Source: Salsipaludibacter albus
GTDB lineage: Bacteria > Actinomycetota > Nitriliruptoria > Nitriliruptorales > Nitriliruptoraceae
DNA: 64,000 bases
Assembly (NCBI RefSeq): GCF_019798055.1
Contig: NZ_JAHOPH010000004.1
Span: forward strand, 62,001-126,000
Direction: 5' to 3'
Shown here: positions 1-64,000 of the stretch, piece after piece
Numbering within the stretch: the stretch's first letter is position 1
Layout of the letters: each line of letters opens with the position of its first letter
Translations under genes and position numbers: made by a program
Notes under the pieces: generated by a model
Database searches by the model: none
What the model saw: only the letters and a program-made list of their open reading frames with translations
Told to the model about the DNA's origin: nothing

Positions 1-212
1 GCGCACCTTCGTGGGTCGTCGGGCATGCGGGTCAACGCACGCCCCGGCGTCGTCCATCCCACGCGAGCCGTGCTCACCGGCGATCGGGATGCCGCCGTCC
101 CACGGAGGTCGTCGACGTGGGCACAGGACGAGGTCCCCGGCACACGTTACGGTTCGGTGACGTTCCCGGGCCGACGAACGGGCCGCGGACGTGTCCCCGG
201 TCCGGAGGTGGC

Positions 213-857
213 ATGAACGCATGGGTGGTGGCCGGCGACGTCGTGACCTCGCGGCGCTTCGTGGACCGAGCGGTCCTGCTGGACGGACTGGACACGTGCC
301 TCGCCGCCGTCAACGCGGCGACGGACCCGGTCGTGGCCCTGCACCGCGTGGACGAGGACGCCTTCGGCGGCGTGTTCGCGACCCTGGACGAGGTCCTGCT
401 GGCCACGGTGCGCCTGCGGATCGTGACCGACGACCTGGTGCTGGCGACGGTGGACGACGAGGACGAACCGGTCGACGTCCGGCTCGGGCTCGCCGACCTG
501 GCCGACGACGCGACCGACGGGATGGCGGGGCCGGCCTGGGAGCGGGCCACCATCGCCCGCGCAGCGGCCCAGGACCTCCCGTCGCGACCGAAGTGGCCCC
601 CGAGCCTGCGCACGGTGGTCGCCGACGACGCGGAGCGGGCCCCCTTGGTCAACGCCTACCTCGTCCTCCAGGACCAGCTGCTGGCCCGCATGGACGCCCG
701 CGACCGGCGCGCGCTGGTCGGCCTCCTCGACGGTGAGCGGCAGGTGGACATCGCCGAGGCCATCGGGGTCACCCAGCCGGCCGTCGCCCGGCGGGTCCGG
801 GACCGGGGTGCGCTGGCCATCACCCGCGCCCTGCGCGTCCTCGCCGACGGCGCCTGA
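213..857 (+). CDS. SatD-like protein with C-terminal helix-turn-helix
   Basis: The start is ATG 213, chosen because GGAGGT lies 4 nt upstream (203-208); this gives 214 residues. The N-terminus (VVAGDVVTSRR, followed by LHRVDEDAFGGVFATLDE about 45 residues later) resembles the SatD family, where a short beta-strand 'GDIxxSR' opens the fold. The last 50 residues (DGERQVDIAEAIGVTQPAVARR) look like a helix-turn-helix, so DNA binding is plausible. SatD was described in a streptococcal acid-tolerance operon, but its biochemical role is unknown. No SatE-like partner is visible, and the next gene downstream is aconitase. Family assignment is by motif only and is moderately sure; a specific function cannot be given. 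Confidence 0.55.
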   Translation: MNAWVVAGDVVTSRRFVDRAVLLDGLDTCLAAVNAATDPVVALHRVDEDAFGGVFATLDEVLLATVRLRIVTDDLVLATVDDEDEPVDVRLGLADLADDATDGMAGPAWERATIARAAAQDLPSRPKWPPSLRTVVADDAERAPLVNAYLVLQDQLLARMDARDRRALVGLLDGERQVDIAEAIGVTQPAVARRVRDRGALAITRALRVLADGA

Positions 858-923
858 ACGACCCGGGCTGCGGTCGTCGACGATGCGGACCTAGGGTGGG
901 ACATGGGCACCCGCGGAGGCGTG

Positions 924-953
924 TTGATAACTCCATGGGTTATGAGATAGCGT
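924..953 (+). promoter_or_regulatory. putative aconitase promoter with overlapping inverted repeat
   Basis: An AT-rich patch in very GC-rich DNA contains TTGATA (924-929) and TAGCGT (948-953) with an 18-nt spacer, fitting a vegetative promoter whose transcript would start about 25 nt before ATG 986. Inside the spacer lies ATAAC-N7-GTTAT (927-943), an inverted repeat that could be a repressor operator. Assignment is by inspection. Confidence 0.4.
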
Positions 954-985
954 CTGGGGAACTCACCACGACCAGGATCGCCGGC

Positions 986-3262
986 ATGAACGAACGACAC
1001 CCCGCAGCCTCCACCCCGGTCGCCCTCGTGCGCGACGTCTACGACCGCTTCACCGACCGCGTCGCACTGGGTCGCGAGCGCCACGGCAGGCCACTGACCT
1101 ACGCCGAGAAGGTCCTGTTCGCCCATCTCGACGACCCCGAGCAGGGCGGACTCGACCGTGGCGTGGACTACACCGACTACCGCCCGGACCGGGTCGCGAT
1201 GCAGGACGCCACGGCGCAGATGGCCGTACTCCAGTTCATGCTGGCCGGCAAGGCCTCGACGGCCGTGCCCACCACGATCCACGCTGACCACCTCATCCAG
1301 GCCCACCAGGGCGCCGACGCCGACCTGCGGATCGCCAACGAGCGCAACCGCGAGGTCTACGAGTTCCTGAAGTCGGCCGGCCAGCGCTACGGCATGGGCT
1401 TCTGGAAGCCGGGCTCGGGGATCATCCACCAGGTCGTGCTCGAGAACTACGCCTTCCCCGGCGGGATGATGATCGGCACGGACTCCCACACCCCCAACGC
1501 CGGCGGGCTGGGCATGGTGGCGATCGGCGTGGGTGGGGCCGACGCGGTCGACGTCATGGTCGGCATGCCCTGGAACCTGCGGGTGCCCAGGCTCATCGGG
1601 GTGAAGCTCACCGGGCGGCTGTCGGGCTGGAGCGCGCCCAAGGACATCATCCTCAAGGTCGCCGAGATCCTGACCGTCAAGGGTGGCACCGGCGCCATCG
1701 TCGAGTACTTCGGCCCGGGCGCCGAGTCGATCTCCGCCACCGGCAAGGGCACGATCTGCAACATGGGCGCCGAGATCGGGGCCACGACGTCGCTGTTCGC
1801 CTACGACGAGTCGATGGCGCGCTACCTCAAGGCCACCGAGCGCGAGGAGATCGCCGACCTCGCCACCGAGCACGCGGCGTTGTTGCGGCCGGACGACGAG
1901 GTCGTGGCCGATCCGGCGTCGTACTACGACCAAGTCATCGAGATCGACCTCGACACCCTGTCGCCCCACCTGGTCGGCCCGCACACGCCGGACCTGGCAC
2001 GGGAGGTGTCCGACATCGGTCCGGAGGCCAACGACAACGGCTGGCCGCTCGAGCTGTCGGCGGCGCTGGTCGGGTCCTGCACGAACTCCTCCTACGAGGA
2101 CATCTCGCGGGCAGCATCGATCGCCCGGTTCGCCCGGGAGCACGGGATCACCTCGCGGACCCCGCTGATGGTCACGCCCGGCTCCGAGCAGGTCCGTGCC
2201 ACGATCGACCGGGACGGACTGCTGGGTGACCTCGCCGGGATCGGCGCCACGGTCCTGGCCAACGCCTGTGGCCCGTGCATCGGGCAGTGGAAGCGCGACG
2301 ACGTCCACGAGGGCGACGTCAACTCGATCGTCACGTCGTTCAACCGCAACTTCCCGAAGCGCAACGACGGCAACGCCCAGACACTGGCCTTCATCGGCTC
2401 GCCCGAGACGGTGGTGGCGATGGCCCTGGCCGGCCGGCTGGACTTCGACCCGCGCACCGACCGGCTCCGGGCGGCCGACGGCAGCGAGGTGCTCCTGCCC
2501 GAGCCGGTCGGCACCGAGCTGCCCGACGACGGGTTCACCCGTGGCGACGAGGGCTTCGTGCCCCCGGCCGACACCGACGACGTCGAGGTCGTCATCGCCG
2601 AGGACTCCGAGCGGCTCCAGCGGCTGACCCCCTTCGGTGCCTGGGACGGCCAGGACCTGGTCGACCTGCCGATCCTGCTCAAGTCCGAGGGCAAGACGAC
2701 CACCGACCACATCTCGATGGCGGGCCCGTGGCTGCGCTACCGGGGCCACCTCGAGAACATCTCCGGGAACCTGTACCTGTCGGCGCTCAACAACCTCACC
2801 GGGGCGAGCACCGGCATCGACGTGGTCGGTGACGGGGCCGAGCTCCCGCTCCCGGACCTGGCCCAGCGCTGGGGAGAGGCCGGGGTCGACTCGGTGGTGT
2901 TCGGCGACGAGAACTTCGGCGAGGGATCCTCGCGCGAGCACGCGGCCATGGAGCCACGCTTCCGCGGGGTGCGGGCGATCGTGGTGCGCAGCTTCGCCCG
3001 GATCCACGAGACCAACCTCAAGAAGCAGGGCATCCTGCCGCTGACCTTCGCCGACCCGGCCGACTGGGAGAAGGTCCGCGCCGGTGACCGCGTGTCGATC
3101 CTGGGGCTGGCGGACCTGGCGCCCGGCTCGGACGTGACCGTGCGGCTCGCCCACGAGGACGGCACGACCGAGGACCTCGCGACCCGCCACACGATGAGCA
3201 ACGAGCAGATCGAGTGGTTCAAGGCGGGCAGCGCCCTCAACGTGATCCGTTCCCGTGCCTGA
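986..3262 (+). CDS. acn: aconitate hydratase, mitochondrial type
   Basis: Converts citrate to isocitrate through cis-aconitate in the TCA cycle, in the cytoplasm, with a [4Fe-4S] cluster. The 758-residue length and sequence (MQDATAQMAVLQFMLAG, IGTDSHTPNAGGLGM, ICNMGAEIGATTS) match the mitochondrial-type family rather than the roughly 900-residue AcnA type usual in actinobacteria. Cluster cysteines are visible in GSCTNSS and in NACGPCIGQ; the substrate-binding SSREHAAMEPR is in the swivel domain near the C-terminus. ATG 986 is preferred over upstream GTG 896 and ATG 935 because AGGA (974-977) is well placed, the protein then begins at family-like sequence, and the putative promoter overlaps the alternative starts. 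It appears monocistronic: a hairpin follows at 3284. Confidence 0.95.
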   Translation: MNERHPAASTPVALVRDVYDRFTDRVALGRERHGRPLTYAEKVLFAHLDDPEQGGLDRGVDYTDYRPDRVAMQDATAQMAVLQFMLAGKASTAVPTTIHADHLIQAHQGADADLRIANERNREVYEFLKSAGQRYGMGFWKPGSGIIHQVVLENYAFPGGMMIGTDSHTPNAGGLGMVAIGVGGADAVDVMVGMPWNLRVPRLIGVKLTGRLSGWSAPKDIILKVAEILTVKGGTGAIVEYFGPGAESISATGKGTICNMGAEIGATTSLFAYDESMARYLKATEREEIADLATEHAALLRPDDEVVADPASYYDQVIEIDLDTLSPHLVGPHTPDLAREVSDIGPEANDNGWPLELSAALVGSCTNSSYEDISRAASIARFAREHGITSRTPLMVTPGSEQVRATIDRDGLLGDLAGIGATVLANACGPCIGQWKRDDVHEGDVNSIVTSFNRNFPKRNDGNAQTLAFIGSPETVVAMALAGRLDFDPRTDRLRAADGSEVLLPEPVGTELPDDGFTRGDEGFVPPADTDDVEVVIAEDSERLQRLTPFGAWDGQDLVDLPILLKSEGKTTTDHISMAGPWLRYRGHLENISGNLYLSALNNLTGASTGIDVVGDGAELPLPDLAQRWGEAGVDSVVFGDENFGEGSSREHAAMEPRFRGVRAIVVRSFARIHETNLKKQGILPLTFADPADWEKVRAGDRVSILGLADLAPGSDVTVRLAHEDGTTEDLATRHTMSNEQIEWFKAGSALNVIRSRA

Positions 3263-3283
3263 TCCCGGACCCGCCGGAGTCCC

Positions 3284-3303
3284 CACCGACCACCGGGTCG
3301 GTG
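3284..3303 (+). terminator. hairpin after aconitase
   Basis: CACCGACC (3284-3291) pairs perfectly with GGTCGGTG (3296-3303) around a 4-nt loop, 21 nt after the aconitase stop. There is no U-tract, as is common for GC-rich actinobacterial terminators. The next gene starts only 8 nt later, so partial read-through is possible. Confidence 0.45.
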
Positions 3304-3310
3304 CTGCGGG

Positions 3311-3817
3311 GTGAGCCGCGACGAGTCGTGCGCCGACGTGACCATCCATCGGGTGGGCGCCGACAGCGTGCGACCACTGCGGGCGGCCGTGCTGCGTCCG
3401 GGCTCCATCCCGGGGACGTTCACCTATCCCGACGACGACGCACCGGCCACGGGACACTTCGCGGCGCTCCTGGGTGGCAGCATCACGGGCGTGGTGACCA
3501 TGCTCGAGGAGTCGTGCCCGCATCGCCCGGACCTGGCGGAACCGGCACCGCGCCTGGGGGCGTGGCGCCTGCGTGGCATGGCGGTCGACCCCGACCTGCA
3601 GGGCCGCGGCATCGGCTCGCGCCTCCTGACCAGGGCGATCGCCCACGCACTGGACCACGACGCCCGGGTGCTGTGGTGCAAGGCCCGCCTGGGAGCCGTG
3701 TCGTTCTACCTCCACAACGGCTGGCATGCCTTCTCGCCCGCGTTCGAACTCGCCGAGGTCGACAAGGTGGGATCGGTCCGACTGATGCGCTTCGACCTCC
3801 CGGGCGCGTGGCCCTGA
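3311..3817 (+). CDS. GNAT-family N-acetyltransferase
   Basis: A 168-residue acetyl-CoA-dependent acyltransferase of unknown substrate. The diagnostic motif A is clear: RLRGMAVDPDLQGRGIGSRL (residues about 91-110) contains the Q-x-x-G-x-G acetyl-CoA pyrophosphate loop. GAVSFYLHNGW (about residues 128-138) is the usual C-terminal GNAT segment with the conserved tyrosine. GTG 3311 is the only convenient start, and no strong ribosome site precedes it. The gene lies between aconitase and hemQ on the same strand, with a hairpin before it. Substrate cannot be inferred from context. Confidence 0.85.
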   Translation: MSRDESCADVTIHRVGADSVRPLRAAVLRPGSIPGTFTYPDDDAPATGHFAALLGGSITGVVTMLEESCPHRPDLAEPAPRLGAWRLRGMAVDPDLQGRGIGSRLLTRAIAHALDHDARVLWCKARLGAVSFYLHNGWHAFSPAFELAEVDKVGSVRLMRFDLPGAWP

Positions 3818-3909
3818 ACTCGACGGTGCGCCACTGACCCCGTCGCCGGCTGGTGGAGGTGGGCCGTGGGGCCGTACCTTCGCAGGACCGAACCGTCGAG
3901 GACATCACC

Positions 3910-4695
3910 GTGATCGAGCCCGTCACCCCCGGCGAGGGCTGGGGCGTCCTGCACCTGTTCCTGCGTCGTGCCCCGGACGCGCCGACCACCCATCCCGAGG
4001 TGGGCACGGACCTCGCCACCGCCCTGGACAAGGTCGCGGCCGAGGTGCAGACCCACGTGTTCACCGGACTGGGCCACAAGGCCGACCTGGTCGTGATGCT
4101 GCTGGACGCCGACCTGGTCCGTCTGCGCGCCGCCCAGACGTCGATCGAGCTGGCCGCCGGGACCGCCTTCACGCTGGACTGGTCCTACCTGTCGCTGACC
4201 GAGGGCTCGGAGTACACGACCACCCCGGAGCAGTACCGCGAGCAGATGGCGGACAAGGGCGTGGCCGGCGAGGACCTCGAACGTCGGGTCGAGGAGTTCT
4301 CGGAGCGCATGGCGACCTACGCCGACAACAAGCTGCACCCGGACCTGCCGCGCTGGGAGACGATGTGCTTCTACCCCATGTCGCACCGTCGCGAGGGTGA
4401 CGACAACTGGTACGCGCTGGACTTCGAGGAGCGCAAGCGACTGATGCACGACCACGGCCGGTCCGGGCGGGCCTACACCGGGCGGGTCCTGCAGCTGGTC
4501 TCGGGATCGACCGGGCTGGACGACTGGGAGTGGGGCGTCACCCTGCTGGCCCACGACGTCGCCGACCTCAAGGACATCGTCTACACCATGCGCTACGACG
4601 AGGCGTCGGTGCGCTACGCGGAGTTCGGGCCGTTCGTGGTGGGACTCCGCGCGACCGCCCGCGACGCGATGACGGCGCTGGGCTGGGACCGCTGA
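3910..4695 (+). CDS. hemQ: coproheme decarboxylase HemQ
   Basis: The last step of the coproporphyrin-dependent haem pathway of Gram-positive bacteria: peroxide-dependent decarboxylation of coproheme to haem b. The 261-residue protein has the chlorite-dismutase fold family signature: FYPMSHRR, then NWYALDFEERKRLM, then DHGRSGRAYTGRV, then GSTGLDDWEWGVTL. The tyrosine in NWYAL corresponds to the catalytic tyrosine of Firmicute HemQ, and the histidine in MHDHGRSG to the proximal haem ligand region. GTG 3910 is chosen over GTG 3853 because GAGGA (3898-3902) sits 7 nt upstream, whereas nothing precedes 3853. A Nudix gene follows after one base, so the two are probably co-transcribed. No other haem-pathway gene is in the window. 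Confidence 0.93.
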   Translation: MIEPVTPGEGWGVLHLFLRRAPDAPTTHPEVGTDLATALDKVAAEVQTHVFTGLGHKADLVVMLLDADLVRLRAAQTSIELAAGTAFTLDWSYLSLTEGSEYTTTPEQYREQMADKGVAGEDLERRVEEFSERMATYADNKLHPDLPRWETMCFYPMSHRREGDDNWYALDFEERKRLMHDHGRSGRAYTGRVLQLVSGSTGLDDWEWGVTLLAHDVADLKDIVYTMRYDEASVRYAEFGPFVVGLRATARDAMTALGWDR

Positions 4696-4696
4696 G

Positions 4697-5248
4697 GTGG
4701 AGCCCGTCGAGCGGCTGCGGGCCGACCTGGCCACGCACGCCGGTGCCGACCGCGAGGAGCGAGCCCACCTGGCGACCCTGCGGGGGGCCCTGGACGACCT
4801 GGTCGCCCCGCTGGACGAGCAGGCGCAGGACACCCACGTCACCGGCTCGGCGATCGTCCTGCCGACCGACGACACCGATCGCACCGTGCTGGTGCTGCAC
4901 CGGCGGCTGGAGCGCTGGCTGCAGCCGGGTGGCCATGTCGAGGCCGGCGAGTGCGTCCACGAGGCGGCCGCACGCGAGACCACCGAGGAGACCGGCCTGC
5001 AGGTGCACCACCCGGACGGCGGCCCCGTCCTCGTCCACGTGCACGTGCACGACGGGGGCCGCGGCCACGTCCACCTCGACGTCCGCTACCTGCTGCTGGC
5101 CGATCCCGACCAGCCGTTCGCGCCCGGACCCGGCGAGTCACGCGAGCTCGACTGGTTCCCGGTCGCTGCGGTGGCCGGGATGACCGACGCGTCCGTCACC
5201 GCCGCACTGGACGCCGCGCGCCGGTGGCGTGGCCGGGCGACGGCGTGA
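4697..5248 (+). CDS. Nudix hydrolase
   Basis: A 183-residue Mg-dependent hydrolase of nucleoside-diphosphate-linked compounds; substrate unknown. The complete Nudix box runs from about residue 77 (GHVEAGECVHEAAARE, then TTEETGL), matching GX5EX7REUXEEXGU. The GTG start falls one base after the hemQ stop, so translational coupling is likely. A run of alternating valine and histidine (VLVHVHVHDGGRGHVHLDV) follows the box and may bind metal or simply form a beta-hairpin. The C-terminal EL-DWFPV segment is typical of Nudix proteins. Confidence 0.88.
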   Translation: MEPVERLRADLATHAGADREERAHLATLRGALDDLVAPLDEQAQDTHVTGSAIVLPTDDTDRTVLVLHRRLERWLQPGGHVEAGECVHEAAARETTEETGLQVHHPDGGPVLVHVHVHDGGRGHVHLDVRYLLLADPDQPFAPGPGESRELDWFPVAAVAGMTDASVTAALDAARRWRGRATA

Positions 5249-5314
5249 GCCGACCGGGTCGACGTGACGCCGGTGCGATGGTGACCCCGACCCCGCCTGC
5301 GTCCGCGGTGCCGA

Positions 5315-6286
5315 TCAGTGGCCGACGAAGTGGCGTCGCATGGCCGAGACCTCGTCGTCGGAGCCCATGATGACCAGGGTGTCGCCGACCTCCAGCGAGA
5401 CGTCCGGTGACGGGTGGGAGTCCAGGCGCTGGTCCTCGGCGTGGCGCACCGCCAGCACGGTGACCCCGAAGCGCTTGCGGATGGCGGCGTCGCGGAGGGT
5501 CACGCCGGCCAGTTCGCTGCCGAGTGCGACCGGCACCTCCTCGAGGGTGTAGTCCACGCCCCCGCCCCCGATGTTGTCGAGGAAGTCCGCCACGACCGGG
5601 CGGGTGAGGATCTGGGCGATCCGGCGTCCCCCGATCGTCGACGGCTGGATCACCCGGTCGGCCCCGGCCCGACGCAGCTTCGGCTCGTTCTCCTCGGACT
5701 TGGCACGGGCGATCACCTGGCAGTCCGGTCGCAGGCCCTTGGCGGTCAGGGTGATCAGGACGTTGTCGGCGTCGGAGTTGACCGTGGCGACGAGCGCCCG
5801 GACGCGGTCGAGGCCGGCCGACTCCAGCATCCCCTCCTCGGTCGCGTCACCACGCAGGACCAGGTAGCCCTCGGCCTCGGCGTCCTCGACCTTGCCCTCG
5901 TCGTCGTCGATGACCACGAAGGGCGTCTGCTCGTCGTCCAGGTTGTGCGACAGGTTGCGTCCGACCCGGCCGAAGCCGCAGATGATGACGTGGTCGTCGA
6001 GGTTGTCGATGGCACGGTCCATGCGGCGACGCTCCAGGTAGTGGCTGAGGTGGCCCTCGACGACGAACTCGACCCCGGTGACCGCGGCGTAGGACACCGC
6101 GCCGACGCCGGCGCCGATCAGCCCGATGGTGAGGATCTTGGTCGCCGTCGTGGGCTCGGCGACCTCGCGGTAGCCGACCGTCGCCACCGTGATGACGGTC
6201 ATGTAGAGGCTGTCGAGCGGGCCGAGGTCCCCGAAGACCATGTAGCCCACCCAGCCGACCAGCAGGACGGCCGCGAACACGGCCAC
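5315..6286 (-). CDS. two-TM potassium channel with TrkA-N/TrkA-C domains
   Basis: The protein has two membrane helices around a pore loop (residues about 1-20 and 45-70; filter TVGYREV) followed by an RCK/TrkA-N Rossmann domain starting at HVIICGFGRVGRNL (about residue 99) and a TrkA-C domain to the end. It likely passes K+ or similar cations and is gated by nucleotide or ion binding. The second filter glycine (TVGYG) is arginine here. No ATG, GTG or TTG lies upstream in frame before a stop, so GTG 6286 gives 323 residues; but GGAGGT sits 4 nt before a CTG codon at 6343-6341, which would add 19 basic residues ahead of the first helix, as is usual in this family. The true start may therefore be CTG. 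Confidence 0.85.
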   Translation of the reverse strand: MAVFAAVLLVGWVGYMVFGDLGPLDSLYMTVITVATVGYREVAEPTTATKILTIGLIGAGVGAVSYAAVTGVEFVVEGHLSHYLERRRMDRAIDNLDDHVIICGFGRVGRNLSHNLDDEQTPFVVIDDDEGKVEDAEAEGYLVLRGDATEEGMLESAGLDRVRALVATVNSDADNVLITLTAKGLRPDCQVIARAKSEENEPKLRRAGADRVIQPSTIGGRRIAQILTRPVVADFLDNIGGGGVDYTLEEVPVALGSELAGVTLRDAAIRKRFGVTVLAVRHAEDQRLDSHPSPDVSLEVGDTLVIMGSDDEVSAMRRHFVGH

Positions 6287-6614
6287 CGCTGCCCGCAGGC
6301 GGCGTTGCTCGTGGCTGATGGCCGAGCGGCGACGATCGACCAGGACGACCTCCGGTGGCGCCGGGCACGCGCCCGGTGGTTGGTTCGACTCGCCAGCCTA
6401 GGCGAGAGCCACCCCGCACCCCGATCGGCCCACCCCGACACCGCAATCCGGCGCGGATGCCCGACTCAGCCCCGACCCGCCCGGGGGACATTCCTGCGCT
6501 GTCTGCAGGAACGGTCCCATCCGATCGAGGAGCATCCGTGGTCGCCGCCGCCCGTGGCCATCGCCCGGTCCACCCACACCGCCGCCGGCCCAGCCGTCTC
6601 GAGCGGATGCAGAT
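6287..6614. other. intergenic region between channel gene and nucS
   Basis: No convincing gene is seen in these 328 nt; open frames here have the arginine/proline-rich look of GC-rich noncoding DNA. It holds a perfect 7-bp inverted repeat with a 7-nt loop (6491-6511, TTCCTGC and GCAGGAA), about 100 nt downstream of the nucS stop and a possible terminator for it, plus the ribosome site and possible CTG start of the channel gene near 6341-6353. Confidence 0.5.
6491..6511 (-). terminator. hairpin downstream of nucS
   Basis: TTCCTGC (6491-6497) and GCAGGAA (6505-6511) form a perfect 7-bp stem. It is the strongest inverted repeat between nucS and the channel gene. Its function as a terminator is inferred from position only. 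Confidence 0.35.
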
Positions 6615-7274
6615 TCAGAACAGCCGCAGGTGGATGTCGTCCTCGGCGCGCAGGGAGGCGAGGTCGACCTCGCACCACCCGATGCCACGTGCGGTCGCCA
6701 GCACCCGGGCCTGGGGCTTGACGATCGTCGCGACCAGGATCCCGCGCACGGGGGCCAGCAAGGGATCGCGGTCGAGCCGTTCGAGGTAGCGGGTGAGCTG
6801 CTCCACACCGTCGATCTCGCCGATGCGCTTGACCTCGACGGCCACGGCGCCACCCTGCGGATCACGGCACAGCAGGTCGACCGGGCCGAGGTCGGTCGGG
6901 AACTCGCGCCGCACCAGCTCCAGCCCCTCCTCGACGTGGTGGGGATGGTCCGCCAGCAGCTCCTGCAGGTCCTTCTCGACCCCGTCGAGGGTCAGGCCCC
7001 GTTCGACGTCCAGGGCCACGTCGAAGGTCTCGAGCACCTGCTCGAGGTGGATGGTCAGGACCTCGCCACCGGGGTTGGTGACCGTCCAGACGTCGCCGTC
7101 CTCGACCAGCGTGTTCGGGGCGTTCATCCAGTTCAGCGGTTTGTAGGCCCCGATGTCGGCATGGAGGGCGACGCACCCGTCCGCCTTGACCATGATCATC
7201 CGCACGCCCGACGCCAGGGTCGACGACAGGCGTCCCTCGTAGGTGGCCGAGCACCTGGCGATCACGACACGCAT
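6615..7274 (-). CDS. nucS: mismatch-specific endonuclease NucS/EndoMS
   Basis: NucS cleaves both strands at DNA mismatches and underlies the non-MutS/MutL mismatch repair of actinobacteria and archaea. The 219-residue protein has the N-terminal DNA-binding and dimerisation domain (RMIMVKADGCVALHAD) and a C-terminal RecB-like nuclease core with LGPVDLLCRD and AVEVKR, supplying the Asp and Glu-x-Lys catalytic residues. It ends in HLRLF, matching the short C-terminal motif through which actinobacterial EndoMS contacts the beta clamp. ATG 7274 gives the family-typical MRVVIARC start. It is divergent from ychF, with a 228-nt shared upstream region. Confidence 0.94.
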   Translation of the reverse strand: MRVVIARCSATYEGRLSSTLASGVRMIMVKADGCVALHADIGAYKPLNWMNAPNTLVEDGDVWTVTNPGGEVLTIHLEQVLETFDVALDVERGLTLDGVEKDLQELLADHPHHVEEGLELVRREFPTDLGPVDLLCRDPQGGAVAVEVKRIGEIDGVEQLTRYLERLDRDPLLAPVRGILVATIVKPQARVLATARGIGWCEVDLASLRAEDDIHLRLF

Positions 7275-7502
7275 GGCCGGCACCCTATCGCCCCACGGAC
7301 GTGCTCCCCCGCCGCCACCGACGACGTCGGTGCCGCCCCCGGCGTCGCGGAGCCGGGTGGGTGCATCGGTACGCTCGGGGCTGTCCCTCGCCGCCGGTCC
7401 GGCCGCATGAACGACCCACCGGTCGCGGGGAGCGATCGTCGAGACCGGGTGGTGCCATCGCGCACGACCCGGTGCCCGGAACCACCCCCAGGGAGCTGCA
7501 CC

Positions 7503-8594
7503 GTGTCGTTGAAGGTCGGACTGGTCGGACTGCCCAACGTCGGCAAGTCCACGGTGTTCAACGCCGTGTCCCAGGCGGGCGCAGAGGCGGCGAACTTCCC
7601 GTTCTGCACCATCGACCCGAACGTGGGGGTCGTGCCGGTGCCCGATGCGCGCCTGGCACGCCTGACCGACCTGTCGGACTCGGCGAAGTCGATCCCGACC
7701 AGCATCGAGTTCGTCGACATCGCCGGCCTGGTCGCGGGGGCGAGCAAGGGCGAGGGCCTGGGCAACCAGTTCCTTGCCCACATCCGCGAGGTCGACGCCA
7801 TCTGCCACGTGGTCCGGGCCTTCCACGACCCCGACGTCGTGCACGTGTCCGGATCGGTCGATCCGGCCCGCGACATCGAGATCATCGACACCGAGCTGGT
7901 GCTCAAGGACCTCGACACGGCGGAGAAGCGCGCCGACCGGCTGACCCGATCCCGCAAGTCCGGCGACCGCAACATCATCGCCGCCGCCGACGTCGTGGAC
8001 CGGCTGGTCGACCACCTCGGCGAGGGGTTGCCGGGCCGCACCTTCGACTTCGGGTCGGCCGACGAGCTCCGACGCGAGCTGTCGCTGCTGACCGACAAGC
8101 CGGTGCTGTACGCCGCCAACGTCGCCGAGGACGACCTGCCCGACGGCAACGACCAGGTGGGCGAGATCCGGGCCATCGCTGCCGACCAGGACGCCGAGGT
8201 CGTGGTGATCTCGGCCCAGGTCGAGGCGGAGCTGGCCGAGCTCGGTGACGACGAGCGGGCGGAGTACCTCGACTCGATGGGCCTCGAGCAGTCGGGCCTC
8301 CAGCGGCTGATCGCCGCCGCCTACGAGCTGCTCGGACTCCAGACCTTCTTCACGACCGGACCCAAGGAGTCACGGGCCTGGACGATCCGCGCCGGCACCC
8401 CCGCACCGCGGGCTGCCCGCGAGATCCACTCCGACATCGAGCGCGGCTTCATCCGGGCCGAGGTCATCAGCTTCGCCGACTTCGACCAGCTCGGATCCGA
8501 GTCCGCCGCACGTGACGCCGGACGCCTCCGCTCCGAGGGCAAGGACTACCAACTCCGGGATGGCGATGTCGTCCACTTCCGGTTCAACGTCTAG
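7503..8594 (+). CDS. ychF: redox-regulated ATPase YchF/OLA1
   Basis: An Obg-related P-loop NTPase that prefers ATP, associates with ribosomes and is linked to oxidative-stress control. GTG 7503 (AGGGAG at 7490-7495) gives 363 residues, the usual YchF length. Walker A is LVGLPNVGKSTVFNA near residue 9; G3 appears as VDIAGLVAGASKGEG; the TGS-like domain occupies the last 80 residues and ends HFRFNV, the normal family end. Immediately after the TAG stop the last 20 bp of the gene reappear in diverged form at 8660-8679. Small genes and a UbiB kinase follow on the same strand. Confidence 0.95.
   Translation: MSLKVGLVGLPNVGKSTVFNAVSQAGAEAANFPFCTIDPNVGVVPVPDARLARLTDLSDSAKSIPTSIEFVDIAGLVAGASKGEGLGNQFLAHIREVDAICHVVRAFHDPDVVHVSGSVDPARDIEIIDTELVLKDLDTAEKRADRLTRSRKSGDRNIIAAADVVDRLVDHLGEGLPGRTFDFGSADELRRELSLLTDKPVLYAANVAEDDLPDGNDQVGEIRAIAADQDAEVVVISAQVEAELAELGDDERAEYLDSMGLEQSGLQRLIAAAYELLGLQTFFTTGPKESRAWTIRAGTPAPRAAREIHSDIERGFIRAEVISFADFDQLGSESAARDAGRLRSEGKDYQLRDGDVVHFRFNV
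8573..8592 (+). repeat. copy A of ychF 3'-end duplication
   Basis: These are the last codons of ychF (HFRFNV region). They match 8660-8679 at 18 of 20 positions, with an offset of exactly 87 nt (29 codons). Both differences are synonymous in the YchF frame (CAC/CAT for His, CGG/CGC for Arg). Confidence 0.7.
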
Positions 8595-8603
8595 GAGGGC
8601 GCC

Positions 8604-8681
8604 ATGCAGAAGGAGCGCAGCGAGTTCTGCAACCTGCCCGAGCCTGCGAGGGCAGGCATCCATTTCCGCTTCAACGTCTGA
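8604..8681 (+). CDS. 25-residue micro-ORF ending in a copy of the YchF C-terminus
   Basis: ATG 8604 has an excellent ribosome site (AGGAGG, 8593-8598, partly overlapping the ychF stop). The frame encodes MQKERSEFCNLPEP followed by ARAGIHFRFNV and TGA, so the last six residues repeat the YchF C-terminus HFRFNV. It is in the same frame as ychF. Two hairpins lie inside: TGCAGAA/TTCTGCA and GCCTGC-GAGG-GCAGGC (8642-8657). I see two options: a translated leader peptide, or the footprint of a small insertion that brought its own gene end. No function is known. Confidence 0.4.
   Translation: MQKERSEFCNLPEPARAGIHFRFNV
8642..8657 (+). repeat. perfect hairpin between the two ychF ends
   Basis: GCCTGC (8642-8647) pairs with GCAGGC (8652-8657) around a GAGG tetraloop. 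With the second inverted repeat upstream (TGCAGAA...TTCTGCA, about 8604-8632) it gives the 87-nt insert a structured, element-like character. Confidence 0.5.
8660..8679 (+). repeat. copy B of ychF 3'-end duplication
   Basis: Second copy of the final ychF codons, followed by TGA instead of TAG and again by a ribosome site and an ATG. See copy A at 8573-8592. Confidence 0.7.
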
Positions 8682-8692
8682 CGAGGACCCCC

Positions 8693-8881
8693 ATGCCACG
8701 CACCGAACCCATCACCCGGCTGGAGGTCGCGGCCTGCCCGACGCACCGGCTCGAGGTCAAGCACTACGTCGACCACGAGGTCGGATGCGACTGCCTGTCG
8801 GAGACCCGCCGCGGCGACCTCGCCGACCGCCTCGCCAAGGCGCGAGCCGACGGGAACCCACTCGCCGACATGGCCGAGTGA
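8693..8881 (+). CDS. small Cys/His-rich protein, unknown
   Basis: A 62-residue acidic/basic protein starting at ATG 8693 with GAGGA (8683-8687) upstream. It contains ACPTHRLEVKHYVDHEVGCD and a further Cys, i.e. Cys and His residues spaced in a way that could bind a metal ion, although no named zinc-ribbon pattern is met. It lies between ychF and the UbiB kinase with 11- and 22-nt gaps, so it is probably in the same operon. I do not recognise the family and cannot assign a function. Confidence 0.6.
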   Translation: MPRTEPITRLEVAACPTHRLEVKHYVDHEVGCDCLSETRRGDLADRLAKARADGNPLADMAE

Positions 8882-8903
8882 TCGAGCCCGAGGGAGGATC
8901 CTG

Positions 8904-10289
8904 ATGGCGGCGCGACGCCGCGGCCTGGGTGGCCGGATCGGTCGTGGGAGCCGACTGGCGCGGACCGGGGTCCGCAGTGTCTCGGGGGTGGCCAACTCGC
9001 GCGTCCGAGGGTGGCTGGGCCAGGAGGTCGACGAGACCGAGGCCCACGTCCGCAACGCCGAGGCGCTGGCCGACGTGCTCGGCGAGATGAAGGGCGCGGC
9101 CATGAAGGTCGGCCAGCTGCTGAGCTTCGTCGACCTGGACGTGCCCGACGACGTCCGCGACATCTACCACGAGGCCCTCGCGGAGCTGCGTGACGCGGCG
9201 CCGCCGATGGACGTCGAGGCCATCGAGGAGGTGTTCAAGGAGGACTTCGGCCAACGCCCCGAGGAGGTCTTCGCGACCTGGGACCGCACGCCGCTGGCCG
9301 CGGCATCGATCGGCCAGGTGCACGCGGCGACCCTGGAGGACGGCTCCGAGGTCGTCGTCAAGGTCCAGTACCCCGGGGTGGCGGAGGCGGTCCGCTCCGA
9401 CCTGTCCAACGCGGAGATGTTCGCCCCGCTGGCCCGAGTGCTGTCCCCCAACCAGGAGATCGAGCCACTGCTCGACGAGCTGCGTGAGCGGGTCAACGAC
9501 GAGCTGGACTACCAGCGCGAGGCGCAGTACCAGCGTGCCTTCGCCGACCGGTACGCCGACCACCCGTTCATCGTCGTGCCCGACGTGGTCGGCGACCTGT
9601 GTCGCAACCGCGTCCTGGTGTCCGAGCGCATCCACGGACGACGCTTCGACGACGTCGCGACGTCCGACGACGAGGAACTGCGCCAACGCGTCGGCGAGAT
9701 CATCTTCCGCTACGCCTTCGGGTCGATCGCGCGCTTCCGGCTGTTCAACGGCGACCCCCACCCGGGCAACTACCTCGTGACCGACGACGGCCGGGTCGCC
9801 TTCGTCGACTACGGCAGTGTCAAGATGTTCACCCGCGAGCGCTACGTCACCATGCGACTGGTCGACGACGCCGTGGCGCGCGACGACCGCGAGGGCTTCC
9901 TCGAGGCGATGCGCGAGACCCGGTTCCTCCTCCCCCGCGCCGACGTCGACGAGGACCGCCTGTGGGAGTGGTTCCGGCTCTACACCCGCCCGATCATCGC
10001 CGACCAGCCGTTCACGTTCACGCGCGAGTTCGCGACCGAGGTGCTGGCGACGACCTCGGATCCCCGGTCGCCCTACTACGGGGTGCTCCGCCGGCTCAAC
10101 CTGCCGTCGGACTACCTGTTGCTGACCCGGATCCACCTCGGCCTGAACTCGGTCCTGGGTCGCCTGGACGCGAGCAACGACTGGCGCGCAATCCACGCCG
10201 AGTACGTCGAGGACGCCGGCCCGGCCACGCCACTGGGCGAACTCGACCACGTCTGGTGGGCGCGCAAGCAGGCATCCGGGCGAGGTTGA
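8904..10289 (+). CDS. ABC1/UbiB-family atypical kinase
   Basis: A 461-residue member of the AarF/ABC1/UbiB kinase-like family, which supports quinone or lipid metabolism; bacterial members often affect ubiquinone or menaquinone pathways. Family hallmarks are present in order: the KxGQ motif in AAMKVGQLLS (about residue 70), the alanine-rich nucleotide loop PLAAASIGQVH (about 131), VVVKVQYPG with the ATP lysine, the ExD motif in VNDELDYQREAQ, the catalytic FNGDPHPGNY and the metal-binding VDYGSV. ATG 8904 follows GGAGG. No C-terminal membrane helix is evident, unlike Escherichia coli UbiB. The substrate is unknown. Confidence 0.9.
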   Translation: MAARRRGLGGRIGRGSRLARTGVRSVSGVANSRVRGWLGQEVDETEAHVRNAEALADVLGEMKGAAMKVGQLLSFVDLDVPDDVRDIYHEALAELRDAAPPMDVEAIEEVFKEDFGQRPEEVFATWDRTPLAAASIGQVHAATLEDGSEVVVKVQYPGVAEAVRSDLSNAEMFAPLARVLSPNQEIEPLLDELRERVNDELDYQREAQYQRAFADRYADHPFIVVPDVVGDLCRNRVLVSERIHGRRFDDVATSDDEELRQRVGEIIFRYAFGSIARFRLFNGDPHPGNYLVTDDGRVAFVDYGSVKMFTRERYVTMRLVDDAVARDDREGFLEAMRETRFLLPRADVDEDRLWEWFRLYTRPIIADQPFTFTREFATEVLATTSDPRSPYYGVLRRLNLPSDYLLLTRIHLGLNSVLGRLDASNDWRAIHAEYVEDAGPATPLGELDHVWWARKQASGRG

Positions 10290-10319
10290 CGTCCGGCACA
10301 CCGGCGCGAGCGCAGGCTC

Positions 10320-12113
10320 CTACATGCCGGAGGTCTTCGTGCCGGCGTAGATGTCGTCGATGACGTCGGCGTACTTCTCGGACACGACGTGGCGCTTGAC
10401 CGACTGCTTCTGGGACAGCTCGCGACCGACCTCGAAGTCCTCGGGCAGGATCCGGAAGGTGCGCACCGACTCGGCCTTGGAGACCGCCCGGTTGGCGTTG
10501 TCCACGGCGGACTGGATCTCGGCACGCAGGTCGTCGTCGTCGCGGAGCGTCTCGACGTCGGTGGGCTTGCCGTTGGCCTCGCACCACGCCGGCAGCGCCT
10601 CGACGTCGAGCGTGACCAGCGCGGCGATGAAGGGCTCGCCGTCGCCCACGACCATGACCTGGCTCACCAGGTGGTGGCTTCGGATGGCGTCCTCGAGCAC
10701 GGCGGGGGCAACGTTCTTGCCACCGGCGGTCACCAGGATCTCCTTCTTGCGCCCGGTGATGCGCAGGAAGCCGTCGTCGAGCCGGCCGAGGTCGCCGGTG
10801 TGGAAGTACCCGTCGGCGTCGAGGGCCTCGGAGGTCGCCTCCTCGTTGTTCCAGTAGCCCTGGAACACGTGGCCGCCCTTGATGAGGATCTCGCCGTCGG
10901 TGTCGATGCGGATCGTGGAGCCGGGCAGCGGCTTGCCCACCGTGCCCACCCGGAAGTCCTGCTCGTCGTTGGCGCAGGCGGCGGCCGTGGTCTCGGTCAG
11001 GCCGTAGCCCTCGAAGATGGTGATCCCGATGCCACGGAAGAAGTGGCCGAGGCGGTCACCGAGCGCGGCACCCCCGGAGATCGCGTGGGTGACGTTGCCC
11101 CCGACCGCGGCACGCAGCTTGCTGTAGACCAGCCGGTCGAAGATCGCGTGCTGGATCCTGGTCGACAGGCCGACACCACCGTCGTCCAGCTGCTTGGAGT
11201 AGTCGATGGCGACCTGTGCGGCGCGGTCGAAGATCCGCCCCTTGCCGTCGCCATGGGCACGCTGCTGCGCACCGTTGTAGACCTTCTCGAACACGCGTGG
11301 CACGGCCAGCAGGAAGTTGGGCTTCGCGATGCCCAGCTCCTCGACGAGGTTGGCGATGCCGGTCGAGAAGTCCAGCCGGACGCCCGCCGTGATCGTGGCG
11401 GCCTGGATCACCCGGGCGAGGATGTGCGCCAGTGGCAGGAACAGCAGCGACGACGTGCCCGGCTGCAGGTAGGTGGCCACGGCCAGCACCTGGGTGACGT
11501 CCCAGACGAAGTTGCCGTGCGTGATCTCGCAGCCCTTGGGCCGGCCGGTCGTCCCGGACGTGTAGACCAGGGTCGCGAGGTCGGTGCCGGTCCTGCCGGT
11601 GCGTCGCTCCTCCACGGTGGCGTCGTCGACGTCGCCGCCACTGGCCTCGAGCTCGTCGAGGCCGCCCTTGTCGATGATGTAGCGCGCCTCGACCGCGGTC
11701 CGGTCGACGATCTCGCCGACCCGCGCGTCGAGTTCCTCATCGGCGCTGATGACCACGCGCGCGCCGGAGTCCTCCAGGACCCACTGCACCTGGTCGGCGG
11801 ACGACGTCTCGTAGATCGGGACGGTCACGCCACCGGCGGCCCAGATCGCGTAGTCGATGAGGGTCCACTCGAGGCGCGTCGGCGACAGGACCGCGACCCG
11901 GTCACCGGGCTCGATCCCGAAGGCGATGAGTCCCTTGGCGATCGCCACGACCTCGGTGACGGTCTCGCGCGTGCTGAGGTGGACGAAGCGGTCACCGACC
12001 CGGTGGCCCAGGCAGGGTCGCTCGGGGTGGGTGATCGCGTGGTTGAACAAGGCCGTGGCGGCGTTGTGTGACGGGTCGACGACGACCTCGCCGGGGCGGG
12101 TGTACTCCTGCAT
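10320..12113 (-). CDS. AMP-forming long-chain acyl-CoA ligase
   Basis: Activates a fatty acid with ATP and CoA to acyl-CoA. ATG 12113 is chosen for GGAGG about 9 nt upstream and gives 597 residues, typical of the FadD15-like long-chain group. Visible motifs include the P-loop TLVYTSGTTGRPKGCEITH, the adenylate-forming YGLTETTAA, the hinge GYFHTGDLGRLDDGFLRITG and the C-terminal catalytic lysine near LSQKQSVKRHVV. It is divergent from pepN (151-nt gap) and convergent with the UbiB gene. Chain-length preference cannot be read from the sequence. Confidence 0.92.
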   Translation of the reverse strand: MQEYTRPGEVVVDPSHNAATALFNHAITHPERPCLGHRVGDRFVHLSTRETVTEVVAIAKGLIAFGIEPGDRVAVLSPTRLEWTLIDYAIWAAGGVTVPIYETSSADQVQWVLEDSGARVVISADEELDARVGEIVDRTAVEARYIIDKGGLDELEASGGDVDDATVEERRTGRTGTDLATLVYTSGTTGRPKGCEITHGNFVWDVTQVLAVATYLQPGTSSLLFLPLAHILARVIQAATITAGVRLDFSTGIANLVEELGIAKPNFLLAVPRVFEKVYNGAQQRAHGDGKGRIFDRAAQVAIDYSKQLDDGGVGLSTRIQHAIFDRLVYSKLRAAVGGNVTHAISGGAALGDRLGHFFRGIGITIFEGYGLTETTAAACANDEQDFRVGTVGKPLPGSTIRIDTDGEILIKGGHVFQGYWNNEEATSEALDADGYFHTGDLGRLDDGFLRITGRKKEILVTAGGKNVAPAVLEDAIRSHHLVSQVMVVGDGEPFIAALVTLDVEALPAWCEANGKPTDVETLRDDDDLRAEIQSAVDNANRAVSKAESVRTFRILPEDFEVGRELSQKQSVKRHVVSEKYADVIDDIYAGTKTSGM

Positions 12114-12264
12114 GCGGGGTGGCCTCCGAGCCGAGAGCGACGGGAGCCTGCAGCCTACCAATCGGCCAGATCCCGGCCGTCCCGAACCCGGATACCGTGC
12201 ATGGGCGTCCGGCGGCGCCCGTTCGTGGGCGTTGCCCCTCCCCCGATCCCCCAGGAGATCCATC

Positions 12265-14808
<2,544 letters not shown>

Positions 14809-14818
14809 CCCTGCGGGA

Positions 14819-14839
14819 GGTCACCGTCCTCGGTGCACC
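14819..14839. terminator. imperfect hairpin between convergent pepN and mobA
   Basis: GGTCACCG (14819-14826) can pair with CGGTGCACC (14831-14839) with one bulged base around TCCT. It is placed between two convergent genes, so it could act on both. Confidence 0.3.
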
Positions 14840-14854
14840 GGGGTGGACGAAGGG

Positions 14855-15517
14855 TCACGTGGCGCCGTCGTCGCCCCGCTCGGTCCCGGCGGTCCCGCGG
14901 ACGGACCGACGGGCACGCCCGAGGTCGTCGGGGGTGTCGATGTCGACCTCGGGTCGGGCGTCGGGTGCCCAGGCCCGCCACCGATCCTCCTCGACCCCCA
15001 CCACGCCGGCGTCGGCGAGGGCAGCGCCGACGGCGCCGGTGCCCGCACGGGCGAGCACGGGACCGAGATCGCGTCGTACCACGGCGTGGAGGTGCTGCCA
15101 GCGCCCGTCGACCACGGGCACCACACCCACTCCCCCGGTGCGCCGCACCTCGCGCGCGAGTGCGCGGAGCAGGGTGACCGACGGGTGCACCAGGTCGACG
15201 GCGACGATGGCCACCAGCGGGGTCGTGGCCACGTCCAGGCCCGCCACGATCCCGCCCAGTGGTCCGGACGACCCGGGGCTGTCGGCGACGACGACCACGC
15301 CATCGGTCCGGGATGGTTCCCGGTCGGCGGCGGCCGGTCCCGCGGCCAGGACCACCACGCCTCCCAGGGGCGCGAGCAGCCGGACCACCCGGTCGACCTG
15401 GCGGACCCCACCGACGACGACCGTCGACTTGTCCCTCCCGAGCCGGCGTGCGCGACCACCGGCCAGCACGACGACGTCGAGCGGATCGAGGTCGCTGGGG
15501 TCGTCGGAGCTCGTCAT
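14855..15517 (-). CDS. mobA: molybdenum cofactor guanylyltransferase MobA-like
   Basis: Predicted to transfer GMP from GTP to molybdopterin cofactor. The N-terminal nucleotide-binding motif VVLAGGRARRLGRDKSTVVV (from about residue 15) and the SSGPLGGIVAGLDV segment are MobA-like. The usual metal-binding CDxP stretch is replaced by AVDLVHPS, keeping the aspartate. 220 residues, slightly longer than the family, with an acidic C-terminal tail. It is divergent from the DUF3097 gene (72 nt). No other molybdenum gene lies nearby, so a related nucleotidyltransferase function remains possible. Confidence 0.75.
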   Translation of the reverse strand: MTSSDDPSDLDPLDVVVLAGGRARRLGRDKSTVVVGGVRQVDRVVRLLAPLGGVVVLAAGPAAADREPSRTDGVVVVADSPGSSGPLGGIVAGLDVATTPLVAIVAVDLVHPSVTLLRALAREVRRTGGVGVVPVVDGRWQHLHAVVRRDLGPVLARAGTGAVGAALADAGVVGVEEDRWRAWAPDARPEVDIDTPDDLGRARRSVRGTAGTERGDDGAT

Positions 15518-15589
15518 CGTCGTCCCGGGACGGGTGTGCCGAGCACGCTACGTTCCGGGCCCCGCATCCGCACCGACCGGTGACGACCC

Positions 15590-16399
15590 ATGCCCCTGCC
15601 CGACGGCACCGAGCCCCTGCGTCCCGCGCGTCCCGGCCCGACACCACGCCGGACGCTTGCGCGCGGGATGCTGGTCGAGGTGCTCGGCGACGGGTTCGCG
15701 GGCCAGGTCACGGCCGCCACGGCGACCACCTTCACGCTGACGGACCGGCGTGGACGCGCCCGCACCTTCGGGCTGGACACCGCCGTCGTGGTCGACGAGC
15801 AGGTCGTCCGGCTGGAGCTCCCGACCCGGTCCCGGTCCACGGCACCGGGCACCACGGCGTCCGGGTCGGTCGCCGTGGCGAACCGACCGGCGCGGGTCGC
15901 GCGGGCGTCGCGGATCTGGGTCGAGGGCCGTCACGACGCCGAGCTGGTCGAGAAGGTGTGGGGCGACGACCTGCGCCACGAGGGCGTCGTGGTCGAACCG
16001 CTCCACGGGGCCGACGACCTGCCGGAACGGGTCCGAGCCTTCGCCCCCACCCGCGACCGGCGTCTCGGGATCCTGCTCGACCACGTGGTCACGGGGTCGA
16101 AGGAACAGCGGTTGGCGGCCGCCGTGGACGATCCCCACGTCCTGGTGACGGGACACCCGTTCGTGGACGTCTGGACAGCCGTGAAGCCCACGGTCCTGGG
16201 ACTGCGCGCGTGGCCGGAGGTCCCGCGCGACGAGGACTTCAAGACCGGGCTGGCCCAGCGCCTGGGCCACGACCACCCGGGCGCCTTCTGGCAGCACCTG
16301 TTGGCCCACGTGACGCGGTGGACCGACCTCGACCGACGGCTCGTCGGCGCGGTCGAGCAGCTCATCGACTTCACCACGGTGCCGCCCGGCGACGCCTGA
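15590..16399 (+). CDS. DUF3097 family protein
   Basis: A 269-residue actinobacterial protein of unknown function. The central block ARASRIWVEGRHDAELVEKV followed by WGDDLRHEGVVVEPLHGADD is the hallmark of the DUF3097 family and has a TOPRIM-like look (glutamate early, then LLDHVVTGSKEQ with an acidic residue). The N-terminal 90 residues form a small beta-rich domain. ATG 15590 follows a 72-nt divergent promoter region shared with mobA. A strong terminator follows at 16436. Confidence 0.85.
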   Translation: MPLPDGTEPLRPARPGPTPRRTLARGMLVEVLGDGFAGQVTAATATTFTLTDRRGRARTFGLDTAVVVDEQVVRLELPTRSRSTAPGTTASGSVAVANRPARVARASRIWVEGRHDAELVEKVWGDDLRHEGVVVEPLHGADDLPERVRAFAPTRDRRLGILLDHVVTGSKEQRLAAAVDDPHVLVTGHPFVDVWTAVKPTVLGLRAWPEVPRDEDFKTGLAQRLGHDHPGAFWQHLLAHVTRWTDLDRRLVGAVEQLIDFTTVPPGDA

Positions 16400-16435
16400 C
16401 GCGTGCTGCCCGGCCGACCGGGACGGACCCCGACG

Positions 16436-16469
16436 CCACCGGGCGCGACGTGGTCGTCGCGCCCGGTGG
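16436..16469. terminator. strong bidirectional terminator
   Basis: A perfect 15-bp stem (16436-16450 with 16455-16469; arms begin CCACCGGGC and end GCCCGGTGG) with a TGGT loop sits exactly between the convergent DUF3097 and M36 protease genes, 36 and 21 nt from their stops. Confidence 0.85.
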
Positions 16470-16490
16470 TCGATCGTCGGTCCGGCAGTC

Positions 16491-19406
16491 CTACTGGGCG
16501 AAGGCCTGGAACTCGGCGGCGCGGACGTTGAACGCCTCGCCGCTGGCCGTCGAACAGTCGGTGTCACTGCGCGGGTCCTGGTCCTGCTCACCGGCGTAGT
16601 CGGGCGCGCCGGTGCACTGGTTGGTGACCACCTCGAAACGCAGGTGGGTGGCACGGGTCCTCGGGATGTCGAAGGACCGCACGATCAGGTCCGGCGCACG
16701 CGGCCGCGGCTGCGTCGACGGGAAGGCGTCGGTGGGGCTGGTGAACACCTCCGTGAACTGGCCGTCCTCGCTGCAGTCGACCGACCCCTGCGCGAGGCAG
16801 GACAGCACCCGGAACTGGCGCAGGGCCGAGAACCGGTTCTGGCCACCGTTGTCGGGGTCACCGTTGATACCCGGTCGCAGCATCGCGCTGACCTGCACCC
16901 GGCGGACCTGCTGGATGCCGCCGGCGAGGTCGACGGTGACCTGGCGTCCGGCCACCACCTCGTTGCGCGAGGCCCAGTTGGTGGCCTCGTCGTCGTCGAT
17001 CAGGCGGGCGAGGTTGATGCCGTCACCGGTCGCGGTCGCGCCGGAGGTCGCCGAGGCGAGGTTGATCCGCATGCGCACCGGCAGGTCACGCTGCTGGCCG
17101 GCCGTGACCGTGAGGGGCCCGACCCGCACGTGCCCACGACCCGGGGCCACGGCCACGAACTCGTAGGTGCCCGGGGTCAGCGCGAACTGGTCGGTGACCT
17201 CGGTCATGGCATCGGTGTCGGCGATGGCCACGCCACGCGCCTGGTAGTCGCCCACGAACAGTCGGGCGCCGGGGACGAGGGTCTCGTCCTCGCCGACCGG
17301 GCGGAACGTGATCGTGGCGTCGTTCGTCGCCGGTGAGGCGAACGACGGGGTCGGGTCGGCGTCGTTGGAGCCGTTGCTGGCCGCGGACGCACCGAGTCCG
17401 CGTCGCGCGAAGGCGTTCCACAGCAGGTCCTGGTTGGCCCCACCGAAGCGGACCAGGTCCGCGGCCAACATCGCGTCGCGCGCGTCGACCATGCTGACCT
17501 GGCTGCCCGGCAGGAGCAGGAACGAGTCGAACATCAGCTGTGCCCACATGCGGTTGCCGGGGCAGTCCTCGACCGGGGTCTCGCCGTTGGCACACGACGT
17601 CTGCAGGGCGTCGTCGCCGGCACCGTGCCGGGCGATCATCGCCTCGCGGATGTCGAAGTTCGTGGCCGTCCAGACCTCGCCGGAGGCGTGCACCTGCAAC
17701 CCGACGAAGTCGTAGTCGACCGTCGAGTAGTTCAGCGGGCTGTCGCTCATGTTGTAGTTGCGGATGCCGGCCATGTCGTCACCGGTGGCGTACTCGCCGA
17801 TGGTGTAGGCCTGCAGCCCTTCGGGGGCGTAGCCGTGCTCGTTGACGATCTCCATGGCGATCTGGTCGGACCAGCTCTCGCTCATGCCCTGCGGCGTGCT
17901 GACCCCGGCGCTCGGGCCGGCCACCATCCGGTTGGTGATCGCGTGGCCGTACTCGTGGCCGATGATCGACATGTCGTAGTCACCGTCGACGCAGGGGGCG
18001 TAGAACGCACCGGCGATCGGCTGCCACAGGTACATGTTGGTGATGGGCGCGATGCCGTCACCGAAGGTGATCTGGTTGGCGTTGTCGCGCGACCCGCTGA
18101 TGCCACCGGCCTGGGCGTTGCCCTGCTCGGGGTCACCACCGGCACCGAACTCGGTGAAGTTGGCACGCTGCATGTTCCAGGTCGCCTCGGTGAACCCGAG
18201 GTGGTAGCTCCAGTCGTGCATCCGGTTGTGCATCGCGAACAGGTTGGCCCGCGCCGCGTCGATGTCGTTGCGCTCCGCCGACTCGAAGGTCGACAGGTTG
18301 CACCCCTCCTCGTACCACTGGTTGGTGAAGGGGTAGTCGTAGTTGCGGTCCGGGGCCGGGGTGGCGGTCTCGGTGCCGACCGAGAAGGCGTTGTTGGTGA
18401 ACCAGTTGTGGACCGCGATGGCGTTGTTGCCGTTCGTGGTCAGCGTCGACTCGCCGGTGACCGGGTCGACGTCCCAGGGCAGTGGCGAGGCCGACGTTGC
18501 CACGTCCTCGTCGCAGCCGTCCGTGGCCTCCCAGCACCAGGTGACCCGGGTGTCGTCCGAGGAGTAGTCCGTGGAGGGCCAGCTCGGGAACACCTCCCAG
18601 GTCGGGTTGTCGGCGTCGTGGTCGACCAGGTCCTCGCGCACCAGGACGGTGCCGTCACGGGCGTCGACGTAGGTGCCGAAGGCGATCGGCTCCTCGTCGG
18701 CGTCCGCCAGGACCTCGACGCGGTACGCGGCGACCGCGCCGTCGGCCGTCGGGACGGCCACGAGGGTGCTGCGGAGCACGGCGCTGGTGGGCAGGCCGGC
18801 GTCGGCAGCGGCGATGGCCTGGGCCTCCTCGGGCGTCAGCGTGGCGGGGGCGGGCGCGCCGGAGTCGCGTGACAGGGACGAGCCTGCGTACCAGACGGCA
18901 CCGTCCCGGATGCCCAGGGCGATCTGGCCGTCGATGCCGGCGGACAGACCGCCGAACGTCTGGCGCAGGACGACGACGTCACCCTGGCCCATGTCGACGC
19001 TGGCGATGACCTCGAGGGCGGCCACGCCGGCCTCGTCCAGCCCGAGGAGCTCGACGTTGTCCGCCACCCAGGCCTCGGCAGCCACGACCGGGTCGTCGCC
19101 CAGCCCGGAGGCCAGGGGCTCGGCAGTGGTGGGCAGGACGACCGACGGCGTGCCCAGGTCGTTGAACCGGACGGTCGCGTCCAGGGAGCGGGCGCTGCGC
19201 TGCTGCTGTGCGCGAGGTGCGGCACGGCCGGAGCGGTGGTCCTCGATCTTGTCGTGGGCACGGTCACCGGGCGGGTCCGCCTTCGGGCCGTTGCCACCGG
19301 GAGCAGCGTTGCCGATCGGGGCGGTGAGTGCGAGCAGCACGGCCGCCAGTGCGAGCATCACGAGCGCCTGCAGGCGCGCATGGATACGGGTGGGGGAACG
19401 TCTCAT
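16491..19406 (-). CDS. secreted M36 (fungalysin-type) metalloprotease with C-terminal discoidin-like domain
   Basis: A 971-residue exported zinc protease. A signal peptide (residues about 1-35, basic then LQALVMLALAAVLLALTAP) is followed by an FTP-like propeptide (to about residue 250), the peptidase with IIGHEYGHAITNRM (HExxH near residue 483) and the third ligand glutamate in GMSESWSD about 25 residues on. The C-terminal 170 residues (NLARLIDDDEATNWAS, VTVDLAGGIQQVRRVQV) resemble an F5/8 type C carbohydrate-binding domain. It likely degrades extracellular protein. ATG 19406 has GGGGG-type upstream purines. Transcribed alone, convergent with DUF3097. Confidence 0.93.
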   Translation of the reverse strand: MRRSPTRIHARLQALVMLALAAVLLALTAPIGNAAPGGNGPKADPPGDRAHDKIEDHRSGRAAPRAQQQRSARSLDATVRFNDLGTPSVVLPTTAEPLASGLGDDPVVAAEAWVADNVELLGLDEAGVAALEVIASVDMGQGDVVVLRQTFGGLSAGIDGQIALGIRDGAVWYAGSSLSRDSGAPAPATLTPEEAQAIAAADAGLPTSAVLRSTLVAVPTADGAVAAYRVEVLADADEEPIAFGTYVDARDGTVLVREDLVDHDADNPTWEVFPSWPSTDYSSDDTRVTWCWEATDGCDEDVATSASPLPWDVDPVTGESTLTTNGNNAIAVHNWFTNNAFSVGTETATPAPDRNYDYPFTNQWYEEGCNLSTFESAERNDIDAARANLFAMHNRMHDWSYHLGFTEATWNMQRANFTEFGAGGDPEQGNAQAGGISGSRDNANQITFGDGIAPITNMYLWQPIAGAFYAPCVDGDYDMSIIGHEYGHAITNRMVAGPSAGVSTPQGMSESWSDQIAMEIVNEHGYAPEGLQAYTIGEYATGDDMAGIRNYNMSDSPLNYSTVDYDFVGLQVHASGEVWTATNFDIREAMIARHGAGDDALQTSCANGETPVEDCPGNRMWAQLMFDSFLLLPGSQVSMVDARDAMLAADLVRFGGANQDLLWNAFARRGLGASAASNGSNDADPTPSFASPATNDATITFRPVGEDETLVPGARLFVGDYQARGVAIADTDAMTEVTDQFALTPGTYEFVAVAPGRGHVRVGPLTVTAGQQRDLPVRMRINLASATSGATATGDGINLARLIDDDEATNWASRNEVVAGRQVTVDLAGGIQQVRRVQVSAMLRPGINGDPDNGGQNRFSALRQFRVLSCLAQGSVDCSEDGQFTEVFTSPTDAFPSTQPRPRAPDLIVRSFDIPRTRATHLRFEVVTNQCTGAPDYAGEQDQDPRSDTDCSTASGEAFNVRAAEFQAFAQ

Positions 19407-19612
19407 GTGGGGGGAATCCTTCGTCGTCGCAGAGCCGACGACCTCGTGTCCGGGGGAGCCGGAACTCTAGACCGCCCCTGCGACACTGGGAACAACTTCC
19501 GCGCCGACAGTCGCCCCGCGCACGCCACGCCCTCGCCGCCGCGTGCAGGTTCCCACGACCGGCCTGCCCACCATGCGCCACCACGCCCCCAACGGCTTCG
19601 CACGACTCGTGA

Positions 19613-19651
19613 CACGACGTCGCCCCGGCACGGGGCCGGGGCGACGACGTG
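19613..19651. terminator. long hairpin with no gene upstream on either side
   Basis: 17-nt arms (19613-19629 and 19635-19651; cores CGCCCCGGC and GCCGGGGCG) pair with one mismatch around a 5-nt loop. It looks like a terminator but lies between divergent genes, so it terminates no visible transcript. Confidence 0.6.
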
Positions 19652-19705
19652 ACCGTGCAGGTGTCAGGGCCTGCATCTGCCGGACCCGGGATGAGCCAAC
19701 GGCGA

Positions 19706-19717
19706 TATCATCTGATA
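19706..19717 (+). promoter_or_regulatory. putative VapB operator
   Basis: TATCA-TC-TGATA is a perfect inverted repeat in an AT-rich patch, 6 nt before the GGGAGG ribosome site of vapB. Antitoxins with ribbon-helix-helix domains usually repress their own operon through such palindromes; binding here is inferred. Confidence 0.5.
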
Positions 19718-19738
19718 GCAGTGAGGGAGGGGTCGCCC

Positions 19739-19960
19739 ATGACGGACGTGTTGATTCGAGATGTGCCCGACGACGTGGTCTCTGCCATCGACGCGCAGGC
19801 CCAGCGCCTGGGCCTGTCCCGGACCGAGTACCTGCGCCGCCAGATGCTGCGGGTCGCGTCGACCTCCGACGAGCACGTCACGGTCGAGTCCCTGCGCCAG
19901 TTCGCCCGGACGTTTGCCGACCTCGCCGATCCCGAGGTGATGCGCGGGGCGTGGGAGTGA
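19739..19960 (+). CDS. vapB: VapB-like ribbon-helix-helix antitoxin
   Basis: A 73-residue antitoxin expected to bind and neutralise the following PIN toxin and to repress the operon. ATG 19739 has a strong ribosome site just upstream. The first half, [20 protein letters not shown] then [17 protein letters not shown], fits a FitA/VapB ribbon-helix-helix domain; the acidic second half is the likely toxin-binding tail. The gene end overlaps the vapC start by 4 nt (GTGA), which is typical of toxin-antitoxin pairs. Confidence 0.85.
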
Positions 19961-20367
19961 CCGACTGGCTCATCGACAAGTCGGCCCTGGTCCGTCTCGG
20001 CAGCGCAGCCGACGGGCAGGCGTGGGCCGACCGGATCGAACGCGGCCTGGTCCGTGTGAGCACCGTCACGCGTCTGGAGGTCGGCTACAGCGCACGCACC
20101 GCCAACGAACTCCGAACGGGTCTGCGGCGACCGCCGATCGCCTCGATGCCCGTCGAGTACGCGACGCCGGCCATCGAGGACCGCGCCGTCGAGGTCCAAC
20201 AACTGCTCGCCGACCGTGGGCAGCATCGCGCGCCGTCCGTGCCTGACCTGTTGATCGCGGCGACCGCCGAGTTGGCCGGACTGGTCGTGCTCCACCTCGA
20301 CAAGGACTTCGACCTCATCGCCGAGGTGACCGGACAACCAACCGAACGGCTCCTTGTCGAGGAGTAG
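19957..20367 (+). CDS. vapC: VapC-like PIN-domain ribonuclease toxin
   Basis: A 136-residue PIN-domain RNase, expected to cleave tRNA or rRNA when free of VapB. The acidic active-site quartet is visible: Asp in LIDKSAL (residue about 7), Glu in TRLEVGYS (about 41), Asp in SVPDLLIAA (about 94) and Asp in [12 protein letters not shown] (about 112). The GTG start is embedded in the vapB stop. The pair is intact and looks functional, inside an otherwise decayed island next to tRNA-Leu. Confidence 0.88.
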
Positions 20368-20442
20368 CGCGTCCGTACGCGGGTCGCGGTAGGGTCGCGC
20401 GTCGACCAGCGCATCGTGCGCGGCGTCGTAGCCGGAACGACC

Positions 20443-21207
20443 ATGACGGATCGCCGCTGGTACCACGTCCATCCTGCTCTCGGGTGCCAACCGTTGCCCG
20501 CAGGCGAGACTGCAGCGCCGATGATCGGGGAGGCCGAACTTCCCCAGTCATGGGTCGATCTGGATGATGATGAGCAGGACGCGCAGGAGGTCGCGTTCTT
20601 CACGCGCGCCATTGGGCTTGCGGTTGGAGCCCACGCCAGCAGCTGGATCCGGGGTCACGTCCAGGCGGTGGATTGCGGGGAGCTTGATCTGGACGACCCG
20701 CTGGACGAGCGACTCGATCTGCTGTTCGCGGTTGCCGCGCCGACCAGCCTCGAGATCTTGGCCAACGGCCGTCCGGTCGTCCGGATCGGTTGTGACTGGG
20801 CTCAAGCTGCCGCCCTGCTGGCACCCCCTGATCTGGAACGGTTGCCTGCCTGGACTTCGTCGGCCCCACGGCTGAGTACGGGACCGACGCTGGCAGGCCA
20901 CGATGCGGACGTCGTCGATCGGCACCGTCGGCGCCACCACAAGCGCGACCCGAGCTGTCCGGCCTGTCCGGTCCTGGGTGATGTCGTGGTGTCGCCGTCG
21001 CTGTTGGACAACCCTTCCGACCCCTACGACCCGATCCGGGTCGGTGACGAGGGTGTCGTCACGAGCATGGACCGTGCCGCCGGGCTGCTCCCGCTGCGCA
21101 TCTTCGACACCCATGAACTGATCGTCGATTTTGGGACAGGCCGCTGGGCCCAGTGCGGCCCGAACCATGTCCTGAAGGTCGCCAAGGTCGCCGACCGCCA
21201 CAGCTGA
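20443..21207 (+). CDS. unknown protein
   Basis: A 254-residue protein from ATG 20443 (an in-frame GTG 27 nt upstream is less likely). I do not recognise it. It has an N-terminal region with aromatic residues (RRWYHVHPALGCQPLP), a middle helical part (AFFTRAIGLAVGAHASSWIR), a CPACP motif near residue 176, and a C-terminal beta-rich end (ELIVDFGTGRWAQCGPNHVL) that could be a small SH3-like fold. Codon use is less GC-extreme than in flanking chromosomal genes, consistent with acquisition. Its position after vapBC suggests island cargo. Confidence 0.6.
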   Translation: MTDRRWYHVHPALGCQPLPAGETAAPMIGEAELPQSWVDLDDDEQDAQEVAFFTRAIGLAVGAHASSWIRGHVQAVDCGELDLDDPLDERLDLLFAVAAPTSLEILANGRPVVRIGCDWAQAAALLAPPDLERLPAWTSSAPRLSTGPTLAGHDADVVDRHRRRHHKRDPSCPACPVLGDVVVSPSLLDNPSDPYDPIRVGDEGVVTSMDRAAGLLPLRIFDTHELIVDFGTGRWAQCGPNHVLKVAKVADRHS

Positions 21208-21263
21208 CCAGACCGTCAACTCCCTGACGTCGCGCCCGGCTCACACGGTGAAGGAGCTCAGTG

Positions 21264-21527
21264 GTGTCAAACCCCGCAGCGTGCCCGGCATGCGGCCGGA
21301 CCGACGTGCACGTCCCCGGCTGCCCCGAATTGGGCCGTCGTCTCCGCGTCGTGTTCGGCTGGGTGCTTGTCCTGGGCGTTGTCGGGCTGGTCGTCGGCGC
21401 TGTTGTCGTCGGTCCGGCGACGCTGGCCCCCGCGATCCTCGGTCTCATCGCAAGCCCGATGGGTGGAGGCCTGGTCCTCGGTCTTGTGGCCGTGTGGTGG
21501 TGGGCACGGCGGCGACCGAACAACTAG
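21264..21527 (+). CDS. small membrane protein with N-terminal Cys pairs
   Basis: An 87-residue protein; GTG 21264 is preferred over GTG 21261 because AGGAG (21252-21256) is then 7 nt upstream. The N-terminus has ACPACGRTDVHVPGCP, a possible half zinc ribbon, then two hydrophobic segments (VVFGWVLVLGVVGLVVGAVV and GGGLVLGLVAVWWWA) and a basic tail. Probably a membrane protein of the island. Family unknown. Confidence 0.55.
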   Translation: MSNPAACPACGRTDVHVPGCPELGRRLRVVFGWVLVLGVVGLVVGAVVVGPATLAPAILGLIASPMGGGLVLGLVAVWWWARRRPNN

Positions 21528-21652
21528 GGAGCTGCGGCGGCAAGGTGGAGACGCCTGGGGCCGGAGCCGCACTGCCGATCTGCCAGAGGCAGGGCATGAT
21601 GCCCGTGGGGCGCGCGAACAGGTGACGCAACCGTCGTCCGACAGGAGATGCG

Positions 21653-22042
21653 ATGTGCTTGGAGATCTACGTTGGATCCGAGACGCCGGTTCCGACGGGC
21701 CAGGGTCTGCACCTCGAGGACCTGCGGAAGACGAGCGAGGTCGCTGAGGTGTTGGGTGCCCGATACGCGGTCGTCGTTTCCCTTCGCGGAGGGTGTGCTT
21801 GTGAGTTCATCAGCGAAGACGGAGAAGGGGTGACGCCCGAGGGGCTGGATGGGCGACGGGCACTGGCGCAGATCGTGGGTGAGGCCGCAGGCCTTGGAGA
21901 AGTTGTCCTGGCAGGTTCATTCGGCGAGGACAGCCTTCGAGGGATCACTCGAGAGCCACTCGGCGCCGACCAGGTCGTCGACCTCGAGTGGGAGTGGACA
22001 TGGGACTCGCCGCGGATCTTCGATGTCACTCGACAGGTCTGA
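21653..22042 (+). CDS. uncharacterised MCLxIY-type protein
   Basis: A 129-residue cytoplasmic-looking protein with AGGAG 5 nt before ATG 21653. It opens MCLEIYVGSETPVP and has RGGCACEF near residue 47. These two features recall a widespread uncharacterised bacterial family that begins MCLxIYxxS and carries a CxC motif; the match is from memory of the pattern and is not verified. There are no membrane segments. Function unknown. Confidence 0.6.
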   Translation: MCLEIYVGSETPVPTGQGLHLEDLRKTSEVAEVLGARYAVVVSLRGGCACEFISEDGEGVTPEGLDGRRALAQIVGEAAGLGEVVLAGSFGEDSLRGITREPLGADQVVDLEWEWTWDSPRIFDVTRQV

Positions 22043-22319
22043 ACGAGGAACTCTGTCACTGGCGCGCACCCAGCAAAGCCATGCCCGACCTGTCGTAGCG
22101 CCTTGCTTCATCCACGACCAGCTCTCGTGGCGATATGGCACCAGCGCCGGGCCATCGGAGATCTGTCCGATCTCCATGGCGGGGGGCGGTGCCTCGTACG
22201 GGCACCCGGTTCCTTGGGCCTGGTCGCCGACCGAGTGGCGGCCCGACGCCTTCAGCTCGGGGCGCCCGATCGAGGGGCGGACCCCATGGTCGACCTACGC
22301 GCAGCGGCTGGTCCATGAC

Positions 22320-22481
22320 GTGGAGCACATCGTTGTCGAGAACCCGCGGGGGCGGTTCGCCGTCATCCTGTAGGGCGTTGGCGAGCCAGTGGTGTTCATC
22401 CAGACCGCGCTCGTCGCCGACGAGCTGGTCCTGGTGGCCAATGAGCCAGCGTTGCCGGGCCATCACCGGATCATGTATCGG
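22320..22481 (+). pseudogene. alpha/beta hydrolase N-terminal fragment with internal stop
   Basis: Reading from GTG 22320 gives VEHIVVENPRGRFAVIL, then an in-frame TAG (22371-22373), then GVGEPVVFIQTALVADEL and VLVANEPALPGHHRIMYR. The GxGEPVVFIQTAL...GHHRIMY pattern is the first part of an alpha/beta hydrolase, where VVF-x-QTA is strand 3 leading to the oxyanion hole. Homology stops abruptly at about 22481, where integrase sequence begins in another frame. The catalytic Ser, Asp and His are absent. It is a truncated remnant. Confidence 0.6.
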
Positions 22482-22711
22482 GCGCCTTCACCGAGGCCGC
22501 GCACCTCGCCGGGCTCGACAGCATCGGTGTCCACGGACTGCGCCACAGCTACGCGACGGCCGCGTTGCGAGCCGGGGTGTCACCCGAAGTCGTGTCCAAA
22601 CGCCTCGGACATGCCGGCGTCACCGTCACCCTGGCCATCTACGCCCACGCCTTGGACAACGACGACCAGGCGGCAGCCAACCGGGTCGCCGACGCCATCT
22701 ACGGCGCCTGA
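22482..22711 (+). pseudogene. C-terminal remnant of a tyrosine recombinase (phage/island integrase)
   Basis: The frame ending at TGA 22709-22711 reads AFTEAAHLAGLDSIGVHGLR, then HSYATAALRAGVSPEVVSKR, then LGHAGVTVTLAIYAHALDND and a short tail. It holds the catalytic His-x-x-Arg (HGLR), the second His (LGHAG) and the nucleophile Tyr (IYAHAL), i.e. the last third of the catalytic domain. The core-binding domain, first catalytic Arg and any start are missing; an in-frame stop lies at 22442. It abuts tRNA-Leu, the classic position for an island integrase. The element can no longer excise itself with this gene. Confidence 0.88.
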
Positions 22712-22757
22712 ACCGCACCTGTCGTGTCATGGCCGTGTCATGCCGGTCCGACATGCA

Positions 22758-22786
22758 CGAACCCCCGGCATCACGCCGGGGGTTCG
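22758..22786. terminator. strong hairpin between integrase remnant and tRNA-Leu
   Basis: A perfect 12-bp stem (22758-22769 with 22775-22786, arms CGAACCCCCGGC and GCCGGGGGTTCG) with a 5-nt loop lies 46 nt after the integrase stop. It may stop transcription from both directions. Confidence 0.75.
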
Positions 22787-22803
22787 ATTCTTGCGGATCC
22801 TGG

Positions 22804-22824
22804 GGTTTCGAAGCCTTTGAAACC
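22804..22824 (-). terminator. short hairpin after tRNA-Leu
   Basis: GGTTTC (22804-22809) pairs with GAAACC (22819-22824) 5 nt beyond the tRNA 3' end. It may be the tRNA terminator or part of the old attachment site. Confidence 0.4.
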
Positions 22825-22828
22825 GTCG

Positions 22829-22912
22829 TGCGCGAGAAAGGACTTGAACCTTCACCCCCTTGCGGGGACACGGCCCTCAACCGTGCGCGTCTACCAATTC
22901 CGCCACTCGCGC
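22829..22912 (-). tRNA. tRNA-Leu, anticodon GAG
   Basis: The minus strand folds as a class II tRNA: acceptor GCGCGAG with CTCGCGC, a 3-bp D stem with GGTAGA in the loop, anticodon stem CACGG/CCGTG with loop TTGAGGG (anticodon GAG), a long variable arm TCCCC-GCAA-GGGGG, and T-arm GAAGG-TTCAAGT-CCTTT. The discriminator is A and CCA is not encoded. Its 3' end faces the decayed island and integrase remnant, marking it as the probable attachment site. Confidence 0.95.
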
Positions 22913-23004
22913 GTGGGGACCGGTTGGTCGGACGGCGAGGGTAGCCCCCAGCCCGAGCACGGGCCAACCGGCGACGTCCGTCGTGCTCCGGCCACGGGAC
23001 CCGC

Positions 23005-24672
23005 CTACTCCTCCGGCACGCTCACGGCCGCGAGGTCCACCCGTGGACCGGGCGCGAGCACGAATCCGGTCACGTCGTCGGACACGACGGTGCGCAGCAG
23101 GGGGTGGTACAGCGGCGCGATCACGGCCAGGTCCAGCGCGGCCTGCTCGGCCTCCTCCCACGCCGCCCGACGGCCGTTGGACGTCACCGCCGTGCGTGCC
23201 GCGAGCAACGGCTCCTGCACCTCCGCGTCGTCGATGCGGCCGGGGTTGTCCAGCGGACTGGCCGTCGCGTCCAGCATCGGGTCGAGGAACCCGCCCATCG
23301 TCGGGCGGGTCGCGGACCAGCCGCCGAGGAACAGGTCGAACTGGCCCTCGGCGAGCGCCTCCGCGTAGCGATCGAGCGGCTGGGGCCGAAACGCCACCGC
23401 CACGTCCAGCGCACCACGCAGGGCGGTCACGATCGACTCCGCGACACGGGTCGACGCCGGGTCGTCGGGGGCGATCAGCACGATCGAGTCCTGCAGCGGT
23501 GCCTCGACCGCCTCCAGCAGTCCGAGCGCCTCCACCAGGTCACGCCGACAGTGGTCGCACGTGGCCTCGCCCGCCCCGGGGATGCCGGGCGACACGATGC
23601 CGTCGGCCGCGACGCGGCCCTGGCTGCCGACCTGCGCCACCAGCACGTCTCGGTCGATCAGCAACGACACCGCGCGACGCACGTCCGGGTCGTCGAAGGG
23701 CGGCTCGGACGTGTCGAACCCCAGGTAGGTCAGGGAGGCGCGTGCGCCGTCGACCACCCCCGGGCCGGCGTGGCCGTCCGGCGACCGGCCGTACAGCACC
23801 TGGGCCGGCTCCACCTCGTCCACCGGCACGCTGGCGACGTCCAGCGCCCCGGCACGGAAGTCCTCGTACTGCACCTGCTCGGAGCCCAGCTGCGCGTAGA
23901 TGGGCAGCAGCACCTCGTCGACCGTCGCCGCGGCGTGGTGTCCCACGGTCGGGGCCAGCCGGATGAACTGGTTGTGCGCCCACGCCTCGCCCATGCGGAA
24001 CGGTCCGTTGCCGACCGGCCGCTCGGGATCTGGAGGTTCCTCCCGCCGTGGTGCCAGGGCAGGGTCCGACACCAGGGCCGGCAGGTCGGCGAACGGCGCC
24101 GGCAGGCGGATCACCAGCGTGGTCTCGTCCTCGGCCCGGACGTCGATCGCGCCCGCGTCGTCCAGGAGCGGCTCGACCAGGTTCCGGTTGAACGGTGGGT
24201 CATCGGCCTCGGCGAGGTGCCGGAAGGCCCGCACGAAGTCCTCGGCGACGACCGGGGTCCCGTCGTGCCAGCGGCCACCGGTGCGCAGCAGGAAGGTCCA
24301 CTCGAGGTCGTCGGGCCCGACCGTCCAGTTCAGGGCCGCCGACGGGCGCGCCCCGGCCACGTCCGGCGGCATCTCGGTCAGCGAGTCGTACAGCGCGTCC
24401 ACGACGTACCGCCCGGCCTCGTCACGCACCTCGGCGGGGTCCAGGGTGGCGGGGTCGCGATCAAGCGCCATGCGCAGCCGTGACTGGGGCGCGTCGCTGG
24501 GTCGGGGCGCGATGCTGGTCGGGGCAGGAGTCGGACCCACCGAAGGAGTCGCGGGCATCGTCGCCACCGGCGAGGGTGATGCCGGGCTGCCGCCACGTGA
24601 CCACGTGCACGCCGTCAGCGTGAGCAGGAGCACCAGGAGGAGGACCGGACGTCGGGCCTGAGGTCGTCCCAC
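23005..24672 (-). CDS. peptide/oligopeptide-binding lipoprotein (SBP family 5), normal domain order
   Basis: A 555-residue extracytoplasmic solute-binding protein. The GTG 24672 start has GAGGA 6 nt upstream. Signal peptide RRPVLLLVLLLTLTAC ends in a lipobox with lipidated Cys; a Pro/Thr/Ser-rich linker follows to about residue 60. The domain order is the standard one: RLRMALDRDPATLDP and WTFLLRTGGRWHDGTPVVAE first, GNGPFRMGE next, then SLTYLGFDTSEPPFDDPDV and RRAVSLLIDRDVLV in the second half. It follows secG by 19 nt and has no permease of its own here, so it may serve the oppBCDF transporter upstream. It gives a useful in-window comparison for the permuted protein at 32203-34038. Confidence 0.9.
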   Translation of the reverse strand: MGRPQARRPVLLLVLLLTLTACTWSRGGSPASPSPVATMPATPSVGPTPAPTSIAPRPSDAPQSRLRMALDRDPATLDPAEVRDEAGRYVVDALYDSLTEMPPDVAGARPSAALNWTVGPDDLEWTFLLRTGGRWHDGTPVVAEDFVRAFRHLAEADDPPFNRNLVEPLLDDAGAIDVRAEDETTLVIRLPAPFADLPALVSDPALAPRREEPPDPERPVGNGPFRMGEAWAHNQFIRLAPTVGHHAAATVDEVLLPIYAQLGSEQVQYEDFRAGALDVASVPVDEVEPAQVLYGRSPDGHAGPGVVDGARASLTYLGFDTSEPPFDDPDVRRAVSLLIDRDVLVAQVGSQGRVAADGIVSPGIPGAGEATCDHCRRDLVEALGLLEAVEAPLQDSIVLIAPDDPASTRVAESIVTALRGALDVAVAFRPQPLDRYAEALAEGQFDLFLGGWSATRPTMGGFLDPMLDATASPLDNPGRIDDAEVQEPLLAARTAVTSNGRRAAWEEAEQAALDLAVIAPLYHPLLRTVVSDDVTGFVLAPGPRVDLAAVSVPEE

Positions 24673-24691
24673 GGGCGTCCTCGAGGTGGTC

Positions 24692-24913
24692 CTACAGCGT
24701 CTGGACCAGCAGGACACTGGTGATGAGCGCGCCCACGATGGCCACGACGGTCGCGCGGTCGAGGTTCTTCTCCACCACGGCCGAGCCACCCAGGCTGCCA
24801 CCGCCGCCGCCGAACATGTCGGAGAGCCCGCCGCCACTGCCACGGTGCAGCAGGACGAACAGGACGATGAACAGGCAGAAGATGACGTGCAGGGAGATCA
24901 GCACGATCGTCAT
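24692..24913 (-). CDS. secG: preprotein translocase subunit SecG
   Basis: A 73-residue membrane subunit of the SecYEG channel. The sequence has the two expected helices, VLISLHVIFCLFIVLFVLLH and ATVVAIVGALITSVLLVQTL, around the conserved glycine-rich GSGGGLSDMFGGGGGSLGG loop. ATG 24913 gives the family length; its ribosome site is weak. In most actinobacteria secG directly follows tpiA; here blaI and an M56 protease gene lie between them. Confidence 0.95.
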   Translation of the reverse strand: MTIVLISLHVIFCLFIVLFVLLHRGSGGGLSDMFGGGGGSLGGSAVVEKNLDRATVVAIVGALITSVLLVQTL

Positions 24914-25004
24914 CGGCAGAACCTTCGGTGGGGTGACTGTCGGAGCAGGGTATCCGGCACCGCGACGACTGGTGCTCGCGGTCGGCGGGACGGCCCGGTC
25001 GGGC

Positions 25005-26399
25005 TCAGGGCGCCGCGCCCTCGAGGTCCAGGGAGGACAACTGGTACACCCGGAAGTCGCCACCGTGCGCGATCTGGCGGGCGTGCCAGCGCAGCTCGAT
25101 GTCGGCCTCGACCAGGACCGGTTGGGGACGCAGTTCGAGCGTCGAGCTGTCGGGCTCGGTGATCCCGCACTCGCCGCCGGTGGCGCAGGCACGCAGCATC
25201 CCGCCGTTGAGGTTGCCGGGCACGTCGAGCAGCTCGGCGCGCCCGGTCGGCTCCGGGGCGGCATCGTTGGCCTGGGCGGGCTGGTCCACCGAGTCGTGGT
25301 AGGTGGCCAGCGCACGCGCCGGCGGTGCCGTCGGTGCCGCGGGTCCCTCGGCACCCGGCACGGCCTGCTCACCAGCGCCCGCGACGTACAGGCCCAGTGC
25401 CGTCTCCGGATCGTCGCCGGCGAGCGCACGGGGCACGACCGTGGCGATCGCGACCAACAGGACGAACGTGCCGAGCAGGGCCAGCGCCTCGCCCGCGTGG
25501 CGGGCCACTCCCGGCGCCGGGTCGTCGTCGCACAACACCGCCACCCGGGTCGCCAGGGTGCCGCTGGGCATCAGCGCGGCGCAGGCCTCGACCCGGTCGG
25601 AACCGGCGTCCAGCACCTTCATGAGCCCGCCGGCGAGCGCCCCGGGTCGACGGGTCCGGCCGATGGCCGCCTGGTCCGCGGCGAGCTCGCGCTCGACCAG
25701 CAGGTGGCGCACCGCCCAGGTCCCTCCGGGCACGAAGAACGTCAGGTCCCGCGCGATCCCGAAGGCCAGGGCGATGAGGTTGTCGCGGCGGGCGACGTGG
25801 GCCAGCTCGTGGGCGACCACGCCTTCCAGCTCGGCCGGGTCGAGCTCGGCGAGGAGGGCTTCGTCCAGCAGCAGCACGGGCCGCCGGATCCCGACGGCGG
25901 CCGCCCCGCCGGGACACTCCACGACCGCCGCCTGTGGACTGCGCAGCCCGAACTGGGCCGACATGCGTGCCACGAGGACGGCGACGTCGCTGGGCAGGTG
26001 CCCTGCGGCCACGAGCGCCCGAGCCCGCCGTCCGGCGGTCGCCGTGCGCACCAGCCGCAGGCAGATCCGGAACCCGGCCACCACGGCCCAGGCGGTCGCG
26101 AGGGCAGGCAGGGCGAACGGCACGAGGTAGGTGTAGTCGTTGCCCAGTCCGAGCAGCACCTGGCCGGCGCCGTCGGCCGGGACCATCAGGGTCGGCAGGC
26201 GGGGGTCGGCCAGCGACACCACGAGCAGGGCGACCAGGACCGCGACGGGCACGAGCGCCGACGCGACGCGGACACGGGCGGTGCGAAGGTTGGCATGCAG
26301 GACCCAGCGCACGACCACGAAGGCGGTCAGTGCCCCCAGCACCAGGCGGATCGCGACCGACTGGGCCGGGAGGGCCAGCAGGAACCCCCCGTCCGCCAC
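25005..26399 (-). CDS. M56 family membrane metallopeptidase (BlaR1/MecR1-like, no sensor domain)
   Basis: A 464-residue membrane zinc protease expected to cleave or inactivate the partner BlaI-type repressor. GTG 26399 overlaps the last base of the blaI stop, so the two are coupled. Four or so membrane segments surround the cytoplasmic catalytic domain with GVVAHELAHVARRDNLIAL (HExxH near residue 200) and ERELAADQAA supplying the third ligand. After the last helix (about residue 330) the extracellular part is a Pro/Ala-rich linker and a 100-residue beta-like domain with two Cys, not a penicillin-binding sensor. The inducing signal is unknown; no beta-lactamase is nearby. Confidence 0.88.
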   Translation of the reverse strand: MADGGFLLALPAQSVAIRLVLGALTAFVVVRWVLHANLRTARVRVASALVPVAVLVALLVVSLADPRLPTLMVPADGAGQVLLGLGNDYTYLVPFALPALATAWAVVAGFRICLRLVRTATAGRRARALVAAGHLPSDVAVLVARMSAQFGLRSPQAAVVECPGGAAAVGIRRPVLLLDEALLAELDPAELEGVVAHELAHVARRDNLIALAFGIARDLTFFVPGGTWAVRHLLVERELAADQAAIGRTRRPGALAGGLMKVLDAGSDRVEACAALMPSGTLATRVAVLCDDDPAPGVARHAGEALALLGTFVLLVAIATVVPRALAGDDPETALGLYVAGAGEQAVPGAEGPAAPTAPPARALATYHDSVDQPAQANDAAPEPTGRAELLDVPGNLNGGMLRACATGGECGITEPDSSTLELRPQPVLVEADIELRWHARQIAHGGDFRVYQLSSLDLEGAAP

Positions 26400-26800
26400 T
26401 ACGCCTCCTCGGCCCGGCGGCGATCGACGGCGGCACGCAGTTCGTCGAGATCCAGTTCGTCGCTGGAGTCCACCACCTCCATCAGGTAACTGGCGGCGGG
26501 CTCGGGATAGCGGTCCAGCGCCCACCCCAGCACCCGGCTGAGCGCGGAACGCAGGTAGGTGTCCTGGGAGACGGTGGGCCGGTACCGGTGCGCGAGGCCG
26601 GTGGTGTCACGACGGAGCAGGCCCTTGCTCGCGAGCCGGGCCATGGTGGTCATGACCGTCGTGTAGGCGATCTTGCGGTCCTTGACGAGTTCTTCGTGCA
26701 CGTCACGGACGGTGGCGTCCTTCAGGGACCACACGACGTCCATCACGTCTTGTTCGAGGGGCCCCAGCAGGGACTCGAGGGGATCCTGGCGTCTGCCCAT
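26399..26800 (-). CDS. BlaI/MecI/CopY-family repressor
   Basis: A 133-residue winged-helix repressor. ATG 26800 (GGAG upstream) is preferred to an upstream start at 26824. LLGPLEQDVMDVVWSLKDAT then VRDVHEELVKDRKIAYTTVM and TTMARLASKGLLRR is the classic BlaI DNA-binding domain; the C-terminal half would dimerise and contain the protease-sensitive site. It forms a regulatory pair with the M56 gene. Operators are not identified. The pair sits inside the tpiA-secG interval, where it is not usually found. Confidence 0.93.
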   Translation of the reverse strand: MGRRQDPLESLLGPLEQDVMDVVWSLKDATVRDVHEELVKDRKIAYTTVMTTMARLASKGLLRRDTTGLAHRYRPTVSQDTYLRSALSRVLGWALDRYPEPAASYLMEVVDSSDELDLDELRAAVDRRRAEEA

Positions 26801-26896
26801 GGTGACTCCGCACGGTCGATGCACCGAGCCTACCGCCCACGGGCCGCGCGTCCACGATCGAACGCGGGCCGCCCGGGTCGGATCACGCCACGATGA

Positions 26897-27670
26897 TCAG
26901 CGTCGGTGGGTCACGATCAGGGCGAAGTCGTCGGCGTTGAGCGACGCGCCACCGACCAGGGCTCCGTCGATGTCCGGCTGCGACATCAGCTCGCGGACGT
27001 TGCCGGGCTTGACCGAGCCCCCGTACTGGACCCGGACGGCCGCGGCCACGTCGTCGCCCTTGAGCTCGGCGACCACCGACCGCACGTGGGCACACATGTC
27101 CTGGGCATCGTCGGGGGTGGCGGTCTCGCCGGTGCCGATCGCCCAGATCGGCTCGTAGGCGACGACCACCCGGGTCGGGTCCGCGAAGGACACCCCGTCG
27201 AGCGACCCGTGCAGTTGCCGCGACACCACGTCCGCCGCCTCGCCCGCGCGGCGCTCCTCCAGGGTCTCGCCGACCGCCACGATCGGGCCCATCCCGGCGG
27301 CCTGGACGGCGGCGGCCTTGGCGGCCACCAGCTCGTCGCCCTCCCCGAACAGCTGGCGCCGCTCCGAGTGGCCGACGATCACCCAGTCGACGTCGAGCCG
27401 GGCGAGCATGGGGGCGGAGATCTCGCCGGTGAAGGCCCCCGACGACTCGGGGTGGCAGTCCTGCGCGCCCAGCTGCAGGTCCAGCCGCTCGGCGTCGATG
27501 AGCACCTGGATGTTGCGCAGGGACACGAAGGGCGGACACACCACGACGTCCTGGCCCTCGTAGTCCTCGGGCTGGAGGTGGTAGGCCAGCTTCTGGACCA
27601 GCTGGGTCGCCTCCAGGTGGTCCTTGTGCATCTTCCAGTTGCCGGCCATGATCGGGTGGCGGTCTGTCAT
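26897..27670 (-). CDS. tpiA: triosephosphate isomerase
   Basis: Interconverts dihydroxyacetone phosphate and glyceraldehyde 3-phosphate in glycolysis. 257 residues from ATG 27670, complete TIM barrel: substrate lysine in AGNWKMHK, electrophilic histidine in VIVGHSERRQLFGE, catalytic glutamate in VAYEPIWAIGTG and phosphate-binding YGGSVKPGN and LVGGASL. It follows oppF by 59 nt on the same strand, separated from pgk by the whole opp block, although gap, pgk and tpiA normally adjoin. Confidence 0.97.
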   Translation of the reverse strand: MTDRHPIMAGNWKMHKDHLEATQLVQKLAYHLQPEDYEGQDVVVCPPFVSLRNIQVLIDAERLDLQLGAQDCHPESSGAFTGEISAPMLARLDVDWVIVGHSERRQLFGEGDELVAAKAAAVQAAGMGPIVAVGETLEERRAGEAADVVSRQLHGSLDGVSFADPTRVVVAYEPIWAIGTGETATPDDAQDMCAHVRSVVAELKGDDVAAAVRVQYGGSVKPGNVRELMSQPDIDGALVGGASLNADDFALIVTHRR

Positions 27671-27729
27671 CGAGTCGGATCCTCGTGGCGGGGTGTCATG
27701 ACGGGTGGCGTGGCGGGTCGAGCGTCTCG

Positions 27730-28887
27730 TCAGGGAAGGTCGTCACCGGGAGTCGTGACCTCGGCGCGATCGACGGTCTCGATGATGTGGCGTTCCTGCG
27801 GGTAGTGGCAGGCGGAGGGGTGGTCGTAGTCCCGCTCGGCCAGCTCGGGGGGCTCGTTGATGCACTTGTCGGTGCGGTTGCCACCCGTGGCCTCGTCCTC
27901 CTCCTTCATCTGGTTGAACAGCCAGCAGCGCGTCCGGAACCGACAGCCCGAGGGCGGGTTGGACGGCGACGGCAGGTCCCCCTGGAGCAGGATCCGTTCG
28001 GACGCGGCGCGACGGCGCGGGTCGGCGATCGGGGCCGCCGACAACAGGGCCTGGGTGTAGGGGTGGGTCGGCCGGTCGTAGATCTGTTCCTCGGTCCCGA
28101 TCTCGATGATCTTGCCGAGGTACATCACGGCCACCCGGTCGGCGATGTGGCGCACCACCGACAGGTCGTGGGCGATGAACAGGAAGGCGATCCCGAACTC
28201 TGCCTGGATGTCCTCGAGGAGGTTGACCACCTGGGCCTGGACCGACACGTCCAGGGCCGACACCGGCTCGTCGGCGATGATGACCGACGGGTTGACCGCC
28301 AGGGCACGGGCCACGCCGATGCGCTGGCGCTGGCCACCGGAGAACTGGTGGGGGAACCGGTTGATGTGGTCGGGGTTGAGTCCGACCAGGTCGAGCAGTT
28401 CGGCGACCCGGTCGCGTTGCTCGTTGCGGGGCAGGATGCCGGTGTGGATGCGCCACGGCTCGGCGATGATGTCGCCGACCGTCATGCGCGGGTTCAACGA
28501 CGAGTACGGGTCCTGGAAGATCATCTGGATGTCACGACGCGCGGCGCGCATGTCCTTGTTGGACATCGTGAACAGGTCCTGGCCCTGGAAGAACGCCTCG
28601 CCACCGGTCGGCTCGTGCAGTCGCAGCAGGGTGCGCGCAACGGTGGACTTGCCCGACCCGGACTCGCCGACCAGCCCGAGTGTCTCGCCCGGCCGGATCG
28701 AGAAGGACACGTCGTCGACGGCCTGGATCTGGCCGATGGTGCGCTTGAAGACGATGCCCTGGGTCAGCGGGAAGTGCTTGACCAGGTTGCGCACCTCCAG
28801 CACCGGCTCGTCGCCGGACCGGTCGACGGTCATCTGCTGCTCCGCGGGCTGCATCTGCTGCTCGGCATCGGTGGCGTCACTGGGCAT
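27730..28887 (-). CDS. oppF: oligopeptide ABC transporter ATP-binding protein OppF
   Basis: One of the two ATPases driving peptide import. 385 residues from ATG 28887, overlapping the oppD end by 11 nt. Walker [15 protein letters not shown], signature [15 protein letters not shown], Walker [15 protein letters not shown] and switch histidine [11 protein letters not shown] are all present. The C-terminal oligopeptide extension ([14 protein letters not shown]) contains CRFRTRC, with the next Cys only after a 20-residue acidic insertion. An N-terminal glutamine-rich leader ([12 protein letters not shown]) precedes the ABC domain. Confidence 0.95.
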
Positions 28888-29944
28888 CGACGATCTCCTC
28901 GCTGAAGTGGCAGGCGGCCAGTCGGTCGTCGTCGACCATCGACGCTGCCGGGATGCGCAGCTCGGGGTCCTTGTCCACGCACACCTGCTGGGCGAACCGG
29001 CACCGGGGGTGGAAGGCACAGCCGGACGGACGCCGGGTCAGGTCCGGGGGCGATCCCGGGATGGGCCGCAGGCGGCCACCCTTGACGTCCAGCTGGGGCA
29101 GCGACTCCATCAGGCCGATGGTGTAGGGGTGGGTCGGTGTGTGGTAGACGTCGTCGATCTCGCCGGTCTCGACGATCCGGCCGGCGTACATCACCGCGAC
29201 CCGGTCGGCGACCTCGGCCACGACGCCGAGGTCGTGGGTGATCAGGATCAGGCCCATGCCGGTCTCGGCCTGCAGTTCCGCCAGCAGGTCCATGACTTGG
29301 GCCTGCACGGTCACGTCCAGCGCCGTCGTCGGCTCGTCGGCGATCAGCACGGCCGGGTCCAGCGCCAACGACATCGCGATCATCACGCGCTGGCGCATCC
29401 CGCCCGAGAACTCGTGGGGGTAGGCGTCCAGGCGCTCCCTGGCCGACGGGATCTTGACCCGGTCCATGAGGTCCACGGCGACCTTGCGGGCCTCGGACTT
29501 GGACGTCCCTCGGTGCACGCGCAGCATCTCGGCGATCTGGAAGCCGACCGTGTAGACCGGGTTCAGGGCCGTGAGGGCGTCCTGGAAGATGATCGAGATG
29601 TGGTCACCACGGACCTTGCGGCGATCCTTCTCGGGCAGCTGCAGCAGGTCGATCCCGCGGTAGCGCACCGCTCCCCCGGTGATCGCGCCGGGCGGGCTGT
29701 CGATGATGCCCATGACGGCCTGGGCCGACACGGACTTGCCCGACCCGGACTCGCCCAGGATCGCCAGCGTCTCGCCGGCGTCGAGCTGGTAGTTCACCCG
29801 GTCGTTGGCGACCACCGTGCCGGTGGGCATGGTGAACTCGACCCGCAGGTCCTCGACCTGCAGCAGGGGTGCGTCGGGGTCGACGTCGTGGCCGGCGACC
29901 GTGGAGGCCGACAGCTTGGACGGTACGGACGTGGTGGTGGTCAT
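28877..29944 (-). CDS. oppD: oligopeptide ABC transporter ATP-binding protein OppD
   Basis: The second ATPase of the importer, 355 residues, starting directly after the oppC stop. Walker [16 protein letters not shown], signature [15 protein letters not shown], Walker [15 protein letters not shown], switch [10 protein letters not shown]. The C-terminal region ([14 protein letters not shown]) carries [14 protein letters not shown], the cysteine pattern found in OppD/DppD proteins where an iron-sulfur cluster has been reported. It pairs with OppF beneath OppB and OppC. Confidence 0.95.
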
Positions 29945-31027
29945 TCAGCGCCCCTTGGGGTCGAAGGCGTCACGCAGCATGTCGCCCATCACCATGAAGC
30001 CGAACACCGTGATGGCCAGCGCCATGCCCGGGAAGAACAGCAACTGGGGAATCTGCAGGATCCGGTCCTGGGCACCCGAGATCATCAGGCCCCACGAGAT
30101 GTTCGGCAGGGCCACGCCCACGCCCAGGAAGGACAGGGCGGCCTCGGCCGAGATGATCACGCCGATGAAGATCGTCGCGTAGACGATCACCGGGGTGATG
30201 CCGTTGGGGATGATGTGGCGCACCATCAGGCGGAAGTCGTTGGCGCCCAGGCTCCGCGATGCGGTCACGTAGTCCTGCTCCTTGCCGGCGATGACCTGGG
30301 AGCGCATCAGTCGCAGCATGGACGGCCAGCCGAACAACGTCAGCACGAATGCCACCTCCACCATGCCGCGGTCCCGCAGCACCGACAGCAGCACGATGCC
30401 ACCGAGGATGGTCGGGATGGCGAACCAGATGTCGGTGATGCGTGCGATGACGGCGTCGATGCTGCGACCGAAGTAGCCCGCGAGGGTCCCGAAGACCAGC
30501 GCGATGATCACCGAGGCCAGCGTCACGATCACGCCGATGAAGATCGAGATCCGCGCACCGAGGATGGTGCGCACGTAGAGATCGCAACCCTGGATGTCGA
30601 AGCCGAACCAGTTGGTCGACGAGGGCCGGCCGCCGTTGGGGGCATTGGGGCTCTGGACCGAGTTGCTGAGCGTGCAGAAGGTCTTGGCCTGTTCCGGGTT
30701 GTCGGGGAACGGGTTGTAGAACCACAGGTAGGCCTGCGGGAACACGGCCATGACCACCATCGCCAGGATCAGGAACAACGCCAGCCAGAACAGCGGCTTG
30801 TGCTTGAGGACCCGCCAGCCGTCGGCCCACAGGCTGGTCGGGCCGCCGACCTCCTCCGCGCCACTGGCATCGGCCAGCTCGATGTCGCGCACCAGCTCGC
30901 CGTGCTCGCCGGTCCGGGCGTGCTCGACCTTGCGGTGCCCGCCGGTGCCACCGACCGCTTCCTCGCCGGTCGCGGGGTCGTCGGTCTCGTCGCGATTCTC
31001 GTGCTTGGTGTCGAGGTGGTCACTCAT
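29945..31027 (-). CDS. oppC: oligopeptide ABC transporter permease OppC
   Basis: A 360-residue inner-membrane permease. The N-terminal 75 residues are long, charged and cytoplasmic; the first helix is PLFWLALFLILAMVVMAVFP. A periplasmic loop with FDIQGCDLYVRTILGARIS leads to five helices; the EAA loop RSLGANDFRLMVRHIIPNGI contacts the ATPases. ATG 31027 overlaps oppB by 8 nt. Confidence 0.94.
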   Translation of the reverse strand: MSDHLDTKHENRDETDDPATGEEAVGGTGGHRKVEHARTGEHGELVRDIELADASGAEEVGGPTSLWADGWRVLKHKPLFWLALFLILAMVVMAVFPQAYLWFYNPFPDNPEQAKTFCTLSNSVQSPNAPNGGRPSSTNWFGFDIQGCDLYVRTILGARISIFIGVIVTLASVIIALVFGTLAGYFGRSIDAVIARITDIWFAIPTILGGIVLLSVLRDRGMVEVAFVLTLFGWPSMLRLMRSQVIAGKEQDYVTASRSLGANDFRLMVRHIIPNGITPVIVYATIFIGVIISAEAALSFLGVGVALPNISWGLMISGAQDRILQIPQLLFFPGMALAITVFGFMVMGDMLRDAFDPKGR

Positions 31028-32006
31028 AGCGGATCCTCGGGTCGAGCCAGGCATACATCACGTCCACCAGCAGGTTGGAGATCATGAAGATCACCACCAG
31101 GAAGGTCGTCACCCCGACGACCACCGGACCGTCGGAGCGGATGATGCCCTCGAAGACGGTCCGACCGATGCCGGGGATGTTGAAGATGCCCTCGGTGATG
31201 ATCGCCCCACCCATCAGCGCCCCCAGGTCGATGCCCAGGTAGGTGATGACGGGGATGAGGGAGTTGCGCAACGTGTGGCGCCCGATCACGCGGGTGCGGG
31301 GCAGGCCCTTGGCCGTGGCCGTCTTCACGTAGTCCGCCCGCAGGTTCTCGTTCAGCGAGGTCCGCGTCAGCCGCGCGATGTAGGCCAGGGACGTGGCTCC
31401 CAGCACCATCGCGGGCAGGATCAACTGCCCGAAGGTGGCCTGGGCCGCGTTGACCGGGGCCCAGCCAAGTCTCACCCCCACGATCAGCTGGGCGGCGTAG
31501 CCCGCCACGAACACGGGGATCGCGATCACCGCCAGGGTGGACACGAGGACGAGGTTGTCGGCGAACGAGCCGCGTCTGAGGCCCGCGATCACCCCCGCGG
31601 AGATGCCGAGGACGATCTCGAACACGAACGCCATCAGGGCGAGCTTGGCGGTCTTGGGGATGGCGTCGGCCATGATGTCGCTGACCGGCCGGCGGTTCAG
31701 CGAGTACCCGAACTCGCCCTGCAGGACCCCGGCGAAGCCGTCGCCCGGCTCGCCCGCGATCTCCTGGTCGAGCGTCGGGTCCTGCGGGATCAACCCGATG
31801 TACTTGCCGTACTGCTCCAGCAGGGGATCCTCGAGGTTGTAGCGATCCTCCAGCACCGCCTTGGTGGTCGGATCGACCGGCTTGTCACCGGCCAGCGCCT
31901 GGATGGGGTCTCCCGGGATGGCGAAGACCATGGCGAAGATCAGGAAGGTCGCCCCGAAGAACACCGGGATGAACTGCAGGATCCTTCGGATGATGTAGCG
32001 AAACAT
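31020..32006 (-). CDS. oppB: oligopeptide ABC transporter permease OppB
   Basis: A 328-residue permease. ATG 32006 is chosen over 32027 because GGGGAG lies 6 nt upstream and MFRYIIRRILQFIPVFFGAT is the family-typical N-terminus. The EAA motif is TATAKGLPRTRVIGRHTLRN, and the last helices end in LDPRIRYE. The substrate-binding gene lies upstream, separated by a strong hairpin at 32145-32177. Confidence 0.94.
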   Translation of the reverse strand: MFRYIIRRILQFIPVFFGATFLIFAMVFAIPGDPIQALAGDKPVDPTTKAVLEDRYNLEDPLLEQYGKYIGLIPQDPTLDQEIAGEPGDGFAGVLQGEFGYSLNRRPVSDIMADAIPKTAKLALMAFVFEIVLGISAGVIAGLRRGSFADNLVLVSTLAVIAIPVFVAGYAAQLIVGVRLGWAPVNAAQATFGQLILPAMVLGATSLAYIARLTRTSLNENLRADYVKTATAKGLPRTRVIGRHTLRNSLIPVITYLGIDLGALMGGAIITEGIFNIPGIGRTVFEGIIRSDGPVVVGVTTFLVVIFMISNLLVDVMYAWLDPRIRYE

Positions 32007-32144
32007 CGACGACTCCCCTCGAGACATGCGCCGGGGTCACGACGGCTGCGGGTCATGCTAGGCGTCGTGCCGGCCAACGTCCTGCCGGACCGCGGGGGTG
32101 TGCCGTCAACGCACCGCGCGCCACGAACTGCCTGCTGACATGCC

Positions 32145-32177
32145 CCGGGGGGAGCAGGACGAGCCTGCTCCCCCCGG
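32145..32177 (-). terminator. 14-bp hairpin between oppA and oppB
   Basis: Perfect 14-bp arms (32145-32158 and 32164-32177; CCGGGGGGAGCAGG and its complement) with a 5-nt loop lie 26 nt after the oppA stop. It would end most transcripts after the binding protein, or protect their 3' ends, leaving lower permease expression by read-through. Confidence 0.8.
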
Positions 32178-32202
32178 ACGGGTCATGCGTGGTTCGGGTG
32201 GA

Positions 32203-34038
32203 TCAACCGTGCCAGCTGGCAGCCAGCTCGAGGTCGATCGGGAACCCGAGGTAGTTGAAGGACGAGGTCGCTTCCTCGATGTAGCGGTCGCCGAACTCGT
32301 CCTGGGCGGCGGTGATCTCCGCGAGCGGCACCTGGTCCATCACGTCCAGCGCACCGGAGCGCAGGTCGTTGTAGCCCGTGGTGTCCTCGGCGTAGATCTT
32401 GTAGGTGATGGAGTCCACGTTCGGACCCTCGCCACCGAAGTCCGGGTATGCAGTCGTCGCGACCTGCACGTCGTGCTCCCACGAACCGTCCATCATGAAC
32501 GGACCGTTGCCGACCGGGGCCTCGCCCCAGGCGTTCAGGGCGTCGGCGCCCTGCTCAGCGGCCTCGAAGAACGACGGAGGCAGCGGGTCGAACGCGTTGT
32601 ACAGCAGCACCAGGGGGAGCTGCGGGAACGGCGCGTCCAGGGTAATCTCGATGGTCGTGTCGTCCACGGCCTCGATGCCCGAGATGGTGTCGGTCGACGG
32701 CGGCGAGTTCTCGCAGTCCGCGACCTCTTCCCCGACCTCGGCCGCAACCTCGGCGTCGACGTCCTCCTGGGTGGCCTCACGGGTCCCACAGGCAGACACG
32801 TCGCCGTAGCCGGCGAACTGGGGCAGGCTGAAGAAGTAGCTGTTCTGCGCGGCGTTCGGGGCGTACGCACCCCAGTTCCACGCGTCCACGAACGACTGCG
32901 CCGTCACCGGCGACCCGTCGTGGAACGTCCAGCCCTCGTTCAGGGTGATCGTCCACTCGGTGCCCTCGTCGTTGGACTCGAAGCCCTCGGCGACCTCGTC
33001 GAAGACGATCTCACCGGAGTCCTTGTCGAGGCTCCACAGACCCGAGAACAGGCCGTTGACGACCTCGGACCCGCAGGTCTCGTTGGTCATCGAGCCGAAC
33101 AGGGAGTTCTGCGGCTCACAGACGTAGACGGACACGTCGCCGTCCTGGCTCTCGACCTCGGTCACGTTGAGTGCCTGGAACGAGTCGAAGCTGACGTTGG
33201 ACACGTCCTCCGAGTACACGGCCTGCAGCAGCCCGTAGAACATCGGGACGATCGGCAGCTCCTCACAGAGGATGTCACCGGCAGCCTGGTAGTCGGTCAC
33301 GGCCTCCTCGAGGGACTTCGAGTCGCCAGCCTGGACGGCCGCGTCGAACTCCTCGTTGGAGAACCCGGTGTGGTTGGACGAACCGGCGGTCGCGTGGATC
33401 GGGCCCAGGAAGTTGCCCGGCGACGGGTAGTCCATCAGCCAGCCGAGACGGAACGGACCGTCGACCTCGGCGTTGTCGAGCTTGTCGAGGTAGTCACCGA
33501 AGGGCAGCGACTCGAACGCGACGTCGGAGACACCCAGCGTGTTCTGCAGCTGGTTGCTGACGGCCTCGACCCACTCCTCGTGGCCTGCACCGGAGTTGAA
33601 CCAGAAGGTGATTGGACCAGCGTCACCACCGGCCTCCTCCCACAGTGCAGCCGCCTCTTCGGGGTTGTACTGGAGGTTGGGGCAGAAGTCGCCACCGCGA
33701 TAGCCGACGAAGGTCGGGGGCCAGAAGTCGTCGCCCGGGGCACGCGTGCCCTGGAAGATGACGTCCACGATCTCCTGCTTGTTGATCGCCATGGACACGG
33801 CCTGGCGACGACGCACGTCGCTCCAGTCGTAGCCGTCGCCACCAGCGGTGCCTTCTTCCGAGGGCGCAGCGCTGGCGTCGGGGGCCGCAGACTCGGTTGA
33901 GGTCTCGGTGGACGTCTCGGTGTCGGTGGAGGTCTCGGTGTCGGTGGTCTCCGGCTCGTCGCCGCCTGAACAGGCAGTCAGTACGAGCGCACTCACCGCG
34001 AGGGCGCCGACGAGGCGGCGCATCTTGCGTGTCTTCAT
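32203..34038 (-). CDS. oppA: oligopeptide-binding lipoprotein OppA, circularly permuted
   Basis: Expected to capture peptides for OppBCDF. ATG 34038 has AAAGGA upstream; signal peptide RRLVGALAVSALVLTAC ends in lipobox Cys22; a Thr/Ser/Glu-rich linker runs to about residue 69. The SBP family-5 fold then appears with its halves exchanged. Residues 70-297 are what is normally the C-terminal half (DVRRRQAVSMAINKQEIVDV, RLGWLMDYPSPGNFLGPIHA, PMFYGLLQAVYSEDVSNV). Residues 300-611 are normally the N-terminal half (DVSVYVCEPQNS, WTITLNEGWTFHDGSPVTAQ, VGNGPFMMDG, LRSGALDVMDQVPL) and end at SSFNYLGFPIDL plus a few residues, just where DVRRRQ should follow. The frame is intact, with one start, one stop and one signal peptide, so this is a circular permutation. 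Only the position of the cut is inferred. Confidence 0.9.
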   Translation of the reverse strand: MKTRKMRRLVGALAVSALVLTACSGGDEPETTDTETSTDTETSTETSTESAAPDASAAPSEEGTAGGDGYDWSDVRRRQAVSMAINKQEIVDVIFQGTRAPGDDFWPPTFVGYRGGDFCPNLQYNPEEAAALWEEAGGDAGPITFWFNSGAGHEEWVEAVSNQLQNTLGVSDVAFESLPFGDYLDKLDNAEVDGPFRLGWLMDYPSPGNFLGPIHATAGSSNHTGFSNEEFDAAVQAGDSKSLEEAVTDYQAAGDILCEELPIVPMFYGLLQAVYSEDVSNVSFDSFQALNVTEVESQDGDVSVYVCEPQNSLFGSMTNETCGSEVVNGLFSGLWSLDKDSGEIVFDEVAEGFESNDEGTEWTITLNEGWTFHDGSPVTAQSFVDAWNWGAYAPNAAQNSYFFSLPQFAGYGDVSACGTREATQEDVDAEVAAEVGEEVADCENSPPSTDTISGIEAVDDTTIEITLDAPFPQLPLVLLYNAFDPLPPSFFEAAEQGADALNAWGEAPVGNGPFMMDGSWEHDVQVATTAYPDFGGEGPNVDSITYKIYAEDTTGYNDLRSGALDVMDQVPLAEITAAQDEFGDRYIEEATSSFNYLGFPIDLELAASWHG

Positions 34039-34343
34039 GAAGTGCGTCCTTTGTAGATGAGTCGGGCCCTACGATCACGGTAGGAGCCGATGATGGGAAC
34101 AGTACCGAGCCACGCGAGGGATTGTCCGCATGGGCGTTCGCTCGGCGAACACCTCGGGTGCAGCCCCGTTCGGGGGCGCGTTCCCGGCAGCGAGGCTACC
34201 GGACAGTGGTCACGCGGACAGGATGGGCGCCCGCCGACTCCGGTCGACCCCACTGCAGCACGGGTGTGCGCCTGCTCAGCCCCCGAAACGCGCTTCGTGC
34301 GCGAAACGCACGCGTCGTGGCCGACCGGAGGCTGGTGCGGTGA
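34039..34343. other. intergenic region between pgk and oppA
   Basis: 305 nt with no supported gene. It should hold the oppA promoter and, at 34068-34084, an inverted repeat CCTAC-N7-GTAGG near it that may be an operator. Nearer pgk, CGAAACGC is repeated directly (34284 and 34302) around a small palindrome. No clear terminator for pgk is seen. Confidence 0.45.
34068..34084 (-). promoter_or_regulatory. inverted repeat upstream of oppA
   Basis: CCTAC (34068-34072) and GTAGG (34080-34084) flank 7 nt, 30-46 nt before the oppA start. The position fits an operator or a 5' leader hairpin; neither role is proven. Confidence 0.3.
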
Positions 34344-38596
<4,253 letters not shown>

Positions 38597-38600
<4 letters not shown>

Positions 38601-39574
38601 TGGCGACCCACGTCGCGGTGGGCCACCACGACGGGCTGGTCGATCGAGGAGGCGAGGTAGTCGGCCACGTGCTCGGCGATGGCCACCGAACGGTGCTTGC
38701 CACCCGTGCAGCCGATCGCGATGGTCAGGTAGCGCTTCCCCTCGCCGACGTAGCCGGGGACGACCACCTCCAGCAGGCGTTCGAAGGCGTCGACGAACGG
38801 CTCGGTCTCGGGTTGGCCGAAGACGTAGTCCCGGACGGCGTCGTCCAGTCCCGTGTAGGGGCGCAGGGCGTCGACCCAGTGCGGGTTGGGCAGGAACCGG
38901 ACGTCCATCACCATGTCGGCGTCGCGGGGGGCGCCGTACTTGAAGCCGAACGACAGCACCTTGACGCGCAGCTTGGCGTGTTGTTCGTCACCGAGCAGGC
39001 CGATGATCCGGTCGCGGAGCTCGTGGACGTTGAGGTCACTGGTGTCGACGACGATGTCGGCGAGCCCGCGGATCTCGACCATCTGGGTCCGCTCGTCACG
39101 GATCGCCTCGAGCACGCCCTGGTGGTCGCCTGCGGCAGGGTGGCGACGGCGGGTGGACTCGAACCGCGCCACCAGGGTGTCGTCGTCGGCCTCGAGGTAG
39201 ACGATCCGGACGTTGGCGCCCTCGACGCCCAGGGTGCGCACCACCTCGACCAGGTCGGGGAAGAACGCCCGCCCGCGGACGTCGGCGACCACGGCGAGCC
39301 GCTCGACGTCGCCGCCGGGTCCGAAGGCCAGGTCTCGCACCTTGGGGATCAGGGCGGGCGGGAGGTTGTCGATCACGAAGTAGTCGAGGTCCTCGAGGAC
39401 CTTGGCGACCTGGGTGCGTCCTGCTCCGGACAGCCCGGTGATCACCACGATCCGGGGACGCTCGAGGGCCGCTTCGACCTCCTGCTCGGCGGAGCGGGCC
39501 GCGTCGACGTCGGCCTCGCTGGGATGGTCGTCGTCGGTCGTGGCGGCCACGGTGGTGGCGGCGTCATCGGTCAC
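38597..39574 (-). CDS. rapZ: RNase adapter / nucleotide-binding protein RapZ
   Basis: A 325-residue P-loop protein. GTG 39574 (GGGGAG upstream) gives a 40-residue acidic N-terminal leader before the domain. Walker A is ITGLSGAGRTQVAKVLEDL with Arg in place of the usual Lys, a form I recall as common in actinobacterial RapZ. The C-terminal domain has FGFKYGAPRDADMVMDVRFL and IGCTGGKHRSVAIAE. In E. coli RapZ senses glucosamine 6-phosphate; the actinobacterial partner is not known. Confidence 0.93.
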
Positions 39575-39603
39575 GTCGTCTCCCCGGAGTGATGTCCACG
39601 AGC

Positions 39604-41535
39604 CTAGGCCTTGAGCTGGTCCTTGATCCGGTCGGCCAGGGTGGCGGACACCCCGGGCACGCCGGACAGTTCGGTGGCCGACGCCTCGCTGATCGCCTTG
39701 GTGGACCCGAAGCGCCGCAGCAGGGCGCGGCGACGGGTCGGCCCGATCCCCTCGATCTCCTCGAGCTCGCTGGTCGTGATGCTGCGACGTCGCCGGGTGC
39801 GCTGGTAGGTGACCGCGAACCGATGGGCCTCGTCGCGGACCTGCTGGACCAGGTACAGCGCGTCGGAGCCACGTGGCAGGACGACCGGGCGGGCCCGGCC
39901 GGGCCGGTGCAGCTCCTCGAACTTCTTCGCCAGGGCCGCGAAGTCGACCCCGTCCAGCACCTCGGCGGTCTCGTCGTCGTCGGTGTCCACCTCCACGGCA
40001 CCGAATCCCTCCAGGGCCGCGGTCAACTGCCCCCGGCCACCGTCGACGATCACCAGGCCGGGTGGGTACGAGAACTTCTCCGGGTCGGCGTCCGGGTCGT
40101 GGCGTTCGTCCACCAGGCGCTGGAAGCGACGGCGGATGACTTCCTCCATCGCCGCGAAGTCGTCGTTGCGGTCCTGGGAGAGCTTGAACCGGCGGTAGGC
40201 GTCCTTGCGGGCCAGCCCGTCCTCGAACACGACCATCGACGCCACGACCTCGGTGCCACCGAGGTGGGAGATGTCGTAGCACTCGATGCGCAGCGGGGCG
40301 TCCACCAGGCCCAGCGCCTCCTGCAGCTCGCGCAGCGCCGCCGAGCGGGTCGTGAAGTCGCTGGCCCGCTTGAGCCGGTGACGCTGGAAGGCCTGGCGGG
40401 CGTTGTCGGCCACGGTCTTGACCAGGTCGACCTTGTCACCACGCCGGGGCACGGTGAACCCGACCGATGTGGTGGGGCGTCCACGGCTGCCGGCCGTGGC
40501 CTCGTTGCGCAGGTCGGCCAGGAGGTTGGACAGCGCCTCGGCGTCGTCGGGCTCGCAGTCCACGTACAGCCGCGGGGGCACGTCGTCGCTGCGCTCGCTG
40601 TACAGCTGGAGCAGGAACGAGGTCATCAGCTCGGACGGGGACAGGTCCTCGACCTTGTCCACGATCCAGCCCTTGCGCCCGGTCACCCGGCCGTTGCGCA
40701 CGAAGAAGGCCTGGACGGCGGCCTCGAGCTCGTCACCGTGGACCGCGACCACGTCGAAGTCGTCGCCCTTGTCCGACACCATCTGCTGGCGGGCCAGCAC
40801 GCGGCGGGCGTCCCGCAGCTGGTCACGCAGGCGCGCCGCGCTCTCGAAGTTGAGCGACGCGGCCGCCTGGTCCATCTCGGTCTCGAGGCGGGCCAGCACC
40901 TCGTCGGTCGTGGTGCCGTCGAGGAAGTCCCCGAGCTCGTCGACCAGGGCGCGGTGGTCGTCGTGGCTGATCCTCCCCACACAGGGCGCCGCGCACTTGC
41001 CGATGTCGGCGAGCAGGCACGGACGACCCGAGCGCTCGGCCCGTTCGTAGACACCCTTGGAGCAGGTCCGCACGGGGAACAACCGGGTCAGGAGGTCGAG
41101 CGTCTCGCGGATCGCGTAGGCGTGGGCGTAGGGGCCGAACTTGCGATCGCCCTTCGCGACCCGGCCCCGGGCCACCCGCGCACGCGGCACGTCCTTGGAG
41201 GTGGTGAGCACCAGGTGGGGGTAGGACTTGTCGTCGCGATAGCGGACGTTGTAGCGCGGCCGGTGCCGCTGGATCAACGTGTACTCGAGGTGGAGGGCGT
41301 CGACCTCGTTGTCGACCACGATCCACTCGACCGCGCGTGCCGCCCGCAGCATCGCGCGTGTCCGTGGCTGGATGTTGTGCCAGGCCCCGAAGTAGCTGCT
41401 GACCCGGCTGCGCAGCGACTTGGCCTTGCCCACGTAGATCACCCGGGCGTCGGCGTCCTTGAACTGGTAGGAGCCGGGCGCGTCGGGGATCGTGGACGGC
41501 TCGGGCCGGAAGGCCGTCGCGGGGTTGGGGGCCAT
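39604..41535 (-). CDS. uvrC: excinuclease ABC subunit C
   Basis: The nuclease of nucleotide-excision repair, making both incisions. 643 residues: GIY-YIG domain (PGSYQFKDADARVIYVGKAK), a cysteine-containing region (CLLADIGKCAAPCVG), UVR motif (SLNFESAARLRDQLRD), RNase-H-like endonuclease (ECYDISHLGG, IVDGGRGQL) and C-terminal tandem HhH (IEGIGPTRRRALL, LSGVPGVSATLADRI). The ATG is 4 nt from the uvrA stop, so uvrA and uvrC are one operon. Confidence 0.97.
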   Translation of the reverse strand: MAPNPATAFRPEPSTIPDAPGSYQFKDADARVIYVGKAKSLRSRVSSYFGAWHNIQPRTRAMLRAARAVEWIVVDNEVDALHLEYTLIQRHRPRYNVRYRDDKSYPHLVLTTSKDVPRARVARGRVAKGDRKFGPYAHAYAIRETLDLLTRLFPVRTCSKGVYERAERSGRPCLLADIGKCAAPCVGRISHDDHRALVDELGDFLDGTTTDEVLARLETEMDQAAASLNFESAARLRDQLRDARRVLARQQMVSDKGDDFDVVAVHGDELEAAVQAFFVRNGRVTGRKGWIVDKVEDLSPSELMTSFLLQLYSERSDDVPPRLYVDCEPDDAEALSNLLADLRNEATAGSRGRPTTSVGFTVPRRGDKVDLVKTVADNARQAFQRHRLKRASDFTTRSAALRELQEALGLVDAPLRIECYDISHLGGTEVVASMVVFEDGLARKDAYRRFKLSQDRNDDFAAMEEVIRRRFQRLVDERHDPDADPEKFSYPPGLVIVDGGRGQLTAALEGFGAVEVDTDDDETAEVLDGVDFAALAKKFEELHRPGRARPVVLPRGSDALYLVQQVRDEAHRFAVTYQRTRRRRSITTSELEEIEGIGPTRRRALLRRFGSTKAISEASATELSGVPGVSATLADRIKDQLKA

Positions 41536-41539
41536 GCCG

Positions 41540-44419
<2,880 letters not shown>

Positions 44420-44600
44420 GTCGTGTTGCCTCGGAGGGACTGGTCGGCGGGCGGGAGGGAGATGCGTCGGGGTGGCGGAGGCCGGTCGGGCGACCACCAA
44501 CGCCGTGCTGGCCACCAGTCATCCCGGACGCGCCAGCCGACACCTCCGAGTGTATCCCTCCCCACGACACCCGAACAGACGTTCGCCCCACCCTCCGGGC

Positions 44601-44638
44601 GTGATGGCTCCGTCCGGCCCACCGGAACCAGCACTCAC
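44601..44638 (+). repeat. 38-bp hairpin repeat R1
   Basis: Arms GTGATGGCT...TCCGG and CCGGAACCAGC...CTCAC around CCCA. First of five copies; the inner 5-bp stem is perfect and the middle has a conserved internal mismatch. Confidence 0.85.
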
Positions 44639-44671
44639 GCCCGACGGCTCGGCCACCTGCCATCTCCAGCC

Positions 44672-44709
44672 GTGATGGCTCGGTCCGGCTCCCCGGAACC
44701 AGCACTCAC
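44672..44709 (+). repeat. 38-bp hairpin repeat R2
   Basis: Same arms as R1 with loop CTCC, 71 nt after R1 start. Same orientation. Confidence 0.85.
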
Positions 44710-44777
44710 GGCCCTGCTGTGCACAGGTGGACAACGAGACCCCCAGGTTCGGGCACGGGCCACGCACACTCGCAGGC

Positions 44778-45722
44778 ATGGGACGAAGCGGCTGGGTGGA
44801 GGTGTTCAGGCGCGCACGGCATCACGCCGGCGCGACCAACGTCGACGACGCGAAGGCCGCAGGCATCCCCACCAGCACCTGGTACGACCGCATCAACCGT
44901 GAGGAGTGGTTCGACTGTGGGGCGGGTGTCCGCCTGGTTCCGGGTGCCCCGGTCACGATGCAGACCCGCCATCATGCGGCCCTCCTCGCGCTGGGGCCCG
45001 ACGCACTCCTGAGTCACGACACCGCGTTGGCCCTCCATGGACTCGCCAGGAGTCGCACGGCCCGGCTGCCCGTCCACGCCGTCGTGCCGTACGACACCAC
45101 CACCCTGCCGCCGTTCGCCACGATCCGCCATCGATCGCGACGCCTCACGCAGGTGGATGCAACGATCGTGGACGGACTGCGGACCACGACGCCGGCCCGC
45201 ACCCTGTTGGACGTCGCCGGGCGGACACGCCTGCACCGACTGGAGGCACTCCTGCTGACAGTTCGCCAACGAAGGATGGCCTGCGCGGACGATCTCGTGG
45301 CCCAACTCCGGCGACGCCCGAGCCTGGCCGGTGCACGCAACTTCCGACGAGCCCTCGCCATCCTCGACGCCGGACCGGTGGACTCGATCCTCGAGGCTCG
45401 CATCCTGGAGTTGGTCCGGAAACATGGGCTGCCGGAACCAGTCCCCCAGTACCGGATCCACCACGAGGGTCGGTTGCTGGTCGCGGACTTCGCGTGGCCG
45501 GGGCCCGGGGTCGTGCTCGAGTGCGACGGCCGCAAATTCCACGGCGACGAGGCCTTCCAACGCGACCGGGATCGCTGGAACGACCTCGAAGCTGCCGGAC
45601 TTCGGCTCGTTTGGGCCACCTGGGAGGACGTCCACGAGACTCCAGGCCGCCTCCTGAAGCGAGTGAGAGACGCCCTCGGCTCAAGGGGCGTCACCCTGGC
45701 ACGGCACCGGCGTGATGGCTGA
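44778..45722 (+). CDS. AbiEi-like / DUF559 (Vsr-like nuclease fold) protein
   Basis: A 314-residue protein of unknown role. ATG 44778 is preferred over GTG 44727. The N-terminal 90 residues resemble the winged-helix AbiEi antitoxin domain (IPTSTWYDRINREEWFD, SHDTALALHGLA). The C-terminal 100 residues match DUF559, a Vsr/PD-(D/E)xK-like nuclease fold: PQYRIHHEGRLLVADFAWPG, VVLECDGRKFHGDEAFQRDR and WATWEDV contain the Asp, Glu and Asp expected at such a site. It lies between repeat pairs R1-R2 and R3-R5; its last three codons and stop are inside R3. Such proteins are common in actinobacteria but not characterised. Confidence 0.8.
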   Translation: MGRSGWVEVFRRARHHAGATNVDDAKAAGIPTSTWYDRINREEWFDCGAGVRLVPGAPVTMQTRHHAALLALGPDALLSHDTALALHGLARSRTARLPVHAVVPYDTTTLPPFATIRHRSRRLTQVDATIVDGLRTTTPARTLLDVAGRTRLHRLEALLLTVRQRRMACADDLVAQLRRRPSLAGARNFRRALAILDAGPVDSILEARILELVRKHGLPEPVPQYRIHHEGRLLVADFAWPGPGVVLECDGRKFHGDEAFQRDRDRWNDLEAAGLRLVWATWEDVHETPGRLLKRVRDALGSRGVTLARHRRDG

Positions 45723-45749
45723 GTCCGCCTGACCGGAAGCAGCGATCAC
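45712..45749 (+). repeat. 38-bp hairpin repeat R3, overlapping the DUF559 stop
   Basis: Arms GTGATGGCT...TCCG and CGGAAGCAGCGATCAC. The TGA of the DUF559 gene (45720-45722) is formed by repeat bases. Confidence 0.85.
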
Positions 45750-45780
45750 GGCCGGCAGGTCACCGAGCGTCCCCTCGGGC

Positions 45781-45818
45781 GTGATGGCTGAGTCCGGGTC
45801 ACCGGAACCGATGCTCAC
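45781..45818 (+). repeat. 38-bp hairpin repeat R4
   Basis: Arms GTGATGGCT...TCCGG and CCGGAACC...GCTCAC, loop GTCA; starts 69 nt after R3. Its outer right arm has diverged most. Confidence 0.8.
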
Positions 45819-45851
45819 AACCAGAAGCTCCACGACGCCCTCCCTTCAGAC

Positions 45852-45889
45852 GTGATCGCTGAGTCCGGGCCACCGGAACCAGCGATCAC
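45852..45889 (+). repeat. 38-bp hairpin repeat R5
   Basis: The best-paired copy: GTGATCGCT with AGCGATCAC (9 bp) and TCCGG with CCGGA (5 bp), separated by a conserved small internal loop; loop GCCA. Starts 71 nt after R4. Confidence 0.88.
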
Positions 45890-46086
45890 ACCCGCGGTGC
45901 CGGATCAGGCGGGGCGACGTGGCAGGAGGCCGGAGCGCGGGCAGGAGGCCGGGAGGGGTGGCGGGTGCAGGCAGGTGGCGTGGGTGTGGGCTGCGGAGTG
46001 CTCGCGGCGGTGCCATCATGGGGCCGGGAGCGTGTCGCGTCGAGCCAGGCACGCTCGACCAGGACGACCCGACAGCAGGAGCAGAC

Positions 46087-46737
46087 GTGGGTGACGCGTG
46101 GCACGTGGAGCCGGGTGGGGACTGGGTCGACCACGAGGACGGGCCCGTGCGGCTCCGCAAGGTGTCCGTCGGGAGCATGGACAACAACGTCTACGTCGTG
46201 ACCTGCACGGCCACGGGCGCATCGCTGGTCGTGGACGCCGCCGCCGAGGCTGGCCGGATCGTCGAGGCGATCGGGGACACCGAGCCCGTCGCCGTCGTGC
46301 AGACCCACGGGCACTGGGACCACGTCCGGGCGTGGGACGACCTCCACGACCGCCACGACCTGCCCGTGTGGGGCCACCCCGGCGACGCCGAGCTGTTCCC
46401 CCGATCGGTGGACCGCGGACTGTCCGACGGCGACGTGCTGGACGTCGGCGAGCTGTCGGTCGAGGTGATGCACGTCCCCGGGCACACGCCCGGCAGCTGC
46501 ACCTACGTCGTCGCGGGGGCCCAGCGCACGCACCTGCTGACCGGCGACACGTTGTTCCCCGGCGGGCCGGGCAGGACGACCAGCCCGGAGGAGTTCGCCA
46601 CCATCATGGACGGACTCGAGGCCCGCGTGTTCGACCGGTTCGACGACGAGACCCGGGTCCATCCCGGCCACGGCGACAGCACCACCCTCGGTGCGGAACG
46701 CCCGCAGCTGCACGCGTGGCGAGAGCGTGGCTGGTGA
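46087..46737 (+). CDS. metallo-beta-lactamase fold hydrolase (glyoxalase II-like)
   Basis: A 216-residue metallohydrolase. GTG 46087 has AGGAG 5 nt upstream and is preferred to ATG 46018. Metal ligands: THGHWDHVRAW (HxHxDH), HVPGHTPGS, GDTLFPGGPGRT and VHPGHGDST. The compact size and the VGSMDNNVYVV opening fit the hydroxyacylglutathione-hydrolase-like branch, which in actinobacteria acts on thiol adducts; the exact substrate is unknown. A membrane-anchored unknown gene follows 76 nt later. Confidence 0.88.
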   Translation: MGDAWHVEPGGDWVDHEDGPVRLRKVSVGSMDNNVYVVTCTATGASLVVDAAAEAGRIVEAIGDTEPVAVVQTHGHWDHVRAWDDLHDRHDLPVWGHPGDAELFPRSVDRGLSDGDVLDVGELSVEVMHVPGHTPGSCTYVVAGAQRTHLLTGDTLFPGGPGRTTSPEEFATIMDGLEARVFDRFDDETRVHPGHGDSTTLGAERPQLHAWRERGW

Positions 46738-46813
46738 CGATCACCACGAACGCCCGACGCGTCACCGGACCGTCGTCGCGCCGCCGGCGGGACGATCGCC
46801 CGGCGGGTGGCTG

Positions 46814-47260
46814 ATGTTCTGGGTCGGGCTCGTCCTCACCATCACCGCCCTGGTCATCTGGGTGGTGCTGGGACGACGACCGATGGCCATGCGCGTGTTC
46901 CACGACGGCAGCCAGGTCCTCAAGCCGCCATCCATGCACCGCCCTCCCCCGTTGCCCGACGACGCGGTGGACGTGCGATGCATCGCGGCGGAACCGCCAC
47001 CGGCAGAGCGCCTCGCAGAGGTCCTGCCAGGACAGGACCTGCGAGTCTCCCGGGACGGGCCCCACTGGATCATCTCCGACGACGATGGTCGGCTCGCCCA
47101 CGTCGGCCTTCCCGGTGACGACCCGGACGACCCCGCCCAGGCGGTGACCCCGCGGACCTCGCTCCTCCCAGACCACGGCACGCTGTGGGTCGACCGGGTC
47201 CTGCAGGACGCCGACGGCCGCACCATCGACCTCCGCGGACCGGTCCACCCGGACTCCTGA
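46814..47260 (+). CDS. single-pass membrane protein, unknown
   Basis: A 148-residue protein starting MFWVGLVLTITALVIWVVLG, an N-terminal membrane anchor, followed by a Pro-rich stretch (KPPSMHRPPPLP) and a soluble domain of about 100 residues (DLRVSRDGPHWIISDDDGR). The ATG has only a weak ribosome site. No family is recognised. Downstream is a strong terminator at 47284. Confidence 0.55.
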   Translation: MFWVGLVLTITALVIWVVLGRRPMAMRVFHDGSQVLKPPSMHRPPPLPDDAVDVRCIAAEPPPAERLAEVLPGQDLRVSRDGPHWIISDDDGRLAHVGLPGDDPDDPAQAVTPRTSLLPDHGTLWVDRVLQDADGRTIDLRGPVHPDS

Positions 47261-47283
47261 CGCCACCCGCCCGGGCAACGGGA

Positions 47284-47313
47284 CCGGGCCGACCCCGCCT
47301 GGGGCCGGCCCGG
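47284..47313. terminator. bidirectional terminator
   Basis: CCGGGCCG (47284-47291) pairs with CGGCCCGG (47306-47313), then CCCC with GGGG after one mismatch, around GCCT. It lies between the convergent unknown gene and M6 protease gene. Confidence 0.75.
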
Positions 47314-47338
47314 CACGTGGTCGGACGAGCAGTGGTGA

Positions 47339-50300
47339 TCAGCCCGGTTTGCCGCGGCCCCCGCCCGGGCCCCCGGGTCGGTCCGATCCACCACTCACCG
47401 TCACGGTCTTGGCGATGACGTCGTTGGACGACACCGGGTCCGTCGTGGAGGACGACACCGTGGCCACGTTGACGATGTTGCCGACGCTGCCCTTGACCTG
47501 GATGTGGATGTCCCACGACACGGACTCCCCGGCCGGGAGGGTCCCGGCGTCGCACGTCACGGTGTGCGGGACGGTCGCGTCGTAGGTGCAGCCGTCGGTC
47601 GCGAACACGAACACGACCTTCTCGTTGCCACCTCCGGTCAGGACCGACGGCAACTGGTCCAGCACGGACACGTCCTGGGCGTCGGACGGCCCGAGGTTGT
47701 CCACGGTGACCGTGTAGATGATCGTGGTCGACGCGTTGCCGGTCTCGAAGTTGACGACCTTGTCGATGGCCAGGTCCGCCTCGGCCAGGACGTCGGTGTC
47801 GGTGCTGTCGGTGTTGTTGGACGGGTCCGGGTCCGTCGAGGTCGTGGTCACGGTGACCTCGTTGACCAGCACGGCCCCGTCGGGCACGGAGGCGTCGACC
47901 AGCACGTGCACGACGATGGTCAGGGAGTCGCCCGCGTCGAGGTCGCCGATGTCGCAGCGCACGGACAGGGGTGGCGCCTCGATCACCGTGCAGTCCGCCG
48001 TGCCACCGAGCACCTCGATGTCGACGACCGAGACGTCGTCGGGCAGCAGGTCCTCGAGCAGGACGTCGTAGGCGGTCGACGGCCCGGCGTTGGCGACCAG
48101 CAGCGAGTAGCTGAGCTCCTCGCCGGCGACGACCGGGTCCGGCTCGTCGGTCTTGGTCACCGACAGGTCCGCGATCGCCTCGATCGTGGTGGTGGTCGTG
48201 TCGGTGTTGTTCTCGGTGTCCGGATCGTGGGTCGTGCTGGTCACCACGACGTCGTTGGTGATCTGGCCCGTCGCGTCGGGGTCGACCGTGACGACGATCG
48301 TCATGGTGCGAACACCCCCGGACGGCACGTTGCCGAAGTTGCACGTGGTCGGGGCGGTGGACGTGCCGGGCTCGCCCGCGTTGCATGTCGCCGGCGGGTC
48401 GGCCGTGACCGACACGATGCTGACCGTGTCGGGCAGGCCGTCGCTGACCACCACGCCGTTGGCGGTCGACGGACCGTGGTTGGTCAGGGTGATGGTGTAC
48501 GTGACGTCCTGGCCCGCCACCACCGGGTCCGGGCTGTCGGACTTGGTGACCTCGAGGTCGGCCACCGTCCGGAACAGCACCGTGCCCTCGTCGGTGTTGT
48601 CGTCGGTGTCGGGATCGGGTGTCGCGGCGTCGACCGTGGCGATGTCGTTGATCGGACCGGACTGGAGCGAGGTGAACCAGACGGTCACGGTCGAGGTTTC
48701 CCCCGCGTCCATGTCCCCCAGGTCACAGGTGACCCGACGGCCCTGGGTCGCCGCGACGTCACCGCACCCGGGCGACAGGTCGGTGATGGTGAACGGGATC
48801 GCCGACGTGATGAGCTCGTCCACCTCGACGTCGCGTGCCGCCGAGGGTCCGAAGTTCTTGACGCTCACGGTGCAGTAGGCCTCCTGCCCGGCATCCTGTG
48901 GCACACCCGCGTCGGGCTTGCACACCTTGGTCAGTTCGAGGTCGGCCCGGTCCACGACGATCGTGGTCGCGCCGTCGGTGTTGTTGCTGAGGAAGCCGTC
49001 GGCCTGGTCACTGTCGACCGTGGCGGTGTTCACGATCCCGACGGTGCCGTCGGGATCGTCCACGACCAGGTCCGGGGCGACGTCGACGACCACCTGGAAG
49101 GTGATCGAGTCGTCGGCCAGCATCTGCCCGAGCGAGCATGTCAGGGTGGAGTCGCCGTTGTCCACGCACGAATCGGTGTCGGCGGCGTAGCTCACCCCCT
49201 CGGGCAGGGTGTCGGTCACGACCACGTTGGAGGCCGTCCCCGGGCCGTTGTTGGTGACCGTGATGGTGTAGGTCAACTGGTTGCCGGCGGTGACCTGGCT
49301 GGGCGCGGACTTGTCGATGTCGAGCTCGGCCACCGGGTTGCCGAAGTTGGCGGTCATCGACGGGGCGCAGTCGCTGATCGCCGAGATGCTCACGCCACTG
49401 GGCGAGCCGTCGTAGAGGTTGGAGGTCGGGTAGGTGGCGCCGCGGAATTCGCGGTTGTCGGAACTCCCGGGGAACGGGTCACCGTCGTCTGCACCCTGGT
49501 CGGTGCCGTCCAGGTGGTCCAGCCCGTCGGCCTCCTCGATGTCGACCAGCCGGTGCGAGCCGGTCGTGTGCCCCTCGTTCTCGTTGTTGGTCTGGGATTC
49601 CTCCATGTGCCAGATCAGCAGTCCACAGCCCTGCAGTTGGGCGTCGAAGCCGACCTGTTGCCGGTTCTCGACCAGGAAGTACTCGCCGGTGCCGCCCTCC
49701 TCGGGACCGTCGGGGTTGTCCAGCAGCTGGATGACGTAGCCGTTGTCCTCGACCTGGTCGATGGCCCCGTTGCCGGAGAAGCCGGTCTTGTCGTCGGGAC
49801 TGATCCAACCCAGGATCCACTTGCTCCACGGGTCGAAGTGCGGGGGTGTGTCGGCCAGCACGGTGGTGGTCAGGTACTGCGAGGCCATTGCCGACCAGGA
49901 CCCGACACCGGCCGAGGAGTTGTCGCTGTCGTAGAGGTCGGGCAGCCCGAGCGAGTGCCCGAGCTCGTGGGCGAACAGCCCGATCGACTGGGCCTCGTCG
50001 CAGACCCCGTCGGTCGCACGAGTGATCTCGGAGTTGATGATGAAGTTGAAGGTGTCCACCCCGTCGTCGGTCGCGTAGGTCTGGTTGCGCGACTTGGGCC
50101 ACAGGTTGTCGTCGCCCGAGCCCGCCGCGCCGTTGTCGGCGAAGCAGCCGTCGTGGGTGCCACCTCCGGCGTAGATGATGCCGAGCGCGTCGATGACGCC
50201 GTCCCCGTCGTTGTCGTACTGGCTGAAGTCGACGTCGCCGTCGGCCAGGTCGACCGCCTCGTTCATCAGGTCGAAGTGGTCCTTGGAGCCCGAGTTGTAC

Positions 50301-50953
50301 GTCGCACGCGAATCGGGCAGCGTGTAGCAGCCACCGGCGCCGCCCTCGACGGTGACGTCCAGCTCCAGGTCGCCGTAGGAGATCTCGCGGTAGTAGTCCT
50401 CGAGGTTGCCCGGACCGGTCGCGCTCCCCCCGCCCAGGATCCCCTGGAAGGTCGTGTCGGAGAACGTGCACCCGAGGTCGGAGAACTCGACCGCGATGAA
50501 CAGGATGTCGGTGTCCGGACCGGCCCACGGCGGCGCGTCGGCGGAGGCGGAGGCCGTGATGCTGGGGGCGCCCTCGGTGAACGCGCGGGCGCTGTCCACG
50601 ACCCGGGGTGCCGGTCGCAGCCCGGCAGCCACCGGTGGTGCGTCCCGACCCACGAGGGCGTCGGACGCGGTCAGCGACCCGTCCGGCGCTCGGACGGCGT
50701 AGTACCACGGGGCGTCGGTGCGCTCACGGAACACCGCGTGCCCGTCGAGGGTGTCGTAGCCACTGACGTACTCGTCACCCCAGGCCTCGAGCCTGATCGT
50801 GGACCCGTCCGGCTGCTGGAACTCCCGGACACCGGGTGCCGCCGGCGCGGCCCCGGCCGGTTCGGTCATCACCAGCGACAGCGCGAGCGACAGCCCCACC
50901 GCCCAGGCCAACGTGATCAGCGCACGACGAACAGGAAATCGAAAGACAGGCAC
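47339..50953 (-). CDS. secreted M6-family metalloprotease with five DUF11 repeats
   Basis: A 1204-residue exported protein. Signal peptide RRALITLAWAVGLSLALSLV (about residues 9-28); peptidase with zinc site GLFAHELGHSLGLPDLYD (about residue 328), the immune-inhibitor-A type. From about residue 550 come five DUF11 modules of roughly 110-130 residues, each opening like DLEVTKSDSPDPVVAGQDVT or ADLAIDKVV and containing a NxGPS turn. The tail is Gly-rich (GGPGGGRGKPG), perhaps a spacer. No LPxTG sorting signal is seen. DUF11 modules probably hold the enzyme at the cell surface or in a matrix. The GTG 50953 start has no strong ribosome site, and an in-frame stop lies just upstream. Confidence 0.92.
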   Translation of the reverse strand: MPVFRFPVRRALITLAWAVGLSLALSLVMTEPAGAAPAAPGVREFQQPDGSTIRLEAWGDEYVSGYDTLDGHAVFRERTDAPWYYAVRAPDGSLTASDALVGRDAPPVAAGLRPAPRVVDSARAFTEGAPSITASASADAPPWAGPDTDILFIAVEFSDLGCTFSDTTFQGILGGGSATGPGNLEDYYREISYGDLELDVTVEGGAGGCYTLPDSRATYNSGSKDHFDLMNEAVDLADGDVDFSQYDNDGDGVIDALGIIYAGGGTHDGCFADNGAAGSGDDNLWPKSRNQTYATDDGVDTFNFIINSEITRATDGVCDEAQSIGLFAHELGHSLGLPDLYDSDNSSAGVGSWSAMASQYLTTTVLADTPPHFDPWSKWILGWISPDDKTGFSGNGAIDQVEDNGYVIQLLDNPDGPEEGGTGEYFLVENRQQVGFDAQLQGCGLLIWHMEESQTNNENEGHTTGSHRLVDIEEADGLDHLDGTDQGADDGDPFPGSSDNREFRGATYPTSNLYDGSPSGVSISAISDCAPSMTANFGNPVAELDIDKSAPSQVTAGNQLTYTITVTNNGPGTASNVVVTDTLPEGVSYAADTDSCVDNGDSTLTCSLGQMLADDSITFQVVVDVAPDLVVDDPDGTVGIVNTATVDSDQADGFLSNNTDGATTIVVDRADLELTKVCKPDAGVPQDAGQEAYCTVSVKNFGPSAARDVEVDELITSAIPFTITDLSPGCGDVAATQGRRVTCDLGDMDAGETSTVTVWFTSLQSGPINDIATVDAATPDPDTDDNTDEGTVLFRTVADLEVTKSDSPDPVVAGQDVTYTITLTNHGPSTANGVVVSDGLPDTVSIVSVTADPPATCNAGEPGTSTAPTTCNFGNVPSGGVRTMTIVVTVDPDATGQITNDVVVTSTTHDPDTENNTDTTTTTIEAIADLSVTKTDEPDPVVAGEELSYSLLVANAGPSTAYDVLLEDLLPDDVSVVDIEVLGGTADCTVIEAPPLSVRCDIGDLDAGDSLTIVVHVLVDASVPDGAVLVNEVTVTTTSTDPDPSNNTDSTDTDVLAEADLAIDKVVNFETGNASTTIIYTVTVDNLGPSDAQDVSVLDQLPSVLTGGGNEKVVFVFATDGCTYDATVPHTVTCDAGTLPAGESVSWDIHIQVKGSVGNIVNVATVSSSTTDPVSSNDVIAKTVTVSGGSDRPGGPGGGRGKPG

Positions 50954-51100
50954 GGCCGCCCCCAGCCATCAAGGAGGATGCCCCAACCGGATCCCCGTTG
51001 CTCCGAAACCTAAGCGCGAGACCCGGCCCGTCAACAAACCCGGCCGGCGGGCGGGGATTCCGTGCGCCCCCCGCCCGGGGTGTGCGATCCGGGTGGGCTG

Positions 51101-51733
51101 TCAGTCGTCGAGGTCCACCACGGTGACGTCGAGGTGGTCGTCGCCGAAGGCGTCGACACGGACGACCCACGACCCGACCTCCAGCCGCCGCGCCGCTTCC
51201 AGGACCGATGGCTCCATCAGCCCCCCGATGGTGATGTCGGCCTGGCCCGCCGACTCCGGCGTGGACAGCGTGACCGTCGCGTGGTTGGGGCAGTCGTCGC
51301 ACCCCGCCTGCGCCGGGCCCAGCGCGACGAGCTCGACCGTCACCCCGTCGGCCACGGTGACGGGCTCGCCGGGCCGGAGCCGCACGGTCGTGCCGCCGGG
51401 TGGCAACGGCTCCACAGCCTCGACGGTCACCACCGGTCCGGGCGGCGGTCGGGACGGATCGGCGGTCGGCAGCGGGGTGGCGGGCGTCGCCGGCGCACTC
51501 GGGGGCTCGGTCGGCGACGACGACGCCGTGGCGACGGGCGACGACGAAACCGGTGCGGGAGACGTCGAGGCCGGGTCGGCCGACGTCACCGTCGGAGTCG
51601 GCGACGCGTCCGTGGCCGACCCGCCGCCACAACCCGCCAGCACGACCACGACCGCACCTGCCACGACGAGGGGCCACCGGGTCCGGGTCGCGATCGGCCG
51701 ATCGAGCCGGCCTGCACGCCCTGGTGCCGTCAT
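51101..51733 (-). CDS. lipoprotein, unknown
   Basis: A 210-residue protein from ATG 51733 (GAGGAGG upstream). Signal peptide PLVVAGAVVVVLAGC ends in a lipobox. A Ser/Thr/Pro/Ala-rich linker to about residue 100 leads to a beta-rich domain with CDDCPNHATVTLSTPESAG. It may sit with the ABC-2 exporter genes upstream (123-nt gap) as an accessory lipoprotein, but no family is recognised. Confidence 0.65.
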   Translation of the reverse strand: MTAPGRAGRLDRPIATRTRWPLVVAGAVVVVLAGCGGGSATDASPTPTVTSADPASTSPAPVSSSPVATASSSPTEPPSAPATPATPLPTADPSRPPPGPVVTVEAVEPLPPGGTTVRLRPGEPVTVADGVTVELVALGPAQAGCDDCPNHATVTLSTPESAGQADITIGGLMEPSVLEAARRLEVGSWVVRVDAFGDDHLDVTVVDLDD

Positions 51734-51856
51734 CCCTGCCTCCTCGACGGGCCGGTCGCGTCCGTCCCGAGGGTGGGACGTCCCGGACCCTGCCACGGTT
51801 GCGCACCACCCGGCGCAGCCACCTCCGCCGTGGGAGGCCGGCAGATCATCGACCAC

Positions 51857-53020
51857 TCACAGCGCCCGCTGCAGCGACCGGCGCAGGAGCCAGGCACCCA
51901 GTGGGAGCAGGATCGCCGTCATCAGCGCGAGGACGGCGACCTGGGGCAGCACGTCGGCCACGCCGCCACCCCGACGGCTGATCTCGGCATACGCCTGGTA
52001 CGCCCAGTGGTGCGGCGTCACGCCCGACACCGTCCGCAACGTGTCCGGGAAGAGCTCCAGTGGCAGCATCGACCCGCCGAGTGCGGCGACGACCAGCCCG
52101 ACCCCCACGCCCACGCCACCCGCCACGTTCTCGTTGTCGAGGCTCGCCCCGAACACCATCGCGGCCGAGGCGCTCACGGCGCAGAACAGCGTCAGCACCA
52201 GGGCCGTCGCCACGGGGTCCCCCCAGTCGACGCCGAACAGCAGTGCCGTCCCGACCACGATGTAGGCACCCTGTGCCAGCGCGACCGCGAATCGCCCGAG
52301 CGCCTCGCCGGCGATCACCTGGCCGGTGGTCACCGGTGCGGCCAGCTCGCGACGCGTGACCCCCAGCTGGCGGGACTGGATCAGGCTGGTCGCCCCGGCC
52401 AGCGATGCCAGGAACACGAACAGCGAAACCTGCTGGGCGGCACCCAGGTCGAACTCGCCGAGACCGGCGAACTCCTCGGCCAGCCCGTCCCCACCAGCAG
52501 TCGACACGACGACGGTCGGACCGGTCCCGCTCGCCGCGGCGAGCGCCTCCCGGGCGGTGTCGTCGTCGACCCCGGCGTCGACCAGCGCCAGTTCGGCGAC
52601 CCGGGTGCCGCCGACCCCGGCAACCACCTGGCCGACGATCTGCTGGACGGCGATGGCGTCGGTCGACGTGCCCGTGATCACGGCCAGGTCGGTGGGCTCG
52701 CCGGCCGCGAACGATCGGTCGTCATCGGCCTCGACGACGACCGCCGCGTCGGCCCGGCCACGCGCGATCCGCTCCTGGGCATCGGCCACGGAGTCCGCCC
52801 GCGCCACCTGGACGTCCCGTGCCTCCAGCGCGTCGGTGACCCGTCCGGCGAGGTCCGATCCGCCGACCACCAGGGCGCGACCGGACGCGCTCTCGCTGCC
52901 GAACTGCAGCCCGATCAGGACGACCAGGATCATCGGGAACACGAACACGAAGAAGTAGTTCGACCGGTCGCGGAGGAAGCGACGCAGCGAGGTGCCGGCG
53001 ATCGCGCGGACCGCCGTCAT
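51857..53020 (-). CDS. ABC-2 type transporter permease
   Basis: A 387-residue membrane protein with an N-terminal helix (NYFFVFVFPMILVVLIGLQF), a 170-residue extracytoplasmic domain and five C-terminal helices, the YhgE/Pip or ABC-2 arrangement. ATG 53020 overlaps the end of the preceding permease (ATGA). With 53017-54192 and the ATPase at 54220 it forms a heterodimeric exporter; substrate unknown (drug, lipid or antibiotic is usual for the family). Confidence 0.88.
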   Translation of the reverse strand: MTAVRAIAGTSLRRFLRDRSNYFFVFVFPMILVVLIGLQFGSESASGRALVVGGSDLAGRVTDALEARDVQVARADSVADAQERIARGRADAAVVVEADDDRSFAAGEPTDLAVITGTSTDAIAVQQIVGQVVAGVGGTRVAELALVDAGVDDDTAREALAAASGTGPTVVVSTAGGDGLAEEFAGLGEFDLGAAQQVSLFVFLASLAGATSLIQSRQLGVTRRELAAPVTTGQVIAGEALGRFAVALAQGAYIVVGTALLFGVDWGDPVATALVLTLFCAVSASAAMVFGASLDNENVAGGVGVGVGLVVAALGGSMLPLELFPDTLRTVSGVTPHHWAYQAYAEISRRGGGVADVLPQVAVLALMTAILLPLGAWLLRRSLQRAL

Positions 53021-54192
53021 GCCTCGACCTGTCGTGCGGGCAGCACCAGTGCGAGGACCACGGCGACCACGAGGAACCCGGCGACGGTGGCCAGCGGTTC
53101 GGCCAGGTCCGTGACCCCACCGCCGGCGCTGGTGATGCCCAGGCCACGGATGAACGCCGCCGGTGGGGTCAGGTCCGACAGGCGCGACAGCCAGCCGCCC
53201 CCGCCGATCGGGAAGAACGCCCCGCCGAGCACGCCCAGCGCGATGCCGAGGATGGCGTTGATCGTGGACGCCTGCTCCGCCGTGCGGGCGACCTTCGTGA
53301 CGACCAGCACCAAGCTGGTCGCCGCGGCCACCGTCGCCACCACCAGGACCGCGATCGGCACGACCGATCCGAAGTCGACGTCGAAGAGCAGGCTGCCCGC
53401 CGTGAGCAGGATGCTCGTCGACACCAGGCCCAGGACGAACGACACCAGGGTCTTGGCCACGATGATGTCGCGCGGGTGCATCGGCATGGACTGCAGGCGC
53501 GGCAGGGTCCCGGTGTCGCGTTCCTGGAGGTAGCCGATGACTCCGAACCCCACCGTGAAGAACATGAACAGGGCGGTCTGGCCCGCGACCAGGCTGCCCT
53601 GCAGGCTGAGCTGTTCGTCGGCCACCCGGCCCGGTGACGTGGTGACCAACTGGTCGGCCTGGGCGACCTCGCCGGCCAGCGCCGAGACGGCGGACGAGTC
53701 GAGGCCCACGGACCCACCCGCGGCGGCGGCCCGGCTGGCGGTCGCGACGCGGTCGACGAACCCGTCGGTCACCGCGATCACGACGTCCTCCTCCAGCGAC
53801 CCGTCGCCCGAGCGGACCACCTCCACCTCGGGTGAGCCCCCGCCCTGCACCTGCGTCGAGAAGTCCTCCGGGACCAGGATCGCCACGTCCGCCCGCTCCT
53901 CGACGACCGCCGTGCGGGCCTCGTCGGCCGAGGACGCCGGGTCGACGGTGGCCGGCAGGACCGACATCGACTCGAAGGTCACCTGCAGCGCGGACCCCAG
54001 TTGGTCGGCGGTGCCCGTCATCGCGATGGTCGTGGCCTCGAAGTCCTCGGTCGAGCCCACCCCGGAGAACAGCAGGTTGAACACGACCATCAGCGCGAAG
54101 GGCACGGCCAGTCCGAACACCAGCACGGACCGGTCGCGGACCCGCTGGCGCAGGTCGCTGCCCGTCATGGTGACGATCGCACGCAGGTTCAC
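53017..54192 (-). CDS. ABC-2 type transporter permease
   Basis: A 391-residue paralogue of the next gene with the same topology: helix VLVFGLAVPFALMVVFNLLF, a large external loop, then GQTALFMFFTVGFGVIGYLQ onward with five helices. The loop before the last helices has QERDTGTLPRLQSMPMHP, a typical ABC-2 coupling segment. It begins 27 nt after the ATPase stop. Confidence 0.88.
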   Translation of the reverse strand: MNLRAIVTMTGSDLRQRVRDRSVLVFGLAVPFALMVVFNLLFSGVGSTEDFEATTIAMTGTADQLGSALQVTFESMSVLPATVDPASSADEARTAVVEERADVAILVPEDFSTQVQGGGSPEVEVVRSGDGSLEEDVVIAVTDGFVDRVATASRAAAAGGSVGLDSSAVSALAGEVAQADQLVTTSPGRVADEQLSLQGSLVAGQTALFMFFTVGFGVIGYLQERDTGTLPRLQSMPMHPRDIIVAKTLVSFVLGLVSTSILLTAGSLLFDVDFGSVVPIAVLVVATVAAATSLVLVVTKVARTAEQASTINAILGIALGVLGGAFFPIGGGGWLSRLSDLTPPAAFIRGLGITSAGGGVTDLAEPLATVAGFLVVAVVLALVLPARQVEA

Positions 54193-54219
54193 GCCCGCCC
54201 TCCCCGGCGGCGGGTGCCG

Positions 54220-55158
54220 TCAGTCACGCAGGGCCCGCCCGGTCAGGTGGAGGAAGACCGCCTCCAGGTCCGGCTGGGACACCTCGACGTCGGCCAGGGA
54301 CATGCCCGCGGCAGCTGCGGTCGACACGACCTCGGCCAGCACGGCGGACGCGTCCACGACGGTCAGGGTGATCGTGCGTCCGTCCTCGGCCACCTGGTGG
54401 ACGCCGGGAAGGTCCCCAAGGGCCACCGCGGCAGCCCCCACCTCTCCCCCACCGGCCAGGTCGATCCGGTCGACCTCGCCCGTCAGGCGGACCAGCTCGT
54501 CGCGGGTCCCTTCGGCCTGGAGGCTGCCGTGGTCGATGATCCCGATCCGGTCGCAGAGACGTTCGGCCTCCTCCATGTAGTGGGTCGTGTAGAGCACGGC
54601 CATGCCCTCGCCCGACAGGGCTTCGACCGATTCCAGGATGGCGTTGCGGGACTGGGGGTCGACCCCGACCGTCGGCTCGTCGAGCACGAGCAGGGCCGGA
54701 CGGTGCAGCAGGCCGATGCCGATGTTGAGCCGACGCTTCATCCCGCCGGAGTATTCCTTGGCGAGGTCGTCGGCACGGTCGACCAGGCCGATGACCTCGA
54801 GCACCTCGCCCATCCGGGACTCGCGCACGTCCTTGGCCATGCCCTGCAGCCGGGCGAAGAACCGCAGGTTCTCACGCCCCGTGAGGTCGGGGTAGATCGC
54901 GAGGTCCTGGGGCACCAGACCGATGTGGCGCTTGGCGTCGACGGCTGCCGGCCCGATCTCGATGCCGGCCACGCGGGCCGCACCGGCATCGGGTTCGAGC
55001 AGCCCGGCGACCATGGAGATCGTCGTGGTCTTGCCGGCCCCGTTGGGCCCGAGCAACCCGTAGGTCTCGCCCGGCGCGATCGTGAACGACACGTCGTCCA
55101 CGGCCACGAGGTCACCGAACCGGCGCACCAGTCCGGCGCAGTCCAACACCTGGTCCAT
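54220..55158 (-). CDS. ABC exporter ATP-binding protein (DRA family)
   Basis: A 312-residue ATPase. Walker A LLGPNGAGKTTTISMVAG, Q-loop VPQDLAIYPDLTG, signature YSGGMKRRLNIGIGLLHRP, Walker B LLVLDEPTVGVDPQ, switch YTTHYMEEAERL. The C-terminal 80 residues are the DUF4162-like extension of DrrA-type ATPases. It leads the operon with the two permeases. Upstream is the echo of the uvrB end (55251-55287). Confidence 0.94.
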   Translation of the reverse strand: MDQVLDCAGLVRRFGDLVAVDDVSFTIAPGETYGLLGPNGAGKTTTISMVAGLLEPDAGAARVAGIEIGPAAVDAKRHIGLVPQDLAIYPDLTGRENLRFFARLQGMAKDVRESRMGEVLEVIGLVDRADDLAKEYSGGMKRRLNIGIGLLHRPALLVLDEPTVGVDPQSRNAILESVEALSGEGMAVLYTTHYMEEAERLCDRIGIIDHGSLQAEGTRDELVRLTGEVDRIDLAGGGEVGAAAVALGDLPGVHQVAEDGRTITLTVVDASAVLAEVVSTAAAAGMSLADVEVSQPDLEAVFLHLTGRALRD

Positions 55159-55250
55159 GACCCCTCGTCCGTGCGCGTGTCGCGAGCGATCCCGAACCTA
55201 GTCCCCCACCCCGCCGGCAGTGGGCGACGTCCCCCGACGCCCGTCCACTG

Positions 55251-55287
55251 TCAGACGTTCGCCTGCGACATGAGCCTGTGTTCGCGT
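55251..55287 (-). repeat. echo of the uvrB 3' end
   Basis: On the minus strand this reads, in one frame, REHRLMSQANV and TGA, against [11 protein letters not shown] and TGA at the real uvrB end (55358-55394). About 28 of 37 bases match, including CATGTCGCAGGC; several differences are synonymous. It lies 107 nt beyond the uvrB stop and is out of frame with it. Confidence 0.65.
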
Positions 55288-55335
55288 GCTGGTCCCGCAC
55301 AGCCGCTGCTGCGAAGCCGGCAGCATCGACCAGCA
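55287..55335 (-). repeat. nested inverted repeat between uvrB and its echo
   Basis: TGCTGGTC (55287-55294) pairs with GACCAGCA (55328-55335), and inside it TGCTGC (55307-55312) pairs with GCAGCA (55320-55325). It could serve as the uvrB terminator or be part of an inserted element. Confidence 0.6.
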
Positions 55336-55357
55336 TTGGAAATCGCCAAGGAAGCCG

Positions 55358-57487
55358 TCAGATCCCAGCCTGCGACATGTGGCGATGTTCGCGCTGGAGT
55401 TCGGAGATCTCGTCGCGGAGACGGGCGGCGTACTCGAAGCGGAGGTCGGCGGCAGCCTCGTGCATCTCCTCCTCGAGCCGGTGGATCAGCCCCTCCAGGT
55501 CCGCCAGGGGCATGTCGGAGGTGTCGACCCGGGCCAGGGACTCGCGCTCGACCGGGGCGTAGTCCTCGCCGGCCTCCTCGGCACGCACGGCGGCGATGAT
55601 GTCGCCGACCCGCTTGCGGATCGTCTGCGGGTCGATGCCGTGCTCGAGGTTGTGGGCCAGCTGGGCCTCGCGACGCCGGTTGGTCTCGTCGATCGCGTAG
55701 CGCATCGAGTCGGTCAGGTCCTCGGCGTACATCACCACCGTGCCGTTGACGTTGCGGGCCGCACGCCCGATGGTCTGCACCAACGAGGTCGACGAGCGCA
55801 GGAACCCCTCCTTGTCGGCGTCGAGGATCGCGACCAGCGACACCTCGGGCAGGTCGAGTCCCTCGCGCAGCAGGTTGATCCCCACCAGCACGTCGAACTC
55901 GCCCAGTCGCAGCGATCGCAGGATCTGCACGCGCTCGACCGTGTCGATGTCGGAGTGGAGGTAGCGGACCCGCACGCCGTTGTCGACGAGGTAGTCGGTC
56001 AGGTCCTCGGCCATCTTCTTGGTCAGCGTGGTGACCAGCACCCGCTCGTCGGCCTCGGCCCGCGCCCGGATCTCCTCCATGAGGTCGTCGATCTGGCCGG
56101 TGGTCGAACGGATCTCGACCTGGGGGTCGACCAGGCCGGTCGGGCGGATGATCTGCTCGACGATGCTGGAGGACTCGCGCCGCTCGTAGTTGCTGGGCGT
56201 GGCCGAGATGAACAGCCGCTGGCCGATCCGCTCGAGGAACTCCTCGAAGCGCAGCGGTCGGTTGTCCAGTGCGGAGGGCAGCCGGAACCCGTGGTCGACC
56301 AGGGTCTCCTTGCGCGAGCGGTCACCCTCGTACATGCCCCCGATCTGGGGCACCGTGACGTGCGACTCGTCGACGAACAGCACGAAGTCGTCGGGGAAGT
56401 AGTCCAGCAGCGTGAACGGCGGCTCGCCGGGCGCGCGTCCGTCGAAGTGACGCGAATAGTTCTCGATGCCATTGCAGAACCCGACCTCGCGGATCATCTC
56501 GAGGTCGTAGTTGGTGCGCATCTGCAGCCGCTGGGCCTCGAGCAACTTGTTCTGCGACCGGAGCTGCTCGAGCCGCTCGCCCAGCTCCTCCTCGATGGTC
56601 GTCGCGGCCCGCACGAGCGTGGAGTCCGACGTCACGTAGTGCGACCCGGGGAACACGGCGTAGCGCTCGAGGTTGCCCGACACCTCGCCGGTGACCGTGT
56701 CGACCCGCGCGATCCGGTCGATCTCGTCACCGAAGAACTCGACCCGCAGGGCCTTGTCGCTGTCGACCGGGAACACCTCGAGGGTGTCGCCCCGGACCCG
56801 GAACGTGCCCCGGACGAGGTTGAGGTCGTTGCGGCTGTACTGCAGGTCCACCAGCCGGCGCATGGTGCGCTCGAGCCCGATCTCCTCGCCGCTGCGCAGC
56901 CACAGGATGTGGTCGGCGTACTCCGACGGCGAACCCAGGCCGAAGATGCACGACACCGACGCGACCACCAGCGTGTCACGTCGCGACAGCAGCGCCATCG
57001 TGGCGCGGTGTCGCAGTCGCTCGATCTCGTCGTTGACCGACGAGTCCTTCTCGATGTAGGTGTCCGACGACGGGACGTAGGCCTCGGGCTGGTAGTAGTC
57101 GTAGTAGCTGACGAAGTACTCGACGGCGTTGTCGGGCAGGAAGTCGCGGAACTCGTTGGCGAGCTGGGCCGCCAGGGTCTTGTTCGGCGCGATGACCAGG
57201 GCCGGCCGGTTGACCTGTTCGAGCACCTTCGCGGCCGTGAAGGTCTTGCCCGTTCCCGTGGCCCCCAGCAGGGTCACGGCCTTCTCGCCGGCGCCCAGGG
57301 CGTCGACGATGCCGGCGATGGCCGCGGGCTGGTCACCGGCGGGCTCGAAGTCGCTGACCACGCGGAACGTGCCCGCCTGGCGATCGGTGCGCCCCGGCTG
57401 CACGGACTGGTCCGGCAGGTCGGGGACCTCATTCGCCCGGGGGGTCGTGGGGGGCAGGAGCGGCTGGGAAGTCGTGTTCGTCGTCAT
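55358..57487 (-). CDS. uvrB: excinuclease ABC subunit B
   Basis: Helicase-like damage verifier of nucleotide-excision repair. ATG 57487 gives 709 residues; a TTG 30 nt upstream is the alternative. Walker [17 protein letters not shown], beta-hairpin region [24 protein letters not shown]-type box [16 protein letters not shown], helicase motif [14 protein letters not shown] and the C-terminal UVR domain [20 protein letters not shown]. The 35-residue Pro/Thr-rich N-terminal leader is unusual. uvrB is 11 kb from uvrA and divided from it by unrelated genes. Confidence 0.97.
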
Positions 57488-57535
57488 GCCGTCGAACTTA
57501 CCCCCGGGGTCCGACAACCCACCCCGCCCCCAAGG

Positions 57536-59497
57536 TCACGGCGAGCGCGTGACGTCGGCGAAGATCGGGAGGTGGTCGCTGGCGGTGGTGGCGGGCACGT
57601 CGACGTCGCGGAAGGCCAGGTCGGGCGTGCCGAGGATCCAGTCGATGGTGTGGTCCGGCGCATCGGCCGGTGACGTGGGACGGATCTCGCCGTCCGCCTG
57701 GGCCGAGACCAGGCCGGTGGCGTCGAACCACGGGGCGATGTCGGGCGATCCGGGACGCGAGTTCAGGTCGCCGGCCAGCACCGTGCGCTCGGCACCGTCC
57801 CACGCCGCGAGCACCAACCGGGCCTGGTCCTGGCGGGTCGCGGTGGTGTCGTCCTGGTGTTGCAGGTGGATGCTGAACACCTCCAGCACGTCGTCGTCGA
57901 ACGCGACGGAGGCGGCCACCCAGCCGCGCCGCATCGGGCCCTCACCCTTCGGCATGGTCCCGGAGCGCCAGCGCTGGATCGGCCGGGTCGACAGGACCGC
58001 GTTGCCGAACTGGTGGTCCGCGGCCGGCCCGTACACGAACTGGGCGTCCAGGCGTCGCCCCAGCCACGACGCGAGGTCGATCCCGCCGGCCAGGGGCCAG
58101 CCGCGGGCGACCTCCTGGAGCGCCATGACCTCCGCGCCCCCCTCCTCCAGCACGTCGGCGATGCGGTCGGGGTCCAGTCGTCCGTCGGTCCCCACCCCGG
58201 AATGGAGGTTGTACGTGGCCACGCGCACGCGTTCCTCCCCCGCCGGCCCGGACCCGTCCTCGCGGGCCGACCCCGGCCCGGTCAGCGCGAGCACGGCGGG
58301 CACGACCAGCACCGGTGCGACCGCCAGCACGGCCGTCACCGTCCCGGCCCGCCCGCGGTCGGCACCGCCGGCCTGGTCCACCGTCGCCTCCTCCACGGCG
58401 GTGGGCGGTGCCACCACGGCCGTGGCGACCAGCACCAGTGCGACGAACACGGGCCAGGTCGCCTGTGGCACGCCCAACGGGAGCTCGTAGGAGATCTGGT
58501 AGGGCAGCATGCCTGCCACGAGCACCAGGGCACCGATCCCGCCCCCGAGCCCGGTCCGCCAGGCGCGCCCCGGGGCCGACGGCGTCACCGACTCGGCCCG
58601 GGTCCCGGTCGCCCCCGCGCGGTCCAGCGCGGTGACGACCAGCACCCCGACCGCCCACTGGGCCGCCAGAACGAGCACGACGACGACCGGGCCGCCCACG
58701 GCGGTCGGTCCGGTGGCCAGCGCGGCGACCGCCACCACGGTGGTCGCCGCCACGCCGACCGCCACCCGCCGGGCGTGCCCGCTCCCGAGCAGGCCGCCGC
58801 ACGCCAGGCCCAGCCCCACGACGACGACCGCCCCGGAGGCTGCCAGCCCCAGGCCGGCGGACGACGCCACGAACGCCGGACTGGCCAGTGCGAGCGTCTG
58901 CAGCGCCAGGACCGGGGCGACCACGATGGCCCCACGGAGCCGGTCGGGTCCCCATGGTCCGGTCGAGGCCACGACCCACCCCGTGGCGACCACGACCAGG
59001 GTGGCGATCGCCAGCCCGACGACCATGGCCGCCACCGACGACTGCCACGACGGGTCCCACGTCACGAAGGCCAACCGGATCCCGGCGTCGACCGCCAGGC
59101 CGACGAACAGCCCGGTGGTCGCCGCCCGCGCCCCCCGACGGGCGACCACGACCCGCACCACGAGCGGGAGCGTGACCAGGCCGGCCACGACCCCCGCCAT
59201 CACCACGACCAGCGCCGGCGTGGCCTGGACCTGGACGACGACGCGAGCGCCGCCGAGCACCGCGCCGCCGACCCCCAGCAGCACCCTCGGGTGCACGAAC
59301 CGACCGACGGGGGCCGCGAGCAGCGGCAGGGCGAACAGCACCGGCACCAGCCAGGCCGCGGTCAGGAAGCCGAGGTCCTCGGCCAGTGCGTACAGCAGCG
59401 GGAACGACACCCGCAGCAGTTCGGCCAGCACCGCGGCCACGACGACCAGCAGCACCGTCGCCGGTCGGGTCCGCGGGATGTCGGACACCTCGGGCAC
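57536..59497 (-). CDS. polytopic membrane protein fused to an endonuclease/exonuclease/phosphatase domain
   Basis: A 653-residue fusion. About 13 hydrophobic segments fill residues 10-410. A periplasmic- or cytoplasmic-side EEP domain follows: RVATYNLHSGVGTDGRLDPD, VMALQEVARG (catalytic Glu), VFSIHLQHQDD, LAGDLNSRPGSPD, HTIDWILG and TASDHLPIFADV (catalytic His). VanJ-type proteins combine a few helices with EEP, but this membrane part is much larger. It may hydrolyse a membrane lipid phosphate or nucleic acid; unknown. GTG 59497 starts 4 nt after the preceding stop. Confidence 0.8.
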   Translation of the reverse strand: MPEVSDIPRTRPATVLLVVVAAVLAELLRVSFPLLYALAEDLGFLTAAWLVPVLFALPLLAAPVGRFVHPRVLLGVGGAVLGGARVVVQVQATPALVVVMAGVVAGLVTLPLVVRVVVARRGARAATTGLFVGLAVDAGIRLAFVTWDPSWQSSVAAMVVGLAIATLVVVATGWVVASTGPWGPDRLRGAIVVAPVLALQTLALASPAFVASSAGLGLAASGAVVVVGLGLACGGLLGSGHARRVAVGVAATTVVAVAALATGPTAVGGPVVVVLVLAAQWAVGVLVVTALDRAGATGTRAESVTPSAPGRAWRTGLGGGIGALVLVAGMLPYQISYELPLGVPQATWPVFVALVLVATAVVAPPTAVEEATVDQAGGADRGRAGTVTAVLAVAPVLVVPAVLALTGPGSAREDGSGPAGEERVRVATYNLHSGVGTDGRLDPDRIADVLEEGGAEVMALQEVARGWPLAGGIDLASWLGRRLDAQFVYGPAADHQFGNAVLSTRPIQRWRSGTMPKGEGPMRRGWVAASVAFDDDVLEVFSIHLQHQDDTTATRQDQARLVLAAWDGAERTVLAGDLNSRPGSPDIAPWFDATGLVSAQADGEIRPTSPADAPDHTIDWILGTPDLAFRDVDVPATTASDHLPIFADVTRSP

Positions 59498-59501
59498 GGC
59501 G

Positions 59502-61190
59502 CTACTCGAACGTCTCGGTCACGTCCCAGCCCGGTGGGTACAGGCTCGGGATCCGCTCGGCCCGGTACATGCCCCAGCCCTCGCAGTGCTCGTCGTCCCG
59601 GGTGGTCAGCTGCCAGACGATGTCGTTGGTGGCCTCGTCGACCTCGACGAGCTGGCCGTGGACGAACGTCGTGTCGTCCTCGGCCTCGGGGAGCTCGCAG
59701 GCGGCGGTCTGGCCCCCGTGGGTGATCAGGACGCTGTGCCCGCCACCCTCGATGTCGAGCCGGTCGGCGTCGCCCACGAAGGAGGCGTAGACGTCCGGGT
59801 CCATGCGGTGCTCCCAGAGCTGCTCGATGGTCTGGGCCTCGGGGTCGATCGCGTAGCGGACCGCCCGGCTGTAGGGCTCGGGCGCGTCGTCGCGCAGGTT
59901 GCCGTTGTCGTAGAGCAGGATCGTGCCGTCGTCCTGGAGCTCGGGGGCGTGCTGGTGCCAGAACCACCGGCCGTCGCCGACCATCTCCCAGCCCGTGTCG
60001 ACGCCGACCTCCCAGCGCAGTGACCCGGCCGGACCGCCCTCGTCGTCGACCGCGCGCAGGGCCCACAGCGAATCGGTGTGGCGGTTGGACACGAGCCAGG
60101 TGTCCCCGTCGTCGATCGGGATCACCGCGTTGGCGTGGGTCCAGTCACGTGGCTGGTACCCCTCCGGGAACTGCGGGTCGAGGTAGCCGGCCGAGCAGTA
60201 GTCGGACTCGACCGGACGCGGGTCGTCGCGGACGTCCTGGGCGTCGAAGAACGACAGCTCCTGCAGGACCTGGCCGTCCGCGGGATCGAACACGACCACC
60301 GCGTCGCCGACGATGTTCTCGACGTCGCCGGGCTCGGACGACTCGCACAGCCCGTCCGGGTAGGCGACCTCCTCGACGACCCGGGTCAGGGTGACGTAGT
60401 TGCCGTCCTCGGTCTCGAGCGTCTCGTGGTGGGTGCTGTGGACGTCCAGGTCGATGACCTCGCCGGGCGACAGCCCGTAGCCGCGGGCGCCCTCCTCGGA
60501 GCCCGTGGCGGTGCCGCGCCACTCCCCCAGCACCTCGCCGGTGGGTGCGATCAGTCGGGTGGAGTCCTCGTCGATGCCGAACAGGAAGTTGCCGTCGTCG
60601 TCGCGGACGAGCTGCTGCACCCGGCCGGGCTCGTTGTGGTACCAGACGATCCGACCCTCGGCGTCCACGACCTGGATGTAGCCGGCGTGGGTGTTCGGCT
60701 CGGCGCCGGCGACCGGGGGTCGGTAGATCGAGTTGAACAGGGTCAGGCCGGGGCTCATCCGCTCGGGCTGCGACACGTCGACCGTGATGGGCGGCAGCTG
60801 GTCGAGCGGCAGCGGGGTCGTCACCAGGGTTCCGACCTCGGCGCTCGCCACCTCGTCACCCGCGGCGTCGCGGACCGTGACCGCGACGTCGTAGGTCGTG
60901 TCGGCCAGCAACCCGAGCAACGGCACGTCGTGGCTGGTCGCGGGCGAGTCCGTCCCGCCGACCGTGAGCTGGTGACCGGGGGCGACGGCCCGGACCTCGA
61001 CCGTGCTGGGGTCGCTCGTGGTGAGGCTGACCGTGCCACGGATGGCGTTGTCGGGATCGCGCGTGACCGCCACGTCGTCCGCGACGCCGCGCAGCCCCGA
61101 GGGCACGGTGCGGTACCAGCCGACGGCCAGCGCCACCAGGGCTCCCAGCACCACGACCAGCAGCAGCGGGGTCCGCCAACGTCGCACCAT
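59502..61190 (-). CDS. arylsulfotransferase (ASST)-like protein
   Basis: A 562-residue protein with an N-terminal anchor or signal (TPLLLVVVLGALVALAVGWY) from ATG 61190 (AGGAGG 5 nt upstream). After a fibronectin-like 100-residue domain comes a beta-propeller of the Arylsulfotrans family: EVIDLDVHSTHHETLETEDG, QPRDWTHANAVIPIDD, WFWHQHAPELQDDGTILLYD and GGGHSVLITHGGQ, with several His at expected catalytic places. The real substrate is uncertain because many family members are not sulfotransferases. It is coupled to the EEP fusion gene. Confidence 0.8.
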   Translation of the reverse strand: MVRRWRTPLLLVVVLGALVALAVGWYRTVPSGLRGVADDVAVTRDPDNAIRGTVSLTTSDPSTVEVRAVAPGHQLTVGGTDSPATSHDVPLLGLLADTTYDVAVTVRDAAGDEVASAEVGTLVTTPLPLDQLPPITVDVSQPERMSPGLTLFNSIYRPPVAGAEPNTHAGYIQVVDAEGRIVWYHNEPGRVQQLVRDDDGNFLFGIDEDSTRLIAPTGEVLGEWRGTATGSEEGARGYGLSPGEVIDLDVHSTHHETLETEDGNYVTLTRVVEEVAYPDGLCESSEPGDVENIVGDAVVVFDPADGQVLQELSFFDAQDVRDDPRPVESDYCSAGYLDPQFPEGYQPRDWTHANAVIPIDDGDTWLVSNRHTDSLWALRAVDDEGGPAGSLRWEVGVDTGWEMVGDGRWFWHQHAPELQDDGTILLYDNGNLRDDAPEPYSRAVRYAIDPEAQTIEQLWEHRMDPDVYASFVGDADRLDIEGGGHSVLITHGGQTAACELPEAEDDTTFVHGQLVEVDEATNDIVWQLTTRDDEHCEGWGMYRAERIPSLYPPGWDVTETFE

Positions 61191-61279
61191 GGACGCCTCC
61201 TTCGCACGGGCCCGGACGCTAGCGCACCCCGACCCCCGAACACCGCCCACCTGCCCCGTCCGGACGGTCCCGGGCGTGC

Positions 61280-62995
61280 TCAGCCGGGGGCGGTGGAGAA
61301 CGCCTCACGCAGGTCCTCGGCGACCGCCGGGGACACCTGCTCGACGCTGGCGAGGAGGGACTCGACGTCGGCGACGCCCAGGGCGTGGTCGGCGATCACC
61401 TGGCGGATCGCGTCGTCGACCACGTCCACCCCGTGCGCCTCGGCCGCGTCGACCCAGGCCGTGGCCGCCGTGCGGTAGATCGCCACGGAGTAGGTCGAGC
61501 CGTCCGGGAAGTCGGCTGCCGCCTGGGCCGGGGCCACGCGGTCGGGCTGGCCCTCGTCGGACAGGCTCCGGGCGGCCAGGCCGTCGGCGAAGGCCTGGCC
61601 GTCCTGGGCGAGGAACCAGCGCCAGGTGAGGTACTGCGCCAGCGGCTCGTCCACGACCGGGTCCGACAACGACCCGTTGCCGACGAGTGCGTGGAAGTAC
61701 TGGTGGGCCCACTCGTGGGCGAGCGTGAACTCGGTGCCCACGTCGGTCGGCTGCCAGTACTCGGTGTCCTCGATGACCAGGCCCGGGAACTCCATCCCGG
61801 CGGCGGGCAGGATCGGAGCGCGGACGAGGTCCAGCTCGGGCCACGGAAGATCGCCCCAGCGCTCGGCGTAGGCGACCAGCTGGTCGTGGCTGACCTGGGC
61901 GACCGGTCTGTCGTCGGACCCGTCGTCGCTGGTCGCGACGACGACGGGCGCGGCCGCCCCGTCGCCGGCCACGGTGGTCGGGGTCGCGCCGTCCGGGAAC
62001 CACGTCGCTGCGAGGTCGCGCAGGCCGAAGCCCAGTGCTCGCACCGTGCCCTCCGGGGTCGCGCGGTCCACCGCCCCCGTGCGCAGGGTGCCCTCGGGGA
62101 CCGTGACGTCGACCACCCAGGTGCCGGCCGCGAACGCGCCCAGGTCACCCCACTGCGGGACGGCCCCGTCGTTGTCGGGCACCGCGACGACGGCGGGCAG
62201 CCAGTGGCCGAGGGTCACGACGTCACCGTGGTCGGCCAGGAGTCCGTAGCCGGCCGGTCCGCCCCCGGCGGCGAGGTCCTCGGCAGCAGGGAGGTCGTAG
62301 GCCACGTCCAGGTGGAGCACGACCCCGTCCGGGGCGGCTGCGCCGAGGTCGACGACCACCCGGTCCAGCTCGGGCTCGACCGTGGTCGTGACGTCGCTCC
62401 CGGTGACCGTGGCCGTGATCGCCAGCGAGTCCACCGAGGGCCCGATCGACTCGCTGGCGGCCAGGATCCGGAGCACGACCTGGTCGTCGGCGGCCGGCAC
62501 GGCGACGGCCAGTGACGCGGTCACCCGGTCGCGGTCCACCGACGCCGACCCGACCGTGACCGGTCCGGCGCTCGTGGCCGCCTCGACCAGCGCTCGCTGG
62601 CTCTCCACGACCACCCCGTCCGCGGTGGCCAGCAGGTCCACGGCAGCCTGCTGGAGTTCGGCCACCGAGGCCGTGGCTGCGACGTCGGGGGTGGCCAGGA
62701 GGTCCGGCAGGGCCCACGACGTGGGCATCGGGCTGGCCTGTCCGTCCCGGTCGAGGGGACCGGTCGCCACGTCCGGCGAGACCGTCGCCGGCCCCGGGCT
62801 CGACGTTGGGCTCGACGTCGCGGTGGAGCCGGGTGTGGGCGTCGTCGACGGCACCGGCGTCGCCCGAGCCGTCGTGGGGGACGGCTGGCCGGACCCCGTG
62901 GACTCCGATGGCGTGCCACCGTCCGTGTCGCACGCCCCGAGCCCCAGGACCACCACCACGACGACCAGCACCACCCGTGCGCGCTCCCACCTCAT
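61280..62995 (-). CDS. gluzincin (M1-like) metallopeptidase lipoprotein
   Basis: A 571-residue lipoprotein from ATG 62995 (GGAG upstream). Signal RVVLVVVVVVLGLGAC ends in a lipobox; a long Ser/Thr/Pro linker follows to about residue 85. The catalytic zinc site is LAHEWAHQYFHALVG followed by VVDEPLAQY about 18 residues later (HExxH-x18-E), as in M1 proteases, but the GAMEN exopeptidase motif is absent. It is probably a cell-surface protease or a degenerate relative. Confidence 0.78.
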   Translation of the reverse strand: MRWERARVVLVVVVVVLGLGACDTDGGTPSESTGSGQPSPTTARATPVPSTTPTPGSTATSSPTSSPGPATVSPDVATGPLDRDGQASPMPTSWALPDLLATPDVAATASVAELQQAAVDLLATADGVVVESQRALVEAATSAGPVTVGSASVDRDRVTASLAVAVPAADDQVVLRILAASESIGPSVDSLAITATVTGSDVTTTVEPELDRVVVDLGAAAPDGVVLHLDVAYDLPAAEDLAAGGGPAGYGLLADHGDVVTLGHWLPAVVAVPDNDGAVPQWGDLGAFAAGTWVVDVTVPEGTLRTGAVDRATPEGTVRALGFGLRDLAATWFPDGATPTTVAGDGAAAPVVVATSDDGSDDRPVAQVSHDQLVAYAERWGDLPWPELDLVRAPILPAAGMEFPGLVIEDTEYWQPTDVGTEFTLAHEWAHQYFHALVGNGSLSDPVVDEPLAQYLTWRWFLAQDGQAFADGLAARSLSDEGQPDRVAPAQAAADFPDGSTYSVAIYRTAATAWVDAAEAHGVDVVDDAIRQVIADHALGVADVESLLASVEQVSPAVAEDLREAFSTAPG

Positions 62996-63023
62996 CGCGG
63001 GCTCCGTCCCGGTCGTGGCATGC

Positions 63024-63641
63024 TCACGAGGTCGTGGCCCCGGCCGACCGCTGTCGCAGGTCGGTGACCAGGTCGGCGACCTGCCCGGCGAGGTCGTCGC
63101 GGGAGCCGCTGTTGTCGAGGACGTGGGTGGCGGCGGCACGTCGGGTGGCGTCGTCGACCTGGGAGGCCATCCGGGCGTCGACGTCGTCGGGGTCCATGCC
63201 GCGATGGGTCACCAGCCGGTCGCGTCGCTGCCGGGCCGGTGCCAGCACCACGACGAGCGCGTCCACGCTGTCGACCTGGTCGGTCTCGACCAGCAGCGGG
63301 TGGTCCAGCACGACGATCGCCTCGGGGTCGCGGGCCGTCGCGGCCCGGTGCCGGCGGCTGACCTCGGCGCGGATGGCGGGGTGGGTGATCGCCTCGAGCG
63401 CGGCGCGTTCGTCGTCGTCGCGGAACACGATCGCGGCCAGGGCGGCGCGGTCGAGCCCGCCACCGTCGTCGATGACGGTGTCCCCGAAGCGCTCCGCGAT
63501 CGCCGCCAGCGCAGGCTCGCCGGGCTCGACCACCTCGCGCGCGATCGCATCGGCGTCGATCACCACCATGCCCGCCTCCGCCAGCATCCCCGCCACGGTC
63601 GACTTCCCACTCCCGATCCCGCCAGTGAGCCCCACGAGCAT
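63024..63641 (-). CDS. coaE: dephospho-CoA kinase
   Basis: Last step of coenzyme A synthesis: ATP-dependent phosphorylation of the ribose 3'-hydroxyl. 205 residues, P-loop [33 protein letters not shown] for the CoA site, ITHPAIRAEV and VLDHPLLVE, RLVTHRGMD. ATG 63641 is the clear start. In actinobacteria coaE often lies near uvrB; here three genes intervene. Confidence 0.94.
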   Translation of the reverse strand: MLVGLTGGIGSGKSTVAGMLAEAGMVVIDADAIAREVVEPGEPALAAIAERFGDTVIDDGGGLDRAALAAIVFRDDDERAALEAITHPAIRAEVSRRHRAATARDPEAIVVLDHPLLVETDQVDSVDALVVVLAPARQRRDRLVTHRGMDPDDVDARMASQVDDATRRAAATHVLDNSGSRDDLAGQVADLVTDLRQRSAGATTS

Positions 63642-63812
63642 CAGTCGTGCCTCCCGATCGCGGACCCGGCCAACCTATCCCGGCAGGTCCCCACCCCCTC
63701 ACCCACCCGCTTCCACCCCGTCGGTTGGGGACTGCGAAGGCGCTGATGGACGTCGAGACGACAACCGACTCGAGGTGGTCCGCGCGCTCGAGGGTGGCAC
63801 GCGCGGCGGGAG

Positions 63813-64000
63813 TCAGGCGGTCAGCAGGCCGATGCCGAGCGTTGCGGCCCCGGCCGCCAGCGCAACTGCCCCCAGCCAGACCAGGACGATCAGGCGGTTC
63901 GGCTCGTGGACATCGGTGCCCATCGAGGAGAAGAAGAACCCGGCCGGCATCAGGATCGCCGCGACCGGCACCCCGCTGCGGGCCACCAGCGACGCCACTC
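63813..64000 (-). CDS. partial membrane protein, C-terminal end
   Basis: The open frame runs off the window's right edge. The visible 61 residues have two hydrophobic segments (VPVAAILMPAGFFFSSMG and LIVLVWLGAVALAAGAATLG) with a short HEPNRL loop, then the stop. It resembles small actinobacterial membrane proteins of unknown function; no name can be given from this fragment. Confidence 0.6.
   Translation of the reverse strand, partial: VASLVARSGVPVAAILMPAGFFFSSMGTDVHEPNRLIVLVWLGAVALAAGAATLGIGLLTA

Follow-up and report, generated by a model that had tools for sequence, protein, structure and literature searches.

A circularly permuted peptide-binding lipoprotein gene at the head of an opp operon in Salsipaludibacter albus, and its counterparts in Actinomycetota and Bacillota

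Introduction

The native N- and C-termini of family-5 substrate-binding proteins (SBPs) neighbour each other in lobe I, and SBPs can accommodate new termini in their surface loops. In this family (cluster C), with Mycobacterium tuberculosis DppA (Rv3666c; structures 6e4d and 8wd9) and Escherichia coli DppA and OppA as its known representatives, PF00496 extends across the whole fold. This feature is common to the protein described here, as are the oppBCDF operon, the DYPS region and, for the Gram-positive members, the lipoprotein nature. The difference lies in the order of the fold, which is normal in all solved chains that we found, but permuted in our protein.

A lipid-anchored SBP that is circularly permuted in nature has been described, namely TpMglB-2 (Tp0684) of Treponema pallidum, designated 'Type Ic / Cluster Bc' (PMC4990184). 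TpMglB-2 folds, binds glucose and changes conformation, its relatives are found mainly in treponemes and Gram-positive bacteria, and, according to its authors, the permutation may have been promoted by tethering (PMC4990184). Our protein resembles it in being a permuted, lipid-anchored SBP with the signal still in front. However, TpMglB-2 is a cluster B sugar SBP with a displaced piece of ~70–100 residues and one founding case, whereas here we deal with cluster C, four break sites and at least 10 changes of order. Circularly permuted SBPs have also been engineered in biosensor work (e.g. PMC6335823); these are artificial, whereas those reported below are natural and repeated, and are opened in different loops even in orthologues at one locus. 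Natural SBP permutation is thus already known for one cluster B lineage, while its recurrence in family 5 appears to be undescribed: the open-access literature yielded no description of family-5 SBPs with permuted order, and the one paper in which both terms occur (PMC2588589) is incidental.

Results and Discussion

Order and completeness of the fold

The window, by which we mean the whole stretch of 64,000 nucleotides analysed, carries one gene that a sequence-only reading had proposed to encode a circularly permuted SBP (Table 1). The swapped order was recovered by Pfam, by phmmer against 6e4d and by a canonical profile of 546 positions (denoted h), built from 74 normal-order homologues. PF00496 matches the protein with 210 bits, against a cut-off of 32.4, in two stretches, and no single collinear alignment was obtained; the better stretch covers residues 349–599 (profile 6–206), and a genome search places profile 213–366 in the 5′ part of the same frame. 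With phmmer (254 bits in total), query residues 307–416, 447–588 and 77–283 align to residues 9–113, 118–258 and 284–495 of the 6e4d chain, so that the order is swapped. Along the protein, the profile is traversed as h6–51 (signal and linker), h321–543 and h54–317, instead of in collinear canonical order (in this mapping the residue count begins 10 aa upstream). By both profile and phmmer the fold is complete, with no part absent and no part doubled; the whole domain is present once, in rotated order and with its old ends joined, as in a circular permutant. SBP_bac_5 (PF00496), to which the cluster C peptide SBPs belong, was the sole Pfam match, and no cluster B (Type I) sugar-binding fold was matched.

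Table 1. Features of the permuted SBP gene and its surroundings (positions in the window).
Feature	Position	Strand	Basis or remarks
Circularly permuted family-5 substrate-binding lipoprotein gene	32203..34038	-	611 aa from ATG
Lipoprotein signal peptide, residues 1–23, lipobox LTAC	33970..34038	-	sequence; aligns to h6–51 signal region of normal homologues
Low-complexity Ser/Thr/Glu-rich linker, residues 24–72, running into break-A start DVRRRQ	33823..33969	-	sequence and profile
Canonical C-terminal half, residues ~73–297, h321–543	33148..33822	-	phmmer and profile
Canonical N-terminal half, residues ~298–611, h54–317, ending FNYLGFPIDLELAASWHG	32206..33147	-	Pfam, phmmer, profile; same end in congener G001
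oppB-type permease	31020..32027	-	PF00528 and PF19300
oppC-type permease	29945..31054	-	PF00528 and PF12911
oppD-type ATPase	28877..29944	-	PF00005 and PF08352
oppF-type ATPase	27730..29019	-	PF00005 and PF08352
pgk, upstream syntenic anchor (start not determined)	34344..35654	-	PF00162
tpi, downstream syntenic anchor	26897..27670	-	PF00121
Second family-5 SBP, normal order, internal control (start uncertain)	23005..24843	-	single PF00496 match 3–364

The N-terminal signal, MKTRKMRRLVGALAVSALVLTAC, with its lipobox is that of a Gram-positive lipoprotein SBP. At residue ~73 the linker passes directly into DVRRRQAVSMAINK, with which the second half starts in the family. The closest solved relative is M. 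tuberculosis DppA, whose substrate-aspartate region (DYPS) is retained in the phmmer alignment; to judge from the numbering, this aspartate is presumably the residue mutated in entry 8xfc (D445A). The other family-5 SBP of the window gives one collinear match, and therefore holds as the normal-order control for which it had been put forward, although its open frame reaches upstream of the start given for it earlier (23005–24672), to 24843.

No solved chain with permuted order was found: the best structure matches of four permuted queries were order-swapped stretches or covered one side. An AlphaFold2 model of the window protein, made from a thin alignment of halves of normal homologues, had a mean pLDDT of 57, and we set it aside as too weak to serve as evidence for the fold; a normal homologue run as a control, also with a shallow alignment, reached 68.6. 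The best Foldseek matches of the weak model were DppA chains, with about half of the chain aligned, as a sequential aligner must give on a permutation.

The opp operon and its syntenic locus

The permuted gene lies directly upstream of oppBCDF, as the first gene of an intact operon in which Pfam identifies the OppB/C permeases and the OppD/F ATPases of oligopeptide type, in agreement with the otherwise normal opp operon of the sequence-only reading. It is the sole SBP gene at that position. The operon sits inside a gap-pgk-tpi glycolysis cluster (window positions 26897–37717), an arrangement common to other members of the order.

Since the operon is flanked by pgk and tpi, the same locus can be compared across genomes. 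The arrangement pgk-[SBP-oppBCDF]-tpi contains a normal-order SBP in G028, of the same family, and in G035, of the same order, while in the window genome (G000) the SBP is permuted at the site that we call break A, and in G002, of the same family, at a different site, break B; gap adjoins pgk in G002 too. From these orders the locus was most likely ancestrally normal, and would have undergone at least two permutations, one at break A in the genus of the window and one at break B in another. In G009 (L283 4653–9100) a normal-order SBP lies between pgk and tpi without oppBCDF, reflecting either loss of the operon or an assembly gap.

In a congener (G001), oppBCDF-tpi is collinear with the window, with ~80% DNA identity across the opp part. 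Its SBP gene is cut by the contig end, leaving 83 residues in which the 3′ break alone is visible. This break is the same, as had been sought in relatives: the two proteins stop at the same position (LELAASWN* against LELAASWHG*), and across these last 83 residues they are 84% identical with a dN/dS of 0.18.

The window genome encodes a second permuted SBP, on contig 8 (L070 5879–7738), in a frame of 619 codons followed by its own oppBCDF. It is opened at break B, and the profile order is signal, h173–543, h56–150. Its orthologue in the congener (L072 5928–7796, G001:C106) gives a dN/dS of 0.42 over 590 codons. In some B-type permutants (L072; L212 4960–6762) the C-terminus is a tail rich in Ser, Thr and Glu, e.g. 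ATETATSTETGSETTSEAPTGSETPTESES; it is similar to the N-terminal linker and may be a remnant of the event that made the join.

Distribution of permuted family-5 SBPs

Other genomes were surveyed with a junction profile, in which the end of the C-terminal half is joined to the start of the N-terminal half, so that a permutant yields one spanning hit and a normal protein two separate hits. Stop-free spanning hits were counted among the matches listed, and the counts are therefore lower bounds. Permuted family-5 SBPs are widespread in Actinomycetota and Bacillota: permutants occur in at least 6 of 66 genomes of the window organism's own class, in at least 30 of 247 genomes (at least 35 places) of one actinobacterial class, that of G375, in at least 11 of 297 (at least 13 places) of the order of G354, and in at least 33 of 300 Bacillota genomes (at least 55 places). 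Further permutants come from a Subdoligranulum variabile plasmid record, a Syntrophomonadaceae MAG and a Bacillus MAG.

Among the matches listed for 299 genomes of Pseudomonadota, the same profile gave no stop-free spanning hit. As this null result with an actinobacterial profile is open to the objection of profile bias, a second junction profile was made from normal-order homologues, nearly all of them from Pseudomonadota. Of the 86 known permutants, 83 are picked up by this profile in a single spanning hit, yet it gave no stop-free spanning hit among the matches listed for 249 genomes of Pseudomonadota, a sample that overlaps with the first.

Some individual cases deserve mention. A C-type permutant in G055 (L128 4798–6201, reverse strand) lies on a 5.8-Mb contig and its frame begins inside the fold (h449), owing to a frameshift, a sequencing error or truncation of the gene, and another C-type permutant (L231 1672–2814, G1180) is interrupted by an in-frame TAG, which may reflect a pseudogene, an error or recoding. 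G851, considered as a tandem SBP, was rejected, being a normal-order gene whose match extends beyond its stop.

Break sites and number of events

When 86 permutants are mapped onto the canonical profile, their breaks fall at four sites. Break A (h317/h321) is found in the window protein and L215; break B (~h145–173) in the largest actinobacterial clade, in G002 and others, and in Subdoligranulum; break C (~h363–403) in many actinobacterial and most Bacillota cases; and break D (~h250) in L250 and L251. In most of the frames examined, a signal and linker come first and the fold follows from the break onwards, with a few frames cut by contig ends or unclear.

In trees for which permutants were restored to canonical order and the break regions masked, the number of changes between normal and permuted order was 8 among 115 proteins, 6 of them forced, and 12 among 164 proteins, of which at least 10 are forced by well supported branches; the larger tree comes from a quick search and has some long branches, and its counts do not separate gain from loss. 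The two A-type proteins fall in different supported groups. L215 (982–2586, reverse strand), from the Syntrophomonadaceae MAG and thus from a different phylum, stands next to normal-order relatives in the tree, and this position points to an independent event at the loop used by the window protein.

Origin of the permutation

A DNA trace is found in G354 (permuted at break C) and G721 (normal order), which share a family code and whose SBPs are sister proteins. The two operons are collinear save for two swapped blocks of ~1,017 bp and ~469 bp, 78–80% identical, which sit between the collinear signal-peptide region and the collinear oppB. In this exchange of blocks we see the signature of a mature-domain code that was circularly permuted in place. 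It fits either duplication of the mature segment with outer trimming, or excision of a circle and its re-insertion. The tandem duplication with loss of the outer halves and retention of one signal that had been suggested for the window gene agrees with such a swap, in which signal and flanks stay in place, but its doubled intermediate (signal-N-C-N-C) was absent from the 108 ORFs of at least 700 aa in the fetched loci.

For the window protein, we consider it highly probable from sequence comparison that it functions as the lipid-anchored, peptide-binding component of an importer of the Opp/Dpp type, with the mature domain circularly permuted in situ. Probably the mature segment was first duplicated in frame, and the outer pieces were then trimmed away. 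The signal peptide, lipobox and linker would have been kept at the 5′ end, the former C-terminus fused to the former N-terminus, and new termini opened in the loop between h317 and h321. The product would take up the usual two-lobed SBP fold, bind peptides and pass them to OppBCDF, with the lipid anchor attached at a different point of the fold.

Function and alternative explanations

Opp permease genes are adjacent to most of the permutants, dN/dS is below 1 in the pairs tested and DYPS is retained in the alignment of the window protein, which makes it most likely, as read from sequence, that the permuted proteins act as ordinary peptide SBPs. At 46 loci of the permuted set a downstream oppB/oppC match is present in the fetched stretch, often short; at several of the other loci the stretches are short or overlap. 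For nine pairs of full-length permutants dN/dS by simple counting ranges from 0.05 to 0.61, values of up to 0.6 in some pairs being a weak sign of constraint.

We tentatively suggest, without regarding the full statement as the probable one, that the family-5 SBPs of Gram-positive bacteria may be a hotspot of natural circular permutation, with at least 10 independent events, four loops and different cuts even in orthologues of a single locus; N-terminal membrane tethering would favour this by freeing or rewarding the moving of termini. Permutation could be adaptive, as proposed for TpMglB-2 (PMC4990184), in that it attaches the SBP to the membrane at a better point; this would explain why it recurs in Gram-positives but not in proteobacteria, whose periplasmic SBPs are free. 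The contrast of zero permutants among the matches listed for the two Pseudomonadota samples with the counts for Bacillota and the class of G375 agrees with this, as does a recognisable lipobox in 65 of 86 permutants; linkers are also slightly longer in permutants (median 40 against 30 in normal homologues), by a crude measure that counts unaligned residues in sets of different taxonomy. However, the signal peptide lacks a lipobox in about 15 Bacillota permutants, the four break sites indicate no single favoured tether point, and the taxon contrast may come from ancestry, so that we regard such an adaptive origin as unlikely. Bacillota permutants with a signal peptide and no recognised lipobox include L232, L236, L237, L239, L240, L242, L250 and L251, which argues against a purely anchor-based explanation. 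Neutral fixation after duplication is possible.

It is very improbable that the window gene is a decaying or non-functional rearrangement surviving by chance. Other SBPs are encoded in the genome, including a normal-order one just ~7 kb away, and dN/dS reaches 0.4–0.6 in some permuted pairs, but the frame is full-length with the whole fold exactly once, the tail is conserved in the congener (dN/dS 0.18 over 83 codons, and 0.05–0.2 in other permuted pairs), and the gene leads an intact opp operon with no other SBP at that position. That a fragmented metagenome assembly mis-joined SBP genes present in tandem or as repeats, as suggested by the 79 contigs of G000 and by the many permuted matches in fragmented assemblies, can practically be discounted and is excluded as far as the assemblies allow, since the separately assembled congener ends its SBP at the same place, the unrelated Bacillota protein L215 has the same cut and dozens of other permutants exist, permutants lie with neighbouring permease genes within single contigs of 3.0–4.3 Mb (G775, G678, G821), conserved clades of ~20–30 permuted proteins include several pairs with dN/dS well below 1, and break positions are confined to a few classes.

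Significance

Linear domain annotation silently takes permuted proteins for ordinary substrate-binding proteins. No NCBIfam model fits the permuted order, and the SBP matches among those listed are far under the cut-off, many of them in two stretches. Natural circular permutation has mostly been described case by case; here one widespread family gives many events of various ages, along with orthologues of normal order at one and the same locus, a recent pair in which the swapped DNA blocks can still be seen, and dozens of descendants that are stable. Together these make two questions testable, namely how bacteria permute a protein, and whether the point at which a lipoprotein receptor is tethered affects uptake.
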